Made by a program: the position numbers and the translations under genes. DNA of 64,000 nucleotides. It comes from an uncultured Acetobacteraceae bacterium (GTDB lineage Bacteria; Pseudomonadota; Alphaproteobacteria; Acetobacterales; Acetobacteraceae). The stretch spans positions 186,001 to 250,000 of the forward strand of contig CAIVPZ010000041.1 of the NCBI GenBank assembly GCA_903907955.1, given 5' to 3'. Shown in pieces: positions 1 through 64,000 of the stretch. Under the pieces are notes generated by a model. That model searched no databases, was not told the DNA's origin, and was given only the letters and a program-made list of their open reading frames with translations. Numbering within the stretch: position 1 is the stretch's first letter; every line of letters starts with the position of its first letter.

Positions 1-468
1 ACCAACCTGAGCAATTACCTGGGGCTTTCGGTGACCGATCCGGCCCCGCGCCGGATCGGCGGCATCGAGCTTGTCCCGCCGAGCACCGGCACCGGCATGC
101 TGGGTATTCCGGGCGACATGTCCTCGCCGTCGCGTTTCGTGCGGGCCTTTGTCTATGCGCACACCGCGCCGGTGACCTCCACCAGCGACGAGGCGGTGAT
201 GACGGCCTTTCATCTGCTCAACAACTTCGATATTTCGCCCGGCACCATCCGCACCGAGGCCGGCGCGAAGGCGGGCGGTGGCGTAGCGGCGATCGAGACC
301 ACCCAATGGATGGCGGTCAGCGACCTGAAGAACCGGCGTTTCTACATCCGCACCTATGGCGACTATCGGACGCAGGTGGTCGATCTGAAGGCCGCCAGAC
401 TGGATGCGCCGGCCATGATATTCGTGCCGCTCGACAAGCCGGGCGCCCCGCAGGACGTGACACCCTGA
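1..468 (+). CDS. Choloylglycine hydrolase / linear amide C-N hydrolase family protein (3' part only)
   Basis: The frame is open from base 1 and ends with TGA at 466-468, so only about 155 C-terminal residues are visible; the N-terminal nucleophile Cys lies outside the window. Visible segments match the C-terminal half of the bile-salt hydrolase / penicillin V acylase Ntn-hydrolase family: TNLSNYLGLS, GMLGIPGDMSSPSRFVRA, a run around AFHLLNNFDISPG, and QWMAVSDLKNRRFYIRTY near the end. Members hydrolyse linear amide bonds (conjugated bile acids, penicillin V, N-acyl homoserine lactones). The substrate cannot be told from this fragment, and neither can localisation, because any signal peptide is missing. 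Confidence 0.8.
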   Translation, partial: TNLSNYLGLSVTDPAPRRIGGIELVPPSTGTGMLGIPGDMSSPSRFVRAFVYAHTAPVTSTSDEAVMTAFHLLNNFDISPGTIRTEAGAKAGGGVAAIETTQWMAVSDLKNRRFYIRTYGDYRTQVVDLKAARLDAPAMIFVPLDKPGAPQDVTP

Positions 469-823
469 TGCGGTGGAGCGCTCGGCGGTTCCGCCCAAGG
501 GCTGCGGCAAGGGCAGGGAAGGCTTCGAACTTTGCCACGCAGCTATTCACGGTCCTGCATCTGGCAGAGTTGAACCAGCTTGGTGCACTGCCGGACCGAC
601 CGCCTGCATCGACCTGACCGGGCGCGATCTGCTACAGTAGCAACAACATCCGGCGCGACAACATTGCCCGCAGCGGGCCTGCGCTGGCCGGAATCCGGGT
701 GCGGCCCGACTTGCGGAAGCATTGGCTGCAATCGAGCACTTGACGCGAATCGGAATATTTGACGTGGTTAGCGTCCGATGGCGGCCGCGATGGGCTGGCT
801 GCCCCCAGTAATGGTTGAACAGA
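469..823. other. Intergenic region upstream of mucR
   Basis: About 355 bases without a convincing gene. A short GC hairpin (GCCCGC-A-GCGGGC, 666-678) could help end transcription of the hydrolase, but has no T tract. Two direct copies of TTGACG lie 19 bases apart at 740-745 and 759-764, about 60-80 bases before mucR. Neither has a good -10 hexamer at normal spacing, so they could be one weak promoter or a repeated operator half site. Nothing else was seen. Confidence 0.4.
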
Positions 824-1291
824 ATGTCAGGGCAGACTGAGGCCGAACTTTTCCGCCGGCTGACGGCGCAGATCGTGGCCGCTTACTTGGGGCACGACAA
901 GCATGAAGTCGCCGACGTGTCGCCGCTGATCGAGTCCGTGTTCCGGACACTCGCGGGTCTTGGCAAGACACCCGACGAACCGGTCAGGCCGGAGCCGGCA
1001 GTGCCGATCAGGAAGTCGGTATTCCCCGACTACATCGTCTGCCTGGAAGACGGCAAGAAGCTGAAGATGCTCAAGCGGCATCTCAAGACCGCCTACGACC
1101 TGACGCCTGACCAGTACCGCGAGAAATGGGGATTGAATCGCGACTATCCCATGGTGGCGCCCAATTACGCCGAGCACCGCTCCTCGCTGGCCAAGAAGAT
1201 CGGCCTGGGACGCCGGCAGGAACCGGAGAAGACGGCGCCGGTGACGGCAAAGGTTCCGGGCAAGCGCGGGCGCAAGCCGGCGGTGAAGTAA
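824..1291 (+). CDS. mucR: MucR/Ros family transcriptional regulator, zinc-ligand-poor variant
   Basis: 155 aa DNA-binding regulator of the alphaproteobacterial MucR/Ros family, which represses exopolysaccharide, motility and cell-cycle genes. The core VCLEDGKKLKMLKRHL followed by LTPDQYREKWGLNRDYPMVAPNYAE is diagnostic. Ros uses a Cys2His2 zinc site; here only the first Cys and the first His remain, the second Cys being Asp (CLED) and the HH after the helix being Ala-Tyr. Zinc-free relatives are known in Mesorhizobium, so folding without metal is plausible. ATG at 824 is preferred over an in-frame TTG nine bases upstream because the family starts near a TEAEL-like helix. The tail is basic (GKRGRKPAVK). 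It converges with mrp. Confidence 0.85.
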   Translation: MSGQTEAELFRRLTAQIVAAYLGHDKHEVADVSPLIESVFRTLAGLGKTPDEPVRPEPAVPIRKSVFPDYIVCLEDGKKLKMLKRHLKTAYDLTPDQYREKWGLNRDYPMVAPNYAEHRSSLAKKIGLGRRQEPEKTAPVTAKVPGKRGRKPAVK

Positions 1292-1319
1292 CCCAATGAT
1301 TTCCTAACGAACGGGGTCA

Positions 1320-1393
1320 AGGGGGCCACTGCCCCGTCGCGCCGAAGGCGTGCTGCGCGCGGGGCAGGTCCAGGGCAGCGCCCTGGCCCTGCC
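1320..1393. repeat. GC hairpin repeat (half-element) between convergent mucR and mrp
   Basis: Two adjacent hairpins: GCCCCG...CGGGGC at roughly 1331-1365 and CCAGGGC-AGC-GCCCTGG at about 1370-1386. The second shares its CCAGGGC/GCCCTGG core with the arms of the long palindromic elements at 13144-13329 and 28566-28821. It sits between the ends of two convergent genes, so it may act as a bidirectional transcription barrier; no poly-T tail is present. Confidence 0.6.
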
Positions 1394-1434
1394 TTCAGTT
1401 TATCCTGGCGCCAATCGGACGCAGCAACGATAGC

Positions 1435-2562
1435 CTACCGCACCACGATACGCGGCCCGGCAGTCGCCGGTGCCCGCACCTTCTCCCAGACCCGCCGTGC
1501 GATCGAAGCAAACGCCACTGCGGCCGGACTGTCCGGCGCGGCGGCAACAATTGGCGTGCCGGCGTCCGAGCTGGTGCGGACATCCAGCAGCAGCGGCACT
1601 TCGCCGAGGAATTCGCAGCCCAGCCGGGCGGCTTCCTGCCGCGCCCCACCGTGGCCGAAAATCTCGGCCCGGTGGCCGCAGTCCGGGCAGCAGAAATAGC
1701 TCATGTTCTCGACCAGCCCGAGCACCGGCACGTTGGTGCGTTCGAACATGCGCACGCCGCGCCGGGCGTCGATCAGGGCGATGTCCTGCGGCGTCGAGAC
1801 GATCACCGCGCCGGCCAGGGCGACACGCTGCGCCATGGTGAGTTGGGCGTCGCCGGTGCCCGGTGGCATATCGACGATCAGGATGTCCAGCTTGCCCCAT
1901 TCCACCTGGCCCAGCATCTGCTCCAGCGCGCCCATCACCATGGGGCCGCGCCAGATCATCGGCGTTTCCTCCTCGACCAGGAAGCCGATCGACATGGCCG
2001 CCACGCCCCAGGCCGGGATCGGCAGCATCCGGTCGCCGCGCACCTCCGGTTTGCGCGACAGGCCGAGCAGGCGCGGCAGGCTGGGGCCGTAGATGTCGGC
2101 GTCCAGCAGCCCCACCTTCAGCCCGAGCTGCGCCAGCGCCACCGCCAGGTTCACCGCGGTGGTGGATTTTCCCACCCCGCCCTTGCCGGAGGCCACCGCC
2201 ACGATGGCGCCCACCTCGGGCAGCAGCATGGGCCGGTTCGCCCCCGCCGCCTGCCCGCCATGATGCGGGTGCCCGCCGGCGGGGCCGGCCGGTGCGGTGC
2301 TGTGCGCGGTCAGCACGGCGGCGACGTTCAGCACCCCGGGCTGGCGGGCGAGCAGTTCCGCCACCTGGCGGCGCACCGGCTCCATCGCCGCGGCGTGGGC
2401 GCGATCGGTCAGCAGCGACACCCGCACCAGCCCCCCCTGGACCAGCACGGCCTCCACCAGCCCGGCCGAGACGATGTCGCGGCCGCTGGCCGGATCGACG
2501 ATCGTGCCGAGCAGTTCCCTGAGCGCGGTTTCGCTGAGGGCCGCCTCTGTCGATTTGGGCAT
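1435..2562 (-). CDS. mrp: Mrp/NBP35 (ApbC) family iron-sulfur cluster carrier ATPase
   Basis: 375 aa cytosolic P-loop ATPase that binds and delivers 4Fe-4S clusters to apoproteins. An N-terminal MIP18/DUF59 domain occupies about residues 5-95. A linker follows, then the deviant Walker A motif ASGKGGVGKST at about 124-134, DADIYGPS, the switch segment VDMPPGTGD, and the cluster-binding CPDCG (CxxC) near residue 290. The start chosen is ATG at 2562 with GAAAGG 11 bases upstream; an in-frame ATG at 2607 is possible but lies in sequence unlike the family. It is divergent from hflK with about 144 bases between. The clients could include the complex I Fe-S subunits encoded later in the window (inference). 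Confidence 0.9.
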   Translation of the reverse strand: MPKSTEAALSETALRELLGTIVDPASGRDIVSAGLVEAVLVQGGLVRVSLLTDRAHAAAMEPVRRQVAELLARQPGVLNVAAVLTAHSTAPAGPAGGHPHHGGQAAGANRPMLLPEVGAIVAVASGKGGVGKSTTAVNLAVALAQLGLKVGLLDADIYGPSLPRLLGLSRKPEVRGDRMLPIPAWGVAAMSIGFLVEEETPMIWRGPMVMGALEQMLGQVEWGKLDILIVDMPPGTGDAQLTMAQRVALAGAVIVSTPQDIALIDARRGVRMFERTNVPVLGLVENMSYFCCPDCGHRAEIFGHGGARQEAARLGCEFLGEVPLLLDVRTSSDAGTPIVAAAPDSPAAVAFASIARRVWEKVRAPATAGPRIVVR

Positions 2563-2706
2563 CCGCTTGAAAACCTTTCGTAGCCGGTCAATATGCAGCC
2601 GCGTCATGGCCAGGGGATATGGTCCGCGCCCCGCATCGTGCAAATGGCCTTTCGGCAACCGCCGCGCGGAGCGCGGTTACCCGCTATACAGGAGCGACCC
2701 CTATCC

Positions 2707-4002
2707 ATGCCTTGGAACAACAGCGGCCCCGGCGACGGCTCCAGCGGCGGGTCGGGCGGCGGGTCGGGCGGCCCCAGCCCCTGGGGCACATCGGGCGGCG
2801 GTGACGGGCGACGGCCCGGCGGCCGGCCGAACGGCCCGCAAGGCCCCTGGGGCGGCGGGCCGCGTGGCGGCGGTGGCGGCGGTGGCGGCGGTGGCGGACC
2901 CACGCCGCCCGATATCGATGAGTTGATCGCGCGCCTTCAGGCGTTCCTGCGCGGTCTGCTGCCGCCTGGCATCGGCGGCGCGCCCGGGGGCCGCGGCCGG
3001 TTCCACGGCGGCAGCGCGGCGGCCGTGCTGGCGGTGCTGGTGCTCGGCCTGTGGCTGTTCAGCGGCTTCTACCGGGTCCAGCCGGACGAGCAGGGCGTGG
3101 TCATGCGCTTCGGCGCCTACGACCGCACGACCCTGCCCGGGCTGAACTACCATCTGCCCTGGCCGATCGAGAGCGTGCTGCGCCCCGCCGTCACCCGGAT
3201 CAACCGCATCGAAATCGGTTTCCGTTCCTCCCCCGAGGTGATCCGCACCCAGGGGCGCGGCGACGGCAACGCCGAGATCGGCCCGGAAAGCCTGATGCTG
3301 ACTGGCGACGAGAACATCATCGACATCGACTTCGCGGTGTTCTGGCGCATCCGCGATGCCGGCGCCTTCCTGTTCAACACCCGCAACCCGGCCTACACGG
3401 TGAAGTCGGCCGCCGAGAGCGTGATGCGCGAGGTGATCGGCCGCACCCCCATCCAGCCCGCCCTGACCGATGCCCGCGCGCAGATCGAGGTGGCGGTGAA
3501 GAACGGTGTGCAGGCCATCCTCGATGCCTACGGCTCGGGGGTCGAGATCACCCAGGTGCAGCTGCAGAAGGTTGATCCGCCGGCCGCCGTGATCGACAGC
3601 TTCCGCGATGTCCAGCGCGCCAACACCGACGCCGAGCGCATGCGCAACGAGGCCGAGAGCTACCGCAACGACATCGTGCCGCGCGCCCGCGGCGACTCCG
3701 CCGCCATCGTCGCCGAGGCGGATGGCGCCCGCCAGGCCTCGATCGCCGCGTCCACCGGTCAGGCGCAGCGCTTCCTGTCGGTGCTGAAGGCCTACAACGC
3801 CGCCAAGGACGTCACCATGCAGCGCCTCTATCTGGAGACCATGCAGGAGATCCTCACCAAGACGCCGGCGGTCATCCTCGACGACCGGCTGCAGGGCGTG
3901 CTGCCGCTGCTCAATCTGACCGGCGCCGGCCAGCCGCCGCCGCTGCCAGCGCCGCTGCCGGCGCCCAACCCGCCAGCGCCGCCGCGGGGGGCCGCGCGAT
4001 GA
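2707..4002 (+). CDS. hflK: FtsH protease activity modulator HflK
   Basis: 431 aa inner-membrane SPFH/band-7 protein that with HflC forms a cage around FtsH and restrains its proteolysis. Residues 1-70 are very Gly/Pro-rich and cytoplasmic, one membrane segment lies at about 104-121 (VLAVLVLGLWLF), and the periplasmic SPFH domain follows from FYRVQPDEQGVVMRFG. A helical Ala/Glu/Arg-rich stretch (residues 290-350) and a Pro-rich tail complete it. Start ATG at 2707 is preceded by AGGAG, 12 bases off; earlier in-frame starts would extend into the mrp promoter region. The stop overlaps the hflC start as ATGA, implying translational coupling. Confidence 0.93.
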   Translation: MPWNNSGPGDGSSGGSGGGSGGPSPWGTSGGGDGRRPGGRPNGPQGPWGGGPRGGGGGGGGGGGPTPPDIDELIARLQAFLRGLLPPGIGGAPGGRGRFHGGSAAAVLAVLVLGLWLFSGFYRVQPDEQGVVMRFGAYDRTTLPGLNYHLPWPIESVLRPAVTRINRIEIGFRSSPEVIRTQGRGDGNAEIGPESLMLTGDENIIDIDFAVFWRIRDAGAFLFNTRNPAYTVKSAAESVMREVIGRTPIQPALTDARAQIEVAVKNGVQAILDAYGSGVEITQVQLQKVDPPAAVIDSFRDVQRANTDAERMRNEAESYRNDIVPRARGDSAAIVAEADGARQASIAASTGQAQRFLSVLKAYNAAKDVTMQRLYLETMQEILTKTPAVILDDRLQGVLPLLNLTGAGQPPPLPAPLPAPNPPAPPRGAAR

Positions 4003-4922
4003 ACCGCCTGATCGCCGCTGCCGTCGCGCTGCTGCTTGTGCTGGCGCTGGTCGCCGCCGACTCGCTGTTCATCGTGGAGCAGACCGAGCAGGTGCTGATC
4101 ACCCAGCTTGGCCAGCCGATCCGCCTGATCACCGAGCCGGGCCTGCACGCCAAGCTGCCGTTCATCCAGACCGCCATCAGCTTCGACCGCCGCCTGCTCG
4201 ACTACGAGGTGCCTCCCGAGGAAGTCATCCTCGGCGACCAGCGCCGGCTGATCGTGGACAGTTTCACCCGCTACCGGATCACCGATCCGCTGCGGTACTT
4301 CCAGGCCGTGGGGCCGACCGAGGAGGGCATCCGCGCCCGGCTGAACTCGGTGGTGTCGTCCTCGCTGCGCCGGGTGCTGGGCAACGAGCAACTGCTCAAT
4401 GTGCTGTCCTCGCAGCGCGGCCGCATCATGGGGCTGATCCGCACCCAGGTGAACGACGAGATGCGCGGCTTCGGCATCGCGGTCGAGGACGTGCGTATCC
4501 GCCGCGCCGATCTGCCGGAGGAGAACACCCAGGCCATCCTTGGCCGGATGAACTCCGAGCGTGAGCGCGTCGCCCGTCAGGCCCGCGCCGAGGGGGCGGA
4601 GGCATCCGCCCGCATCCGCGCCGATGCCGACCGCGAGCGCACCGTGCTGCTGGCCGACGCGCGCGCTCGTGCCGACGAGCTGCGCGGCCAGGGCGAGGCG
4701 CAGGCGATCGCCATCTATGCCGATGCGTTCCAGCGGGACGCGCATTTCTTCGGCGTCTGGCGGACCCTGCAGGCCTATCGCGAGGCGTTCGCCAACGGCG
4801 CCTCGCGGCTGGTGCTGTCGCCCGGCGACGACTTCCTGCAGATGCTGCGCCACGCGCCGCAGCCTGGTCCAACGCTGCCGGCCGCGGCCAATGCCGCGCC
4901 GGAGGCAAAGCCCGCACAGTGA
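3999..4922 (+). CDS. hflC: FtsH protease activity modulator HflC
   Basis: 307 aa partner of HflK, anchored by one N-terminal membrane segment (about residues 3-22) with the SPFH domain in the periplasm. Typical motifs are VEQTEQVLITQLGQP, VEDVRIRRADLPEEN and the long Ala/Arg/Glu helix RQARAEGAEASARIRADADR. The ATG overlaps the hflK stop by four bases, so the two are one transcript and made in step, as expected for a hetero-oligomer. The C-terminus is a short Pro/Ala tail. The stop is followed after seven bases by a strong hairpin (4929-4966) that separates it from degP. Confidence 0.93.
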   Translation: MNRLIAAAVALLLVLALVAADSLFIVEQTEQVLITQLGQPIRLITEPGLHAKLPFIQTAISFDRRLLDYEVPPEEVILGDQRRLIVDSFTRYRITDPLRYFQAVGPTEEGIRARLNSVVSSSLRRVLGNEQLLNVLSSQRGRIMGLIRTQVNDEMRGFGIAVEDVRIRRADLPEENTQAILGRMNSERERVARQARAEGAEASARIRADADRERTVLLADARARADELRGQGEAQAIAIYADAFQRDAHFFGVWRTLQAYREAFANGASRLVLSPGDDFLQMLRHAPQPGPTLPAAANAAPEAKPAQ

Positions 4923-4928
4923 CTGCCC

Positions 4929-4966
4929 GGCCGCCCCCGCTGCGCTTGCTGCCGGCGGGGGCGGCC
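4929..4966 (+). terminator. Hairpin after hflC (terminator-like)
   Basis: Perfect 12-bp arms (GGCCGCCCCCGC at 4929-4940, complement at 4955-4966) around a 14-base loop, starting seven bases past the hflC stop. There is no T tract, so it may only attenuate read-through into degP. Confidence 0.45.
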
Positions 4967-5026
4967 GCCACATTGTTGCCGCGACACTCTGACGACCATG
5001 CCCGAGACCATTGGGGAGCCCTGCCG

Positions 5027-6541
5027 ATGCGACATCCGACCCGACTGGCCATGCGCGCCGGTGCTGTGCTGCTGGCCGCGGCGTTCATCCTGCCGGCCGC
5101 CCTTCCGACGGTCGCCCAGGCGCGCCCGGCGCCGGAGAGCTTTGCCGATCTGGCCGAGAAGCTGCTGCCCGGCGTGGTGAACATCTCCACCAGCCAGACC
5201 GTGCAGTCGCACAACGAGCGGGCGGGGCCGGAGATTCCGACCTTCCCGCCCGGTTCGCCGTTCGAGCAGTTCTTCCGCGACTTTCTCGACCGCAACCGCC
5301 CGGGCCCACACGGCGACCGCACGCCGCAGGCGCCGCCGCACAAGATGCAGAGCCTCGGGTCCGGCTTCATCGTCGATGCGTCCGGCATCGTGGTGACCAA
5401 CAACCACGTCATCGACGGCGCCGACGAGATCACCGTTACCCTCCAGGACAACACCAGCCTGAAGGCCACCCTGATCGGCCGCGACGAGCGCACCGACATC
5501 GCCGTGCTGAAGGTAGCCTCCGACAAGCCGCTGCCGGCCGTGCCGTTCGGCGACTCGGACCGCTCGCGGGTGGGCGACTGGGTGCTGGCCATCGGCAACC
5601 CGTTCGGCCTGGGCGGCAGCGTCACCGCCGGCATCGTCAGTGCCCGCGGCCGCGACATCCAGCAGGGACCCTACGACAATTTCATCCAGACCGACGCCGC
5701 AATCAACCGCGGCAATTCCGGTGGCCCGCTGTTCAACCTGGACGGCGAGGTGATCGGCATCAACACGGCGATCTACTCGCCGTCCGGCGGCTCGATCGGC
5801 ATCGGCTTCTCCATCCCGTCCAACCTGGCCAAGACCGTGGTGGCGCAGCTGCGCGATTTCGGCCGTGCCAAGCGCGGCTGGCTTGGGGTGAAGATTCAAC
5901 AGGTCACTCCGGACATCGCTGAGAGCATGGGGCTGAAGGAGCCGAACGGCGCGCTGGTGGCCAGCGTGGAGGAGGGGGGGCCGGCGCAGGTGGCGAAACT
6001 GCGCGGCGGCGACGTCATCCTGAAGTTCAACGGCCAGGACGTGAAGGAGATGCGCAACCTGCCGCGCATCGTCGCGGAAACCGCGATCGGCCGGGAGGTG
6101 CAACTGACGGTGTGGCGCGACGGGCACGAAATCACCCTGGTCGCCAAGGTCGGCGAACTGCCCGACGAGCCGAAGGCCGCCGTGGCCACGCCCGACAAGC
6201 CGGTGCCGGCGCAGCCCACCGAACTGTCCGCGCTCGGGCTGACGCTGGCGCCGATCACGCCGGAGGCGCGTGACCGCTACCAGATCGGCGACGACCAGAA
6301 GGGCGTGCTGATCACCGAGGTCGCCCCCGGTTCCTCGGCGGCCGAGCGGGGCCTCAAGCCGGGCGACGTGATCGTGGAAGTGCTGCAACAGGAGGTGAAC
6401 ACCCCGGCCGACGTGGTGGAGCGGGTGGAGCGGGCGCGCAAGGCCAACCGCAAATCGGTGCTGGTGCTGATCCAGGGCCAGGACGGGCCGCGCTGGGTGC
6501 CGCTTTCCCTGGCCGCTGACGGCAAGCGGCAGCCGGGCTGA
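5027..6541 (+). CDS. degP: Do-family serine endoprotease DegP/MucD (HtrA)
   Basis: 504 aa periplasmic protease-chaperone for misfolded envelope proteins. A signal peptide spans about residues 1-32 (hydrophobic AGAVLLAAAFILPAALP, cleavage near AQA). The trypsin-like domain carries the full triad: His127 in TNNHVIDG, Asp157 in RTDIAVLKV and Ser231 in INRGNSGGPLF. Two PDZ domains follow, about 285-375 and 405-500. Start ATG at 5027 has GGGGAG nine bases upstream and gives a clean signal peptide. It lies directly after hflKC, a common pairing of FtsH control and periplasmic proteolysis. The stop codon is also the first base triplet of a 104-bp repeat (6539-6642). Confidence 0.93.
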   Translation: MRHPTRLAMRAGAVLLAAAFILPAALPTVAQARPAPESFADLAEKLLPGVVNISTSQTVQSHNERAGPEIPTFPPGSPFEQFFRDFLDRNRPGPHGDRTPQAPPHKMQSLGSGFIVDASGIVVTNNHVIDGADEITVTLQDNTSLKATLIGRDERTDIAVLKVASDKPLPAVPFGDSDRSRVGDWVLAIGNPFGLGGSVTAGIVSARGRDIQQGPYDNFIQTDAAINRGNSGGPLFNLDGEVIGINTAIYSPSGGSIGIGFSIPSNLAKTVVAQLRDFGRAKRGWLGVKIQQVTPDIAESMGLKEPNGALVASVEEGGPAQVAKLRGGDVILKFNGQDVKEMRNLPRIVAETAIGREVQLTVWRDGHEITLVAKVGELPDEPKAAVATPDKPVPAQPTELSALGLTLAPITPEARDRYQIGDDQKGVLITEVAPGSSAAERGLKPGDVIVEVLQQEVNTPADVVERVERARKANRKSVLVLIQGQDGPRWVPLSLAADGKRQPG

Positions 6542-6642
6542 GAGTTTGTGAATGAATGCCCGCAGCGCTCGGTTCCTGCCGGAAACGCTCAATGATATCA
6601 GCGGGCTTTCATTCGCAAATTCGATTGCTTCACAAGCTCTGA
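6539..6642. repeat. 104-bp MITE-like inverted-repeat element, copy A
   Basis: Copy A of a pair with 10424-10527: same length, 95 of 104 bases identical by direct reading. The ends form an imperfect terminal inverted repeat (TGAGAGTTTGTGAA against TCAGAGCTTGTGAA in the opposite orientation, 12 of 14 matching). An internal inverted repeat pairs GAATGAATGCCCGC with GCGGGCTTTCATTC. The element begins exactly with the TGA stop of degP and ends at TGA. No coding capacity. Similarity of both copies stops abruptly at the edges. Confidence 0.8.
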
Positions 6643-6688
6643 CGCGCGGAACGGACCCGGCAGGGGCCAGTGTCCCTTGCCGGGTCTG

Positions 6689-7582
6689 CTACGGCCACCG
6701 CACCTCAGGCGGCATGCTCATCAGAATCGCGTCCACATTGCCGCCGGTCTTCAGGCCGAACAGGGTGCCGCGGTCGTACAGCAGGTTGAACTCCACATAG
6801 CGTCCGCGCTTGATCAGCAGTGCCTCGCGTTCCTCCGGCGTCCACGCTTCGCCCATCCGCCGGCGCACGATGCGCGGAAAGGCATCCAGGAACGCGCGCC
6901 CGACATCCTGAACGAAGGCAAGGTCGGCCGCCGCGTCGCCGCTGAAATGCTCGTCGAAGAAGATGCCGCCGGCGCCGCGCGCCTCGCCACGATGCGGCAG
7001 GTAGAAGTAGCGGTCGCACCATTCCCGGTAGCGCGGATGGCAGGCCGGGTCGTGGCGGTCGCAGGCGGCGCGGAAGGCGGCCTGCAGATCGGCCGCATCT
7101 TCGATCGCGGCCTCCGAGTCCGGCCGCAGCGGCGTCAGGTCGCCGCCGCCGCCGAACCAGCCCCGGCTGGTCACCAGCATGCGGGTGTTGAAATGCGCTG
7201 CCGGCACATGCGGGTTGCACATATGCGCCACCAGGCTGATGCCGCTGGCCCAGAAGCGCGGGTCCTCCGCGGCGCCGGGGATCTGGCGGCGGAATTCCGG
7301 GCTGAAGCTGCCGAACACGGTGGAGACGTTCACCCCCACCTTCTCGAACACGCGGCCTTTCAGCAGGCTGATCACCCCGCCGCCGCCCGGCGCGCCGTCC
7401 TCGGTGGGGCGCTGCCACGGGCTGCGCACGAACCGTCCCGCCGGCCGCCCCGCTTGCCGCTCACCCGGCAGGTCGTCCTCGATCGTCTCGAAGGCGGTGC
7501 AGAGTGCATCGCGCAGCGCTTCGAACCAGGCGCGGGCGGCCTGCTGGAGGGCGGCATGCGGGGGCGGAGCGGTGTTTGTCAT
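6689..7582 (-). CDS. hemF: Oxygen-dependent coproporphyrinogen III oxidase
   Basis: 297 aa cytosolic enzyme (EC 1.3.3.3) that uses O2 to decarboxylate two propionates of coproporphyrinogen III, giving protoporphyrinogen IX in haem synthesis. Family signatures are evident: [20 protein letters not shown], the Gly-rich [11 protein letters not shown], and the C-terminal block [18 protein letters not shown] followed by DAILMSMPP. Start ATG at 7582 gives the expected length; 15 further in-frame codons upstream look non-coding. It is divergent from petA. Its placement beside the bc1 operon fits a supply of haem to the cytochromes, and use of the O2-dependent form fits an aerobe. Confidence 0.94.
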
Positions 7583-7805
7583 GGCGGGCAACCCTGTCGG
7601 AGCGTTCCAGCGTAACCGTATGTGCACCTATGTTGCAGAGACGAAGTGTGACCTATGGACCGGCTCCGGGGTTTGGGCTAATTGCGCCGCCCAGGGCAGG
7701 CGCCTGCCGCGACGTTCGCGGGGCGGCGGGTATTGCGTGCCGTGCAATTGCCGCTACGTGGCCCCGCAGGATACCTGGCGGTGAAAAAAAAGGATGGCTG
7801 ACACG

Positions 7806-8366
7806 ATGTCTGCGACCGCGCATGTGCCTGACCATGGTTCGGGGCCGGACGGCACCAAACGGGATTTCCTGCAGCTGGTTGCACTCGCTTCGGCGGCAGT
7901 CGGCGCCGGCGCCATCATCTGGCCGCTGGTGGACAGCATGAATCCGTCCAAGGACGTGCTGGCGCTCTCCGAGATCGAGGTCGATATAGCCCCGATCCCG
8001 CTCGGTTCGGGCATCATCGCCTCCTGGCGCGGCCAGCCGGTGTTCATCCGCCACCGCACCGAAACCGAGATCAAGGAAGCCCAGGCCGCGCCGCTCAGCG
8101 AAATGCGCGACCCGGCGACGGACGCGGAGCGGGTCAAGGCCGGCCACGAGCAGTGGCTCATCACCAGCGCCATCTGCACCCATCTCGGCTGCATTCCCGG
8201 CGGCATCAAGCCGACCCAGCCGCGCGGCGAGTTCGGCGGCTGGTTCTGCCCCTGCCACGGCAGCCAGTATGACACCGCCGCCCGCATCCGGAAGGGGCCG
8301 GCGCCGCGCAACCTTCCCCTCGTGCCGTACGCCTTTCTGAACGACACCAAGATCAAGATCGGCTGA
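7806..8366 (+). CDS. petA: Ubiquinol-cytochrome c reductase Rieske iron-sulfur subunit
   Basis: 186 aa Rieske protein of the cytochrome bc1 complex. It carries electrons from ubiquinol to cytochrome c1. The N-terminal TKRDFLQLVALASAAVGAGA is a Tat-type, uncleaved membrane anchor (TM about 21-40). The 2Fe-2S ligands sit in CTHLGC (Cys124, His126) and CPCHGS (Cys148, His151), with the disulfide Cys129-Cys150. ATG at 7806 is chosen because AAGGA lies 11 bases upstream; an ATG at 7794 abuts the A-rich tract with no room for a ribosome binding site, but cannot be excluded. First gene of petABC; petB starts 12 bases after its stop. Confidence 0.93.
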   Translation: MSATAHVPDHGSGPDGTKRDFLQLVALASAAVGAGAIIWPLVDSMNPSKDVLALSEIEVDIAPIPLGSGIIASWRGQPVFIRHRTETEIKEAQAAPLSEMRDPATDAERVKAGHEQWLITSAICTHLGCIPGGIKPTQPRGEFGGWFCPCHGSQYDTAARIRKGPAPRNLPLVPYAFLNDTKIKIG

Positions 8367-8378
8367 GGGCAAAGTTTC

Positions 8379-9644
8379 ATGGTCGGCCTCCACCACAGTG
8401 ACGTAAAAAATCCGGTCCTGCACTGGATCGATACCCGCCTCCCTGTCGTTACGATGATCCAGAAGGAGTACGGGTCGTTCCCCACTCCGAAGAACTTCAA
8501 CTATTTCTGGGCCTTCGGCGGCATGGCGATGGTCACCCTGCTGCTGATGATCGCCACCGGCATTTTCCTGGCCATGTCGTACACGCCGCATATCACCATG
8601 GCGTTCGACAGCGTCGAGCGCATCATGCGCGACGTGAACTATGGCTGGCTGCTGCGCTACGCCCACGAGAACGGCGCCTCGATGTTCTTCATCGTGGTCT
8701 ACGTGCACATGTTCCGCGGTCTCTACTACGGGTCGTACAAGGCGCCGCGGGAACTGCTGTGGATTCTGGGCATCACCATCTTCCTGGTGATGATGGCCAC
8801 CGCCTTCATGGGCTACGTGCTGCCCTGGGGCCAGATGTCGTTCTGGGCCGCCACCGTCATCACCAATCTGTTCTCCGCCATTCCGGTGATCGGCGAGCCG
8901 ATCGTGCAGTGGCTGTGGGGCGGGTTCTCGGTCGGCAACCCGACGCTGAACCGCTTCTTCTCGCTGCATTACCTGCTGCCGTTCGTGCTGTTCGGCCTGG
9001 TGTTCCTGCACGTGGCCGCGCTGCACATCACCGGCTCCAACAACCCGCTGGGCATCGAGCCGAAGGGGCCGCAGGACACCCTGCCGTTCCACCCGTACTA
9101 CACGGTGAAGGACAGCGTGGCGCTCTGCCTGTTTTTCCTGGTGTTCGCCGTCCTGGTGTTCTTCTTCCCCGACCTGCTTGGCCACTCTGACAACTACATC
9201 CAGGCGAACCCGCTGCAGACGCCGCCGCACATCGTTCCTGACTGGTACTTCCTGCCGTTCTACGCCATCCTGCGCGCCGTGCCGAACAAGCTCGGCGGCA
9301 TTGCGCTGATGTTCGCCTCCATCCTGATCCTGTATGCGCTGCCCTGGCTGGATACCTGCAAGGTGCGCAGCGCCACGTTCCGGCCCATCTATCGCATCTT
9401 CTTCTGGGTGCTGGTCGTGACCTGCCTGGTGCTGGGCGTCGTTGGTGAACAGCCGCCGGAGGGCATCTGGGTGCCGCTCGGCCAGGTGGCCACCGCCTAC
9501 TACTTCTTCCACTTCCTGATCCTGCTGCCGGTGCTCGGCAAACTGGAACGAACCTTGCCGCTGCCCGAGAGCATCAGCCAGTCCGTGCTCGGCGGTGGAC
9601 CGCTGCCCACCGGGGCCGCCAGCAAGCCGATGGAGAAGGCATGA
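8379..9644 (+). CDS. petB: Cytochrome b subunit of the bc1 complex
   Basis: 421 aa integral membrane subunit that binds haems bL and bH and forms the Qo and Qi quinone sites. Eight membrane helices are apparent. The haem-ligand helices contain [18 protein letters not shown] and [20 protein letters not shown], and the Qo-site motif [13 protein letters not shown] is intact (the PEWY variant here reads PDWY). Unlike plant b6 it is not split, so it is a full-length bc1 type. GAGGG about ten bases before ATG serves as ribosome binding site. Its stop overlaps the petC start (ATGA). Confidence 0.96.
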
Positions 9645-10426
9645 TGCGCACGCTTCGCCCCACTTTCATCGGCGCTGCCCTGGTCGGGGCAGCCCTGCTG
9701 GGCGCCTCGGTTACCGCCGCCCCCGCCCGCGCCGAGGAAGCTCCGGAACTGCCGAGCGTGAACTGGAGCTTCTCCGGCCCGTTCGGTACCTACGACCGTG
9801 CCGCCGCCCAGCGCGGCTTCCAGATCTACAATGAAGTCTGCTCGAACTGCCATTCGCTGAAGGAGGCCTACTACCGCGACCTCATCGGCATCGGCCTGAG
9901 CATGCAGCAGGTGAAGGATATCGCTGCCAGCAAGCGCGTGCCGGCCCTTGATGAGAACGGCCAGCCCACCGAGCGGCCGGCCCTGGCGTCCGACCACTTC
10001 CGCGCACCGTTCCCCAATGATCTGGCGGCGCGCGCCGCCAATGGCGGCGGCCTGCCGCCCGACCTGTCGGTGATCGTCAAGGCCCGCGAGGGCGGCCCCG
10101 ACTACATCTATGGAATCCTGACCGGATTTGTCGATCCGCCGGCCGGTTTCCATCTGATGCCCGGGCTGAACTACAACACGTATTTCGCCGGCCATCAGAT
10201 CGCCATGCCGCAGCCGCTGCGCGACGGCACCGTCACCTACATCGACGGCACCAACAACTCGATCGACCAGGAGGCGCACGACGTCGTCACCTTCCTGAGC
10301 TTCATCGCCAGCCCCGAGCTTGAGGAGCGGCACCGGATGGGCATCAAGGTGGTGCTGTTCCTGCTGTTCCTCACCGGCCTGTCCTATGCGGTGAAGCGCA
10401 AGCTGTGGGCGAACGTGCACCACTGA
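9641..10426 (+). CDS. petC: Cytochrome c1 of the bc1 complex
   Basis: 261 aa membrane-anchored c-type cytochrome that passes electrons from the Rieske centre to soluble cytochrome c. A cleavable signal peptide covers about residues 1-32 (AAPARAEE). The haem motif CSNCHS is at Cys67, Cys70 and His71, and the axial Met is probably that of [11 protein letters not shown]-terminal membrane helix ([15 protein letters not shown]) and a basic end hold it in the inner membrane. A second ATG directly follows the first; the first overlaps the petB stop. The TGA stop is the opening triplet of repeat copy B. Confidence 0.95.
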
Positions 10427-10527
10427 GAGTTTGTGAATGAATGCCCGCAACGCTCCGACCTTGCCGGAAACGCTCAATGATATCAGCGGGCGTTCGTTCG
10501 CAAGTTCGATTGCTTCACAAGCCCTGA
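10424..10527. repeat. 104-bp MITE-like inverted-repeat element, copy B
   Basis: Second copy of the element at 6539-6642, also starting on the TGA of the preceding gene (petC) and ending at TGA. Nine differences from copy A are spread along its length. In the inner stem, two changes (T to G and A to G) turn GCGGGCTTTCATTC into GCGGGCGTTCGTTC; one restores and one weakens pairing to G-U, so RNA pairing is largely retained. No open reading frame of note. Confidence 0.8.
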
Positions 10528-10638
10528 TCCGTCTGCGCGCCCCCCGGGCACAATGAGGGGCGCCTGCTGCCGCCGCGTCTCCCTGCTCGGGGGCGCGGCG
10601 GTTCCATTTCCGGACCACCTGTATTTCCGAGGTCTCGC

Positions 10639-11523
10639 ATGAGCGACGCCGTCACCAATCCTGTCATCGGTATCATCGGCGGCTCCGGCCTCTATGACGT
10701 GGACGGGCTGGAGGAGAAGGTCTGGCGCCGGGTCCCCACCCCCTGGGGCGATCCTTCCGACGCGCTGCTGGAAGGCCGCCTTGGCGGCGTGCGTTGCGTC
10801 TTTCTGCCCCGTCACGGGCGCGGCCACCCGCTCTCGCCCAGCCACCTGAACTACCGCGCCAACATCGACGCGCTGAAGCGGCTGGGTTGCACCGAGGTGA
10901 TCTCGCTGTCGGCGGTCGGCAGCCTGCGCGCGGACCTGCCGCCCGGTCATTTCGTCATCGTCGACCAGTTCATCGACCGCAGCTTCGCCCGCGAGAAAAG
11001 CTTCTTCGGCGAGGGCTGCGTCGCCCATGTCTCGATGGGCCACCCGGTCTGCCCGCGCCTCGGCGACGCGCTGGAAGGCGCCTGCCGGACGCTCGGCCTG
11101 CCGGTCAGCCGCGGCGGCACCTATCTGGTCATGGAGGGGCCGCAATTCTCCACCAAGGCGGAGAGCGAACTGTATCGCGCCTGGGGTTGCAGCGTGATCG
11201 GCATGACCAATATGCCGGAGGCCAAACTCGCCCGCGAGGCGGAGCTTTGCTACGCGACGGTGGCGATGGTGACGGACTACGATTGCTGGCACCCCGACCA
11301 TGACCACGTGACGGTCGAGATGATCGTCAAGGTTCTGCTGCACAACGCCGACAACGCCCGCCACCTGGTCAAGGCGGTGGTGCCTGAACTCAGCGGCCAG
11401 CGCGGCCTGTGCCATGCCGGCTGCGACCGGGCGCTGCAGCACGCCATCATCACCGCGCCGGATCGCCGCGACCCGTCGCTGATGGCCAAACTCGACGCCG
11501 TTGCCGGGCGGTTGCTCGGCTGA
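10639..11523 (+). CDS. mtnP: S-methyl-5'-thioadenosine phosphorylase
   Basis: 294 aa purine nucleoside phosphorylase-family enzyme that cleaves methylthioadenosine with phosphate to adenine and methylthioribose-1-phosphate, the first step of methionine salvage. Signatures: phosphate-binding IGIIGGSGLY near the start, PRHGRGHPLSPSHLNYRANI, SAVGSLR, and the substrate loop MEGPQFSTKAES followed by GMTNMPEAKLARE and TDYDCWH. GAGG lies six bases before ATG. It is followed 88 bases later by gpmI on the same strand. No other methionine-salvage gene is in the window. Confidence 0.92.
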   Translation: MSDAVTNPVIGIIGGSGLYDVDGLEEKVWRRVPTPWGDPSDALLEGRLGGVRCVFLPRHGRGHPLSPSHLNYRANIDALKRLGCTEVISLSAVGSLRADLPPGHFVIVDQFIDRSFAREKSFFGEGCVAHVSMGHPVCPRLGDALEGACRTLGLPVSRGGTYLVMEGPQFSTKAESELYRAWGCSVIGMTNMPEAKLAREAELCYATVAMVTDYDCWHPDHDHVTVEMIVKVLLHNADNARHLVKAVVPELSGQRGLCHAGCDRALQHAIITAPDRRDPSLMAKLDAVAGRLLG

Positions 11524-11611
11524 TTCAACCCGCGGCCAGGTGACAGGCGCGGCGGCCAATGATCCGCCACGCCTGCCGTCGCGCCGTTTTCCGCCCCAGG
11601 AGAGCCGCCTC

Positions 11612-13135
11612 ATGCCGACCCCGCCGCGTCCGGTGATGCTCGTCATCCTCGACGGATTCGGGTGGCGCGAGGACCCGGCGGACAACGCCGTCCGGCAAGC
11701 CCGCACCCCGACCTTCAGCCGGCTCTGGGCGACCTGCCCGCATGCCTTCCTGCGCACCTCCGGCCTCGATGTCGGGTTGCCCGAGGGGCAGATGGGCAAT
11801 TCCGAGGTCGGGCACATGAATATCGGCGCCGGCCGCGTGGTCATGCAGGAACTGCCCCGCATCGGCCGGGCGGTTGCCGACGGGTCGATCGCGCAGGCGC
11901 CGGCGCTGGTCGAACTGATCGCCGCCCTGCAGCAAAGCGGCGGCACCTGCCATCTGATGGGCCTGGTCTCGCCGGGCGGGGTGCATTCGCACCAGGACCA
12001 TGGCGCGGCGCTGGCCGGCATCCTGGCGCGCGCCGGTGTTCCGGTGGCGGTGCATGCCTTCATGGACGGGCGCGACACCCCGCCCAGTTCCGGCGGTGCC
12101 GACATCAGGCGATTCCAGGCCGCCCTGCCGGAGGGCGCCCGCATCGCCACCGTCTCCGGCCGCTACTACGCCATGGACCGCGACAAGCGCTGGGACCGGG
12201 TGGCCAAGGCCTACCTGGCCGTGGCGGAAGGGCAGGGCACCGCATTCGCCGACCCGGTTGCGGCCATGGATGCGTCCTATGCCGCCGGCGCGACCGACGA
12301 ATTCGTCATTCCGACCGTCATCGGCGGCTATACCGGCATGCGCGACGGCGACGGCATCCTGTGCTTCAACTTCCGTGCCGATCGGGTGCGCGAGTTGCTT
12401 GACGCGCTGACCGATCCCGGGTTTTCCGGCTTCCCCCGGCCGCGCCTCATCCGCTTCGCCGCCGCCGCCGGCATGAGCCAGTACAGCGACGACCTTGCCA
12501 CCCGGCTCGGCACGCTGTTCCCGCCCGAGACGCTGGAAAATCTGCTCGGACAGGTGGTGTCGCGGGCCGGGCGCACCCAGTTGCGCATGGCCGAGACGGA
12601 AAAATACCCGCACGTCACCTACTTCCTGAACGGCGGCGCGGAGACTCCCAGCCCGGGCGAGGATCGCCTGATGGTGCCGTCTCCCAAGGTTGCCACCTAC
12701 GATCTGCAGCCGGAGATGTCGGCACCCGAACTGACCGATCAGGCGGTGGCGGCGATCGGGTCGGGGAAATACGATCTGATCGTGCTGAACTTCGCCAATG
12801 CCGACATGGTCGGCCACACCGGCTGCCTGTCCGCCGCGATCAAGGCGGTGGAGGCGGTCGATACCGGGCTTGGCCGTATTCTCCAGGCGATCGAGCACCA
12901 GGGCGGTGCCCTGCTGGTGACCGCCGACCACGGCAATTGCGAACTGATGCGCGATCCCGAGATCGGCGGGCCACATACCGCCCACACGACCAACAAAGTG
13001 CCGGTGCTGCTGGCGGGCAGTTCCGCGACCCGCCTGCACGACGGCCGCCTCGCCGACGTCGCGCCGACCGTGCTTGCCCTGATGGGCCTGCCGCTGCCGG
13101 CGGAGATGACCGGACGGCCGCTGGTCGAGGGTTAG
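11612..13135 (+). CDS. gpmI: 2,3-bisphosphoglycerate-independent phosphoglycerate mutase
   Basis: 507 aa metal-dependent mutase interconverting 3- and 2-phosphoglycerate in glycolysis and gluconeogenesis, alkaline-phosphatase fold. Asp14 in ILDGFGWRE and the phosphorylated Ser64 in GQMGNSEVGHMNIGAGR are present, as are the second metal site residues in NFANADMVGHTG and TADHGNCE. Start ATG at 11612 has AGGAG about ten bases upstream and matches family N-termini; codons upstream are intergenic. The stop is eight bases before a long palindromic repeat (13144-13329). Confidence 0.95.
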   Translation: MPTPPRPVMLVILDGFGWREDPADNAVRQARTPTFSRLWATCPHAFLRTSGLDVGLPEGQMGNSEVGHMNIGAGRVVMQELPRIGRAVADGSIAQAPALVELIAALQQSGGTCHLMGLVSPGGVHSHQDHGAALAGILARAGVPVAVHAFMDGRDTPPSSGGADIRRFQAALPEGARIATVSGRYYAMDRDKRWDRVAKAYLAVAEGQGTAFADPVAAMDASYAAGATDEFVIPTVIGGYTGMRDGDGILCFNFRADRVRELLDALTDPGFSGFPRPRLIRFAAAAGMSQYSDDLATRLGTLFPPETLENLLGQVVSRAGRTQLRMAETEKYPHVTYFLNGGAETPSPGEDRLMVPSPKVATYDLQPEMSAPELTDQAVAAIGSGKYDLIVLNFANADMVGHTGCLSAAIKAVEAVDTGLGRILQAIEHQGGALLVTADHGNCELMRDPEIGGPHTAHTTNKVPVLLAGSSATRLHDGRLADVAPTVLALMGLPLPAEMTGRPLVEG

Positions 13136-13143
13136 GGTGGCAG

Positions 13144-13329
13144 GAAGCAAGCAAGGCCAGGGCGCTGCCCTGGACCCGCCAAGGGGCGGTGGCCCCTTGG
13201 AACCCATTGCTATCAGGGGTTTTTGGGAGAGGGGGGGCGAGGAGCGGCCGATGCATCTCCTCGCCCCCCCTCTCCCAAAAACCCCTCAAGCAGCGGGGTC
13301 CAGGGCAGCGCCCTGGCCTTGCTTGCTTC
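13144..13329. repeat. Long nested palindromic element overlapping the 5' end of envC
   Basis: Outer arms of 34 bases (13144-13177 and 13296-13329) are perfect reverse complements and contain CCAGGGC...GCCCTGG minor hairpins. Inner arms of 29 bases (13215-13243 and 13258-13286), centred on TTTTTGGGAGAGGGGGGG, are also perfect. The 14-base loop lies at 13244-13257. The left half has an extra hairpin unit (CCAAGGGG/CCCCTTGG, about 13180-13201) absent on the right. It shares architecture and core with 28566-28821. The envC start codon lies in the loop and its signal-peptide codons lie in the right arm. Confidence 0.85.
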
Positions 13330-14468
13330 TTGCCGTCCTGGCCCTGGCCGCCGCCGCCCCGACCCCCCAGGAGGCCGAAGCGCAGCTGCGTGCGGTGCAG
13401 GCGGAGGAGCAGCGCCTCGCGGCTGACCGGGTGGCGGCAGCTTCCCGGCTGCAACGCCTGGAAAGCGCGACCGGGGCCGCCGCGAACCAAGTGGCCGAGC
13501 TGGCGCGGCGCCAGCGCGAGGAGGAGGCGCGGCTGCAGGCGCGCAGCGCCGAACTGGCGCCGATGCTGCCGGTGATGGAGCGTCTGGCGCTGTATCCGGC
13601 CGAGACCTTGCTTGCGGTGCCGTTGCCGCCCGAGGACGCGGTGCGCGGCCTGCTGGTGCTGGGCGCGATCGGCCGCCAGTTGGAAGCGGATGCGGCGTCG
13701 GTGCGGGCCAGCCAGGCCGAAGCGGCGCGGCTGCGCCGGCAGACCGAGGCGGAACTGCCGCATCTGGCTGCCGCCCAGAACGAGCAGGCGCGTGCGGCGG
13801 CGGCGCTCGACGCGCAGCTTGGCCAGGCGCGCGAGAAGCGCCATGCGGCCGAGGACGCGGCGACCGAGGCGGCGCGGCGGGCGGAGGCCGAGGCGGCCCG
13901 GGCCGAAACGCTGCGGGCAGCGTTGGCACGGCTGGAGGCCGAGCGGCACGCGGCCGAGGCGCGTGCCCGGGCGGAGGCAACGACGGCGCGGCAGAAGCTC
14001 GACTCCGACGCTGCCGCGGCGGCGCATCGCCGGCAGGAGGCGCTGGCGCGGCCGGCCGGGCCGGGTCTGGGCGAAGCGCGCGGCCAGTTGACCGCGCCGG
14101 TGGCCGGCAGCGTCAGGCGCGGCTGGGGCGATGGTGGCGATTCGGGCCAGGCGAACGGCGTAACCTATAGTGCGGCCCCGGGCGCGCGGGTGGTGTCGCC
14201 GTGCAGCGGCCGGGTAGTGTTCGCCAGCCCGTTTCGCAGTTATGGTCTGCTGCTGATTGTGGATTGCGGCGGCGGCTGGCATGCGGTTCTTGCAGGACTC
14301 GACCATTTCGACGCACAGGCCGGTCAGGCGGTGCGCGAGGGCGAGCCGGTGGGCGTGATGCCGGGCTGGGACCCGCGCGCCGGCGGGCCGCGGCCGGGGC
14401 TGTATCTGGAGTTGCGCAAGGGTGGGCAGCCGGTGAACCCAGGGCCTTACCTGCGCGCGCGAGGCTGA
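13251..14468 (+). CDS. envC: EnvC-type murein hydrolase activator (degenerate LytM/M23 domain)
   Basis: 405 aa from ATG 13251, which has GAGGAG six to seven bases upstream. Residues 24-40 (CLLLAVLALAAAAPT) form a signal-peptide core, then a long Ala/Arg/Glu coiled coil (about 42-285), then a C-terminal LytM-like domain (about 290-400: GWGDGGDSGQANGVTY, VVSPCSGRVVFASPF, LLLIVDCGGGWHAVLAGL). The zinc-binding HxxxD and final HxH of active M23 peptidases are missing (YLELRKGG replaces the last), so it should activate amidases rather than cut. The first ~26 codons are repeat DNA; TTG at 13323 is an alternative start giving a shorter signal peptide. ctpA follows, as in related genomes. Confidence 0.8.
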   Translation: MHLLAPPLPKTPQAAGSRAAPWPCLLLAVLALAAAAPTPQEAEAQLRAVQAEEQRLAADRVAAASRLQRLESATGAAANQVAELARRQREEEARLQARSAELAPMLPVMERLALYPAETLLAVPLPPEDAVRGLLVLGAIGRQLEADAASVRASQAEAARLRRQTEAELPHLAAAQNEQARAAAALDAQLGQAREKRHAAEDAATEAARRAEAEAARAETLRAALARLEAERHAAEARARAEATTARQKLDSDAAAAAHRRQEALARPAGPGLGEARGQLTAPVAGSVRRGWGDGGDSGQANGVTYSAAPGARVVSPCSGRVVFASPFRSYGLLLIVDCGGGWHAVLAGLDHFDAQAGQAVREGEPVGVMPGWDPRAGGPRPGLYLELRKGGQPVNPGPYLRARG

Positions 14469-14478
14469 CGGGCGAAAG

Positions 14479-14496
14479 GCCGGCCGGGTGGCCGGC
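14479..14496 (+). terminator. Hairpin after envC
   Basis: GCCGGCC (14479-14485), loop GGGT, GGCCGGC (14490-14496), ten bases after the envC stop and followed by a moderately T-rich stretch (GCGTTAATGCTTTCC). It could be an intrinsic terminator of the gpmI-envC transcript, but the T tract is weak. Confidence 0.4.
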
Positions 14497-14610
14497 GCGT
14501 TAATGCTTTCCTGTCAGCTTCGGTTGCAGGATAGATAGAACCAGGAGTCCGGGGTGAAATCCCGCCGACCGTGACCAGATTTTGCGCCCAGGCGCATGAG
14601 GAAACCTTCG

Positions 14611-15996
14611 ATGAAGCTTCGCACCGGCCTGCTGCTGGGAGCCGCCTTCGGCGCTGGAGTGGCGATCGGCCCCGCCTCCGACTTCGTGGCGCAACAGTTC
14701 GGCTTCCAGTTTCTGCCCGACGCGCTGGCGCAGGACGGCGGACGGGCCGAGACCTATCGCCTGCTGACCCTGTTCGGCGACGTGTTCGAGCGCGTCCGCG
14801 CCGAATACGTCGAGCCGGTGAACGACCGCGACCTGATCGAGAATGCCATCAACGGCATGCTCACCGGGCTCGACCCGCACAGCAACTACATGAACGCCAA
14901 GTCGTTCCGCGACATGCAGGTGCAGACCCGCGGCGAGTTCGGCGGCCTGGGCATCGAGGTGACCCAGGATAACGGGTTCATCAAGGTGATCAGCCCGATC
15001 GACGACACCCCGGCCAGCCGCGCCGGCATCAAGTCGGGCGACCTGATCCTGGCGCTGGACGGGCAGACCGTGCAGGGGCTGAGCCTGAACGAGGCGGTCG
15101 ACAAGATGCGCGGGCCGCCCAACTCCAAGATCAAGCTGACCATCCGCCGCGAGGGCCAGGATGCTCCGCTGGACGTGGCGCTGACCCGCGAGGTGATTCA
15201 CATCCAGGTGATCAAGTCGCGGCTGGAAGGCGGCGACATCGCCTATATCCGGGTGACCAGCTTCAACGAGCAGACCGACAGCGGGCTGCGCAAGGCGCTG
15301 GCGGCGCTGAAGCAGCAGGCCGGCGACAAGCTGCGCGGCATCATCCTGGATCTGCGCAACAACCCGGGCGGGCTGCTCGACCAGGCGGTGGCGGTGTCCG
15401 ACGACTTCATCGAGCAGGGGGAGATCGTCTCCACCCGGGCGCGCCATGCCGAGGACAGCCAGCGCTGGAACTCCAAGGGCGGCGAAGTCGCCGGCGGGCT
15501 GCCGGTGGTGGTGCTGATCAACGGCGGCTCGGCCTCGGCCAGCGAGATCGTTGCCGGAGCATTGCAGGACCATCAGCGGGCGATCGTGCTGGGCACCCGC
15601 AGCTTCGGCAAGGGGTCGGTGCAGACGGTGATCCCGCTGCCCGGCAACGGGGCGATGCGGCTGACCACGGCGCGCTACTACACGCCCTCCGGCCGGTCGA
15701 TCCAGGGGCTGGGCATCACCCCGGACGTGGAGGTGGCGGAGACCCGCGAGGACAAGCCGCATTTCCTGCCGGACCGGGAGGCCGACCTGAACCGCGCGTT
15801 GAGCAACTCGGGCGGCACGGCGCAGAACACGGCGCCGCCGCGCACCGACCTGCCGGCGATCGTGCACGATGTCCCGAAGCTGCCGCCGGAGAACTGGCCT
15901 GCCTACGACCCCACCAAGCCGGAAACCGACTTCCAGTTGCAGCAGGGGCTGGCAGTTCTGCGCGCCATGCCGGCCGGCAAACACGCCGCGCGCTAG
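14611..15996 (+). CDS. ctpA: S41-family C-terminal processing protease
   Basis: 461 aa periplasmic serine protease that trims C-termini and turns over cell-wall enzymes. An N-terminal signal or anchor (LLLGAAFGAGVAIG, residues 7-20) is followed by a PDZ domain (about 108-185) and the S41 core. The Ser-Lys dyad is Ser311 in SASASEIVAG and Lys334 in SFGKGSVQT; LDLRNNPGG is also typical. ATG at 14611 has GAGGAAA about seven bases upstream and is preferred to an ATG 15 bases earlier lacking a site. It lies between envC and the YibQ-like gene, a recurrent alphaproteobacterial envelope cluster. Confidence 0.93.
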   Translation: MKLRTGLLLGAAFGAGVAIGPASDFVAQQFGFQFLPDALAQDGGRAETYRLLTLFGDVFERVRAEYVEPVNDRDLIENAINGMLTGLDPHSNYMNAKSFRDMQVQTRGEFGGLGIEVTQDNGFIKVISPIDDTPASRAGIKSGDLILALDGQTVQGLSLNEAVDKMRGPPNSKIKLTIRREGQDAPLDVALTREVIHIQVIKSRLEGGDIAYIRVTSFNEQTDSGLRKALAALKQQAGDKLRGIILDLRNNPGGLLDQAVAVSDDFIEQGEIVSTRARHAEDSQRWNSKGGEVAGGLPVVVLINGGSASASEIVAGALQDHQRAIVLGTRSFGKGSVQTVIPLPGNGAMRLTTARYYTPSGRSIQGLGITPDVEVAETREDKPHFLPDREADLNRALSNSGGTAQNTAPPRTDLPAIVHDVPKLPPENWPAYDPTKPETDFQLQQGLAVLRAMPAGKHAAR

Positions 15997-16021
15997 CTCG
16001 AAGGGCGGGCTCTCCGCTAGG

Positions 16022-16055
16022 CTCTGCGCTGCCGGACCGGTCCGGCAGCGCAGAG
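16022..16055. repeat. Perfect 34-bp palindrome before the yibQ-like gene
   Basis: Two 17-base arms meet without spacer (CTCTGCGCTGCCGGACC and its exact complement). It starts 26 bases after the ctpA stop and its right end merges with the AGAGGGAC ribosome binding site of the next gene. It could be a terminator without T tract, a translation-controlling RNA stem, or a protein-binding operator. Confidence 0.75.
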
Positions 16056-16065
16056 GGACGGCCCG

Positions 16066-17166
16066 ATGATGCGGCGGGAAGACGTCTGGCAGGCGGCGCG
16101 ACTCTGGCTGGGGGCAATCGGCCGGTCGCGCGCCCGGGTGGCGCTTGGCTGGTTCTGGGCGACCGTGCTGGGCGTGCTGGCGGTGGGCGCGGCCGTGCTG
16201 CAGGTGCTCGGGCCGTTGCCTCCGTCCCTGGTCGCGACTCCGCCGGCGGTGCCGGCGCGCCCGCCGGAGCCGGATGCCGCTGCCGTGCCTCACCTGCCAC
16301 CGCGACAGGCGCCTGCCGCTAACCTCGGCATTCCGGCGCCGCTGGCGTCCATGCAGGAACCCGCCCCCTGGTTCGACGGCGCGATGCTGCCGCGCATCGA
16401 CGCCGAAGGGCGGATGCCGATGCAGGCCTATGCCGCTCCGTTCGATGCCGCCGATCCGCGGCCGCGCGTGGCCGTTCTGCTGGCCGGCATCGGCATGGCG
16501 GAGATCGACAGCGAGGAGGCGATCCGTGCCACCCCGGCGGCGGTTTCGCTGGCCATCTCGCCCTATGCGCCAAGGCCGGGGCATCTGCTGGAACTGGCGC
16601 GCGCGGCCGGCCATGAGGTGCTGGTGTCCCTCCCGATGGAGCCGCTCGGCTACCCGCTGAACGATCCCGGCCCGCGCGCGCTGTTGACCGGGCTGTCGCC
16701 GGCACAGAACCATGAGCAGTTGATCTGGGCGTTGTCACGTATCGGCGGCTATGTGGGGGCGACGGCGACCATGAGCGGCCTGCGTGGCGAACGGTTCGCT
16801 GCCAGCCCGCAGATGAAGCCGGTGCTGGAGGAACTGGCCAGGCGCGGCCTGTTGTATGTGGACCCGCGTCCGGTGCCGTCACGGCCCGGCGGCCCGTCGC
16901 TGGCGCGGCCCGGCGTGCGGGTGGCCGACGTGGTGATCGACGATCCCCCGGTGCGCTCGGAGATTGAGGCCAGGCTGGCGCGGCTGGAGCAGCTGGCGCG
17001 CGACCGCGGCAGCGCGCTCGGCGTGATCGGGCTGCCCGGACCGGTCACGATCGACCGGCTCGCGGCATGGACGGCGACCCTCGGGGCGCGTGGCGTATAC
17101 CTGGTGCCGGTGAGCGCTCTGGTGCCGCCGCCTGTTTTGGAAACAGCAACGGGGCGCCGGCGATGA
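16066..17166 (+). CDS. Divergent polysaccharide deacetylase family protein (YibQ/DUF610)
   Basis: 366 aa membrane-anchored protein with one N-terminal TM helix (about 26-48), a Pro-rich linker (50-95), and a C-terminal NodB-like domain that has diverged from active deacetylases: VAVLLAGIGM, VSLAISPYAPRPGHLLELA, HEVLVSLPMEPLGYPLNDPG, and LLYVDPRPVPS. The family is usually beside ctpA, envC and rppH, as here, and is assumed to act in the periplasm on envelope polysaccharide. Catalytic activity is doubtful. Two adjacent ATGs begin the gene after AGGGA. Its stop overlaps the rppH start (ATGA). Confidence 0.85.
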   Translation: MMRREDVWQAARLWLGAIGRSRARVALGWFWATVLGVLAVGAAVLQVLGPLPPSLVATPPAVPARPPEPDAAAVPHLPPRQAPAANLGIPAPLASMQEPAPWFDGAMLPRIDAEGRMPMQAYAAPFDAADPRPRVAVLLAGIGMAEIDSEEAIRATPAAVSLAISPYAPRPGHLLELARAAGHEVLVSLPMEPLGYPLNDPGPRALLTGLSPAQNHEQLIWALSRIGGYVGATATMSGLRGERFAASPQMKPVLEELARRGLLYVDPRPVPSRPGGPSLARPGVRVADVVIDDPPVRSEIEARLARLEQLARDRGSALGVIGLPGPVTIDRLAAWTATLGARGVYLVPVSALVPPPVLETATGRRR

Positions 17167-17669
17167 AACCCTCCCTGCGCGAACGCCTGCCGTACCGGCC
17201 GAATGTCGGCGCGGCGCTGTTCAGTCCGGCCGGGCGCGTGTTGATCGCCCGGCGCGCCGACATGGCGGATGCCGATGCCGCGGCAGGCGGCTGGCAATTG
17301 CCGCAGGGCGGCATCGACGCGGCGGAGGACCCGGCGGCGGCGGTGCTCCGCGAGCTGGCCGAGGAGATCGGCACCGACCGCGCCGAGATCATCGGCGAGC
17401 ACCCGGACTGGCTGACCTATGACCTGCCGGATGCGCTGCTGGGCGTGGCGCTGCGCGGGCGCTACCGGGGGCAGAAGCAGCGCTGGTTCGCGCTGCGCTT
17501 TCTCGGCAGCGATGCCGATATCAGGCTCGATGCCGACCCGCATCCCGAGTTCGACGCCTGGCGCTGGGCCGATCTGGCCGAATTGCCGGCATTGGCGGTG
17601 GACTTCAAGCGGCCGATCTACCAGATCATTGCCGCCTCGTTTTCCCGGTTCGCACGGCCGGTTGGCTGA
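17163..17669 (+). CDS. rppH: RNA pyrophosphohydrolase (Nudix)
   Basis: 168 aa Nudix hydrolase that removes pyrophosphate from 5'-triphosphate RNA and so primes mRNA for decay. It opens YRPNVGAALFSPAGRVLIARR and has the Nudix box (GGIDAAE...RELAEEIG) at residues 49-71, fitting GX5EX7REUXEEXGU exactly. The downstream WLTYDLP and QKQRWFALRF blocks are typical of RppH. ATG overlaps the previous stop by four bases. With RNase J encoded at 30.7 kb the window holds two parts of the 5'-end-dependent decay route. Confidence 0.92.
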   Translation: MKPSLRERLPYRPNVGAALFSPAGRVLIARRADMADADAAAGGWQLPQGGIDAAEDPAAAVLRELAEEIGTDRAEIIGEHPDWLTYDLPDALLGVALRGRYRGQKQRWFALRFLGSDADIRLDADPHPEFDAWRWADLAELPALAVDFKRPIYQIIAASFSRFARPVG

Positions 17670-17690
17670 AGCGTTGCTACAGGAGACTGC

Positions 17691-18167
17691 ATGATGTTCG
17701 CCCGTTTGCTGCCATTCGTTGTTGCCCTGGCAACGCTGGTCCCGCCTGCAGGCGCGTTCGCCCAGTCGCGCATCGGCGAGGTGGACACCACCTTCCGCCT
17801 GATCGGCCGCAACGACCGGGTGGTGGTGGACCGCTACGACGACCCGCGGGTGGACGGGGTGAGCTGCTACGTGTCGCGGGCGGAGACGGGTGGGGTGATG
17901 GGCAGCATCGGCCTCGCGACCGACCCGAACCGTTTCTCGATCGCCTGCCGCGCCACCGGCCCGATCACCCTGCGCGACGGCGGCCTGCCGAAAAGCGAGA
18001 TCGTGTTCGGCGAGAAGATGAGCGCGTTCTTCAAGGAGGTGCGGGTCTCCCGGCTGTACGACCAGGAGAAGCGGGTGATCGTGTATCTGGTGTGGTCGAC
18101 GATCAGCATCGGCACTGGCGGGTCGGCGTTCAACAGCGTGACGGCGGTGCCGCTGGATGCGCGGTGA
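17691..18167 (+). CDS. creA: CreA family protein
   Basis: 158 aa with a signal peptide (residues 1-25, ending GAFAQS) and the CreA domain: IGEVDTTFRLIGRNDRVVVD, YDDPRVDGVSCYVSRAETGG, and SRLYDQEKRVIVYLVWS. The family is conserved and probably periplasmic; its function is unknown, the name coming only from position near creB/creC in E. coli. AGGAG lies six bases before the first of two ATGs. It ends 45 bases before the end of the convergent FlgC-like gene, with a small GGGCG/CGCCC stem between. Confidence 0.88.
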   Translation: MMFARLLPFVVALATLVPPAGAFAQSRIGEVDTTFRLIGRNDRVVVDRYDDPRVDGVSCYVSRAETGGVMGSIGLATDPNRFSIACRATGPITLRDGGLPKSEIVFGEKMSAFFKEVRVSRLYDQEKRVIVYLVWSTISIGTGGSAFNSVTAVPLDAR

Positions 18168-18212
18168 CGTCGCGGGTGCAATGACGGCGAAGGGGGCGTT
18201 GCCGCCCGCTTC

Positions 18213-18605
18213 CTAACCTACAACGTCCAGCAGGCTTTTCTGCATTCTGTCGGCGGTCCTGATGAGAGCGGCATCGGCGCCGTAGGCGAATTGTGCCGAG
18301 CTCAAAGCGACCATTTCCTTGCCGGGATCGACATTCGGCGCGGCGACAAGGCCGTTTGCATTGGCGTCTGGCGAGGTGGCACCGGCGGTGGCCAGGTAGG
18401 CCGGCATGCGCGGCTGCAACGTCGAAGCGACGCCGCCGGCAGCGGAAAGCGAAACGACATCCTGCGGCTGAAAGCCGGTATAGGTCCCGCCGGACGCTGG
18501 CAGTGCGGACGTTGAAAAAGCATTGGCGATGTTGCTTGCCGCGTTGGACGCCCGCAGTGAGGCGTCGTTCAGACCAGACAGTCCGACGCTTGTGATGCTT
18601 GACAT
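18213..18605 (-). CDS. FlgC/flagellar rod-like small protein (orphan)
   Basis: 130 aa. The N-terminal GLSGLNDASLRASNAASNIAN and C-terminal EMVALSSAQFAYGADAALI with RTADRMQKSLLDVV are the paired heptad segments of flagellar rod/hook proteins (FlgB/FlgC/FlgE family), which zip together in the axial structure. ATG at 18605 has AGGGGA six bases upstream. The middle, rich in Ser, Ala and Gly, is short. No other flagellar gene is nearby, so it may be a stray paralogue or serve another axial or secreted role. Export would use the flagellar system, since there is no signal peptide. Confidence 0.65.
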   Translation of the reverse strand: MSSITSVGLSGLNDASLRASNAASNIANAFSTSALPASGGTYTGFQPQDVVSLSAAGGVASTLQPRMPAYLATAGATSPDANANGLVAAPNVDPGKEMVALSSAQFAYGADAALIRTADRMQKSLLDVVG

Positions 18606-18669
18606 CCCGGGTCCCCTGCATTGTCGGGCCAATCGCCGGCATGAAAGCAGGCAACGGTTAAGGGTCTTC

Positions 18670-18754
18670 TAATGCCAACCGTCGGAGACCCTTTCATTGC
18701 GAGGCTTTGCCTCGTGCCCCCTCAGGGCTCCGCCCTGCACCCCGGTTGGTATTA
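18670..18754. repeat. Nested-hairpin element overlapping the stop of the M20 amidohydrolase
   Basis: Outer 12-base arms (18670-18681 TAATGCCAACCG; 18743-18754 its complement with one change) enclose two small hairpins, CGAGGC-TTT-GCCTCG and AGGGC-TCC-GCCCT. The right arm includes the TAA stop of the minus-strand amidohydrolase. Same style as the larger nested elements in this window but different arm sequence. Confidence 0.65.
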
Positions 18755-19924
18755 CGCCGTCCGGCCCAGCACCTGCTCCGCCAGCGTCGCCCAGTAGCTC
18801 GCGCCCACCGTCAGCACCTCGTCATTGAAATCGTATTTCGGATGATGCGGCATGGCGTCGTTGCCGCGGCCGGTTCCCAGCATGATGTAACTGCCCTGCT
18901 TGGCAGCGAGCATGAAGGCAAAATCCTCGCCGCCCATGGTCGGCTTTTCCATCTCGCCCACCCGCGCATCCCCTGCCACCGCCGTCGCCGCGCGGATGGT
19001 CAGGTCGGTTGCTGCGGCATCGTTCACCACCGGCGGATAGGCGCGGTCGAACACCACTTCGGCCTGCGCGCCGAAACTCTCGGCGATGCCGGTGGCGAGC
19101 CGCCGCACCCCTGCCTCCAACCGGTCGCCCACATGCGGCGCAAACCAGCGTGCCGTGCCCAGCATGCGCACGGTCTCGGGGATGACGTTGTGGATGTGCC
19201 CGCCGCTGATATGCCCGATCGTCACCACGCCGCACTCCACCGGCTCGATCGTGCGCGCCACGATGGTCTGCAGCGCGTTGATGATCTGTGCCGCCACCAC
19301 GATCGGATCGACGCCGCGATCCGGGTGCGCGGCATGCCCGCCGCGGCCGGTGATGTCGATTTCGATGTTCGCCACCGCCGCCATCACCGGCCCCTTGCGC
19401 CACATGAAGGTGCCTGCCGGCACCCCTGGCCAGTTGTGCAGGCCGAACACCAGGCGCATCGGGCAGCGCTCGAACAGGCCCTCCTTCACCATGATCTCGC
19501 CGCCGGCCAGGTTCTCCTCGGCGGGCTGGAAGATCACATAGACGGTGCCGTCGAAGTTGCGGGTTTCGGCCAGGTATTTCGCCGCTCCCAGCAGCATGGC
19601 GGTGTGCCCGTCATGGCCGCAGGCATGCATCACGCCGGGGGTCTGGCTGGCGTAGTCGCGGCCGGTCTGCTCGTGGATCGGCAGCGCGTCCATGTCGGCG
19701 CGCAGGCCGATCGCCCCGCCGGCAGCGCGGCCGTGAATGACGCCGACCACGCCGGTGCGCGCCATGCCGGTGAGGATTTCGTCCACCCCGAAGCCGCGCA
19801 GTTTCTCCTGCACCACCCCCGAGGTCCGCACTTCCTGCAACGCCAGTTCGGGATGCCGGTGCAGGTCCTGGCGCCAGGCCGCCATCTCGGCGTGGAACTC
19901 GGCGATGCGGTTGATCACGGGCAT
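18752..19924 (-). CDS. M20 family metallo-amidohydrolase (hippurate hydrolase/aminoacylase type)
   Basis: 390 aa cytosolic zinc amidohydrolase. Metal-site and family motifs are in order: DLHRHPELALQE, LRADMDALPI, MHACGHDGHTAMLLGAA, QPAEENLAGG, the dimerisation segment GRGGHAAHPDRGVDP and C-terminal PTMGGEDFAFML. The family removes acyl groups from N-acyl amino acids (hippurate, IAA-conjugates); the substrate here is unknown. ATG at 19924 has GAGGAGG at good distance. The upstream epimerase-like gene ends 13 bases earlier, so the two are probably one operon. Confidence 0.9.
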   Translation of the reverse strand: MPVINRIAEFHAEMAAWRQDLHRHPELALQEVRTSGVVQEKLRGFGVDEILTGMARTGVVGVIHGRAAGGAIGLRADMDALPIHEQTGRDYASQTPGVMHACGHDGHTAMLLGAAKYLAETRNFDGTVYVIFQPAEENLAGGEIMVKEGLFERCPMRLVFGLHNWPGVPAGTFMWRKGPVMAAVANIEIDITGRGGHAAHPDRGVDPIVVAAQIINALQTIVARTIEPVECGVVTIGHISGGHIHNVIPETVRMLGTARWFAPHVGDRLEAGVRRLATGIAESFGAQAEVVFDRAYPPVVNDAAATDLTIRAATAVAGDARVGEMEKPTMGGEDFAFMLAAKQGSYIMLGTGRGNDAMPHHPKYDFNDEVLTVGASYWATLAEQVLGRTA

Positions 19925-19937
19925 GCGGGGGGCCTCC

Positions 19938-20786
19938 TCAACGGGCGAAGGTGCGGGCCAGTCCCTCATTCAGTGGGATCGGCTGCACGCCAAGGGTGGC
20001 GATCATCTCCCCGATAGGAAAGGCCTTGTCTTCCAGCAGGCGGCGGATTTCGTCGCCGCGGATGCGCGGCAGCCCGGGCAGGGCGGTGAGCGGCGCTGCG
20101 GCGCGCAGCATCCAGGCCGGCACCGGCACCACGCGCGGCGGGCGCAGCCCGGCGGCGGCGGCAACCGCGCGCACGAAGCCGGCATAGGGCAGGGGGGTCG
20201 GCCCGGCGATCACGATGGCGTGCGGCCCCGTCCAGGCAATCCGCAGCGCCGCGCAGACGCAGCGCGTCACGTCGTCCTGGTGGATCGGCTGCACCAGCGC
20301 CCGCCCGCCGCCGGGCAGCGGCACCAGTGGCAGGCGGCGCAGCACCGCGGCCAGCCGCTGCACGTTGTCCTCGCCCTGGGCGCCGTAGATCATGGTGGGG
20401 TGCAGCATCACCCCGGACCGCCCGGAGGCCAGCAGCGCCGCTTCGCCTTCCAGCACGCCGGTGCCGTGCGCATCCGGCCAGCGGGTGAAGCGCCGCGTGC
20501 TGCCCAGCAGGACCAACCGGGCCGGGCGCGGCGCCGCCGCCAGGATGGCGTGCGCATAACGTGCGTGGGCGCAGGAGGCCACGCGCACCGCGTCGCCCAG
20601 CGCCGCCCGCAGCGCCGCCGGATCGGCAAGGTCCGCCACCAGCGCCGGCTCGCCGGTGCCGACGGCGCGCCATTTCGCGGCACTCCGCACCACCGGCACC
20701 ACCGCGATGCCGTTCGCGCGCAGGGCGCGACACAGCGACACTCCGGAGCGCCCGCTGGCGCCGATGACGTGCACTTGCTGGTCCAT
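19938..20786 (-). CDS. NAD(P)-binding Rossmann-fold / NmrA-epimerase-like protein
   Basis: 282 aa atypical short-chain dehydrogenase. The dinucleotide motif VHVIGASGRSG opens the protein. VADLADPAAL, LVLLGSTRRFTRW, LHPTMIYGAQGEDNVQRL and VQPIHQDDVTRCV resemble NAD-dependent epimerases and complex I assembly/NDUFA9-like SDRs. The YxxxK active-site pair is not evident in the usual place. Substrate unknown. The gene has no obvious ribosome binding site before its ATG, and lies just upstream of the M20 amidohydrolase in the same direction. Confidence 0.75.
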   Translation of the reverse strand: MDQQVHVIGASGRSGVSLCRALRANGIAVVPVVRSAAKWRAVGTGEPALVADLADPAALRAALGDAVRVASCAHARYAHAILAAAPRPARLVLLGSTRRFTRWPDAHGTGVLEGEAALLASGRSGVMLHPTMIYGAQGEDNVQRLAAVLRRLPLVPLPGGGRALVQPIHQDDVTRCVCAALRIAWTGPHAIVIAGPTPLPYAGFVRAVAAAAGLRPPRVVPVPAWMLRAAAPLTALPGLPRIRGDEIRRLLEDKAFPIGEMIATLGVQPIPLNEGLARTFAR

Positions 20787-20887
20787 CGCGGCGGTCTATG
20801 CGGATTGCGACGGGCTGTCACCACGCGGGCGCGTTGTCTTTGCATGTCGGCCGGCATGTGCAAACATGGCCGCGGCGGCTTGATGTT

Positions 20888-20968
20888 ATGAACTGCGCGA
20901 GCGGAGATTCAAGTTTGAGCGACGACCGCGACTCGGACTTTATCAGGGAAGTTGAAAAAAGGTCGTGA
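20888..20968 (+). CDS. Short possible leader ORF coupled to the zinc-ribbon gene
   Basis: 26 codons from ATG 20888, or 17 codons from TTG 20915, which has GGAG about nine bases upstream. The stop overlaps the next gene's GTG as GTGA. The product would be acidic/basic and soluble (SDDRDSDFIREVEKRS at the end). The DSDFIREVE segment looks like a protein N-terminus cut short. It lies in an AT-richer patch. The coding evidence is only the overlap and the plausible site; it could be a remnant. Confidence 0.35.
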   Translation: MNCASGDSSLSDDRDSDFIREVEKRS

Positions 20969-21189
20969 GTAAGACCAGAAGGGCGACATGCGTCTACTGC
21001 GATAACAAGCGCTGGTTTCTATTCGACACCTCCAATCGTACAACCAGTATTGTAGAGAGGAATTTAGAACGGGCTGTTCACACCTATACCTTTGCCTGCA
21101 CGAACTGCGGCTTCGTGCGGCAACATGTTCGTGATGTCGTGGATGACCAGGTAAGAGGCGAGGTCGAGTTTGACGCCCCCGAACGATAG
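20965..21189 (+). CDS. Small zinc-ribbon protein
   Basis: 74 aa, GTG start just after an AAAAAAGG tract. Two CxxC pairs, CVYC at residues 9-12 and CTNC at about 46-49, are spaced as a zinc ribbon; between them lie an aromatic strand (RWFLFD) and a polar stretch. After the second pair comes GFVRQHVRDVVDDQ. Base composition is lower in GC than the neighbours, suggesting different origin. No specific family was recognised; zinc ribbons of this size bind nucleic acids or act as adaptors. Its 3' end overlaps the next gene by 20 bases. Confidence 0.6.
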   Translation: MSKTRRATCVYCDNKRWFLFDTSNRTTSIVERNLERAVHTYTFACTNCGFVRQHVRDVVDDQVRGEVEFDAPER

Positions 21190-21505
21190 GCCGCCGCGCA
21201 GCACCGTGGTTCCATTTCCGATGGGATACCGTGACGGCAACGGTGTTGCAGGCGGCAGCGACGGTCCCCATGATCCAGGCATGGAAGCGCGTGTAGCCAA
21301 GTTCGAGGATCAGTTTGCCCGGATCGGGACGCTGTTGCGCAGCGTCGATGACCATGTGCGCAAGCTGCAGATCGATGCCGCGGAAACCAAGGGACGCATC
21401 GCCAACCTGCCGACAACCTGGGCGATGGTAACGGCCGTCATCGGCGGACAGGTTGCTCTCGCCGGCATCCTCATTGCCGCCCTGCGCCTGTTCCCGCCGC
21501 ACTGA
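21170..21505 (+). CDS. Small coiled-coil protein with C-terminal membrane anchor
   Basis: 111 aa from TTG 21170 with GAGG six bases before; ATG at 21221 is a possible shorter start without a good site. The N-terminus is disordered (Pro, Gly). A coiled coil at about 38-78 (EARVAKFEDQFARIGTLL, DDHVRKLQIDAAETKG) is followed by NLPTTWAMVTAVIGG and a single TM helix (AGILIAALRLF) near the C-terminus. The layout recalls XhlA-like and other small tail-anchored alphaproteobacterial proteins of unknown role. It overlaps the zinc-ribbon gene and precedes an alcohol dehydrogenase by 14 bases. Confidence 0.65.
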   Translation: MTPPNDRPPRSTVVPFPMGYRDGNGVAGGSDGPHDPGMEARVAKFEDQFARIGTLLRSVDDHVRKLQIDAAETKGRIANLPTTWAMVTAVIGGQVALAGILIAALRLFPPH

Positions 21506-21519
21506 GGAGCGCCCCCCCG

Positions 21520-22692
21520 ATGTCCTTCACCCTCGTCTCCCCGCGCTGCATGATCGTCGGCGGCGGCGCCGTCGCCGAGATCGCGGCCCTGCTCGGCAAG
21601 CTCGGACTGGCGCGCCCGCTGGTGGTGACCGACCCGTTCATGGTCGCCTCCGGCCTGCTGCGCCGCTGCCTCGACCCGCTGCTGGCGGCCGGCATGCAGC
21701 CGGCGGTGTTCAGCGACACCATCCCCGAACCCACCGACACGGTGGTGGAAGCCGGAATCGCCTTCCTCCGCCGGGGTGACCATGATTGCCTGATCGGCTT
21801 CGGCGGCGGCTCGCCGATCGACACCGCCAAGGCCATGGCCATCCTGGCGACCGGCGACGCCACCGCGAAGATGCGCGCGTTCAAGGTTCCGTTCGCCGCC
21901 GACCACGCCGCCATGCCGGTGATCGCCATCCCCACCACCGCCGGCACCGGCAGCGAGGCCACCCGCTTCACCGTCATCACCGATGCCGAGCACGACGAGA
22001 AGATGCTGATCGCCGGGCTGGGGGCGCTGCCGCTGGCCGCCATCGTCGATTACGAACTGACCTTTTCGGTGCCGCCGCGCACCACCGCCGACACCGGCAT
22101 CGACGCCCTCAGCCACGCGCTGGAAGCCTATGTCAGCCGTCGCGCCAACCCCTACAGCGACGGCCAGGCGCTGCGGGCGATGGAGCTGATCGGCCCCAAT
22201 CTGCGCACCGCCTTCCATGAGCCGAACAACGCCCCGGCGCGCGAGGCCATGATGCTCGGCGCCACCATTGCCGGCATCGCCTTTTCCAACGCCTCGGTCG
22301 CCCTGGTGCATGGCATGTCGCGGCCGGTCGGGGCGCATTTCCATGTGCCGCACGGGCTGTCCAACGCCATGCTGCTGCCTGCCGTCACCCGGTTCGGACT
22401 TGCCGCCGGCCAGGCCCGCTATGCCGAGGCGGCGCGCCGCATCGGTTTTTCCGGCAGTCCCGACGATGCGGTGGCGGCCGAGGCGCTGGCCGAGGGGCTG
22501 GCGGCGCTGAATGCCGAACTCGGCGTGCCGGCTCCGCGCGCGTTCGGCATCGACCCGCAGGCATGGGATGACAGGCTTGACCTGATGGCCGCGCAGGCGC
22601 TTGCTTCCGGCAGCCCCGCCAACAATCCGCGCGTGCCGGACAAGGCCGAGATCGTCGCGCTCTACCGGGCCGTCTATGCCGCCAACGCCTGA
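21520..22692 (+). CDS. Iron-containing alcohol dehydrogenase
   Basis: 390 aa group III dehydrogenase. N-terminal Rossmann-like domain with GFGGGSPIDTAKAMA and PTTAGTGSEATRF for NAD(P); C-terminal helical domain with the metal ligands in GIDALSHALEAY and LVHGMSRPVGAHFHVPHG (Asp and three His). It oxidises alcohols or reduces aldehydes in the cytosol; related enzymes act on butanol, 1,3-propanediol, 4-hydroxybutyrate or maleylacetate, and the sequence does not decide. GAGGAG lies nine bases before ATG. It is followed 10 bases later by a small membrane protein. Confidence 0.92.
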   Translation: MSFTLVSPRCMIVGGGAVAEIAALLGKLGLARPLVVTDPFMVASGLLRRCLDPLLAAGMQPAVFSDTIPEPTDTVVEAGIAFLRRGDHDCLIGFGGGSPIDTAKAMAILATGDATAKMRAFKVPFAADHAAMPVIAIPTTAGTGSEATRFTVITDAEHDEKMLIAGLGALPLAAIVDYELTFSVPPRTTADTGIDALSHALEAYVSRRANPYSDGQALRAMELIGPNLRTAFHEPNNAPAREAMMLGATIAGIAFSNASVALVHGMSRPVGAHFHVPHGLSNAMLLPAVTRFGLAAGQARYAEAARRIGFSGSPDDAVAAEALAEGLAALNAELGVPAPRAFGIDPQAWDDRLDLMAAQALASGSPANNPRVPDKAEIVALYRAVYAANA

Positions 22693-22702
22693 AAGCCACA
22701 CC

Positions 22703-23089
22703 ATGATCCACGCCGAGCCGCGCGCCGGGCTGCTCCTGCTGGCTCTGCTCTGCCTCCCGTTGCCGGCGCAGGCCCAGGCGAGCCATCGCTTGCCGCCGGT
22801 GGTCGAGGCGCTGACGGCGCCGTTATCCGAGAACGAACAGGCCGGGATCGGCTGCCTGGTGGCGACCGTGGTGACGAGCGGGGCGGTAGTGGCCCTGGCC
22901 GGCGGGCCGGGGGTGGTGGCGGCGGCCCTGCAAGGGCCGATCCCGCCGGTGCGTATCCTGGAAGGCGGCGCGGCGCTCGCCTTCCTGGTTTCCAGCGCCT
23001 GTTATGTCGGGCAGGCGCTGACCCCGGTGGTGTTGCTGGGGTGGGAGACGGTGACCGATCTGCTGACATCGCCGCCGGTGGCACGTTGA
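22703..23089 (+). CDS. Small hypothetical membrane protein with signal peptide
   Basis: 128 aa. A signal peptide covers residues 1-26 (GLLLLALLCLPLPAQAQ). Two hydrophobic Gly/Ala/Val segments follow at about 48-75 (IGCLVATVVTSGAVVALAG) and 88-112 (LEGGAALAFLVSSACYVG), likely two membrane helices. No known domain was recognised. It starts 10 bases after the alcohol dehydrogenase and its stop is 12 bases from the dnaE stop (convergent). Codon use and leader favour a real gene. Confidence 0.6.
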   Translation: MIHAEPRAGLLLLALLCLPLPAQAQASHRLPPVVEALTAPLSENEQAGIGCLVATVVTSGAVVALAGGPGVVAAALQGPIPPVRILEGGAALAFLVSSACYVGQALTPVVLLGWETVTDLLTSPPVAR

Positions 23090-23101
23090 TCCGCCGCGCC
23101 G

Positions 23102-26521
<3,420 letters not shown>

Positions 26522-26628
26522 GGGGGGCGTTGTACGCCGCCCCGCGCCCTCCGGGAAGCACGCCGGTTGAGCGGAGGAGTCACCATCGAAGCCAGCCCAA
26601 GTTCGATCGTTTTTCAGGCTCTGAGGCG

Positions 26629-27312
26629 CTACAGCGGCACCACCCGTCCCTCACGCAGCGTGACGGTGCGGTCCATCCGCGCCGCCAGCTCCGGATTGTG
26701 GGTGGCGATCAGCGCCGCCACACCGTGCGCGCGCACCGTGCGCAGCAATTCCTCGAACACAACCGCCGCCGTGCCGACATCGAGATTGCCGGTGGGTTCG
26801 TCGGCCAGCAGCACCCGCGGCGCATTGGCCAGCGCCCGCGCGATCGCCACCCGCTGCTGCTCGCCGCCGGAGAGCTTGCCCGGGGGATGCTCCATCCGCG
26901 TTCCCAGCCCGAACGCCTCCAGCAAGGCCCGCGCCCGCGGTTCGGCGGCGCGGCGCGTCTTGCCGGCGATCATCTGCGGCAACACGACGTTCTCCAGCGC
27001 GGTGAACTCGGGCAGCAGATGATGGAACTGATAGACGAAGCCGATGCCGTCCCGGCGGATCGCCGTGCGCTCGGCATCGTCCAGCGCACCGGCATCCCGG
27101 CCGCCGACGAAAACCCGGCCGGCATCCGGCTTTTCCAGCAGCCCGGCCAAGTGCAGCAGCGTCGATTTGCCGGTGCCGGAGGGCGCCACCAGCGCCACGA
27201 TCTCGCCGGCCTGCAACGCCAGATCGGCACCACGCAGCACCGGCAACGCGCCGCCGCCGCTGCGGAACGTTCGCACCACGCCGCGCAGTTCCAAAGGTGC
27301 CGCGTCACTCAC
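26629..27312 (-). CDS. lolD: Lipoprotein-releasing ABC transporter ATP-binding protein LolD
   Basis: 227 aa ATPase that powers extraction of outer-membrane lipoproteins by LolCDE. Walker [10 protein letters not shown] at residues 43-51, signature LSGGEQQR, Walker [12 protein letters not shown], and the Lol/MacB-type [18 protein letters not shown]. The GTG start overlaps the end of the permease gene by eight bases. Only one permease gene is present, so the transporter is a LolF-like (C/E) homodimer plus LolD, as in many alphaproteobacteria. Confidence 0.93.
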
Positions 27313-28558
27313 TGCGCAATGCCTCGACCGGGTCGGTGCGGGCGGCCCGCCAACTGGGATACAGCGTCGCCAGCAGCGACAGCACCAGCGCCATCGCGAT
27401 CACCTGCGCCACCTCGTGCCACTGCACCACCGCCGGCAGGCGGGAGAGGAAATACACCTCGGGACTGAACAAATTCGTTCCTGTCAGTGCCTCCAGCCAA
27501 TGCCGGATGGTTTCGATATTCAGGCAGAACAGGATGCCGAGCAGCGCCCCGGCCAGCGTTCCGGCCACGCCGACGCTGGCGCCGCACAGCAGGAAAATGC
27601 GCATCACCGACCCTTGCCCCGCCCCCAGCGTGCGCAGCACCGCGATGTCGCGCGTCTTGTCCTTCACCATCATGATAAGCGACGACACGATGTTGAACGC
27701 CGCCACCAGGATGATCAGCGTGAGGATCAGGAACATCACGTTGCGCTCGACCTCGACGGCGGCGAAGAAGCTGTTGTTGCTCTGCGTCCAGTCCACCACG
27801 CGCACCGGCAGCCCGGCCAGTTCGCTGCGAATGGCGCGGGTGATATCGCGCACATTGTCCGGGTCCGCGGTGATCACCTCGATCTGGGTGGCGGCGTCGG
27901 GCAGGCGGAAGAACACCTGCGCCGCCTCGATCGGCAGGAACACGAAGCTGGTGTCGGCCTCGTTGAAGCCGACCATGAAGATCGCCACCACCTTGTAGGC
28001 GCGGATGCGCGGGATGTTGCCCACCACCGTGGCCGAACCCTGCGGCGAAATCAGCTGCACCCGGCTGCCGATGCCCACGCCCAGCCGCTGCGCCAGACCG
28101 GTGCCGATCGCCACCGCATCGTCGCCGGCAAACCCGTCCAGCGAGCCGGCCAGGATGTGGTCGGATACCACATGCAACTGCCGCAGATCGGCCTGCCGCA
28201 CGCCGCGCACCAACCCACCGAGATAGGCGCCGGACCGCTCATTGGTGAGGCCGACCTGCCCCTCCACCACCGGCATCGCCTCGACCACGCCCGGCACCGC
28301 CCGGATGCGCGCCGTCACGGCATCGAAATTGACCAGCGGCGCCCCCGCCGCATACACGCCAAGATGGCCGTTCAGGCCGAGAATCCGGCCCATCAACTCA
28401 ATGCGGAACCCGTTCATGACACTCATCACAATGATGAGCGTCGCAACCCCCAGGGCAATGCCAACCAGGGAAAACCCGGCAATGACGGAAACGAAACGCT
28501 CGCCGCGACGGGCACGCAGGTAGCGGCCGGCAACGGCGCGCTCGAATGCGTTGAACAT
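27305..28558 (-). CDS. lolC: Lipoprotein-releasing ABC transporter permease (LolC/E, LolF type)
   Basis: 417 aa inner-membrane permease. One TM after the N-terminal elbow ([20 protein letters not shown]), a large periplasmic MacB-like domain (about 50-260), then three TM helices ([51 protein letters not shown]). [17 protein letters not shown] is the conserved early block. ATG at 28558 fits the family start [14 protein letters not shown]; a TTG six codons upstream is possible. Neither has a clear ribosome binding site, and the right edge of a 256-bp nested repeat ends eight bases away, so initiation may depend on that structure. Confidence 0.9.
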
Positions 28559-28565
28559 GGGTTCA

Positions 28566-28821
28566 GGCGGCGCCAAGCCGGGGCTTCGCCCCGGACCCCA
28601 CCAGGGGCTTTGCCCCTGGACCCCACCAAGGGCCGAAGGCCCTTGGAACCCGTTCGTTTAGAGGGTTGTTGGGAGAGGGGGGTGAGGAGATGTTGCAACC
28701 GCTCCTAACCCCCCTCTCCCAACAACCCTCCAATGAGTGGGGTCCAGGGGCCTCTGGCCCCTGGCGGGTCCAGGGCAGCGCCCTGGTGGGGTCCGGGGCG
28801 AAGCCCCGGCTTGGCGCCGCC
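28566..28821. repeat. 256-bp nested palindromic element between proS and lolC
   Basis: Outer arms of 34 bases (28566-28599 and 28788-28821) are exact reverse complements. Inner arms at about 28671-28699 and 28703-28733, carrying GTTGTTGGGAGAGGGGGG, match with one mismatch. Between them lie extra mini-hairpins: CAGGGGCTTTGCCCCTG and CCAAGGGCC/GGCCCTTGG on the left, CCAGGGGCC/GGCCCCTGG and CCAGGGC/GCCCTGG on the right. The family core TTGGGAGAGGGGGG-GAGGAG is shared with 13144-13329. No real gene; short frames across it are low-complexity. Confidence 0.85.
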
Positions 28822-28831
28822 AGATCCATGT

Positions 28832-30136
28832 TCACGCGATCCGTGCCAGTGCGTCGGCGACGCTGACTTCGGTGCGTTCTCCGGTGGCGCGGCGTTTGAG
28901 TTCCACTTTCCCGTTGGCGGCGCCGCGCGGCCCGACCACGATATGCCAGGGGTGGCCCATCAGGTCGGCGTCGGCGAATTTCACGCCGGCGCGGTCTTCG
29001 CGGTCGTCGTAGAGCAGGTCGTTGCCGAGGCGGCGGTAGATATCGGTGCAGATCGCGTCGCAGGCGGCGTCGCCTTGCTTGAGGTTCAGCAGCGCGGCTT
29101 TCCAGGGTGCCACGCTGTCCGGCCATTTGATGCCGGCATCGTCGTGCGAGGCTTCGATGATGGCGCCGACGAGACGGGAGACGCCGATGCCGTAGCTGCC
29201 CATGTGCGGCACCAGCGGCTTGCCGTCCGGGCCGGCGATGGCGAGGCCCATCGGCTCGCTGTATTTGGTGCCGAAGTAGAAGATATGGCCGACTTCGATG
29301 CCGCGGCCTTCGCGCCGGTCCGGCACGCCTTCCCAGGCGACGGGGTCGTGCTTCTCGTCGGTGGCGGCGTAGGGGGTGGTCAGGCGTTCGTAGCAGCGGG
29401 CGAGATCGGCATTGGAGTCGAAGGAGAACTCGCCGGAAGCCGGGTCGATCTGTTCGAAGGCGGCGTCGTAATACACTTGGCTCTCGCCGGTGGGGGCGAG
29501 GATGATGAATTCATGGCTGAGGTTGCCGCCGATCGGCCCGGTATCGGCGACCATCGGGATGGCTTTCAGGCCGAGGCGCTGGAAGGTGCGCATATAGGCC
29601 AGCATCATCTTGCGGTAGGAAATGACCGCGCCCTCATAGTCGAGATCGAAGGAATAGGCGTCCTTCATGAGGAACTCACGGCCGCGCATGACGCCGAAGC
29701 GCGGCCGGACCTCGTCGCGGAACTTCCACTGGATGTGATACAGGTTCTGCGGCAGTTCGCGGTACGACTTCACCGACTGGCGGAAGATGTCGGTGATCAT
29801 TTCCTCGTTGGTCGGCCCGTACAGCATCTCGCGGTCGTGGCGGTCGCGGATGCGCAGCATTTCCGGCCCATAGGCGTCATAGCGGCCGCTCTGCCGCCAC
29901 AGATCGGCGGGCTGGATGGTCGGCATCAGCATTTCCTGCGCGCCGGCGGCGTCCTGCTCCTCGCGCACGATGCGGGCGATGTTCTGCAGCACCCGCCAGC
30001 CGGCCGGCAGCCAGGCGTAGATGCCCGCCGAGGTCTGCCGCACCAGGCCGGCGCGCAGCATCAGGCGATGCGAGGCGATCTGTGCCTCGGCCGGGGTTTC
30101 CTTGAGCGTCGGCACGAGACTGCGGGAGAGGCGCAT
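28832..30136 (-). CDS. proS: Proline-tRNA ligase, short form without editing domain
   Basis: 434 aa class II synthetase charging tRNA-Pro. Class II core motifs: [57 protein letters not shown] with MKDAYSF, and [17 protein letters not shown] (motif 3). The roughly 180-residue INS editing domain of the E. coli type is absent; motif 2 and 3 are joined directly, the alphaproteobacterial form. Correction of mischarged Ala-tRNA-Pro would need a free-standing editor elsewhere. Start ATG 30136 has only a weak GGAT upstream. The tRNA-Pro(UGG) at 63.26 kb would be a substrate. Confidence 0.95.
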
Positions 30137-30327
30137 GGGCAGGTATCCGTGTGGGTGATCGGCGGGGCGGACCCTAGCCGGGGATGGGGCATATCGCCAG
30201 ACGGCATTGCGCCGCCGCGCAGGCGCCGGGTGTGCTCATTGCGGGTCTGCACGTATTTTGCGCGCGTCGGTTCGGAACGCTGATGGCATGCCGGGTTGAC
30301 AATTGCAGTCATTGCATAAAGTAACTT

Positions 30328-30374
30328 TTGTGCGCCGCACAAGGAATGGGCGCAATAAATTCGCCTTGTGCGGC
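30328..30374. promoter_or_regulatory. TTGTGCG repeats / 11-bp inverted repeat upstream of proS
   Basis: TTGTGCG-C-CGCACAA at 30328-30342 is a 15-base palindrome with one central base. GCCGCACAAGG (30334-30344) is also exactly complementary to CCTTGTGCGGC (30364-30374) across a 19-base loop. Three half sites of the same heptamer in 47 bases suggest an operator or alternative RNA stems. A TTGACA/TAAAGT pair lies just upstream on the plus strand. Confidence 0.4.
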
Positions 30375-30424
30375 CTCTTGACGAACGAAAAGGCGTGACG
30401 AGCACGGACAGATCGTATAGAACG

Positions 30425-30459
30425 AAAAAAGGCCCGCGTGCCTCAGGGCACCGCGGGCC
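30425..30459 (-). terminator. Intrinsic terminator of the small RNA (and possibly of rnj)
   Basis: Stem GGCCCGCGGTGCC / GGCACGCGGGCC with one bulge, four-base loop, followed on the minus strand by TTTTTT. The strongest intrinsic terminator in the window. It would also stop minus-strand read-through from the nuo-birA-coaX-rnj operon before proS. Confidence 0.75.
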
Positions 30460-30551
30460 AAGTTTAGGGAGGAAACGCCAGTCACACGGCAGGAAGGAGG
30501 ACACTATCCTCTTCCTGTCGTGATGATGGACCACCGCCGAGTGGGGCGTCC
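30425..30551 (-). ncRNA. Probable trans-acting small RNA with anti-Shine-Dalgarno loop
   Basis: Read on the minus strand the region folds into three stems: a 5' hairpin closing GGAC...GTCC (30551-30528), a long stem pairing CAGGAAG with CTTCCTG and flanking CACG with CGTG (about 30523-30485), and a terminator stem (30459-30431) followed by six T. Between stems two and three is a single-stranded GTTTCCTCCCTAAACTT, complementary to ribosome binding sites; TCCTCC also occurs in stem two. This layout is that of alphaproteobacterial sRNAs such as the suhB/MmgR group; membership is inference. The 5' end is estimated from the promoter-like AT-rich stretch upstream. Confidence 0.6.
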
Positions 30552-30676
30552 AACAGTATTTTGTTTATTTTTCGGGGATTCTTGGCGGTTCAAACCGGCT
30601 TTGCTGCCGTTTTGGACTGTCTGCGCTCTTGTTGCGGGCATTTGCCTATAGCGCGGGCAGAAAACCGGCCCGACCA

Positions 30677-32323
30677 TCAGACCCGCAGCAGATGCACATC
30701 CACCAGTGGCCGCTTCTGCAGCCGGCGCCCAAGCACGCGGCGCAGCGCGGTTTTGGACGCTTCCAGCAACAATGCATCGTCGCGCCGCACCGCCGCGGGC
30801 AGATCGGCGATGGTATCGCCCAGCTCGTCGGCGATGCGGTTGGTCTCGGGGTCGTCGGCGTCGAACAGGCCGGGGACGGCGACGCGCGGGCGCCCGCGCA
30901 GCCGCCCGCCCTCGTCCACCGCGACGCTGGCGATCGCGACCCCGTTGAACAGCATGCGCCGGCGCGCCCCCATCACGCCGCCGGTCAGCGGCACCAGGCG
31001 GTTGCCGTCCAGCACCAGGCGGCCGACCGGGGCGCTGTCGATCACCTCGATGGTGCCGGGGGCGAGGTTCAAGATGTCGCCGTCCTCCAGCAGCACCGAG
31101 GCGATGCCGGCCTCCTGCGCCAGTTCGGCATGGGCGGAGAGGTGTCGCCACTCGCCGTGCACCGGCACCACCATCGGCGGCTTCACCAGGCGATACAGCC
31201 GGCGCAGCTCGTCGCGGGCGGGGTGGCCGGAGACGTGGATCATATGGTCGCGTTCGCTCATCAGCCGCACGCCGCGGCGCACCAGGTTGTCCTGCACGGT
31301 GCCGATGGCGCGTTCGTTGCCGGGAATGACGCGGCTGGAGAACACCACCGTGTCGCCCTCGCCGAGTTCGATGCGCGGATGCTGGTCGAGGGCGATACGG
31401 GCCAGCGCCGAGCGCGGCTCGCCCTGGCTGCCGGTGACCAGGATCAGCAGCCGGTCGTCGGGGATGTCGTTGGCGTCATCCTCGCTGACGAAGGGCGGGA
31501 TGCCGGCCAGGTAGCCGCATTCGCGCGCGGCGGCATCGATGTTGCGCAGCGAGCGGCCGACCACGGCGACGGTGCGGCCGGCATCGCGGGCGGCCATCGC
31601 GATCGATTCCAGGCGGGCGACGTTGCTGGCGAAGGAAGTGACGGCCACCCGTCCGCTCAGCGAGCGGATCAGCGCGGACAGCGAACGCCGCACATCGGCT
31701 TCCGACCCGGAATGCCCCTCCACCATGGCGTTGGTGGAGTCGCAGATCAGGGCCAGCACGCCTTCCTCGCCCAGCTTCGCCAGCGCCGCTTCATCCGAGC
31801 GCGGGCCGATCAGCGGGTCGGGGTCGAGCTTCCAGTCGCCGGTATGCAGCACGGTGCCGGCCGGGGTGCGGATGACCAGCGACTGCGCTTCCGGGATGGA
31901 ATGCGTCATGCGGATGAATTGCAGCGAGAAGGGGGCGAGCTCGAAGCTGCCGCCGGGCGGAACCACCCGCACCGGCACTTCGTTCAGCAACTGCACCTCG
32001 GCCAGCTTGCGGCGCAGCACGGCGGCGGTGAACGGGGTGACGTAGACCGGGCAGCGCAGCGATCGCCACAGATGGGCCACCGCGCCCACATGGTCCTCAT
32101 GGGCATGGGTGATGACCAGCCCGACCAGCCGGTCGCGCCGATCGGCGATGAAGCCGGGGTCGGGCATCATGACATCGACCTCGGGGTGCTCGGACCCGCC
32201 GAAGCCGATGCCGCAATCCACCGCCAGCCAGGACCCGCCGCACCGGTACAGGTTCAGGTTCATCCCGATCTCGCCGGTCCCGCCCAGCGGCAGGAAGGCA
32301 AGATCCGCGTCTGCACGCACCAT
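30677..32323 (-). CDS. rnj: Ribonuclease J
   Basis: 548 aa metallo-beta-lactamase/beta-CASP nuclease with 5'-3' exo- and endonuclease activity in mRNA decay and rRNA maturation. It starts FLPLGGTGEIGMNLNLY; the zinc motif HxHxDH is His73, His75, Asp77, His78 in THAHEDHVGA. Further: HTGDWKLDPDP, CDSTNAMVEGHSGSE, the beta-CASP motif SQGEPRSALAR, and HVSGHPARDEL and PVHGEWRHL. ATG at 32323 directly follows an in-frame GTG (32326) that has GGAG eight bases before it, so the GTG is an alternative. Last gene of the nuo-birA-coaX run, as in many alphaproteobacteria. Confidence 0.94.
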   Translation of the reverse strand: MVRADADLAFLPLGGTGEIGMNLNLYRCGGSWLAVDCGIGFGGSEHPEVDVMMPDPGFIADRRDRLVGLVITHAHEDHVGAVAHLWRSLRCPVYVTPFTAAVLRRKLAEVQLLNEVPVRVVPPGGSFELAPFSLQFIRMTHSIPEAQSLVIRTPAGTVLHTGDWKLDPDPLIGPRSDEAALAKLGEEGVLALICDSTNAMVEGHSGSEADVRRSLSALIRSLSGRVAVTSFASNVARLESIAMAARDAGRTVAVVGRSLRNIDAAARECGYLAGIPPFVSEDDANDIPDDRLLILVTGSQGEPRSALARIALDQHPRIELGEGDTVVFSSRVIPGNERAIGTVQDNLVRRGVRLMSERDHMIHVSGHPARDELRRLYRLVKPPMVVPVHGEWRHLSAHAELAQEAGIASVLLEDGDILNLAPGTIEVIDSAPVGRLVLDGNRLVPLTGGVMGARRRMLFNGVAIASVAVDEGGRLRGRPRVAVPGLFDADDPETNRIADELGDTIADLPAAVRRDDALLLEASKTALRRVLGRRLQKRPLVDVHLLRV

Positions 32324-32366
32324 CACTCAGCCCGCTCCGTCAGCTTCCCGCCAGCGCGGGCTGCGT

Positions 32367-33179
32367 TCACTCATGGTCGGGCGCGTGGCGCGCCCGATCC
32401 CGGCTTAATGTGGGGACCGGATTCTGTTCCGCCAACATGCGCAGGCCGTCGAGGGTCAGATCCGGGTCGACATGGCCGATTACCATGGTACCCTCCGCCA
32501 GCAGCGGGGCCAGCCCGCCGGTGGCGATGACCTTCAGGCGGCCGGTGTATTCGGCCTGGATGCGCGCCACCAGCCCCTCGATCATGGCCACATAGCCCCA
32601 GTAGATGCCGGACTGCATGGCGGCGATGGTGTTGGTCCCGATCACTGCCTGCGGCCGGCCGATGCCGATGCGCGGCAGCCGGGCGGCGGCCCGGTGCAGC
32701 GCCTCGATGGACAGGTTGATCCCCGGCGCGATCACCCCGCCCAGGTAGGCCCCCTCGCTGCCCACCACGTCGAAGGTGGTGGCGGTGCCGAAATCGATCA
32801 CCACCAGCGGGCCGCCGTATCTGCGGTGGCTGGCAAGCGCGTTCAGCAGGCGGTCGGCGCCGACCTCGGTCGGATTGTCGATCTTGATGTCGAAGCCCCA
32901 TTTGAGCGTCGAGCGGGCGATCAGCGGCTCCACCTCGAACCAGTCGCGCACCAGCCGGCGCAGGTGATACAGCGCCGCCGGTACCACCGTGCCGATCACC
33001 GCCGCGGAAATGTCGGCGGGCTTCAGGCCGGCATGCTGCAGCAGGGTCAGCAGCCAGACCGCGTATTCGTCGGACGTGCGCTGCGGTTCGGTGGCGATGC
33101 GCCAGATGCCGCGCCAGGAGGTGCGGTCATGCACCGCCACCACCACGTTGGTGTTGCCGGCATCGATCACCAGCAGCAT
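32367..33179 (-). CDS. coaX: Type III pantothenate kinase
   Basis: 270 aa ASKHA-fold kinase for the first step of coenzyme A synthesis. The P-loop-like [18 protein letters not shown] begins the protein. [17 protein letters not shown] and [18 protein letters not shown] with [17 protein letters not shown] are type III signatures. ATG 33179 fits the family N-terminus; an ATG 24 bases upstream overlaps birA and cannot be ruled out. Type III enzymes need a monovalent cation and resist CoA feedback. It is placed between birA and rnj with no room for promoters. Confidence 0.93.
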
Positions 33180-33192
33180 GGCGGCACCAGCA

Positions 33193-33954
33193 TCAGGCTC
33201 CATTCCCGATCGTCACTTCGCCGGTGGCGAAGGCATGCACCCGCCCGCCGGCGCGCAGCAGCAGCGACCCGTCCTCCCCCAGCCCGGCAAAGGCGCCGCC
33301 CAGCTTCCGGTCGCCGAGCCGCAGCGTGATCAGCGTACCATGCGCCGGCGCGCGGGCGAGAAAGGCCGCGCGCACCGGGCCGAATCCGCCGCGGGCGCGC
33401 ACACCGCACCAGCGTGCCAGCGACTCCAGCACCTGCCAGGCGAGCGCTTCGGGCGATGGCGGCGTGCCGAGCTCGGCGAGGCAGGCGGTGGGTCGGTCCG
33501 CCACGTCCGGGGCGACCGCCAGATTGGCACCGAATCCGAGCGAGAGCCAGGACAGACCACCGTGCCCGTCGGCCGCGCTCTCGGCCAGGATGCCGGCAAC
33601 CTTGCGGCCGTGCAGCAACACGTCGTTCGGCCATTTCAACGCCAGCCCGGCGCCTTTTCCGATCGCGGCATCGGGGAGACAAGCCGACAGCGCCTCGGCC
33701 AGCGCCACCCCCGCCAGCAGCGACCATTGCGACGCCTCGCGCGACGCCCCGCCCGGCCGCAGCAGCGCGGAGAGGAACAGATTGCCCGGCGCTCCCGCCC
33801 AGGCCCGGCCGCGGGTGCCGCGCCCGGCCGTCTGCTGCCGTGCCAGGATGGCCAGCCCTTCCGGCTCGCCGGCTTCGGCGCGGCTGCGGCAGAGATCGGC
33901 GGTGGAGGGGAGGCTGTCGTGGACCGCGAGCCGCCAGGCGGTCGCCGATATCAC
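33193..33954 (-). CDS. birA: Biotin-[acetyl-CoA-carboxylase] ligase
   Basis: 253 aa enzyme that activates biotin to biotinyl-AMP and attaches it to carboxylase carrier lysines. The ATP/biotin loop is GRGTRGRAW at about residues 44-52 and the catalytic KWPND at 107-111. A C-terminal SH3-like cap ends the protein ([13 protein letters not shown]). There is no N-terminal helix-turn-helix, so it is a class I ligase that does not repress biotin genes. The GTG start overlaps the nuoN stop (GTGA), with GAAGG ten bases before. Confidence 0.92.
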
Positions 33955-35371
33955 AACAACAGCGCCTTCGCCGCCGCATCCGCCGCCGCGATGAACGGCG
34001 CCGGCAGCACGAAGAAGAAGGTGGTGAACAGCGCGCCGGCGGCGGCGACCACCGAGAGCGAGGCCGGGCAATGGTCGAACTCCGCCCCGCCGGCGTCGAA
34101 GTAGATCACCTTGATAATGCGGATGTAGTAGAAGGCGCCGACCACGCTGGTCAGCACGCCGATCACCGCGAGCGTCCACAGCCCGGACTGCACGGCGGAG
34201 GTAAAGATGAAATACTTGCCGAAGAAGCCGGTGAACGGCGGGATGCCGGCCATGCTGAACATGAAGATGGCAAACGCCAGCGCCAGCCCCGGATCGGTGC
34301 GCGACAGGCCGGCCAGATCGGAAATCTGCTCCAGCATGCGCCCGCGCCGGCGCATGGCCAGAATGCAGGCGAAGGTGCCGGCGCTCATGAACACGTAGGT
34401 GAGCATGTAGATCAGCACGCCGCGCAGCCCGGCCTCGCTGCCGGCGGCCAGGCCGATCAGCGCGTAGCCCATGTGGCCGATCGAGGAATACGCCATCAGC
34501 CGCTTGATGTTGCGCTGGCCGATGGCGCCGAGTGCACCGAGCAGCATGGACAGGATCGACACCAGGATGATCACCTGCTGCCACTGCACCAGCAGATGGC
34601 CGAACGGGGTGGCCATGACGCGCATCAGCAGCGCGATGGCGGCCACCTTCGGCGCCGTGGACAGGAAGGCGGTGACCGGCGTGGGCGCGCCTTCATAGAC
34701 GTCCGGCGTCCACATGTGGAACGGCACGGCGGAGATCTTGAAGGCGAGGCCGGCGATGACGAACACCACCCCGACGGTCAGCCCGGGCGAAACATGCGCG
34801 GGGTTGGACAGGGCCTGCGCCAGCCGGGCGAACTCCATGGTGCCGGAGAACCCATAGACCAGCGACACACCGTACAGCAGCAGCCCGGAGGCGAGCGAGC
34901 CGAGGACGAAATATTTCAGCCCCGCCTCGGAACTGCGCAACTCGTCGCGGGCGAAGGCAGCGAGCACGTAGATCGACAGCGACTGCAGCTCCAGCCCCAG
35001 ATAGAGCGACATCAGGTTGCTGGCCGAGGCCATCACCAGCATGCCGACGGTGGAATAAAGCATGAGCACCGGGAACTCGAACCGGCGCAAATTCGCATGC
35101 TCGTTGTAATCGAGCGAAAGGATGACGCCGAGCGTGGCGGCGACCAGCACCAGCAGCTTGACGAAGGTGCTGAAGGTATCGACGGTGAACAGCCCGTTAT
35201 AGCCCAGGCCGGGGGAGCCGCTGACCACCAGCTCGGCGGTGATCAGGAAGGCGCCCACCGTCAGCATCGAGCAGAGGTGGAAGGTGTCGCGCTTCTGCAG
35301 CACGCCGATCAGCAGGATGGCCATGCCGCAGCAGGCCAGCACGATTTCGGGAAGGGCGAGGGTCCAGTTCA

Positions 35372-35372
<1 letters not shown>
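33951..35372 (-). CDS. nuoN: NADH-quinone oxidoreductase subunit N
   Basis: 473 aa antiporter-like proton-pumping subunit of complex I with about 14 TM helices. Blocks include LYLGLELQSLSIYVLAAF (with the Glu of the pump pathway), FKISAVPFHMWTPDVYEGA with PTPVTAFLS, and MAYSSIGHMGYALIGLAAG (the broken helix Lys lies in RNIKRLMAY). It starts with MNWTLALPEI; its A overlaps the nuoM stop by one base. Last of the nuo genes; coupled to birA through GTGA. Confidence 0.95.
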
Positions 35373-36892
<1,520 letters not shown>

Positions 36893-36897
36893 GGCGC

Positions 36898-38835
36898 TCA
36901 CCGCACGACCAGCAGAAGAAGCACGAGCAGGCTGAGCACCACGACGCCGATCAGCATGGCGAAGGCGTAGACGGCGATGGAGCCGGTCTGCAGCTTGACC
37001 ACCTGTGCCGAGCCGCCGGCGGTCAGCGCCGCCAGACCGTTCGGCACGCCGTCGATGATGGTGGCATCGCCGACCTTCCACAGCACCCGGGCGAGCGCGA
37101 AGGACGGGCGCACCAGCACCGCGTCATACAGCTCGTCGAAATACCACTTGTTCAGCAGGAACCGGTATACCGGCGGGAAATGGCCGGCGACCAGCACCGG
37201 CAGCCGCGGCGCCGCTACATAATACAGATAGGCGAGCAGGATGCCGGCGATGCCGACCAGGCTGGGCGACAGCTCGACCCAGTCGGGAACGTGGTGCAGC
37301 GTTTCCAGCACATTGTTGCCGGCGGCGAGCTGGATCGAATGGCCCCAGAACTGTGTCCAGTTCGGCCCGGTCAGCGGCTCGTAGAAGGTGAAGCCGGTCA
37401 CGGTCGCGCCGACTGCCAGCAGGATCAGCGGTATGGTCATCACCGCCGGGCTTTCGTGCACGTGCGCCATGGTGTGGGCGTCGGCCCGTGGCTTGCCATG
37501 GAAGGTGAGGATGATCAGGCGCCAGGAATAGAACGCGGTGAGGAAGGCCGCGATCAGGCCGCACCAGAAGCCATAGGTACCGATGCCGGTATGGGCGGCA
37601 TAGGCGGCTTCGAGAATGGCGTCCTTCGAGTAGAAGCCGGCGAAGGGATAGATGCCCGCCAGCGCCAGGCTGCCGACCCAGAACACCCCGTAGGTGATCG
37701 GGATCTTCTTCCAGATGCCGCCCATGCGGCGGATGTCCTGCTCGTCCGACATGGCGTGGATGACGCTGCCGGCGGCGAGGAACAGCAGCGCCTTGAAGAA
37801 GGCGTGCGTCAGCAGGTGGAACATCGAGGCCTGATAGGCGCCCACGCCGGCGGCGATGAACATGTAGCCAAGCTGCGAGCAGGTGGAGTAGGCGATCACC
37901 CGCTTGATGTCGTTCTGCACGCAGCCGACGGTGGCGGCGAACAATGCGGTCGAGGCGCCGATGAAGGTGACGAAGGCCAGCGCGTACGGGGCATACTCCA
38001 TCACCGGCGAGAACCGCGCCATCAGGAACACGCCCGCGGTGACCATGGTGGCCGCGTGGATGAGGGCGGAGACCGGCGTCGGGCCTTCCATCGCGTCGGG
38101 CAGCCAGACATGCAGGCCGAGCTGCGCCGATTTGCCCATCGCGCCGATGAACAGCAGGGTGCCGATCACTTCGTAGGCGCGCCAGCTGGTGCCGAACAGC
38201 GTGTAGGTATCCGCCTGATGCTGGGGCACGCCGGCGAAAATGGTGGACAGATCGATCGAGCCGAAGGTGAAGAAAACCAGCGCGATGCCAAGAGCAAAAC
38301 CGAGATCGCCGATGCGGTTGACCAGGAACGCCTTGATCGCCGCCGCGCAGGCGGCGGGGCGATCGTACCAGTAGCCGATCAGCAGGTAGCTGGCGAGACC
38401 GACGCCCTCCCAGCCGAAGAACAGCTGCAGCAGGTTGTCGCCGGTCACCAGCATGAGCATGGCGAAGCTGAAGAGGCTCAGATAGCTGAAGAAGCGCCAC
38501 CGCGTCGCGTCGTGGCTCATGTAGCCGAGGCTGTAGATGTGGATCAGGGTGGCGACGGTGGTGACCATGGCCACCATGACGGCGGACAGCGCGTCGTAGC
38601 GCAGCGCCCAGTCCACGTGAAAGCTGCCGGCCTGCACCCAGGTGCCGAGCGAGACCACGCCCGGCGAACCGCCCAGATAGACGAGTTGCACGAAGGCGGT
38701 TACGCCGCAGGCCGAGGCCAGCAGCATGCACAGGATGCTGACCGCCTGGGCGGCGCGGTCGCCGATGGCTTTGCCGAACAATCCGGCGATGGCGGAGCCG
38801 AACAGCGGCGCGAAAACGGCGACGGCAAACAGCAT
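36898..38835 (-). CDS. nuoL: NADH-quinone oxidoreductase subunit L
   Basis: 645 aa distal antiporter-like subunit with the long C-terminal amphipathic helix that runs along the membrane arm. [41 protein letters not shown] with [18 protein letters not shown], and [17 protein letters not shown] identify it; the C-terminus has a further TM ([21 protein letters not shown]). Starts four bases after the nuoK stop. Confidence 0.97.
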
Positions 38836-38839
38836 CGGC

Positions 38840-39148
38840 TCAGCCCTTCATCAGGTTCACGTCCTCGACCTGGATCGAGCCGCGGTTGCGGAAATAGATC
38901 ACCACGATGGCGAGCCCGATCGCCGCCTCGGCGGCGGCGACGGTAAGGGTGAACATCACGAACACCTGGCCCACCAGATCGTCGAGCGATGCCGAGAAGG
39001 CCACCAGATTCAGGTTGGCGGCGAGCAGGATCAGCTCGATCGACATCAGAATGACAATGACGTTCTTGCGGTTGAGAAAAATGCCGAAAATGCCCATCAC
39101 CAGCAGCATCGCGGCGACGAACAGGTAATGGAACAGGTCCACGGCCAT
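38840..39148 (-). CDS. nuoK: NADH-quinone oxidoreductase subunit K
   Basis: 102 aa, three TM helices. [20 protein letters not shown] includes the essential membrane Glu, and a second Glu lies in [15 protein letters not shown]. Links the quinone-site subunits to the pump modules. ATG overlaps the nuoJ stop by one base. Confidence 0.96.
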
Positions 39149-39837
39149 CAGTGATGTCCCTCCGCATGGCCGGTTGATGCTTCAGCTTGTTCCGGCTGCG
39201 GCGCGGGCTTGGGGCGGAGGATGCCGATGCTGGCCACGCCTGCGCGGCTCGGCACGTCCACCAGTTCCAGAGTGTCGGCCGGCGTGCGGGCGATCTGGTG
39301 GGCGATGTTCTGGTGGCGCGACTTGGTGCGGTCGCGCAGCGTCAGCACGATGGCGCCGATCATCGCCACCAGCAGCACCAGCCCCGCGGCCTGGAACAGG
39401 AAGATGTAGTCGGTGTAGATCAGACGGCCGAGCTGGAGGGTGTTGTGCAGTTCGGCGGCCCGCGGCGACAGCCGCAGCGTGACGGCTTCCGGCGACACTT
39501 TCCAGCCGCCCAGCACGATCGCCAGTTCGGTCAGCAGCACCGCCCCGACGGCCAGCCCGACCGGCAGGTAGCGCTGGTAGCCGCTGCGCAGTTCGGCGAA
39601 GTTGATGTCCAGCATCATCACCACGAACAGGAACAGCACCGCCACCGCGCCGACATAGACGATGACCAGGATCATCGCCAGGAACTCGGCGCCGGCCAGC
39701 AGGAACAGGGCCGCCGCGTTGAAGAACGCCAGGATCAGGAACAGCACCGAGTGCACGGGATTGCGCGACGACACCACCATGGCGGCCGAGACCAGCAGGA
39801 TGGCGGCGAACACGTAGAACAGAACGGCGGAGATCAT
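39148..39837 (-). CDS. nuoJ: NADH-quinone oxidoreductase subunit J
   Basis: 229 aa, five TM helices; the mobile TM3 carries [20 protein letters not shown], the family hallmark. The C-terminal ~65 residues (after [11 protein letters not shown]) form a soluble extension typical of alphaproteobacterial NuoJ, ending in Glu/His-rich residues. A gap of 68 bases separates it from nuoI, the largest within the operon, holding no clear signal. Confidence 0.94.
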
Positions 39838-39905
39838 CGGCCGTTCCTGTCTGACCGGTCGTGTCGGATGCTCATGCTCTTCCTCTCGGCCCGCGCGGTG
39901 CGGCC

Positions 39906-40394
39906 TTAGCGATAGGGGGCGTCCAGTTCGAGGCGGCGGGCGATTTCCGGTTCCCAGCGGTCGCCGTTCGCGAGCAGCTTGTCCTTATTGTACAGCAACT
40001 CCTCGCGTGTCTCGGTGGCGAACTCGAAGTTCGGCCCCTCGACGATGGCGTCCACCGGGCAGGCTTCCTCACACAGGCCGCAATAGATGCACTTGGTCAT
40101 GTCGATATCGTAGCGGGTGGTCCGCCGCGATCCGTCTTCCCGCGGCTCGGCCTCGATGGTGATGGCCTGCGCCGGGCACACCGCCTCGCACAGCTTGCAG
40201 GCGATGCAACGCTCCTCGCCGTTCGGATAGCGGCGCAGTGCGTGCTCGCCCTTGAAGCGTGGGCTGAGCGGGCCTTTCTCGTAGGGGTAGTTGATGGTGA
40301 CCTTGCGCCGGAAGATGTAGCCGAAGGTCAGTGCCATGCCGCTGAGCAATTCGCCCATCAGCAGGCCGCGCGCGGTACGGTCGAGGAACGCCAT
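39906..40394 (-). CDS. nuoI: NADH-quinone oxidoreductase subunit I
   Basis: 162 aa ferredoxin-like subunit with two 4Fe-4S centres (N6a, N6b): [12 protein letters not shown] and [13 protein letters not shown]-terminal amphipathic helix anchors it to the membrane ([16 protein letters not shown]). Passes electrons toward N2 in nuoB. Separated from nuoH by 39 bases. Confidence 0.97.
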
Positions 40395-40433
40395 CAGCGG
40401 GCTCCGTTCGGGGGCTGGCAGGGGGGCGCGGGT

Positions 40434-41465
40434 TCAGGCACGGGGGAGCCACCCGAACGCCAGCAGCGTGCCCGCCGTGAGCACGAGCCACAACAGGGAA
40501 GCCGGCAGGAACACTTTCCAGCCCAGCCGCATCAGCTGGTCATAACGGTAGCGCGGGAAGGTGCCGCGCACCCAGATAAACACGAACAGCAGGGCGCAGA
40601 TCTTCACGATCAGCCAGAACGGCCCGAGCTGCGGCAGCAGTCCGAACGGCCCGTACCAGCCCCCCAGGAACATGATGCTGGTCATGGTGCTCATCAGGAT
40701 CATGTTGGCGTATTCGCCGAGGAAGAACAGGCCGAACGCCATGCTGCTGTATTCGACGAAGAAGCCGGCGACGATCTCGCTCTCGCCTTCGGGGATGTCG
40801 AACGGTGCCCGGTTCGTTTCGGCGAGGGTCGAGATGAAGAACACCACGAACATCGGGAACAGCGGGAAGCAGAACCACACATGCTGCTGCGCGCGCACGA
40901 TCTCGGTCAGGTTCAGGCTGCCGGCGCAGAGCAGCACCGAGACGAGCACGAAACCCATGGAAACTTCGTAGCTGACCATCTGCGCCGCCGAGCGCAGCGC
41001 GCCGAGGAAGGCGTATTTCGAGTTGCTCGCCCAGCCCGCGATGACAATGCCGTAGACGCCCAGCGAGGAGATCGCGAACAGATACAGCACGCCCACATTG
41101 ATGTCGGCGATTGCCCAGCCATCGGCCACCGGCACCACCGCCCACGCAAGCATGGCCAGCGCGAAGGTCAGCATCGGTGCCAGCAGGAACAGCACGCGGT
41201 TGGCGCCGGCCGGGATGATGGTTTCCTTCAGCAGCATCTTGATGGCGTCGGCGAACGGCTGGAGCAGGCCAAACGGCCCGACCACGTTGGGGCCGCGGCG
41301 GAGCTGGATCGCGGCCAGCACCTTGCGCTCGGCATAGGTGAGGTAGGCAACCGCCGTCAGCAGCGGCGCCAGGATGGCCAGCGCCTTCAGCACCGTGAGC
41401 ACCAGGATGCCGGCCGGCGTGGCGAAGAATGCGCCCAGGAACGTCACGAGGGATGCTGGAATCAC
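40434..41465 (-). CDS. nuoH: NADH-quinone oxidoreductase subunit H
   Basis: 343 aa, eight TM helices, forms the quinone chamber with nuoB and nuo[31 protein letters not shown], and [20 protein letters not shown] carry the conserved charged loops. GTG at 41465 is taken as start, with GGAG eight bases before and four bases after the nuoG stop; longer in-frame codons upstream belong to nuoG in another frame. Confidence 0.95.
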
Positions 41466-41469
41466 GTCG

Positions 41470-43542
41470 CTACTCCGCCGCCTGCACCGTCGCCGGCGCA
41501 TGGACCCGCGTGCACTCGGCCATGGTGGGGCTGGCACGGCTGATCGGGTCGGTCTGATAGTAGTTGGCGATCCACGGCGTGAAGGCATCGGCCTGCATGC
41601 AGTCGGGGTCGCCGGCGGGGCCGTGTCGGTCGCTGGCGGGGAAGCGCGGCAGGGCGTCGATGCGCGCGAACACCGGATTCACCTGCTCCAGCCGCGCCCG
41701 CAGCGCGTCGATGTCGTCGTAGGGCAGCGGGCAGCCGACATAGGCACTGAAGGCGCGCAGGATCTTCCAGTCCTCGCGCGCCTCGCCGGGGGGATACACC
41801 GCCAGCATGCCGCGCTGCACGCGGCCTTCGGTGTTCACGTAGGTGCCGTTCTTTTCGGTATAGGCGGCAGCGGGCAGGATCACGTCGGCGCGGGCGGCGC
41901 CGCGGTCGCCGTGGCTGCCCTGATAGATGACGAAGGTGTCGGGGCCGATGGCGGCGGTGTCGAACTCGTCGGCACCCAGCAGCCACAGCACGTCCACCCC
42001 GCCGCGCAGCATTCCGGCCAGCTTTTTGCCGCCCTGGCCGGGCAGGAAGCCGAGATCGAGCGCGCCGACCCGTGCCGCTGCGGTTTGCAGCACGTTGAAG
42101 CCGTGCCATTCCGGCGACAACATGCCGGTGGCGGCGGCGAGCTTCCAGCAGGCGGCCAGCACCGCGGCGCCGTCCGGCCGCGCCAGCGCGGCCTGGCCCA
42201 GGATGAGCATCGGCTTGGTCGCCTTCGTCAGCGTGTCGGCGAAGCGGTGCCGGCCGCGCAACAGGGCGGCGATCGCCTCGGGCCCATCGCCGATTCTTTC
42301 GGCATCATAGGTCAGGTTCGCTTCCGGCCCGATCAGCGCGATCGGCATATGGGTCTGCAGCCAGCGCTTGCGGATGCGGGCGTTGATCAGCGGCGCCTCA
42401 TGACGCGGGTTGCTGCCGATGATCAGCAGGGCACTCGCCGTCTCAATGCCGGCGATCGAGGTATTGAACGTATAGAAGTCGCGCTGCGCGGCATCGGCAT
42501 GCGCACCGTCCTGGCGGCAGTCGAGACTGGTCGAGCCGAGCGCCGTCATCAGGTCCTTCAGCGCCAGCATGCTCTCGGCATCCGCCAGATTGCCGGCGAC
42601 GGCGCCGATGCGGCTGCCATCAAGCCCCATCAGCTTCGCCTCGATGGCGGCGAAGGCGTCCGGCCAGGAGCTTCGTTGCAGCTTGCCGGCACGGCGCACC
42701 CAGCAACTGTCCAGCCGCCGGCGCTTCAGCCCATCGATGGAAAAGCGGCCTTTGTCGGCCAGCCATTCCTCGTTGACGTCCTCGTTGAGGCGCGGCAGTA
42801 CGCGCAGCACCTCGGAGCCGCGGCTGTCCACCCGGATGTTGGTGCCGACGGCATCCAGCACATCCACGCTGTCGGTTTTCTTCAGTTCCCATGGCCGCGC
42901 CACGAAGGCGTACGGCCTGGAGGTCAGCGCGCCGACCGGACAGATGTCGATCAGGTTGCCGGAAAGCTCCGAGGACAGCGCGCGCTCGACATAGGTGCCC
43001 ACTTCCATGCTCTCGCCGCGGGCGGTGGCGCCGAGTTCGGCAACGCCGGCGATCTCGGTGGAGAAACGGATGCAGCGCGTGCAGTGGATGCAGCGCGTCA
43101 TCGTGGTCTTCACCAGCGGGCCGAGATTCTTGTCGCGCACGGCGCGCTTGTTCTCGGCATAGCGCGAATGGTCCAGGCCGTAGCCAACAGCCTGGTCCTG
43201 CAGGTCGCACTCGCCGCCCTGGTCGCAGATCGGGCAGTCCAGCGGGTGGTTGATCAGCAGGAATTCCATCACCCCACGGCGCGCCGCGCGCACCATCGGC
43301 GAATCGGTGTGCACGACCATGCCGTCGGCCACCGGATAGGCGCAGGAGGCCCACGGCTTGGGCGGCGCCTTCTCGATTTCCACCAGGCACATGCGGCAGT
43401 TGCCGGCGACCGTCAGGCGCTCGTGGTAGCAGAAGCGCGGGACTTCCTTGCCCGCTGCCTCGCAGGCCTGCAGCACGTTGGAGCCGTTCGGAACCTCGAC
43501 TTCGATGCCGTCGACGGTGACCTTCGCGGTGTTCTTTGCCAT
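41470..43542 (-). CDS. nuoG: NADH-quinone oxidoreductase subunit G
   Basis: 690 aa. N-terminal 2Fe-2S domain ([19 protein letters not shown]), then His-Cys3 and 4Fe-4S ligands in [14 protein letters not shown] and [10 protein letters not shown], then a molybdopterin oxidoreductase-like domain that here has no cofactor role. [14 protein letters not shown] is typical. It carries clusters N1b, N4 and N5 in the electron path from FMN. Four bases separate it from nuoF and from nuoH. Confidence 0.96.
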
Positions 43543-43546
43543 GTGC

Positions 43547-44848
43547 CTATTCCGCCGCCATGCGGCCCACCGCGGCGCGGCTGGACTTGTACTGGGCGAT
43601 CCGCTGCTCCAGCACCGGGCGGAAATGCCGGATCAGCCCCTGCACCGGCCAGGCCGCGGCGTCGCCGAGGGCGCAGATCGTGTGGCCTTCCACCTGGCGC
43701 GTCACCTGCTCCAGCGTGTCGATTTCCGCCGGTTCGGCGCGGCCCTCCACCATGCGGTTCATCACCCGCATCATCCAGCCGGTGCCTTCGCGGCAGGGTG
43801 TGCACTGGCCGCAGCTTTCGTGCTTGTAGAACGCCGACAGGCGGGCGATCGCGCGGATGATGTCGGTGGATTTGTCCATCACGATCACCGCGGCGGTGCC
43901 CAGGCCCGACTTCACGTCGCGCAGGCTGTCGAAGTCCATCAGCACGGTGTCGCAGGTGCTCCTGGGAAGCATCGGCACGCTGGAGCCGCCGGGGATGACC
44001 GCCAGCAGGTTGTCCCAGCCGCCGCGCACGCCGCCGGCATAGGTGTCGATCAGTTCGCGCAACGGGATGCCGAGTTCTTCCTCCACGTTGCACGGCTTGT
44101 TGACGTGCCCGGAAATGCAGAACAGCTTGGTTCCGGCGTTCTTCGGCCGGCCGAGGGCGGAAAACCAGGCGGCGCCGCGGCGCAGGATGGTCGGCACGAC
44201 GGCGATGCTCTCGACGTTGTTCACCGTGGTCGGGCAGCCGTACAGCCCCACCCCGGCCGGGAAGGGCGGCTTCAGCCGCGGCATGCCCTTCTTGCCCTCG
44301 AGGCTGTTCAGCAGCGCCGTTTCCTCGCCGCAGATATACGCCCCCGCGCCGCGATGGACATGCAGGTCGAACTGCCAGCCGGAGCCGCAGGCATCGCGGC
44401 CGATCAGGCCGGCCGCATAGGCCTCGTCGATGGCGCGCTGCAGCGCCGCAGCCTCGTTATAGAACTCGCCGCGGATGTAGATGTAGCTGACATGCGCCCG
44501 CATGGCGAAGGCGGCGATCAGGCATCCCTCGATCAGCGTGTGCGGATCGTGGCGGATGATGTCGCGGTCCTTGCAGGTGCCGGGCTCGGATTCGTCGGCG
44601 TTCACCACCAGGTAGTGCGGCCGCGTGCCGATTTCCTTCGGCATGAACGACCATTTCAACCCGGTCGGAAAGCCGGCACCGCCGCGGCCGCGCAGGCCGG
44701 ACGTCTTGATCACGTCCACAATGGAGTCGTGGCCACGGGCGAGGATTTCGGCGGTGCCGTCCCAGGCCCCGCGCGCCCGCGCGCCCTTCAGGAACGGATC
44801 ATGCAGCCCATAGAGGTTGGTGAAGATGCGATCCTGGTCGCTCAGCAT
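43547..44848 (-). CDS. nuoF: NADH-quinone oxidoreductase subunit F
   Basis: 433 aa NADH- and FMN-binding subunit. [16 protein letters not shown] is the FMN/NADH glycine loop, [15 protein letters not shown] binds flavin, and the N3 4Fe-4S ligands sit in [12 protein letters not shown] plus a later Cys ([15 protein letters not shown]). Site of hydride entry to complex I. Starts four bases after nuoE. Confidence 0.97.
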
Positions 44849-44852
44849 CCGC

Positions 44853-45512
44853 CTACTCCGCCGGCTCGAAGGAAAGCGAGGTCAGCGTGGCCGGACCACC
44901 CTCCGGGGCCGATGTCTGCCGCCCCTTGACCGAGCCGGGAGGCGGTGTCTCGCCGCGCTTCAGCGCCGCCAGCAGGCGCTCGGTGCTTTCGGCGTCCATG
45001 TCCTCGTAGAAATCGTCGTTCACCTGCAGGACCGGCGCGTTCACGCAGGCGCCGAGGCACTCAACCTCGGTCATCGTGAACATCCCGTCCGCGCTGGTCT
45101 CCTTCCAGTCCTTGATGCCGGTGGCGCGGCGGCAGGCGTGCACCACCTCCTCCGAGCCGCGCAGCCAGCACGGCGTGGTGGTACAGACCTGCAGGTGGTA
45201 CTTGCCGACCGGACTGGTGTTGAACATCAGGTAGAAGGTGGCGACCTCGTAGACGCGGATCGGCGCGACGCCGACCCGGCGGGCGATTTCGTCCATGGCC
45301 ACGATCGGCACCCAGGCGCTGCCGGTGACGCGGCCCATCTGCCGTTGCGCAAGGTCGAGCAGCGGCAGCATCGCGCTGGCCGGCTGGCCCGCCGGGTATT
45401 TGGCGAAAATCACGGCGATCCGGGCTTCGCTCTCGGCGTCAAAGCTGAAGCTGTCCGGTGCCGCCCCCTGCCTGGCCATCACGGGTGCGGCTCCATCGGT
45501 TGCTGCTGCCAT
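44853..45512 (-). CDS. nuoE: NADH-quinone oxidoreductase subunit E
   Basis: 219 aa thioredoxin-like 2Fe-2S (N1a) protein. Ligands are the Cys pairs in [10 protein letters not shown] and [28 protein letters not shown] is diagnostic. The C-terminus carries a ~30-residue Pro/Gly/Thr-rich extension common in alphaproteobacteria. Three bases separate it from the nuoD stop. Confidence 0.95.
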
Positions 45513-45515
45513 GTC

Positions 45516-46718
45516 CTACCTGTCGATCTCGCCGAACACGACGTCCAGCGATCCAATGATCGCGCAGCAATCGGCCAGCATGTGTCGCTTCGTCAGCAGG
45601 TTCAGCGCCTGCAGGTGCGCGAACCCGGTCGCGCGTATCTTGCAGCGATAGGGGCGGTTGCTGCCGTCGGCCACCAGGTAGACGCCGAACTCGCCCTTCG
45701 GCGTTTCCACCACTGTGTAGGTGGCGCCGGCCGGCACGTGGAAGCCTTCGGTGTAGAGCTTGAAATGATGGATCAGGGCTTCCATCGACTGCTTCATCTC
45801 GGCGCGCGGTGGCGGCGTGAACTTGCGGTCCTGCACCTTCACCGGCCCCGGCTTCATCTGCGCCAGGCACTGGCGGATGATATTGACGCTCTCGCGGATC
45901 TCCCAGACCCGCACCAGGTAGCGGTCGTAGCTGTCGCCGTTGCGTCCCACCGGCACCTTGAAGTCCAGCCGCTCATACATTTCGTAGGGCTGGGCGCGCC
46001 GCAGGTCCCACGGCACCCCGGAGGCGCGCAGCGGCGGCCCCGAGAAGCCCCAGGCCAGCGCCGTCTCGGCGTCGATCACGCCGATATCCACGGTGCGCTG
46101 CTTCCAGATGCGGTTTTCCGTCAGCAATTGTTCCAGATCGTCGATGAACTGGGGAAACGTCTCGGCCCACTCGGCGATCCGCGCCTCCAGCCCGGCCGGC
46201 AGGTCTTTTGCCACCCCGCCCGGGCGGAAGTAGTTGGCATGGAACCGCGCTCCGGAGGCGGCCTCATAGAACTCCATCAGCTTCTCGCGTTCCTCGAACC
46301 CCCACAGCGCCGGCGTGATGGCACCGACGTCGAGCGCGTAGGTCGTGACGTTGAGCAGATGGTTCAGCACCCGGGTGATCTCGGAGAACAGCGTGCGGAT
46401 CCACTTGGCACGCTCGGGCGCCTCGATGCCCAGCAGCTTTTCGACGGCGAGCGCGAAAGCGTGTTCCTGCGACATCGGGCTGGTGTAGTCCAGCCGGTCG
46501 AAATACGGCGTCGCCTGGATGTAGCTTTTGTATTCGATCAGCTTCTCGGTGCCGCGATGCAGCAGGCCGATATGCGGATCGGCACGCTCGACCACCTCGC
46601 CATCCAACTGCAGGATCAGCCGCAACACGCCATGCGCGGACGGGTGCTGCGGGCCGAAATTCAGCTTATGGCCGTCGAATTCCACCTCGCGTGTCGCCGC
46701 CGCCTCGGTGTCGGTCAC
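45516..46718 (-). CDS. nuoD: NADH-quinone oxidoreductase subunit D
   Basis: 400 aa 49-kDa homologue, related to NiFe hydrogenase large subunits, forming the quinone site. [45 protein letters not shown] and the C-terminal [16 protein letters not shown] are invariant blocks. GTG start overlaps the nuoC stop as GTGA. NuoC and NuoD are separate genes, not fused as in E. coli. Confidence 0.97.
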
Positions 46719-47356
46719 GGTGCGCCCTCCGCCGCGCGGTTGGTGCGCGCTTTCTCGTCACCTGGCAGCGTCGTCATCGCCTCCCACGGCGAGAGGAAAT
46801 CGAAATTGCGGAAATCCTGGGTCAGCCGCACCGGCTCGTGGACCACCTGTTGGCGTTCCTCGTCGTAGCGGACCTCGACATACCCGGTGAGCGGAAAATC
46901 CTTGCGCAGCGGGTGACCGTCAAAACCATAGTCGGTGAGGATGCGGCGCAGGTCGGGCTGGCCGTCGAAGGCGATGCCGAACAGGTCCCAGGTTTCGCGT
47001 TCCCACCAGGTCGCCGCCGGCCAGACGGTCCAGACCGACGGCACCGGGTGCCGCTCGTCGGTGGTCACGATAACCCGCAGGCGTTGGTTCAGCGCCACCG
47101 ACAGCAGATTGTAGACCACGTCGAAGCGCTCGGCGCGCTCCGGCCAGTCCACGCCACAGATGTCCATGCACTGCGCGAAGGCGAAGCGCGGATCATCGTG
47201 CAGCACGGTCATCAGTGCCATCAGATGCTCACGCGTGGCGAGCACCACGACCTCGTCCTTCTCCATGGCGGAGCGGATGACACCCGGCAGCGACGCAACC
47301 CGCTCCAGCAGGAGGGGGGACGCGTCCGGCGTTTGCAGGCGCGGTGTCTCAGCCAC
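46715..47356 (-). CDS. nuoC: NADH-quinone oxidoreductase subunit C
   Basis: 213 aa 30-kDa homologue. [41 protein letters not shown]-type block ending [19 protein letters not shown], and [20 protein letters not shown] at 47356 overlaps nuoB by eight bases and is the first start giving a family-like N-terminus; upstream in-frame codons are nuoB in another frame. Confidence 0.94.
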
Positions 47357-47924
47357 GGAGGATGGTCCCGGTGCGGCGAATTTTCTTCTGCAACTGCATG
47401 ATCCCGTACACCAGCGCCTCGGCGGTGGGCGGGCAACCCGGAACATAAATATCAACCGGCACAATCCGGTCGCAGCCGCGCACCACGGCGTAGGAGTAGT
47501 GGTAATAGCCGCCGCCATTGGCGCAACTGCCCATGCTGATGACCCAGCGCGGCTCGGGCATCTGATCGTACACCTTGCGCAGGGCAGGGGCCATCTTGTT
47601 GGTCAGCGTGCCCGCCACGATCATCACATCGCTTTGCCGGGGGGAGGGGCGAGGAATGATGCCCAGGCGGTCGAGGTCGTAGCGCGGCATGTAGGCGTGG
47701 ATCATCTCGATGGCACAACAGGCAAGGCCGAAGGTCATCGGCCACAGGCTGCCGGTGCGCGCCCAGTTGACCACCTTGTCGAGATTCGCCACCACGAAGC
47801 CCTTGTTGTCGATCTCGCCGGTGATGCCCTTGATCACCGCATCCTGGGCAGGGCCCGGCGGCAGCACCTCGTTGGGGTTGAGCCCGGCGAGCGGGGGGAT
47901 GCCTTGGATTGTATCGGGGCTCAC
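47349..47924 (-). CDS. nuoB: NADH-quinone oxidoreductase subunit B
   Basis: 191 aa subunit holding the terminal 4Fe-4S cluster N2. Ligands: tandem Cys in [10 protein letters not shown], Cys in GSCANGGG, and Cys in [13 protein letters not shown] at 47924 has GGGAG eight bases before and follows the nuoA stop by four bases. Reduces ubiquinone at the interface with nuoD and nuoH. Confidence 0.96.
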
Positions 47925-47928
47925 GTCG

Positions 47929-48294
47929 TCACTCCCATTCCAGGGCGCCCTTGCACCATTCATAGATGAAGCCGACCGTCAGCACGCCCAGGAAGCCCAG
48001 CATGGACAGGAAGCCGAACAGCCCGGTGTCCGACAGGCTGACCGCCCAGGGAAACAGGAAGGCGACCTCGAGGTCGAAGATGATGAACAGGATGGCGACC
48101 AGGTAGAATCGCACATCGAAGCGGCGGCGCGCGTCCTCGAACGGTTCGAAGCCGCATTCATAGGCCGACAGCTTCTCGGGATAGGGATTCTGGCGGGCGA
48201 GGATGAGCGCCGACCCAACCATCGAGACGGCGATCAGGGCGGCAATCCCGATGAACACCAGTACCGGGAAATAGTCGGCCAGGAGAGGCGCCAT
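47929..48294 (-). CDS. nuoA: NADH-quinone oxidoreductase subunit A
   Basis: 121 aa, three TM helices; the loop [19 protein letters not shown] holds the conserved Cys that senses active/deactive transition, and [15 protein letters not shown] the acidic TM2. First gene of the operon; AAGGAA lies about six bases before ATG. About 190 bases separate it from tRNA-Asp upstream, including a possible promoter at 48435-48466. Confidence 0.96.
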
Positions 48295-48434
48295 TGTCCA
48301 TTCCTTATGGTGCGCCTGCTTGTTGGTCCGCCCGGCTCACGACCGAACAGGCAGCGAGGTCTTGTTCCTCCCCGCAGGGCAGGCGGACTTTAACCGGAAC
48401 GGGTCCGCGCTGCATAGGGGCGGCGGGGATACGG

Positions 48435-48466
48435 ATTGTATTCGGGGGGGCGCGCAGCCAGGTCAA
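48435..48466 (-). promoter_or_regulatory. Possible promoter of the nuo operon
   Basis: On the minus strand TTGACC (48466-48461) and TACAAT (48440-48435) are near consensus but 20 bases apart; GAATAC at 17 bases is an alternative -10. It would give an untranslated leader of about 130 bases before nuoA. The spacer is almost all G/C. Confidence 0.3.
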
Positions 48467-48484
48467 CCCACAAGGGGGTGACGC

Positions 48485-48561
<77 letters not shown>

Positions 48562-48665
48562 AGCAGCGAGGGGGCGGGATGTAAAGCGGCCGGGAGGAGG
48601 CGTCAAGCGGGGGCAGGCAATTAAACCGCCGCTTCGCGCCTGGCCTGCCGCTCTCCGGGGGGGAA

Positions 48666-48737
48666 TGGGCGGTGACGGGTTCGAACCGCCGACCCTCTCG
48701 GTGTAAACGAGACGCTCTACCGCTGAGCTAACCGCCC
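48666..48737 (-). tRNA. tRNA-Val (anticodon TAC)
   Basis: Acceptor GGGCGGT/ACCGCCC, D arm GCTCAGCGGTAGAGC, anticodon loop TTTACAC in stem TCTCG/CGAGA, T loop GTTCGAAC. Discriminator A, no encoded CCA. Lies 24 bases after the HU gene end, likely same transcript region. Confidence 0.95.
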
Positions 48738-48761
48738 GCCGGAGGAAGTGCGCTGCCGTCT

Positions 48762-49052
48762 CTATGCGTCGGCGTCGTCGGCCCCGACAGCGTCCTTCAG
48801 TGCCTTGCCGGCCTTGAACTTCACCGAGGTGGACTCGCCGATCTGGATCTGCTCGCCGGTTCGCGGATTGCGTCCGGTCGAGGCCTTGCGCTTCACCGTC
48901 TCGAAGGTGCCGAACCCGACCAGGCGCACCTCGCCGCTGTCCTTCAGCCCCGCCTGGATCGCATCCAGCACGGCGTCCACCGCCTCGGCCGCCTTCCCGC
49001 GGGAAAGCTCCGCCGTGTCCGCAACCTTGGCGATGAGGTCCATCTTGTTCAC
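48762..49052 (-). CDS. hup: Nucleoid-associated protein HU
   Basis: 96 aa DNA-bending histone-like protein. VNKMDLIAKVADTAELSRGK opens, GFGTFETVKRKASTGRNPRT is the HU/IHF signature arm, and a short acidic tail (GADDADA) ends it. GTG 49052 has AGGGGAC about eight bases before; ATG at 49043 is a less likely start. A single HU gene next to lon, as in many alphaproteobacteria; HU is a known Lon substrate in E. coli. Confidence 0.94.
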   Translation of the reverse strand: MNKMDLIAKVADTAELSRGKAAEAVDAVLDAIQAGLKDSGEVRLVGFGTFETVKRKASTGRNPRTGEQIQIGESTSVKFKAGKALKDAVGADDADA

Positions 49053-49204
49053 TGCAAAGTCCCCTGCACTGGCGTTGCCACCCTGGCAACCCACGGCCAG
49101 GCGAGTCGCCGGCCGATGCGCAGGACACTAGAGGCCGGTTTTCCGCGCCGTCAACGAAACCTGTGCGGAGGACGGCAGAAATCCGCCGGTTTTCGCGCCC
49201 GGTC

Positions 49205-49246
49205 CCCAACAAAAGCACAACCCGCCCGGATTGCTCCGGGCGGGTT
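49205..49246 (-). terminator. Intrinsic terminator of lon
   Basis: Minus strand stem AACCCGCCCGGA / TCCGGGCGGGTT with a four-base loop (49246-49219), then GTGCTTTTGTTG. It begins 30 bases after the lon stop. Confidence 0.7.
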
Positions 49247-49276
49247 GGGGCAGGGGGGCGGACGGCGCCGCCCGGA

Positions 49277-51760
<2,484 letters not shown>

Positions 51761-51959
51761 CGGTGACCTCCTTCAGGACAGTCGGCACGCGACCCGCCCC
51801 GATCTCAGGCACGGGCCGCATCCCCCAGAAACCGCTGCATGCAACCGACTCGGCGGCAAACCCCGCCCGGCTGGAATTCGCGCCCGGATGAACAACCCGG
51901 ATATCGGCACGCCCCGAGCATGCCGCAAGACCTTTACCCTTCTATCAAGCACCGGCCCG

Positions 51960-51984
51960 GCGATTGCCGGCCAGCGGCAATCGC
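51960..51984 (-). terminator. Hairpin after clpX
   Basis: GCGATTGCCG and its exact complement around a five-base loop, starting 15 bases after the clpX stop on the minus strand. No T tract; partial terminator or processing stem between clpX and lon. Confidence 0.4.
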
Positions 51985-51999
51985 GTCAGGTCCGCCGCC

Positions 52000-53253
52000 T
52001 CAGGCGGTGCCCTCCGCCCGCTCCTTGCCGTAAAGGAACAGCGGGTTGGAGCGGGCTTCCGCCACCTCGCGGTTGATCACCACCTCCTCGACGCCATCCA
52101 GGCTCGGCAGGTCGAACATGGTGCCGAGCAGGATGCTCTCCATGATCGAGCGCAGGCCGCGCGCCCCGGTCTTGCGGGCGATCGCCCGCCTGGCCACCGA
52201 GCTGAGCGCGTCGTCGGTGAACGAGAGCTTGACACCCTCCATTTCGAACAGCCGCGCATACTGCTTGATCAGCGCGTTCTTCGGTTTGGTGAGGATTTCG
52301 GTGAGCGCCCCCTCGTCGAGGTCGTCCAGCGTCGCCACCACCGGCAGGCGGCCGATGAACTCGGGGATCAGGCCGAAGCGCAGCAGGTCCTCGGGTTCCA
52401 CCTCGCGCAGGATGGCGCCGGTGCGGCGTTCATCGGGGCTGCGCACCTCGGCGCCGAAGCCGACGCCCGAGCCCTTGCCGCGGGCGGCGATGATCTTTTC
52501 CAGCCCGGCGAAGGCGCCCCCACAGATGAACAGGATGTTGGTGGTGTCGACCTGCAGGAACTCCTGCTGCGGGTGCTTGCGCCCGCCCTGCGGCGGCACC
52601 GAGGCCACGGTGCCTTCCATGATCTTCAGCAGCGCCTGCTGCACACCCTCGCCGCTGACGTCGCGGGTGATCGAGGGGTTGTCGGACTTGCGGCTGATCT
52701 TGTCGACCTCGTCGATGTAGACGATGCCGCGCTGCGCCCGCTCGACGTTGTAGTCGGCCGATTGCAGCAGCTTGAGGATGATGTTCTCGACATCCTCGCC
52801 GACATAGCCGGCCTCGGTCAGTGTGGTCGCATCCGCCATGGTGAACGGCACATCCAGGATGCGGGCGAGTGTCTGCGCCAGCAGCGTCTTGCCGGAGCCG
52901 GTCGGCCCCAGCAGCAGGATGTTCGACTTGGCGATTTCGACGTCGTTGTTCTTGGCGCCGTGGGCCAGCCGCTTGTAGTGGTTGTGCACGGCCACGCTCA
53001 GCACCTTCTTGGCGTGCGCCTGGCCGATCACATAGTCGTCGAGAACCTTGCAGATCTCCTTGGGCGTCGGCACCCCATCGCGCGATTTCACCAGGTGCGT
53101 CTTGTGCTCCTCACGGATGATGTCCATGCAGAGTTCGACGCACTCATCGCAGATGAAGACGGTCGGCCCGGCGATCAGCTTGCGCACCTCGTGCTGCGAT
53201 TTGCCGCAGAACGAGCAGTAGAGGGTGTTCTTCGAGTCGGGCGACTTGCTCAT
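52000..53253 (-). CDS. clpX: ATP-dependent Clp protease ATPase subunit ClpX
   Basis: 417 aa AAA+ unfoldase. The N-terminal zinc-binding domain has Cys13, Cys16, Cys35 and Cys38 ([17 protein letters not shown]). Walker [19 protein letters not shown], Walker [10 protein letters not shown] and the ClpP-binding IGF-type loop ([11 protein letters not shown] lies just after) follow. Feeds substrates to ClpP encoded next to it; in alphaproteobacteria it governs cell-cycle proteolysis. AGGAG six to seven bases before ATG. Confidence 0.97.
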
Positions 53254-53472
53254 GAGCACTCCTGCCCCGGTCCGCCGGGGAAGCACGCCTGCCAATCTAC
53301 CCCCCGCCGCGGGACGGGGACAAGTCGCAGACAGATCAGCAGGTCCGCGGCCGTCGGCGACGGGCAACGCGGGTCGGCGTTGACGGTATGGGATCTACCT
53401 TAACAAGAAAATTATGCAAACCGCGGGCCACAATCTGGCGGCACCGCAGCACACATGGTCATCAACCCGGCT

Positions 53473-53507
53473 CCGGCGCAACCACCCGCACGGCAGGGTT
53501 GCGCCGG
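53473..53507 (-). terminator. Hairpin after clpP
   Basis: Perfect 11-base arms (CCGGCGCAACC at 53473-53483 and its complement at 53497-53507), 13-base loop, 27 bases past the clpP stop. No T tract. The rest of the 280-base clpP-clpX gap shows no gene. Confidence 0.45.
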
Positions 53508-53533
53508 CCGGCGAACAGGGCCGGGGGGACGGG

Positions 53534-54175
53534 TCAGGGCTTATCGGTCTCGGAGGGCAGCGGCCGGTTTTCCACCACTTCGTCCACCAGGCCGAAATCC
53601 CGGGCTTCCTCGGCGGAGAGATAGCTGTCGCGCTCCAGCTTGCGCTCGATCGCCTCGATCGGCTGGCCGGTGTGGCGGACATAGATTTCGTTCAGGCGCT
53701 TGCGCAGGGTGAGGATCTCGCGCGCCTGGATCTCGATGTCGGTGGCCTGACCCTGCGCCCCGCCGGATGGCTGGTGCACCATGATGCGCGAATTGGGCAG
53801 GGCGTACCGCTTGTCCTTTGCCCCGGCGGTGAGCAGAAGGCTGCCCATGGAAGCAGCCTGGCCGATGCACACCGTGCTGACCGGGCTGCGGATGTACTGC
53901 ATGGTGTCGTAGATCGCCAACCCGGCCGAGACCACGCCGCCCGGGCTGTTGATGTAGAACGAGATGTCCTTGGTCGGATTCTCGCTTTCCAGATACAGCA
54001 ACTGCGCGCAGATCAGGCTGCTGACCTGGTCGAACACGGCGCCGGTGAGGAAGATGATCCGCTGCTTCAGCAACAGCGAGTAGATGTCGTAGGCACGCTC
54101 GCCCCGCGCGGTCTGCTCGACCACCATCGGGACCAGCGTGTTGTTGTAGATCTCGACGGGATCGCGATCCCTCAT
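53534..54175 (-). CDS. clpP: ATP-dependent Clp protease proteolytic subunit
   Basis: 213 aa serine peptidase that forms the double-heptamer chamber. Catalytic Ser109 in [11 protein letters not shown], His134 in [10 protein letters not shown], and the Asp near residue 183. [11 protein letters not shown] and [17 protein letters not shown] are typical. ATG 54175 gives the expected short N-terminal loop ([12 protein letters not shown]); GGAAGG lies ten bases before. Downstream of tig and upstream of clpX, the usual order. Confidence 0.96.
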
Positions 54176-54317
54176 CTTGTCCGACCTTCCATGCGCCGGT
54201 CGGCCCCGCGAGGGGCCGCCAGTCTGCTCAATCCACAATCGCTGCGCCAACCAGCCGTCTCAGCCAGTGATCAAATAGGGGGCCGTGCCGCCGCTGCAAA
54301 GAGTGCCGTGGCGCCGT

Positions 54318-55721
54318 TCAGGCTTCCCCGGTGGCTTCCGGCGTGGCCGCGGCTTCCGGCGCTGCCGCGGCGTCAGCCGCCGCCGCCTGATTCGCCACGA
54401 GCGGCGTTTCGGGCTGCCTGGCCAGTTCCTCGGGGGTCACCATCCGGTCGGTCACGCGGGCCAGTTCCAGCACGAAATCGACCACCTTCTCCTCCACGAT
54501 CGGCCCGCGCAGCCTGGCGACGGCATCCGGGTTCTTGCGGAAGAGCTCGATGACCTTCTGCTCCTGGCCCGGATAGCGCGCCGCCTCGGCCTGCATGGCC
54601 CGGGTCAACTCGGTCTGTGCCACGGTGATGCCGTTGGCGCGGGCGATCTCGCCCAGCAGCAGCCCGAGCCGCACCCGCCGCTCGGAGATGGCGCGGTATT
54701 CCGTCTTCAGCGTCTCGTCGTCCTTGCCGACATCGTCGGCATCGACCTTGCCGTCCTTGCGGTCGGCTTCCACGCGCTCCCAGATCTGGGCGAACTCGGC
54801 TTCCACCATCCCCTGCGGCACCGGGAAGACGGCCCGGTCTGCCAGCGAATCGAGCAACTGGCGCTTGGTGTGCAGCCGGGCGAGCTGGTCGATCTCGTTC
54901 TGGTAGCGGCGCTTCACCGCCGCCGTCAGGTCGTCCAGCCCCTCGAAGCCGATCTTCCTGGCCAGGTCGTCATCCGCCGCCGGCACCACCGAGCGCTTCA
55001 GCAGCTTGGCGGTGATCTCGAAGGTGGCTGGCTTGCCGGCGAGCTCGGCCACGCCGTAGGCCTCCGGGAAGGCGACCTCGATGGTGCGGCTCTCGCCGGG
55101 CGAAAGCCCCTCCATCTGTTCGGTGAAGCCCGGGATGAAGCCCGGCCCGGCCACCTCGACATTCATGCCGCTGCCGGTGCCGCCCGGAAACGGGGTGCCA
55201 TCGACCTTGCCGACGAAGTCGACGGTGAGGAAGTCGCCCTTCACGGCCGGGCGCGGCTCCTCCTCCACGAATTCGCGCTGGCGAAGGGCGATGTCACTCA
55301 GCGAGCGGGCGATCTGCTCCTCGCTCGGCTCGGACTTCAGCCGGGTGATCTCGATAGTGGAAAAATCCGGCAGCGCGATGTCCGGAAAAAGCTCCAGTTC
55401 GACCGTGAACTCCAGGTCCCGGGCGGGATCGGCGCTGACCAGCGCGACCCGGGGCTGGGTGGCGGCGCGCAGGCCGCGGTCGGTCAGCATCTCCTGGGTG
55501 GCTTCGTTGATGCTCTGCTCCAGCACCTCGGCGGTGACGCTGGCGCCGTAGCGCTGCGTCAGCACGGTGGCCGGCACCTTGCCCGGGCGAAAACCGGGCA
55601 GGCGCAGGGTGCGGCCGAGTTCGGCCAGCCGTTTGCTGCGGCGGCTTTCGATGTCGGCGGCCGGCACGACGACGGAATAGCCGCGCTTCAGCCCGTCGGA
55701 CAGCGTCTCGGTAACCTGCAT
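54318..55721 (-). CDS. tig: Trigger factor
   Basis: 467 aa ribosome-associated chaperone and prolyl isomerase. The ribosome-docking loop reads LPGFRPGKVPATVL, the FKBP domain runs from about 150 to 240 (KGDFLTVDFVGKVDG), and the C-terminal helical arms complete it. The tail (last ~35 residues) is Ala/Glu/Pro-rich low complexity. Start ATG 55721 (MQVTETLSDGLKRGY) fits the family. tRNA-Leu lies 43 bases upstream in the same direction. Confidence 0.95.
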   Translation of the reverse strand: MQVTETLSDGLKRGYSVVVPAADIESRRSKRLAELGRTLRLPGFRPGKVPATVLTQRYGASVTAEVLEQSINEATQEMLTDRGLRAATQPRVALVSADPARDLEFTVELELFPDIALPDFSTIEITRLKSEPSEEQIARSLSDIALRQREFVEEEPRPAVKGDFLTVDFVGKVDGTPFPGGTGSGMNVEVAGPGFIPGFTEQMEGLSPGESRTIEVAFPEAYGVAELAGKPATFEITAKLLKRSVVPAADDDLARKIGFEGLDDLTAAVKRRYQNEIDQLARLHTKRQLLDSLADRAVFPVPQGMVEAEFAQIWERVEADRKDGKVDADDVGKDDETLKTEYRAISERRVRLGLLLGEIARANGITVAQTELTRAMQAEAARYPGQEQKVIELFRKNPDAVARLRGPIVEEKVVDFVLELARVTDRMVTPEELARQPETPLVANQAAAADAAAAPEAAATPEATGEA

Positions 55722-55764
55722 GACCTGGAGAATCCTCGAAAACCCGCGCCAAGCGGTCGGCCGG

Positions 55765-55849
<85 letters not shown>

Positions 55850-55892
55850 ATCCCGGCGACCGTGAGCCGGCGGAGGTAGCGCAGGCGGGGGA

Positions 55893-55970
55893 AGGAAGCA
55901 AGGCCAGGGCGCCGCCCTGGACCCGCCAGGGGTCGGTGGACCCCTGGACCCCGCTGCTTTTCAGGGTTCC
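55893..55970. repeat. Half-copy of the nested palindromic repeat
   Basis: GAAGCAAGGCCAGGGC...GCCCTGG followed by a second hairpin CCAGGGGTC...GACCCCTGG and CCGCTGCTTTTCAGGG, matching the left half of 13144-13329 in order, but without the GGGAGAGGGGGG core or a right arm. Lies between tRNA-Leu and the end of the minus-strand xdhC gene. Confidence 0.6.
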
Positions 55971-55971
55971 T

Positions 55972-56667
55972 TCACCCCGCCCTCACCCCCAGCCGTGCCC
56001 CCCGGCGCACCGCCACGAATTCGGCGAGCACGGCCAGGGCGATTTCCGGTGCCGTCACCGCCGCGATGTCCAGCCCGACCGGGCCGCGGATGCGGGCCAG
56101 TGCTGTTTCGTCGTGGCCGAGCGCGCGCAGCCGGCCGAGCCGGGCGGCATGGCTGCGCCGGCTGCCGAGAGCGCCGATGTAGAACGCCGCGCTGCGCAGC
56201 GCCCGGTCGAGCGCCGGGTCGTCCAGCTTGGGGTCGTGGGTCAGGGTTACCACCGCGGTGCGCGCGTCCGGCGCCAGCGCGTCGATCGCCTCGTCCGGCC
56301 AGTCGGTGCTGATGGTGACGTTGGGAAACCGCTCGGCGGAAGCGAAGGCGCGGCGCGGATCGACCACCACCACCGCCAGCCCGAGCTGCGCCGCCATCGG
56401 CACCAGCGCCTGGGCGATGTGCACGGCGCCCACCACCACCAGCCGCAGCGGCGGATTGTAGGCGCGCAGGAACCAGTCGCCGCCGGCCAGCGTCACCGTG
56501 CCGCTGCGGTCGTCGCGCAATGCGTCGCAGGCTGCCTCGGCCAGGTCCGCCGGCGCCGCCGGGTCGGGGAGCAGCAATTGCGCGCCGGTGGGCAGCCGGG
56601 TGGCCAGCACCACCGGCTGCTTGGCCGCGCGCGCCGCGATCAGGGCGGCGAACAGCGCGGGCGTCAT
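55972..56667 (-). CDS. XdhC family protein, Rossmann-domain half
   Basis: 231 aa. The C-terminal part is the XdhC Rossmann domain: LRLVVVGAVHIAQALVPMA, VVVVDPRRAFASAERFP, VVTLTHDPKLDDPAL and YIGALGSRRSHAAR. XdhC proteins bind molybdenum cofactor, aid its sulfuration and insert it into xanthine dehydrogenase-type enzymes. Here the two family domains are in two genes overlapping by four bases. Last gene of the cox-type cluster; a repeat half-element follows its stop. Confidence 0.88.
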   Translation of the reverse strand: MTPALFAALIAARAAKQPVVLATRLPTGAQLLLPDPAAPADLAEAACDALRDDRSGTVTLAGGDWFLRAYNPPLRLVVVGAVHIAQALVPMAAQLGLAVVVVDPRRAFASAERFPNVTISTDWPDEAIDALAPDARTAVVTLTHDPKLDDPALDRALRSAAFYIGALGSRRSHAARLGRLRALGHDETALARIRGPVGLDIAAVTAPEIALAVLAEFVAVRRGARLGVRAG

Positions 56668-56986
56668 GCGAGCTTTTCCACGAACACCTTCACCCGCCCG
56701 CCGCAGGCCAGCCCGACCTCCCAGGCGCGTTCGTGGGTGACGCCGAATTCCAGCAATTGCGGGTTGCCGTCGGCAATGCTGCGCAGCGCCGCCTGGGCGA
56801 CCGCCGCCTCGATGCAGCCGCCGGAAACCGAGCCGGCCATCCGCCCGCTCGCCGTCACCGCCATGTGGCTGCCGGCCGGGCGGGGCGAACTGCCCCAGGT
56901 TTCCGTCACCGTGGCCAGCGCCACCTGTTCCCCGGCGGCGAGCCAGCTGGCGGCGATGGCAAACACGTCTTCGGTGTTACCCAAAC

Positions 56987-56990
<4 letters not shown>
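56664..56990 (-). CDS. XdhC family protein, N-terminal (XdhC/CoxI) half
   Basis: 108 aa containing only the XdhC_CoxI domain: LATVTETWGSSPRPAGSHMAV, SGRMAGSVSGGCIEAAV, and a Cys in GLACGGRVKVFVE. Proteins of this size partner a separate Rossmann half in Mo-hydroxylase maturation. It overlaps coxE upstream and the second half downstream by ATGA, so the two halves are made together. Confidence 0.88.
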
Positions 56991-58197
<1,207 letters not shown>

Positions 58198-58201
<4 letters not shown>

Positions 58202-59100
58202 CCGGGTGCCGCCGCGGTGCCCGCCTCGCCCAGCAACCGGGCGGCTTCCGCCCCCTTCACCCGGGCGATGTCATCCTGGTATTTCAGCAGCACGCCGAGC
58301 GTCTCGTCCACCGCGGCGGGGTCGAGTTCCTGCCTGTCCAGGTGCACCAGGGCCGCCGCCCAGTCGATCGTCTCGGCGACGCCCGGCAGCTTGAACAGGT
58401 CCTCGCCGCGCAGCCGCTGCACGAAGGCGACGATCTGCGCCGACAGCAGTTCCGGCGTGCCAGGGGCCTTGCGGGCCAGGATCAACCGCTCGCGGCCGGC
58501 ATCCGGGTAGTCCACCCAGTGGTACAGGCAGCGCCGCCGGATGGCGTCATGCACCTCGCGGGTGCGGTTGGAGGTGATCACCACCACCGGCGGGGTGGCG
58601 GCGCGCACGGTGCCGTATTCGGGAATGCTCAGCTGGAAGTCGGCCAGCACCTCCAGCAGGAAGGCCTCGAACGGCTCATCGGCGCGGTCCAGCTCGTCGA
58701 TCAGCAGCACCGCGGGCGGCATGTCGGGGTCGATGGCCGACAGCAGCGGACGCGCCTGCAGGAACGCGCGGCTGTAGATGTCGCTGGCCAAAGCGTGCCG
58801 GTCCGCCGCCCCGCTCGCCTCGGCGATGCGGATGGCCATGAGCTGGCGGGCATGGTCCCATTCATAGGCGGCGGCAGCGAGGTCCATTCCGTCATAGCAT
58901 TGCAGCCGGACCAGCCTTCGGTTCAGGCCGCTGGCCAGTACCTTGGCGATTTCGGTCTTGCCGGTGCCCGGCTCGCCTTCCAGGAACAGTGGCCGGCGCA
59001 TGGCCAGCGCCAGGTGCACGGTGGTGGCCAGCGCCAGATCGGCGACATAGCCGCCGGCGGCCAGCAGGGAAGCCGTGTCGGCGACGCTTGCCGGCAGCAT
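58198..59100 (-). CDS. coxD: MoxR family AAA+ ATPase (CoxD-like)
   Basis: 300 aa. Walker A GEPGTGKT at residues 42-49, Walker B VLLIDELDRADEP, sensor VVITSNRTREVHDAI and DAIRRRCLYHW. In CO-oxidising bacteria CoxD helps build the Cu-S-Mo centre of CO dehydrogenase. ATG overlaps the coxG stop by one base. True length is from ATG 59100, where family similarity begins. Confidence 0.9.
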
Positions 59101-59681
59101 CAGAGCCGGCCGGCGAACAGCAGCGCCAGCGCAACCAGCACCGGGCCGAGCAGCACGGCGACCCAGACGGCGAGCGGAATGCCGAGCGGCGCGCGGGGGA
59201 TCAGGCCGGGCAGTTGCGGAGCCGCCGCCGCTTCGGCAGCGGGGGGCGCCACCAGATCGGCGAAACGGGTGAAGAACGCGTCGGCGAATTGCCGGGCGGT
59301 GGCGTCGATCAGCCGGGCGCCGAGCTGTGCCATCTTGCCGCCGACCTGTGCCTGGGCCGCGTAGGTCAGCACCGTGCCGGCGCCGTCCGCGGCCAGCCGC
59401 ACGGTGGCGCTGCCCTTGGCGAAGCCGGCCACGCCGCCCTGGCCCTCGCCGGCGATCCGGTAGGAGCTTGGCGGGTCGATGTCGGTGAAGGTCACCCGGC
59501 CGGTGAAGCGGGCCGCGATCGGCCCGATCTTCACTGCGACGGTGGCCTTCAGCCCGGTGTCCGACAGCTTCTCGAGGCTCTCGCACCCGGGGATCGCGGC
59601 CCGCAGCACCAGCGGGTCGTTCAGGGCCTGCCACACCCTGTCGCGGGAGGCGGGGATGCGCCGCTCGCCGGTCATCTCCAT
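59100..59681 (-). CDS. coxG: CoxG family (SRPBCC) carbon monoxide dehydrogenase accessory protein
   Basis: 193 aa. SRPBCC fold: MEMTGERRIPASRDRVWQAL, LRAAIPGCESLEKLSDTGLK, and YAAQAQVGGKMAQLGARLID. A C-terminal TM helix (LAVWVAVLLGPVLVALALLF) anchors it, as known for CoxG, which docks CO dehydrogenase to the membrane quinone pool. First gene of the coxG-D-E-xdhC cluster. Confidence 0.9.
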   Translation of the reverse strand: MEMTGERRIPASRDRVWQALNDPLVLRAAIPGCESLEKLSDTGLKATVAVKIGPIAARFTGRVTFTDIDPPSSYRIAGEGQGGVAGFAKGSATVRLAADGAGTVLTYAAQAQVGGKMAQLGARLIDATARQFADAFFTRFADLVAPPAAEAAAAPQLPGLIPRAPLGIPLAVWVAVLLGPVLVALALLFAGRL

Positions 59682-59781
59682 GGTGTGAGCCGTTCTCCGT
59701 TGCGCCGGTCCGACGTTACTTATAGGGGGAGGGGCATGCAACCGACCTCTCCCCCGGCCAGAAGATGATCACTTTCGGCCG

Positions 59782-61179
59782 ATGACCGTACTGTTGATGC
59801 TGTCGGCCGGTTGCGCCGCGGTCCTGCCGGCGCCGGCCTGGGCGGCGGGGCCGCCCGTGGGAGCGACCGCGCCCGGGCTGCTCTGGGGGCTGCCGTTTGC
59901 GGCGGTGCTGCTCGCCATCGCCTTCGGCCCGATGCTGGCGCCGCGGTTCTGGCACCGGCGGATGGGCCTGATCGCCACGGTCGTGAGCCTGGCGCTGCTG
60001 CTGCCGCTGGCGGCGCTGCGCGGGCCGGAGGTGGCGTGGCACGGTGTCTGGCATGCCACGCTGGCGGAATACCTTCCCTTCATCAGCCTGCTGCTGGCGC
60101 TGTTCACCGTCGGCGGCGGTATCCTGGTGGCGGGTGGCCGGATCGGCACCCCCGCCGGCAACACCGCGCTGCTGGCGCTCGGCACCGTGCTCGCCGGCGT
60201 GATGGGCACCACCGGCGTGGCCATGGTGCTGATCCATCCGCTGCTGCGCGGCAATGCCCACCGCACCCGCAAGGTTCATCTGGTGGTGTTCTTCATCGTG
60301 CTGGTGGCCAATGTCGGCGGCGCCACCACCCCGCTCGGCGATCCGCCGCTCTATCTCGGTTTCCTCAACGGGGTGCCGTTCTTCTGGCCGCTGCGCAACC
60401 TGACGATCCCTTTGCTGGTGGTGGCGCTGCCGCTGCTGGGCGGCTTCTGGCTGCTGGACCGGTCGCTGGCGCGCGGCGAGCCGAAACCGCCGCCGCCGCG
60501 CCCGCTGCGGGTGCGCGGCCGGCGCAACGCCGTGCTGGTGGTGCTGGTGGTGGCCACCGTGCTGCTCCAGGGCGTCTGGCACCCCGGCGAGGTGGTGTTG
60601 CTCGGCCAGCCGATCGGCCTGGAGCGGCTGCTCGGCATGGCGGTGTTCGCCGCCATTACCCTGGCCTCGGTGGTGATCACCCCGCACGCACTGCGCCGGC
60701 GCAACCTGTTCAGCTGGGAGCCGATGCGGGAGGTGGCGGTGCTGTTCGCCGCCATCTTCGTCACCATCGGGCCGGTGCTGGAAATGCTGGACGCCGGACA
60801 GGCCGGTCCGCTGGCGCCGCTGCTGGCGCTGACCTCGGACGCCGCCGGTCAGCCTTTGCCGTTCGCCTATTTCTGGCTGGCCGGCCTGCTCTCCGGCTTT
60901 CTCGACAATGCCCCGACCTATCTGGTGTTCTTCAACCTGGCGGGCGGCGATCCGGCGGCGCTGACCGGGCAACTGGCGCCGGTGCTGCGGGCGCTGTCGT
61001 CCGGGGCGGTGTTCTTCGGGGCGCTGACCTATGTCGGAAATGCGCCCAACATGATGGTGCGCACCATCGCGGCGCAGCGCGGCGTTCGCATGCCGGGGTT
61101 CTTTGCCTACATCCTGTATGCCAGCGCGCTGCTGATGCCGTTGTTCGGCCTGCTGACGCTGCTCCACACCCGCCCCTGA
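59782..61179 (+). CDS. NhaD/citrate-type sodium:proton antiporter family protein
   Basis: 465 aa with about 12 TM helices and an N-terminal signal-like segment. GGGILVAGGRIGTPAGNTALL, GTTGVAMVLIHPLLRGN, NVGGATTPLGDPPLYLGFLN, and DNAPTYLVFFNLAGG with YVGNAPNMMVRTIA are the ion-transporter (IT superfamily) helix-break motifs of NhaD. It probably exchanges Na+ or Li+ for H+. No clear ribosome binding site at ATG 59782; ATG 59797 is another start. It precedes the lyase gene by 13 bases. Confidence 0.85.
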   Translation: MTVLLMLSAGCAAVLPAPAWAAGPPVGATAPGLLWGLPFAAVLLAIAFGPMLAPRFWHRRMGLIATVVSLALLLPLAALRGPEVAWHGVWHATLAEYLPFISLLLALFTVGGGILVAGGRIGTPAGNTALLALGTVLAGVMGTTGVAMVLIHPLLRGNAHRTRKVHLVVFFIVLVANVGGATTPLGDPPLYLGFLNGVPFFWPLRNLTIPLLVVALPLLGGFWLLDRSLARGEPKPPPPRPLRVRGRRNAVLVVLVVATVLLQGVWHPGEVVLLGQPIGLERLLGMAVFAAITLASVVITPHALRRRNLFSWEPMREVAVLFAAIFVTIGPVLEMLDAGQAGPLAPLLALTSDAAGQPLPFAYFWLAGLLSGFLDNAPTYLVFFNLAGGDPAALTGQLAPVLRALSSGAVFFGALTYVGNAPNMMVRTIAAQRGVRMPGFFAYILYASALLMPLFGLLTLLHTRP

Positions 61180-61192
61180 CGGAGGCGCCGCC

Positions 61193-62107
61193 ATGACCTA
61201 CCTGGTCGCCGATGACCTTCCCGCCGAACCGGCGGGCATCCGGTTGCGGAAACTGCTCGATCGGCCGGCGATTCTGCAGATGCCGGGCGCCCATAACGGC
61301 CTGGCCGCGCTGCAGGCCCGCCAGGCCGGTTTCGAGGCGCTGTATCTTTCGGGCGCGGCGATGAGCGCCTCGATGGGCCTGCCCGATCTGGGCGTGATCA
61401 CGGTGGACGAGGTGTGTTTCTTCGTCCGCCAGGTGGCCCGCGCTTCCGCCCTGCCGGTGCTGGTGGACGGCGACACCGGCTACGGCGAGGCGCTGAACGT
61501 GATGCACATGGTGCGCAGCTTCGAGGATGCCGGCGCCGCCGCCGTGCACATCGAGGACCAGTTGCTGCCGAAGAAATGCGGCCACCTCAACGACAAGAAG
61601 CTGGCCGATCCGCGCGACATGGCGGCCAAGGTCGCCGCCGCCCGCAAGGCGCGGCGCCATCTCTGCGTGATTGCCCGCACCGACGCCGCCGCCAGCGAAG
61701 GGATCGACGGCGCGGTGGCGCGCGCGCAGCTTTATCTCGATTCCGGCGCCGACGCGATTTTCCCCGAGGCGCTGACCACCCGCGAGATGTTCGCGGAATT
61801 CGCCCGCCGCATGCCCGGCGCGAAGCTGCTGGCCAACATGACCGAGTTCGGCCGCACCCCGTTCTTCACCGCCGCCGAGTTCGAGCAGATGGGCTACCGG
61901 ATGGTGATCTGGCCGGTGTCCGCGCTGCGCGTCGCCGCCAAGGCACAGGCGGAGCTGTTCGCCTCCATCCGCGCCCACGGCGGCACCCACCGGCTGGTGG
62001 ACCGCATGCAGACCCGCGCCGAGCTGTACGCCACCATCGGCTACCACGACTATGAGGCGCTGGATGCCTCGATCGTGACCACGGTGATCCCGCAGGGCGA
62101 CGGCTGA
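61193..62107 (+). CDS. prpB: 2-methylisocitrate lyase-type enzyme (PrpB, ICL/PEP mutase family)
   Basis: 304 aa TIM-barrel lyase. The catalytic Cys129 lies in PKKCGH; Mg-binding Asp pair in VDGDTGYGEALNV (Asp92, Asp94), IEDQ, and FPEALTTREM. These fit methylisocitrate lyase, which splits methylisocitrate to pyruvate and succinate in propionate use. No prpC or prpD nearby, so a role as another carboxyphosphoenolpyruvate-type lyase is possible. GGAGG lies seven bases before ATG. Confidence 0.82.
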   Translation: MTYLVADDLPAEPAGIRLRKLLDRPAILQMPGAHNGLAALQARQAGFEALYLSGAAMSASMGLPDLGVITVDEVCFFVRQVARASALPVLVDGDTGYGEALNVMHMVRSFEDAGAAAVHIEDQLLPKKCGHLNDKKLADPRDMAAKVAAARKARRHLCVIARTDAAASEGIDGAVARAQLYLDSGADAIFPEALTTREMFAEFARRMPGAKLLANMTEFGRTPFFTAAEFEQMGYRMVIWPVSALRVAAKAQAELFASIRAHGGTHRLVDRMQTRAELYATIGYHDYEALDASIVTTVIPQGDG

Positions 62108-62114
62108 ACCGCAG

Positions 62115-62582
62115 TCAGCCCGGCGGCCCGCCATGATGGCCGCCGAACGGCCAGATCCGCTGGATGATGGCGAACAGGAACGCCGTGGTAAGGCCGAACA
62201 GCATCATGCCGTTGAGCGCCTCCAGCGCGCCCAGGAGTTGCCATTCGGGCGGCAGGAACAGCCCGACATGACCGTAGCTCGTCATCGCGCCGAGCGAATA
62301 CAGCATCGCGGCCCGCCCTCCGGACAGAGCACCGATATGCATATACGTCGCCGCCCAGGTGGCGGCCTCGAAGGCGTGCAGAGCGGTCGCCAGCAGCGCG
62401 GCGATGGCCAGCCGGACCAGGAACTTCAGCATGGGACGCCAGCCCGTGGTGCCGCCGCCCGGCAGCCGGTTCGCCCGTTCGGTGATCAGCCCCATGCCGC
62501 AAACATGCACGACCACGGTGAACACGATGAGCGGGAGGCCCCAGCCCCAGTTCACCTCCCAGGGAGCGTCTTGCGGGTTCAT
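62115..62582 (-). CDS. Membrane protein related to two-TM potassium channels, filter degenerate
   Basis: 155 aa. TM helices at about 15-35 (GLPLIVFTVVVHVCGMGLI), 52-72 and 130-150. AMLYSLGAMTSYGHVGLFLP sits where a pore helix and filter should be, followed by EWQLLGALEALNGMMLFGLTTAFLFAII, the second pore helix block of the ion-channel (PF07885-like) family. The canonical TVGYGD filter is replaced by TSYGHVG, so K+ conduction is doubtful. Start ATG 62582 has GAGGAAA ten bases before. Divergent from the DUF192 gene. Confidence 0.65.
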   Translation of the reverse strand: MNPQDAPWEVNWGWGLPLIVFTVVVHVCGMGLITERANRLPGGGTTGWRPMLKFLVRLAIAALLATALHAFEAATWAATYMHIGALSGGRAAMLYSLGAMTSYGHVGLFLPPEWQLLGALEALNGMMLFGLTTAFLFAIIQRIWPFGGHHGGPPG

Positions 62583-62729
62583 GACCGGGGTTTCCTCGCA
62601 TGAAGGCGGCTGACGGGGGCGGATCATGCCTGCAAGCCGGTGGGCGGAAAAGCGCCGCGCTTTCCGCCTTCCCCATCCCCGCGTCAGGCCGTAACTCTCC
62701 GCGATGGCGCTGGAAGAGAGACCGCCCGC

Positions 62730-63206
62730 ATGAACCGTCGCTCGCTGTTTGCCTCGCTGCTTGCCGTCCCGCTGCTGGCCGCCGCCGGGCCGTCGCCCAC
62801 CGGCCCGCAGCCGGAATTGCCGAAGGAGGAGCTGGTCATCGTCACCCATGACGGTGTCCGCCACTTCTTCCATGTCGAGATGGCGCTGAGCATGGACCAG
62901 CAGGTCACCGGCCTGATGTTCCGCCCCGACGTGCCGGCCGATGGCGGCATGCTGTTCGACTGGGGCGTCCCCCGCACCAGCCAGATGTGGATGCGCAACA
63001 CGATCTCCAGCCTGGACATGCTGTTCATCAACCCCGACGGCACGATTCGCAGCATCGCCGAGCACACGGTGCCGCAGAGCCTGGCGGTCATCGACAGCCG
63101 CGGCCCGGTGCGGGCGACGCTGGAACTGGCCGCCGGCACCGCGGAGCGGCTGGACATCCGGGTCGGCGACAAGGTGCAGCAGCGGATTTTCGCCGACGCG
63201 CCGTGA
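62730..63206 (+). CDS. DUF192 family protein
   Basis: 158 aa with a signal peptide (residues 1-20, SLFASLLAVPLLAAAG) and the DUF192 domain: FFHVEMALSMDQQVTGLMFR, GMLFDWGVPRTSQMWMRNT and LDMLFINPDGTI. The family is a small beta-barrel of unknown function, often secreted or periplasmic. It follows a divergent intergenic region of about 147 bases with a bulged GGCGGAAA/TTTCCGCC stem, and is followed by tRNA-Pro. Confidence 0.88.
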   Translation: MNRRSLFASLLAVPLLAAAGPSPTGPQPELPKEELVIVTHDGVRHFFHVEMALSMDQQVTGLMFRPDVPADGGMLFDWGVPRTSQMWMRNTISSLDMLFINPDGTIRSIAEHTVPQSLAVIDSRGPVRATLELAAGTAERLDIRVGDKVQQRIFADAP

Positions 63207-63263
63207 TGCCGGCGCAGCGGCCTTGCCTAACGCCGTCCGTTTCCATAGCTTGCGACCCGGTCG

Positions 63264-63340
63264 CGGGGCGTAGCTCAGCCTGGTAGAGCACAGCGTTTGG
63301 GACGCTGGGGCCGGAGGTTCGAATCCTCTCGCCCCGACCA
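63264..63340 (+). tRNA. tRNA-Pro (anticodon TGG)
   Basis: Acceptor CGGGGCG/CGCCCCG, D arm GCTCAGCCTGGTAGAGC, anticodon loop TTTGGGA between CAGCG and CGCTG, T arm GAGGTTCGAATCCTC, encoded CCA at 63338-63340. Confidence 0.96.
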
Positions 63341-63391
63341 GCCTCCCCCCCGGCTTGCACCCACGCCCGCGCCCGTTCAGGCTGGCAGGCC

Positions 63392-64000
63392 ATGCCGCAT
63401 CCCGACATCCCGGTCCTGCACCTCGACGGCCTGCGCACCGAATTCCGCATCGACGGCACCTGGCGCGCCGCGGTGGACGGCATCTCGTTTGCCCTGCGCC
63501 GCGGCGAGACGCTGGCGCTGGTGGGCGAATCGGGCTGCGGCAAGTCGGCGACGGCGCTGTCCATCATGGGGCTGCTGCCGCGGCCGGCCGGGCGGATCGC
63601 CGCCGGGCGGATCGTGCTGGCCGGGCGCGACATCGCCGGTCTGCCCGACCGGGCGCTGGAGCAGCTCCGCGGCGACCGCATGGCGATGATTTTCCAGGAG
63701 CCGATGACCAGCCTGAACCCGGTGATGACCATCGGCGCGCAGGTGGCCGAGGCGCTGCGCCTGCATCGCGGCGCCTCCCGCCAGGCCGCGAACCGGCAGG
63801 CGCTGGCGGCGCTGGAGGAGGTCAGGATTCCCGCCGCCGCGCAGCGCTTCCACGATTACCCGCACCAGTTCTCCGGCGGCATGCGCCAGCGGGTGATGAT
63901 CGCCATCGCGCTGGCCTGCGAGCCGGCGCTGCTGCTGGCCGACGAGCCGACCACGGCGCTGGACGTCACCATCCAGGCGCAGGTGCTGGGTCTGCTGGCC
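63392..64000 (+). CDS. dppD: Peptide/nickel ABC transporter ATP-binding protein (5' part)
   Basis: 203 codons from ATG 63392 run off the window edge. OppD/DppD-type ATPase: Walker A GESGCGKS at residues 45-52, [22 protein letters not shown], signature [15 protein letters not shown], and Walker [17 protein letters not shown]. It should couple ATP to oligopeptide (or nickel) import; partner permeases would lie outside. The C-terminal oligopeptide-type Cys-rich tail is not visible. No ribosome binding site of note. Confidence 0.9.

What the first reader, a model, noticed from the sequence alone, without database searches (positions are those of the whole stretch)
30425..30593. Candidate anti-Shine-Dalgarno small RNA between rnj and proS
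Minus strand: promoter-like hexamers, two stems, an unpaired GTTTCCTCCCTAAACTT, and a GC stem with six T. The exposed CCUCCC and the layout resemble alphaproteobacterial sRNAs of the suhB/MmgR kind that block ribosome binding sites. It is placed in a gap otherwise without genes and lower in GC.
Basis: partly seen in the sequence, partly recalled or inferred. Interest (0 to 1): 0.65.

Follow-up and report, generated by a model that had tools for sequence, protein, structure and literature searches.

The report
MmgR-type sRNA, family-specific lineage
Between the genes for RNase J and prolyl-tRNA synthetase, this Acetobacteraceae genome encodes a predicted small regulatory RNA of the known MmgR/suhB (alphaR8) family, probably a blocker of ribosome-binding sites; it belongs to a lineage found at the same chromosomal place in about two thirds of its bacterial family and in none of the other alphaproteobacteria sampled.

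Summary
Confirmed as an sRNA candidate of a known kind. Rfam RF00519 (suhB/MmgR, alphaR8) matches 30416-30497 on the minus strand at 41.5 bits (cut-off 41). The family's 10-mer UUUCCUCCCU is present and predicted unpaired, between a weak hairpin and a terminator. The genome holds five alphaR8 copies; this is the weakest-scoring. It is the local member of a distinct lineage: a 31-nt core (30460-30490) occurs in 186 of 299 Acetobacteraceae genomes (63 of 102 genera) and in none of about 380 other alphaproteobacteria, mostly between rnj and proS. Sibling copies carry PhaR (PHB-regulator) boxes in their promoters; this one does not. AlphaR8 RNAs and PhaR are lost together across the family. Likely mechanism, inferred from Caulobacter SisA: Hfq-assisted pairing of CCUCCC with Shine-Dalgarno regions, repressing translation. 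Targets and expression are untested. Rfam's cut-off missed 11 of 23 orthologues tested. Ordinary in kind; the lineage and its separate promoter are the modest new points.

The parts
30548..30553 (-). -35-like element TTGGAC
   Evidence: A TTGAC/TGGAC element at this place is shared by orthologues of many genera; inference from conservation, no start-site data
30523..30528 (-). -10-like element CATCAT (CATNAT in orthologues)
   Evidence: Conserved in the alignment of 74 loci
30424..30516 (-). Predicted sRNA transcript, about 93 nt (5' end estimated, 7 nt after the -10)
   Evidence: RF00519 match 30416-30497, 41.5 bits; promoter conservation; terminator
30491..30516 (-). 5' stem-loop, 8-10 bp in orthologues, with a bulge here
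   Evidence: Covariation: 13 cells changed on both sides against 4.8 in shuffles, 0 of 500; 28 distinct arm pairs, 93% paired
30477..30490 (-). Weak hairpin GCC-GUGUGACU-GGC, loop nearly invariant in the lineage
   Evidence: Predicted fold; invariant pairs, so no covariation test possible
30460..30490 (-). 31-nt conserved core of the lineage, GCCGTGTGACTGGCGTTTCCTCCCTAAACTT
   Evidence: 186 of 299 family genomes, 63 of 102 genera; only the window's own genome among 385 class genomes
30466..30475 (-). 10-mer seed UUUCCUCCCU with anti-Shine-Dalgarno CCUCCC
   Evidence: Exact match to the published alphaR8 10-mer (PMC12559287); one hit in the window, 0.01 expected
30425..30459 (-). Rho-independent terminator: GGCCCGCG hairpin and six T
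   Evidence: Predicted fold, aligned as the terminator of RF00519

Best explanation
It is a trans-acting sRNA of the alphaR8 (suhB/MmgR/SisA) family, transcribed from its own promoter downstream of rnj. Inferred mechanism: with Hfq, its exposed UUUCCUCCCU pairs with purine-rich Shine-Dalgarno regions of several mRNAs and lowers their translation, as shown for Caulobacter SisA. The genome has five such RNAs with the same seed. Four have a different 5' part and PhaR boxes upstream, so they probably respond to PHB/carbon status; this one, without the box, probably supplies the same seed under a different signal. Shown here: family match, conservation, structure with covariation, synteny, promoter difference. 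Inferred: transcription, Hfq binding, targets, signal.
For: RF00519 over its cut-off; exact published 10-mer; five copies in the genome; lineage core in 186 of 299 family genomes; synteny with rnj and proS; covarying 5' stem; conserved promoter-like element and sharp conservation peak; hfq and phaR genes present; PhaR boxes in 30 of 37 type-1 copies but not here; alphaR8 and PhaR co-occur, 115 both present, 26 both absent, 9 discordant of 150. Mechanism precedent: SisA pairing proved by compensatory mutations (PMC12559287).
Against: No expression data. The Rfam score passes by only half a bit. No target was established: phasin mRNAs show no clear extended pairing and SD-complementary sites are not specific. 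The -10 element is weak and the scan with the E. coli consensus finds nothing.
Confidence: 0.85

Rival explanations
1. The element is not an independent gene but the 3' end of the rnj mRNA: its terminator plus a stable piece released by processing, acting, if at all, as a 3'UTR-derived sRNA.
For: Same strand as rnj, 187 nt after its stop codon, and no terminator found between rnj and the sRNA; rnj lies just upstream in most loci.
Against: A promoter-like element is conserved at fixed distance before the 5' stem in many genera, while the stretch between rnj and it is poorly conserved; the siblings elsewhere in the genome are free-standing; MmgR and SisA-D have their own promoters.
Confidence: 0.08
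2. A redundant copy without a role of its own, kept or decaying after duplication.
For: Four siblings share the seed; lowest Rfam score of the five; some PhaR-bearing relatives lack the lineage.
Against: The core is nearly invariant over 63 genera at one place in the chromosome, and the stem changes by compensation; decay does not do that. Partial redundancy of function is not excluded.
Confidence: 0.04
3. A short coding sequence: a 157-codon mechanical ORF (30061-30534, minus) covers the core.
For: The frame is open through the core and tblastn finds matches in orthologues.
Against: Most matches beyond the closest relatives are short and centred on the core; wobble positions in the core are as fixed as the others; stem-loop lengths of 23-26 nt break the frame just upstream.
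Confidence: 0.02

Closest known systems
MmgR of Sinorhizobium meliloti (alphaR8; Rfam RF00519 suhB)
   Same: Rfam model match, 10-mer seed, weak hairpin, terminator; siblings in this genome share the PhaR box that represses mmgR
   Different: This copy has a longer covarying 5' stem, sits between rnj and proS and has no PhaR box; MmgR is 77 nt and the sole copy in its genome
SisA-SisD of Caulobacter crescentus (alphaR8 siblings)
   Same: Several copies with one seed and unrelated promoters in one genome; exact 10-mer
   Different: SisA is linked to the N-formylglutamate amidohydrolase gene; here that linkage belongs to the sibling at L002. No CrfA-like sponge found here
Rhizobial anti-Shine-Dalgarno sRNAs with CCUCCUCCC loops (SmelA075/SmelA099; NfeR1/alphaR14)
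   Same: Exposed anti-Shine-Dalgarno sequence
   Different: CCUCCUCCC, in SmelA075/SmelA099 in several hairpin loops (PMC3927594); here one linear motif, and no such Rfam match in the window

Membership tests
alphaR8 / suhB / MmgR (RF00519) | Covariance model score at or over the gathering score (41) | tested here: met
   41.5 bits, full model 1-77; narrow margin, and 11 of 23 orthologues scanned fall below
alphaR8 / suhB / MmgR (RF00519) | 10-mer UUUCCUCCCU | tested here: met
   Exact at 30466-30475
alphaR8 / suhB / MmgR (RF00519) | 10-mer single-stranded, after a weak hairpin | tested here: met
   Predicted fold of the 74-nt form; in the MFE of the longer form a few weak pairs form around it, absent from the centroid
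alphaR8 / suhB / MmgR (RF00519) | Rho-independent terminator | tested here: met
   12-pair hairpin and six T
alphaR8 / suhB / MmgR (RF00519) | Hfq-dependent pairing with mRNA targets | not testable with these tools
   hfq is present in the genome; binding not testable
alphaR8 / suhB / MmgR (RF00519) | Linkage to an N-formylglutamate amidohydrolase gene (common, not obligatory; paralogues lie elsewhere) | tested here: not met
   Flanks are RNase J and ProS; the FGase-linked copy is L002. Published paralogues SisB-D lack it too, so this does not exclude membership
Betaproteobacteria toxic sRNA (RF02278) | Gathering score 50 | tested here: not met
   22 bits

The most novel reading that the evidence does not exclude
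The rnj-proS lineage is a functionally distinct Acetobacteraceae sRNA: freed from PhaR control in most genera, it uses its nearly invariant GUGUGACU loop and covarying 5' stem as a second working part and acts on the siblings' targets under a different signal.
Probability: 0.15. Interest if true: 0.55.

Novelty: new member of a known kind. Interest (0 to 1): 0.33.

Why it matters
My searches of the paper library found no study of alphaR8 RNAs in Acetobacteraceae. The lineage offers a natural contrast: siblings with one seed, most under likely PHB (PhaR) control and one not, the latter at a locus conserved over most of a family. It also shows that Rfam's cut-off misses about half of this lineage (11 of 23 orthologues tested), so alphaR8 counts in Acetobacteraceae are probably too low.

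Tried and rejected
Coding explanation: rejected. Plasmid spread: no similar plasmid record. Target search by AGGGAGGA...ATG in seven congeners: hits include solute-binding proteins, glycerol and dihydroxyacetone kinases and a gluconolactonase-like protein, but any good Shine-Dalgarno matches, so it is only a lead. Phasin mRNAs as targets: no clear extended pairing. Sponge search: the only two AGGGAGGAAA sites of the genome outside the five sRNA genes lie in or beside open reading frames and look unremarkable. The 2016 survey of alphaR8 evolution (Lagares et al., cited in PMC12559287) was not read, and the 2017 MmgR paper is not held, so whether this lineage was already listed could not be checked. 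One Pfam call failed on wrong coordinates and was repeated with letters.

Full report
OBSERVATION. On the minus strand between 30593 and 30425 most of the described features are present: a 5' stem, a small GCC/GGC hairpin, the linear GTTTCCTCCCTAAACTT (30476-30460), a GC hairpin and six T. The 17-mer occurs once in the window and never in shuffles. The RNA folds better than every one of 200 shuffles. The gap (30137-30676) has GC 0.587 against 0.684 for the window. The flanking genes are RNase J (PF22505, PF07521) and a class II tRNA synthetase with anticodon-binding domain, consistent with ProS, all on the minus strand.

FAMILY. Rfam 15 gives RF00519 suhB/MmgR at 41.5 bits (cut-off 41), full length, 30416-30497 minus. 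The genome has five places over the cut-off, at 53.5, 53.3, 52.6, 52.6 and 41.5 bits. In 150 genomes of the family, 123 have a match. The traits stated for alphaR8 (10-mer UUUCCUCCCU, single-stranded, after a weak hairpin and with a terminator; PMC12559287) are met.

A SEPARATE LINEAGE. The window copy differs from its four siblings. The siblings and nearly all of the best-scoring copies of the family read (C)TTCTTGGACG before TTTCCTCCCT ('type 1', my label); the window copy reads GCCGTGTGACTGGCG before it ('type 2'). The 31-nt type-2 core, with up to three mismatches, occurs in 186 of 299 family genomes and 63 of 102 genera, usually once, with no hit for the reversed control; in 385 genomes spread over the class only the window's own matched (five of the 385 belong to the window's family). 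A scan of named genomes returned 80 readable contigs, mostly titled as Acetobacteraceae genera (Roseomonas, Neoroseomonas, Belnapia, Acidiphilium, Acidocella, Elioraea, Asaia and others); some are metagenome bins with vague titles and one is labelled Solirubrobacterales. Synteny: 57 of the 80 have rnj before and proS after the core, 11 more have one gene with the other side beyond the contig data, 11 have only one of the two, one has neither. An alignment of 74 loci shows conservation peaking sharply on the core and falling to little outside the promoter, stem, terminator and one downstream box.

STRUCTURE. All 38 type-2 loci examined have an 8-10 bp stem directly 5' of the core, of varying sequence, a few with a bulge or mismatch. 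In 28 distinct arm pairs 93% of positions pair, with 30 cells changed on both sides; dealing out the 3' arms anew gives 84% and 10. In a gapless set of 15 sequences 13 cells are changed on both sides against 4.8 in shuffles, 0 of 500 reaching it, and sliding the partners destroys the signal. Relatedness of the sequences is not controlled by the shuffles. The small GCC/GGC hairpin never varies in that set, so it is neither supported nor refuted.

PROMOTER. Orthologues share a GTTGAC-like element and CATNAT, in the window TTGGAC 30553-30548 and CATCAT 30528-30523 (spacing 19, long for sigma-70), giving a start near 30516 and an RNA of about 93 nt. This is inference from conservation.

REGULATION. 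Published PhaR consensus sequences are TGCRNYGCASMA (Bradyrhizobium diazoefficiens, PMC6201568) and a palindrome around YGCRNYGCR (S. meliloti, PMC12542648); the mmgR promoter is bound by PhaR in gel shifts, and PhaR is reported to repress mmgR. In the 160 nt upstream of the seed, strict TGCRNYGCA boxes occur in 30 of 37 type-1 copies (1.3% of shuffles) and in 12 of 38 type-2 copies (L047, L054, L055, L057, L059, L065-L071), where all but that of L065 lie just at the -10. The window copy has none. Across 150 family genomes alphaR8 and PhaR are both present in 115, both absent in 26, discordant in 9; descent is not controlled for. Hfq is kept in all 126 high-quality genomes.

MECHANISM. SisA of Caulobacter represses a TonB-receptor mRNA by pairing of this 10-mer with the 5'UTR, shown with compensatory mutations, and is sponged by CrfA. 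By homology the window RNA most likely represses a set of mRNAs in the same way. No target was established here. What separates it from its siblings is its promoter and its 5' half, so a different induction signal is the most likely reason for its upkeep; this is inference.

ANNOTATION GAP. Of 23 type-2 orthologues scanned with Rfam, the window copy included, 12 reach the cut-off and 11 do not; the window copy passes by half a bit.

VERDICT. The finding is a new member of a known kind, with a well supported lineage of its own in Acetobacteraceae.

Noticed in passing
window 30328-30342: TTGTGCGGCGCACAA, a perfect match to the published PhaR box, lies between the sRNA and proS; a box at this distance (about 105-122 nt after the core) recurs in 18 of 38 type-2 loci against 6% of shuffles (relaxed form), also where the next gene is not proS. 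Which promoter it serves is unknown.
   Followed up: partly
window 30394-30399: GTCACG, 54-61 nt after the core, recurs in many type-2 loci of several genera, including some without the PhaR-like box; unexplained.
   Followed up: no
L001-L004 and L015-L046: Type-1 alphaR8 copies of the family carry PhaR boxes upstream, often two, one before the -35 and one at the start site, which suggests PHB control of most alphaR8 RNAs in Acetobacteraceae.
   Followed up: yes
150 family genomes: AlphaR8 RNAs and PhaR are lost together in 26 genomes, 18 genera lacking both; Hfq stays but scores lower in most of these genomes (E about 1e-22 to 1e-27 against about 1e-31).
   Followed up: partly
L020 (G104:C4:165025-165614): Three type-1 alphaR8 copies in tandem within about 600 bases.
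   Followed up: no
L001, L002, L003: Two sibling sRNAs of the window's genome lie beside ROS/MUCR regulator genes (L001, L003) and one beside an N-formylglutamate amidohydrolase gene (L002), the classic alphaR8 neighbour.
   Followed up: partly
L047, L054-L059, L066-L071: In these relatives proS lies about 1.2 kb further on, and an open frame that looks like an acyltransferase (by eye only) starts soon after the sRNA; most of them have the PhaR box in the sRNA promoter instead of downstream.
   Followed up: no
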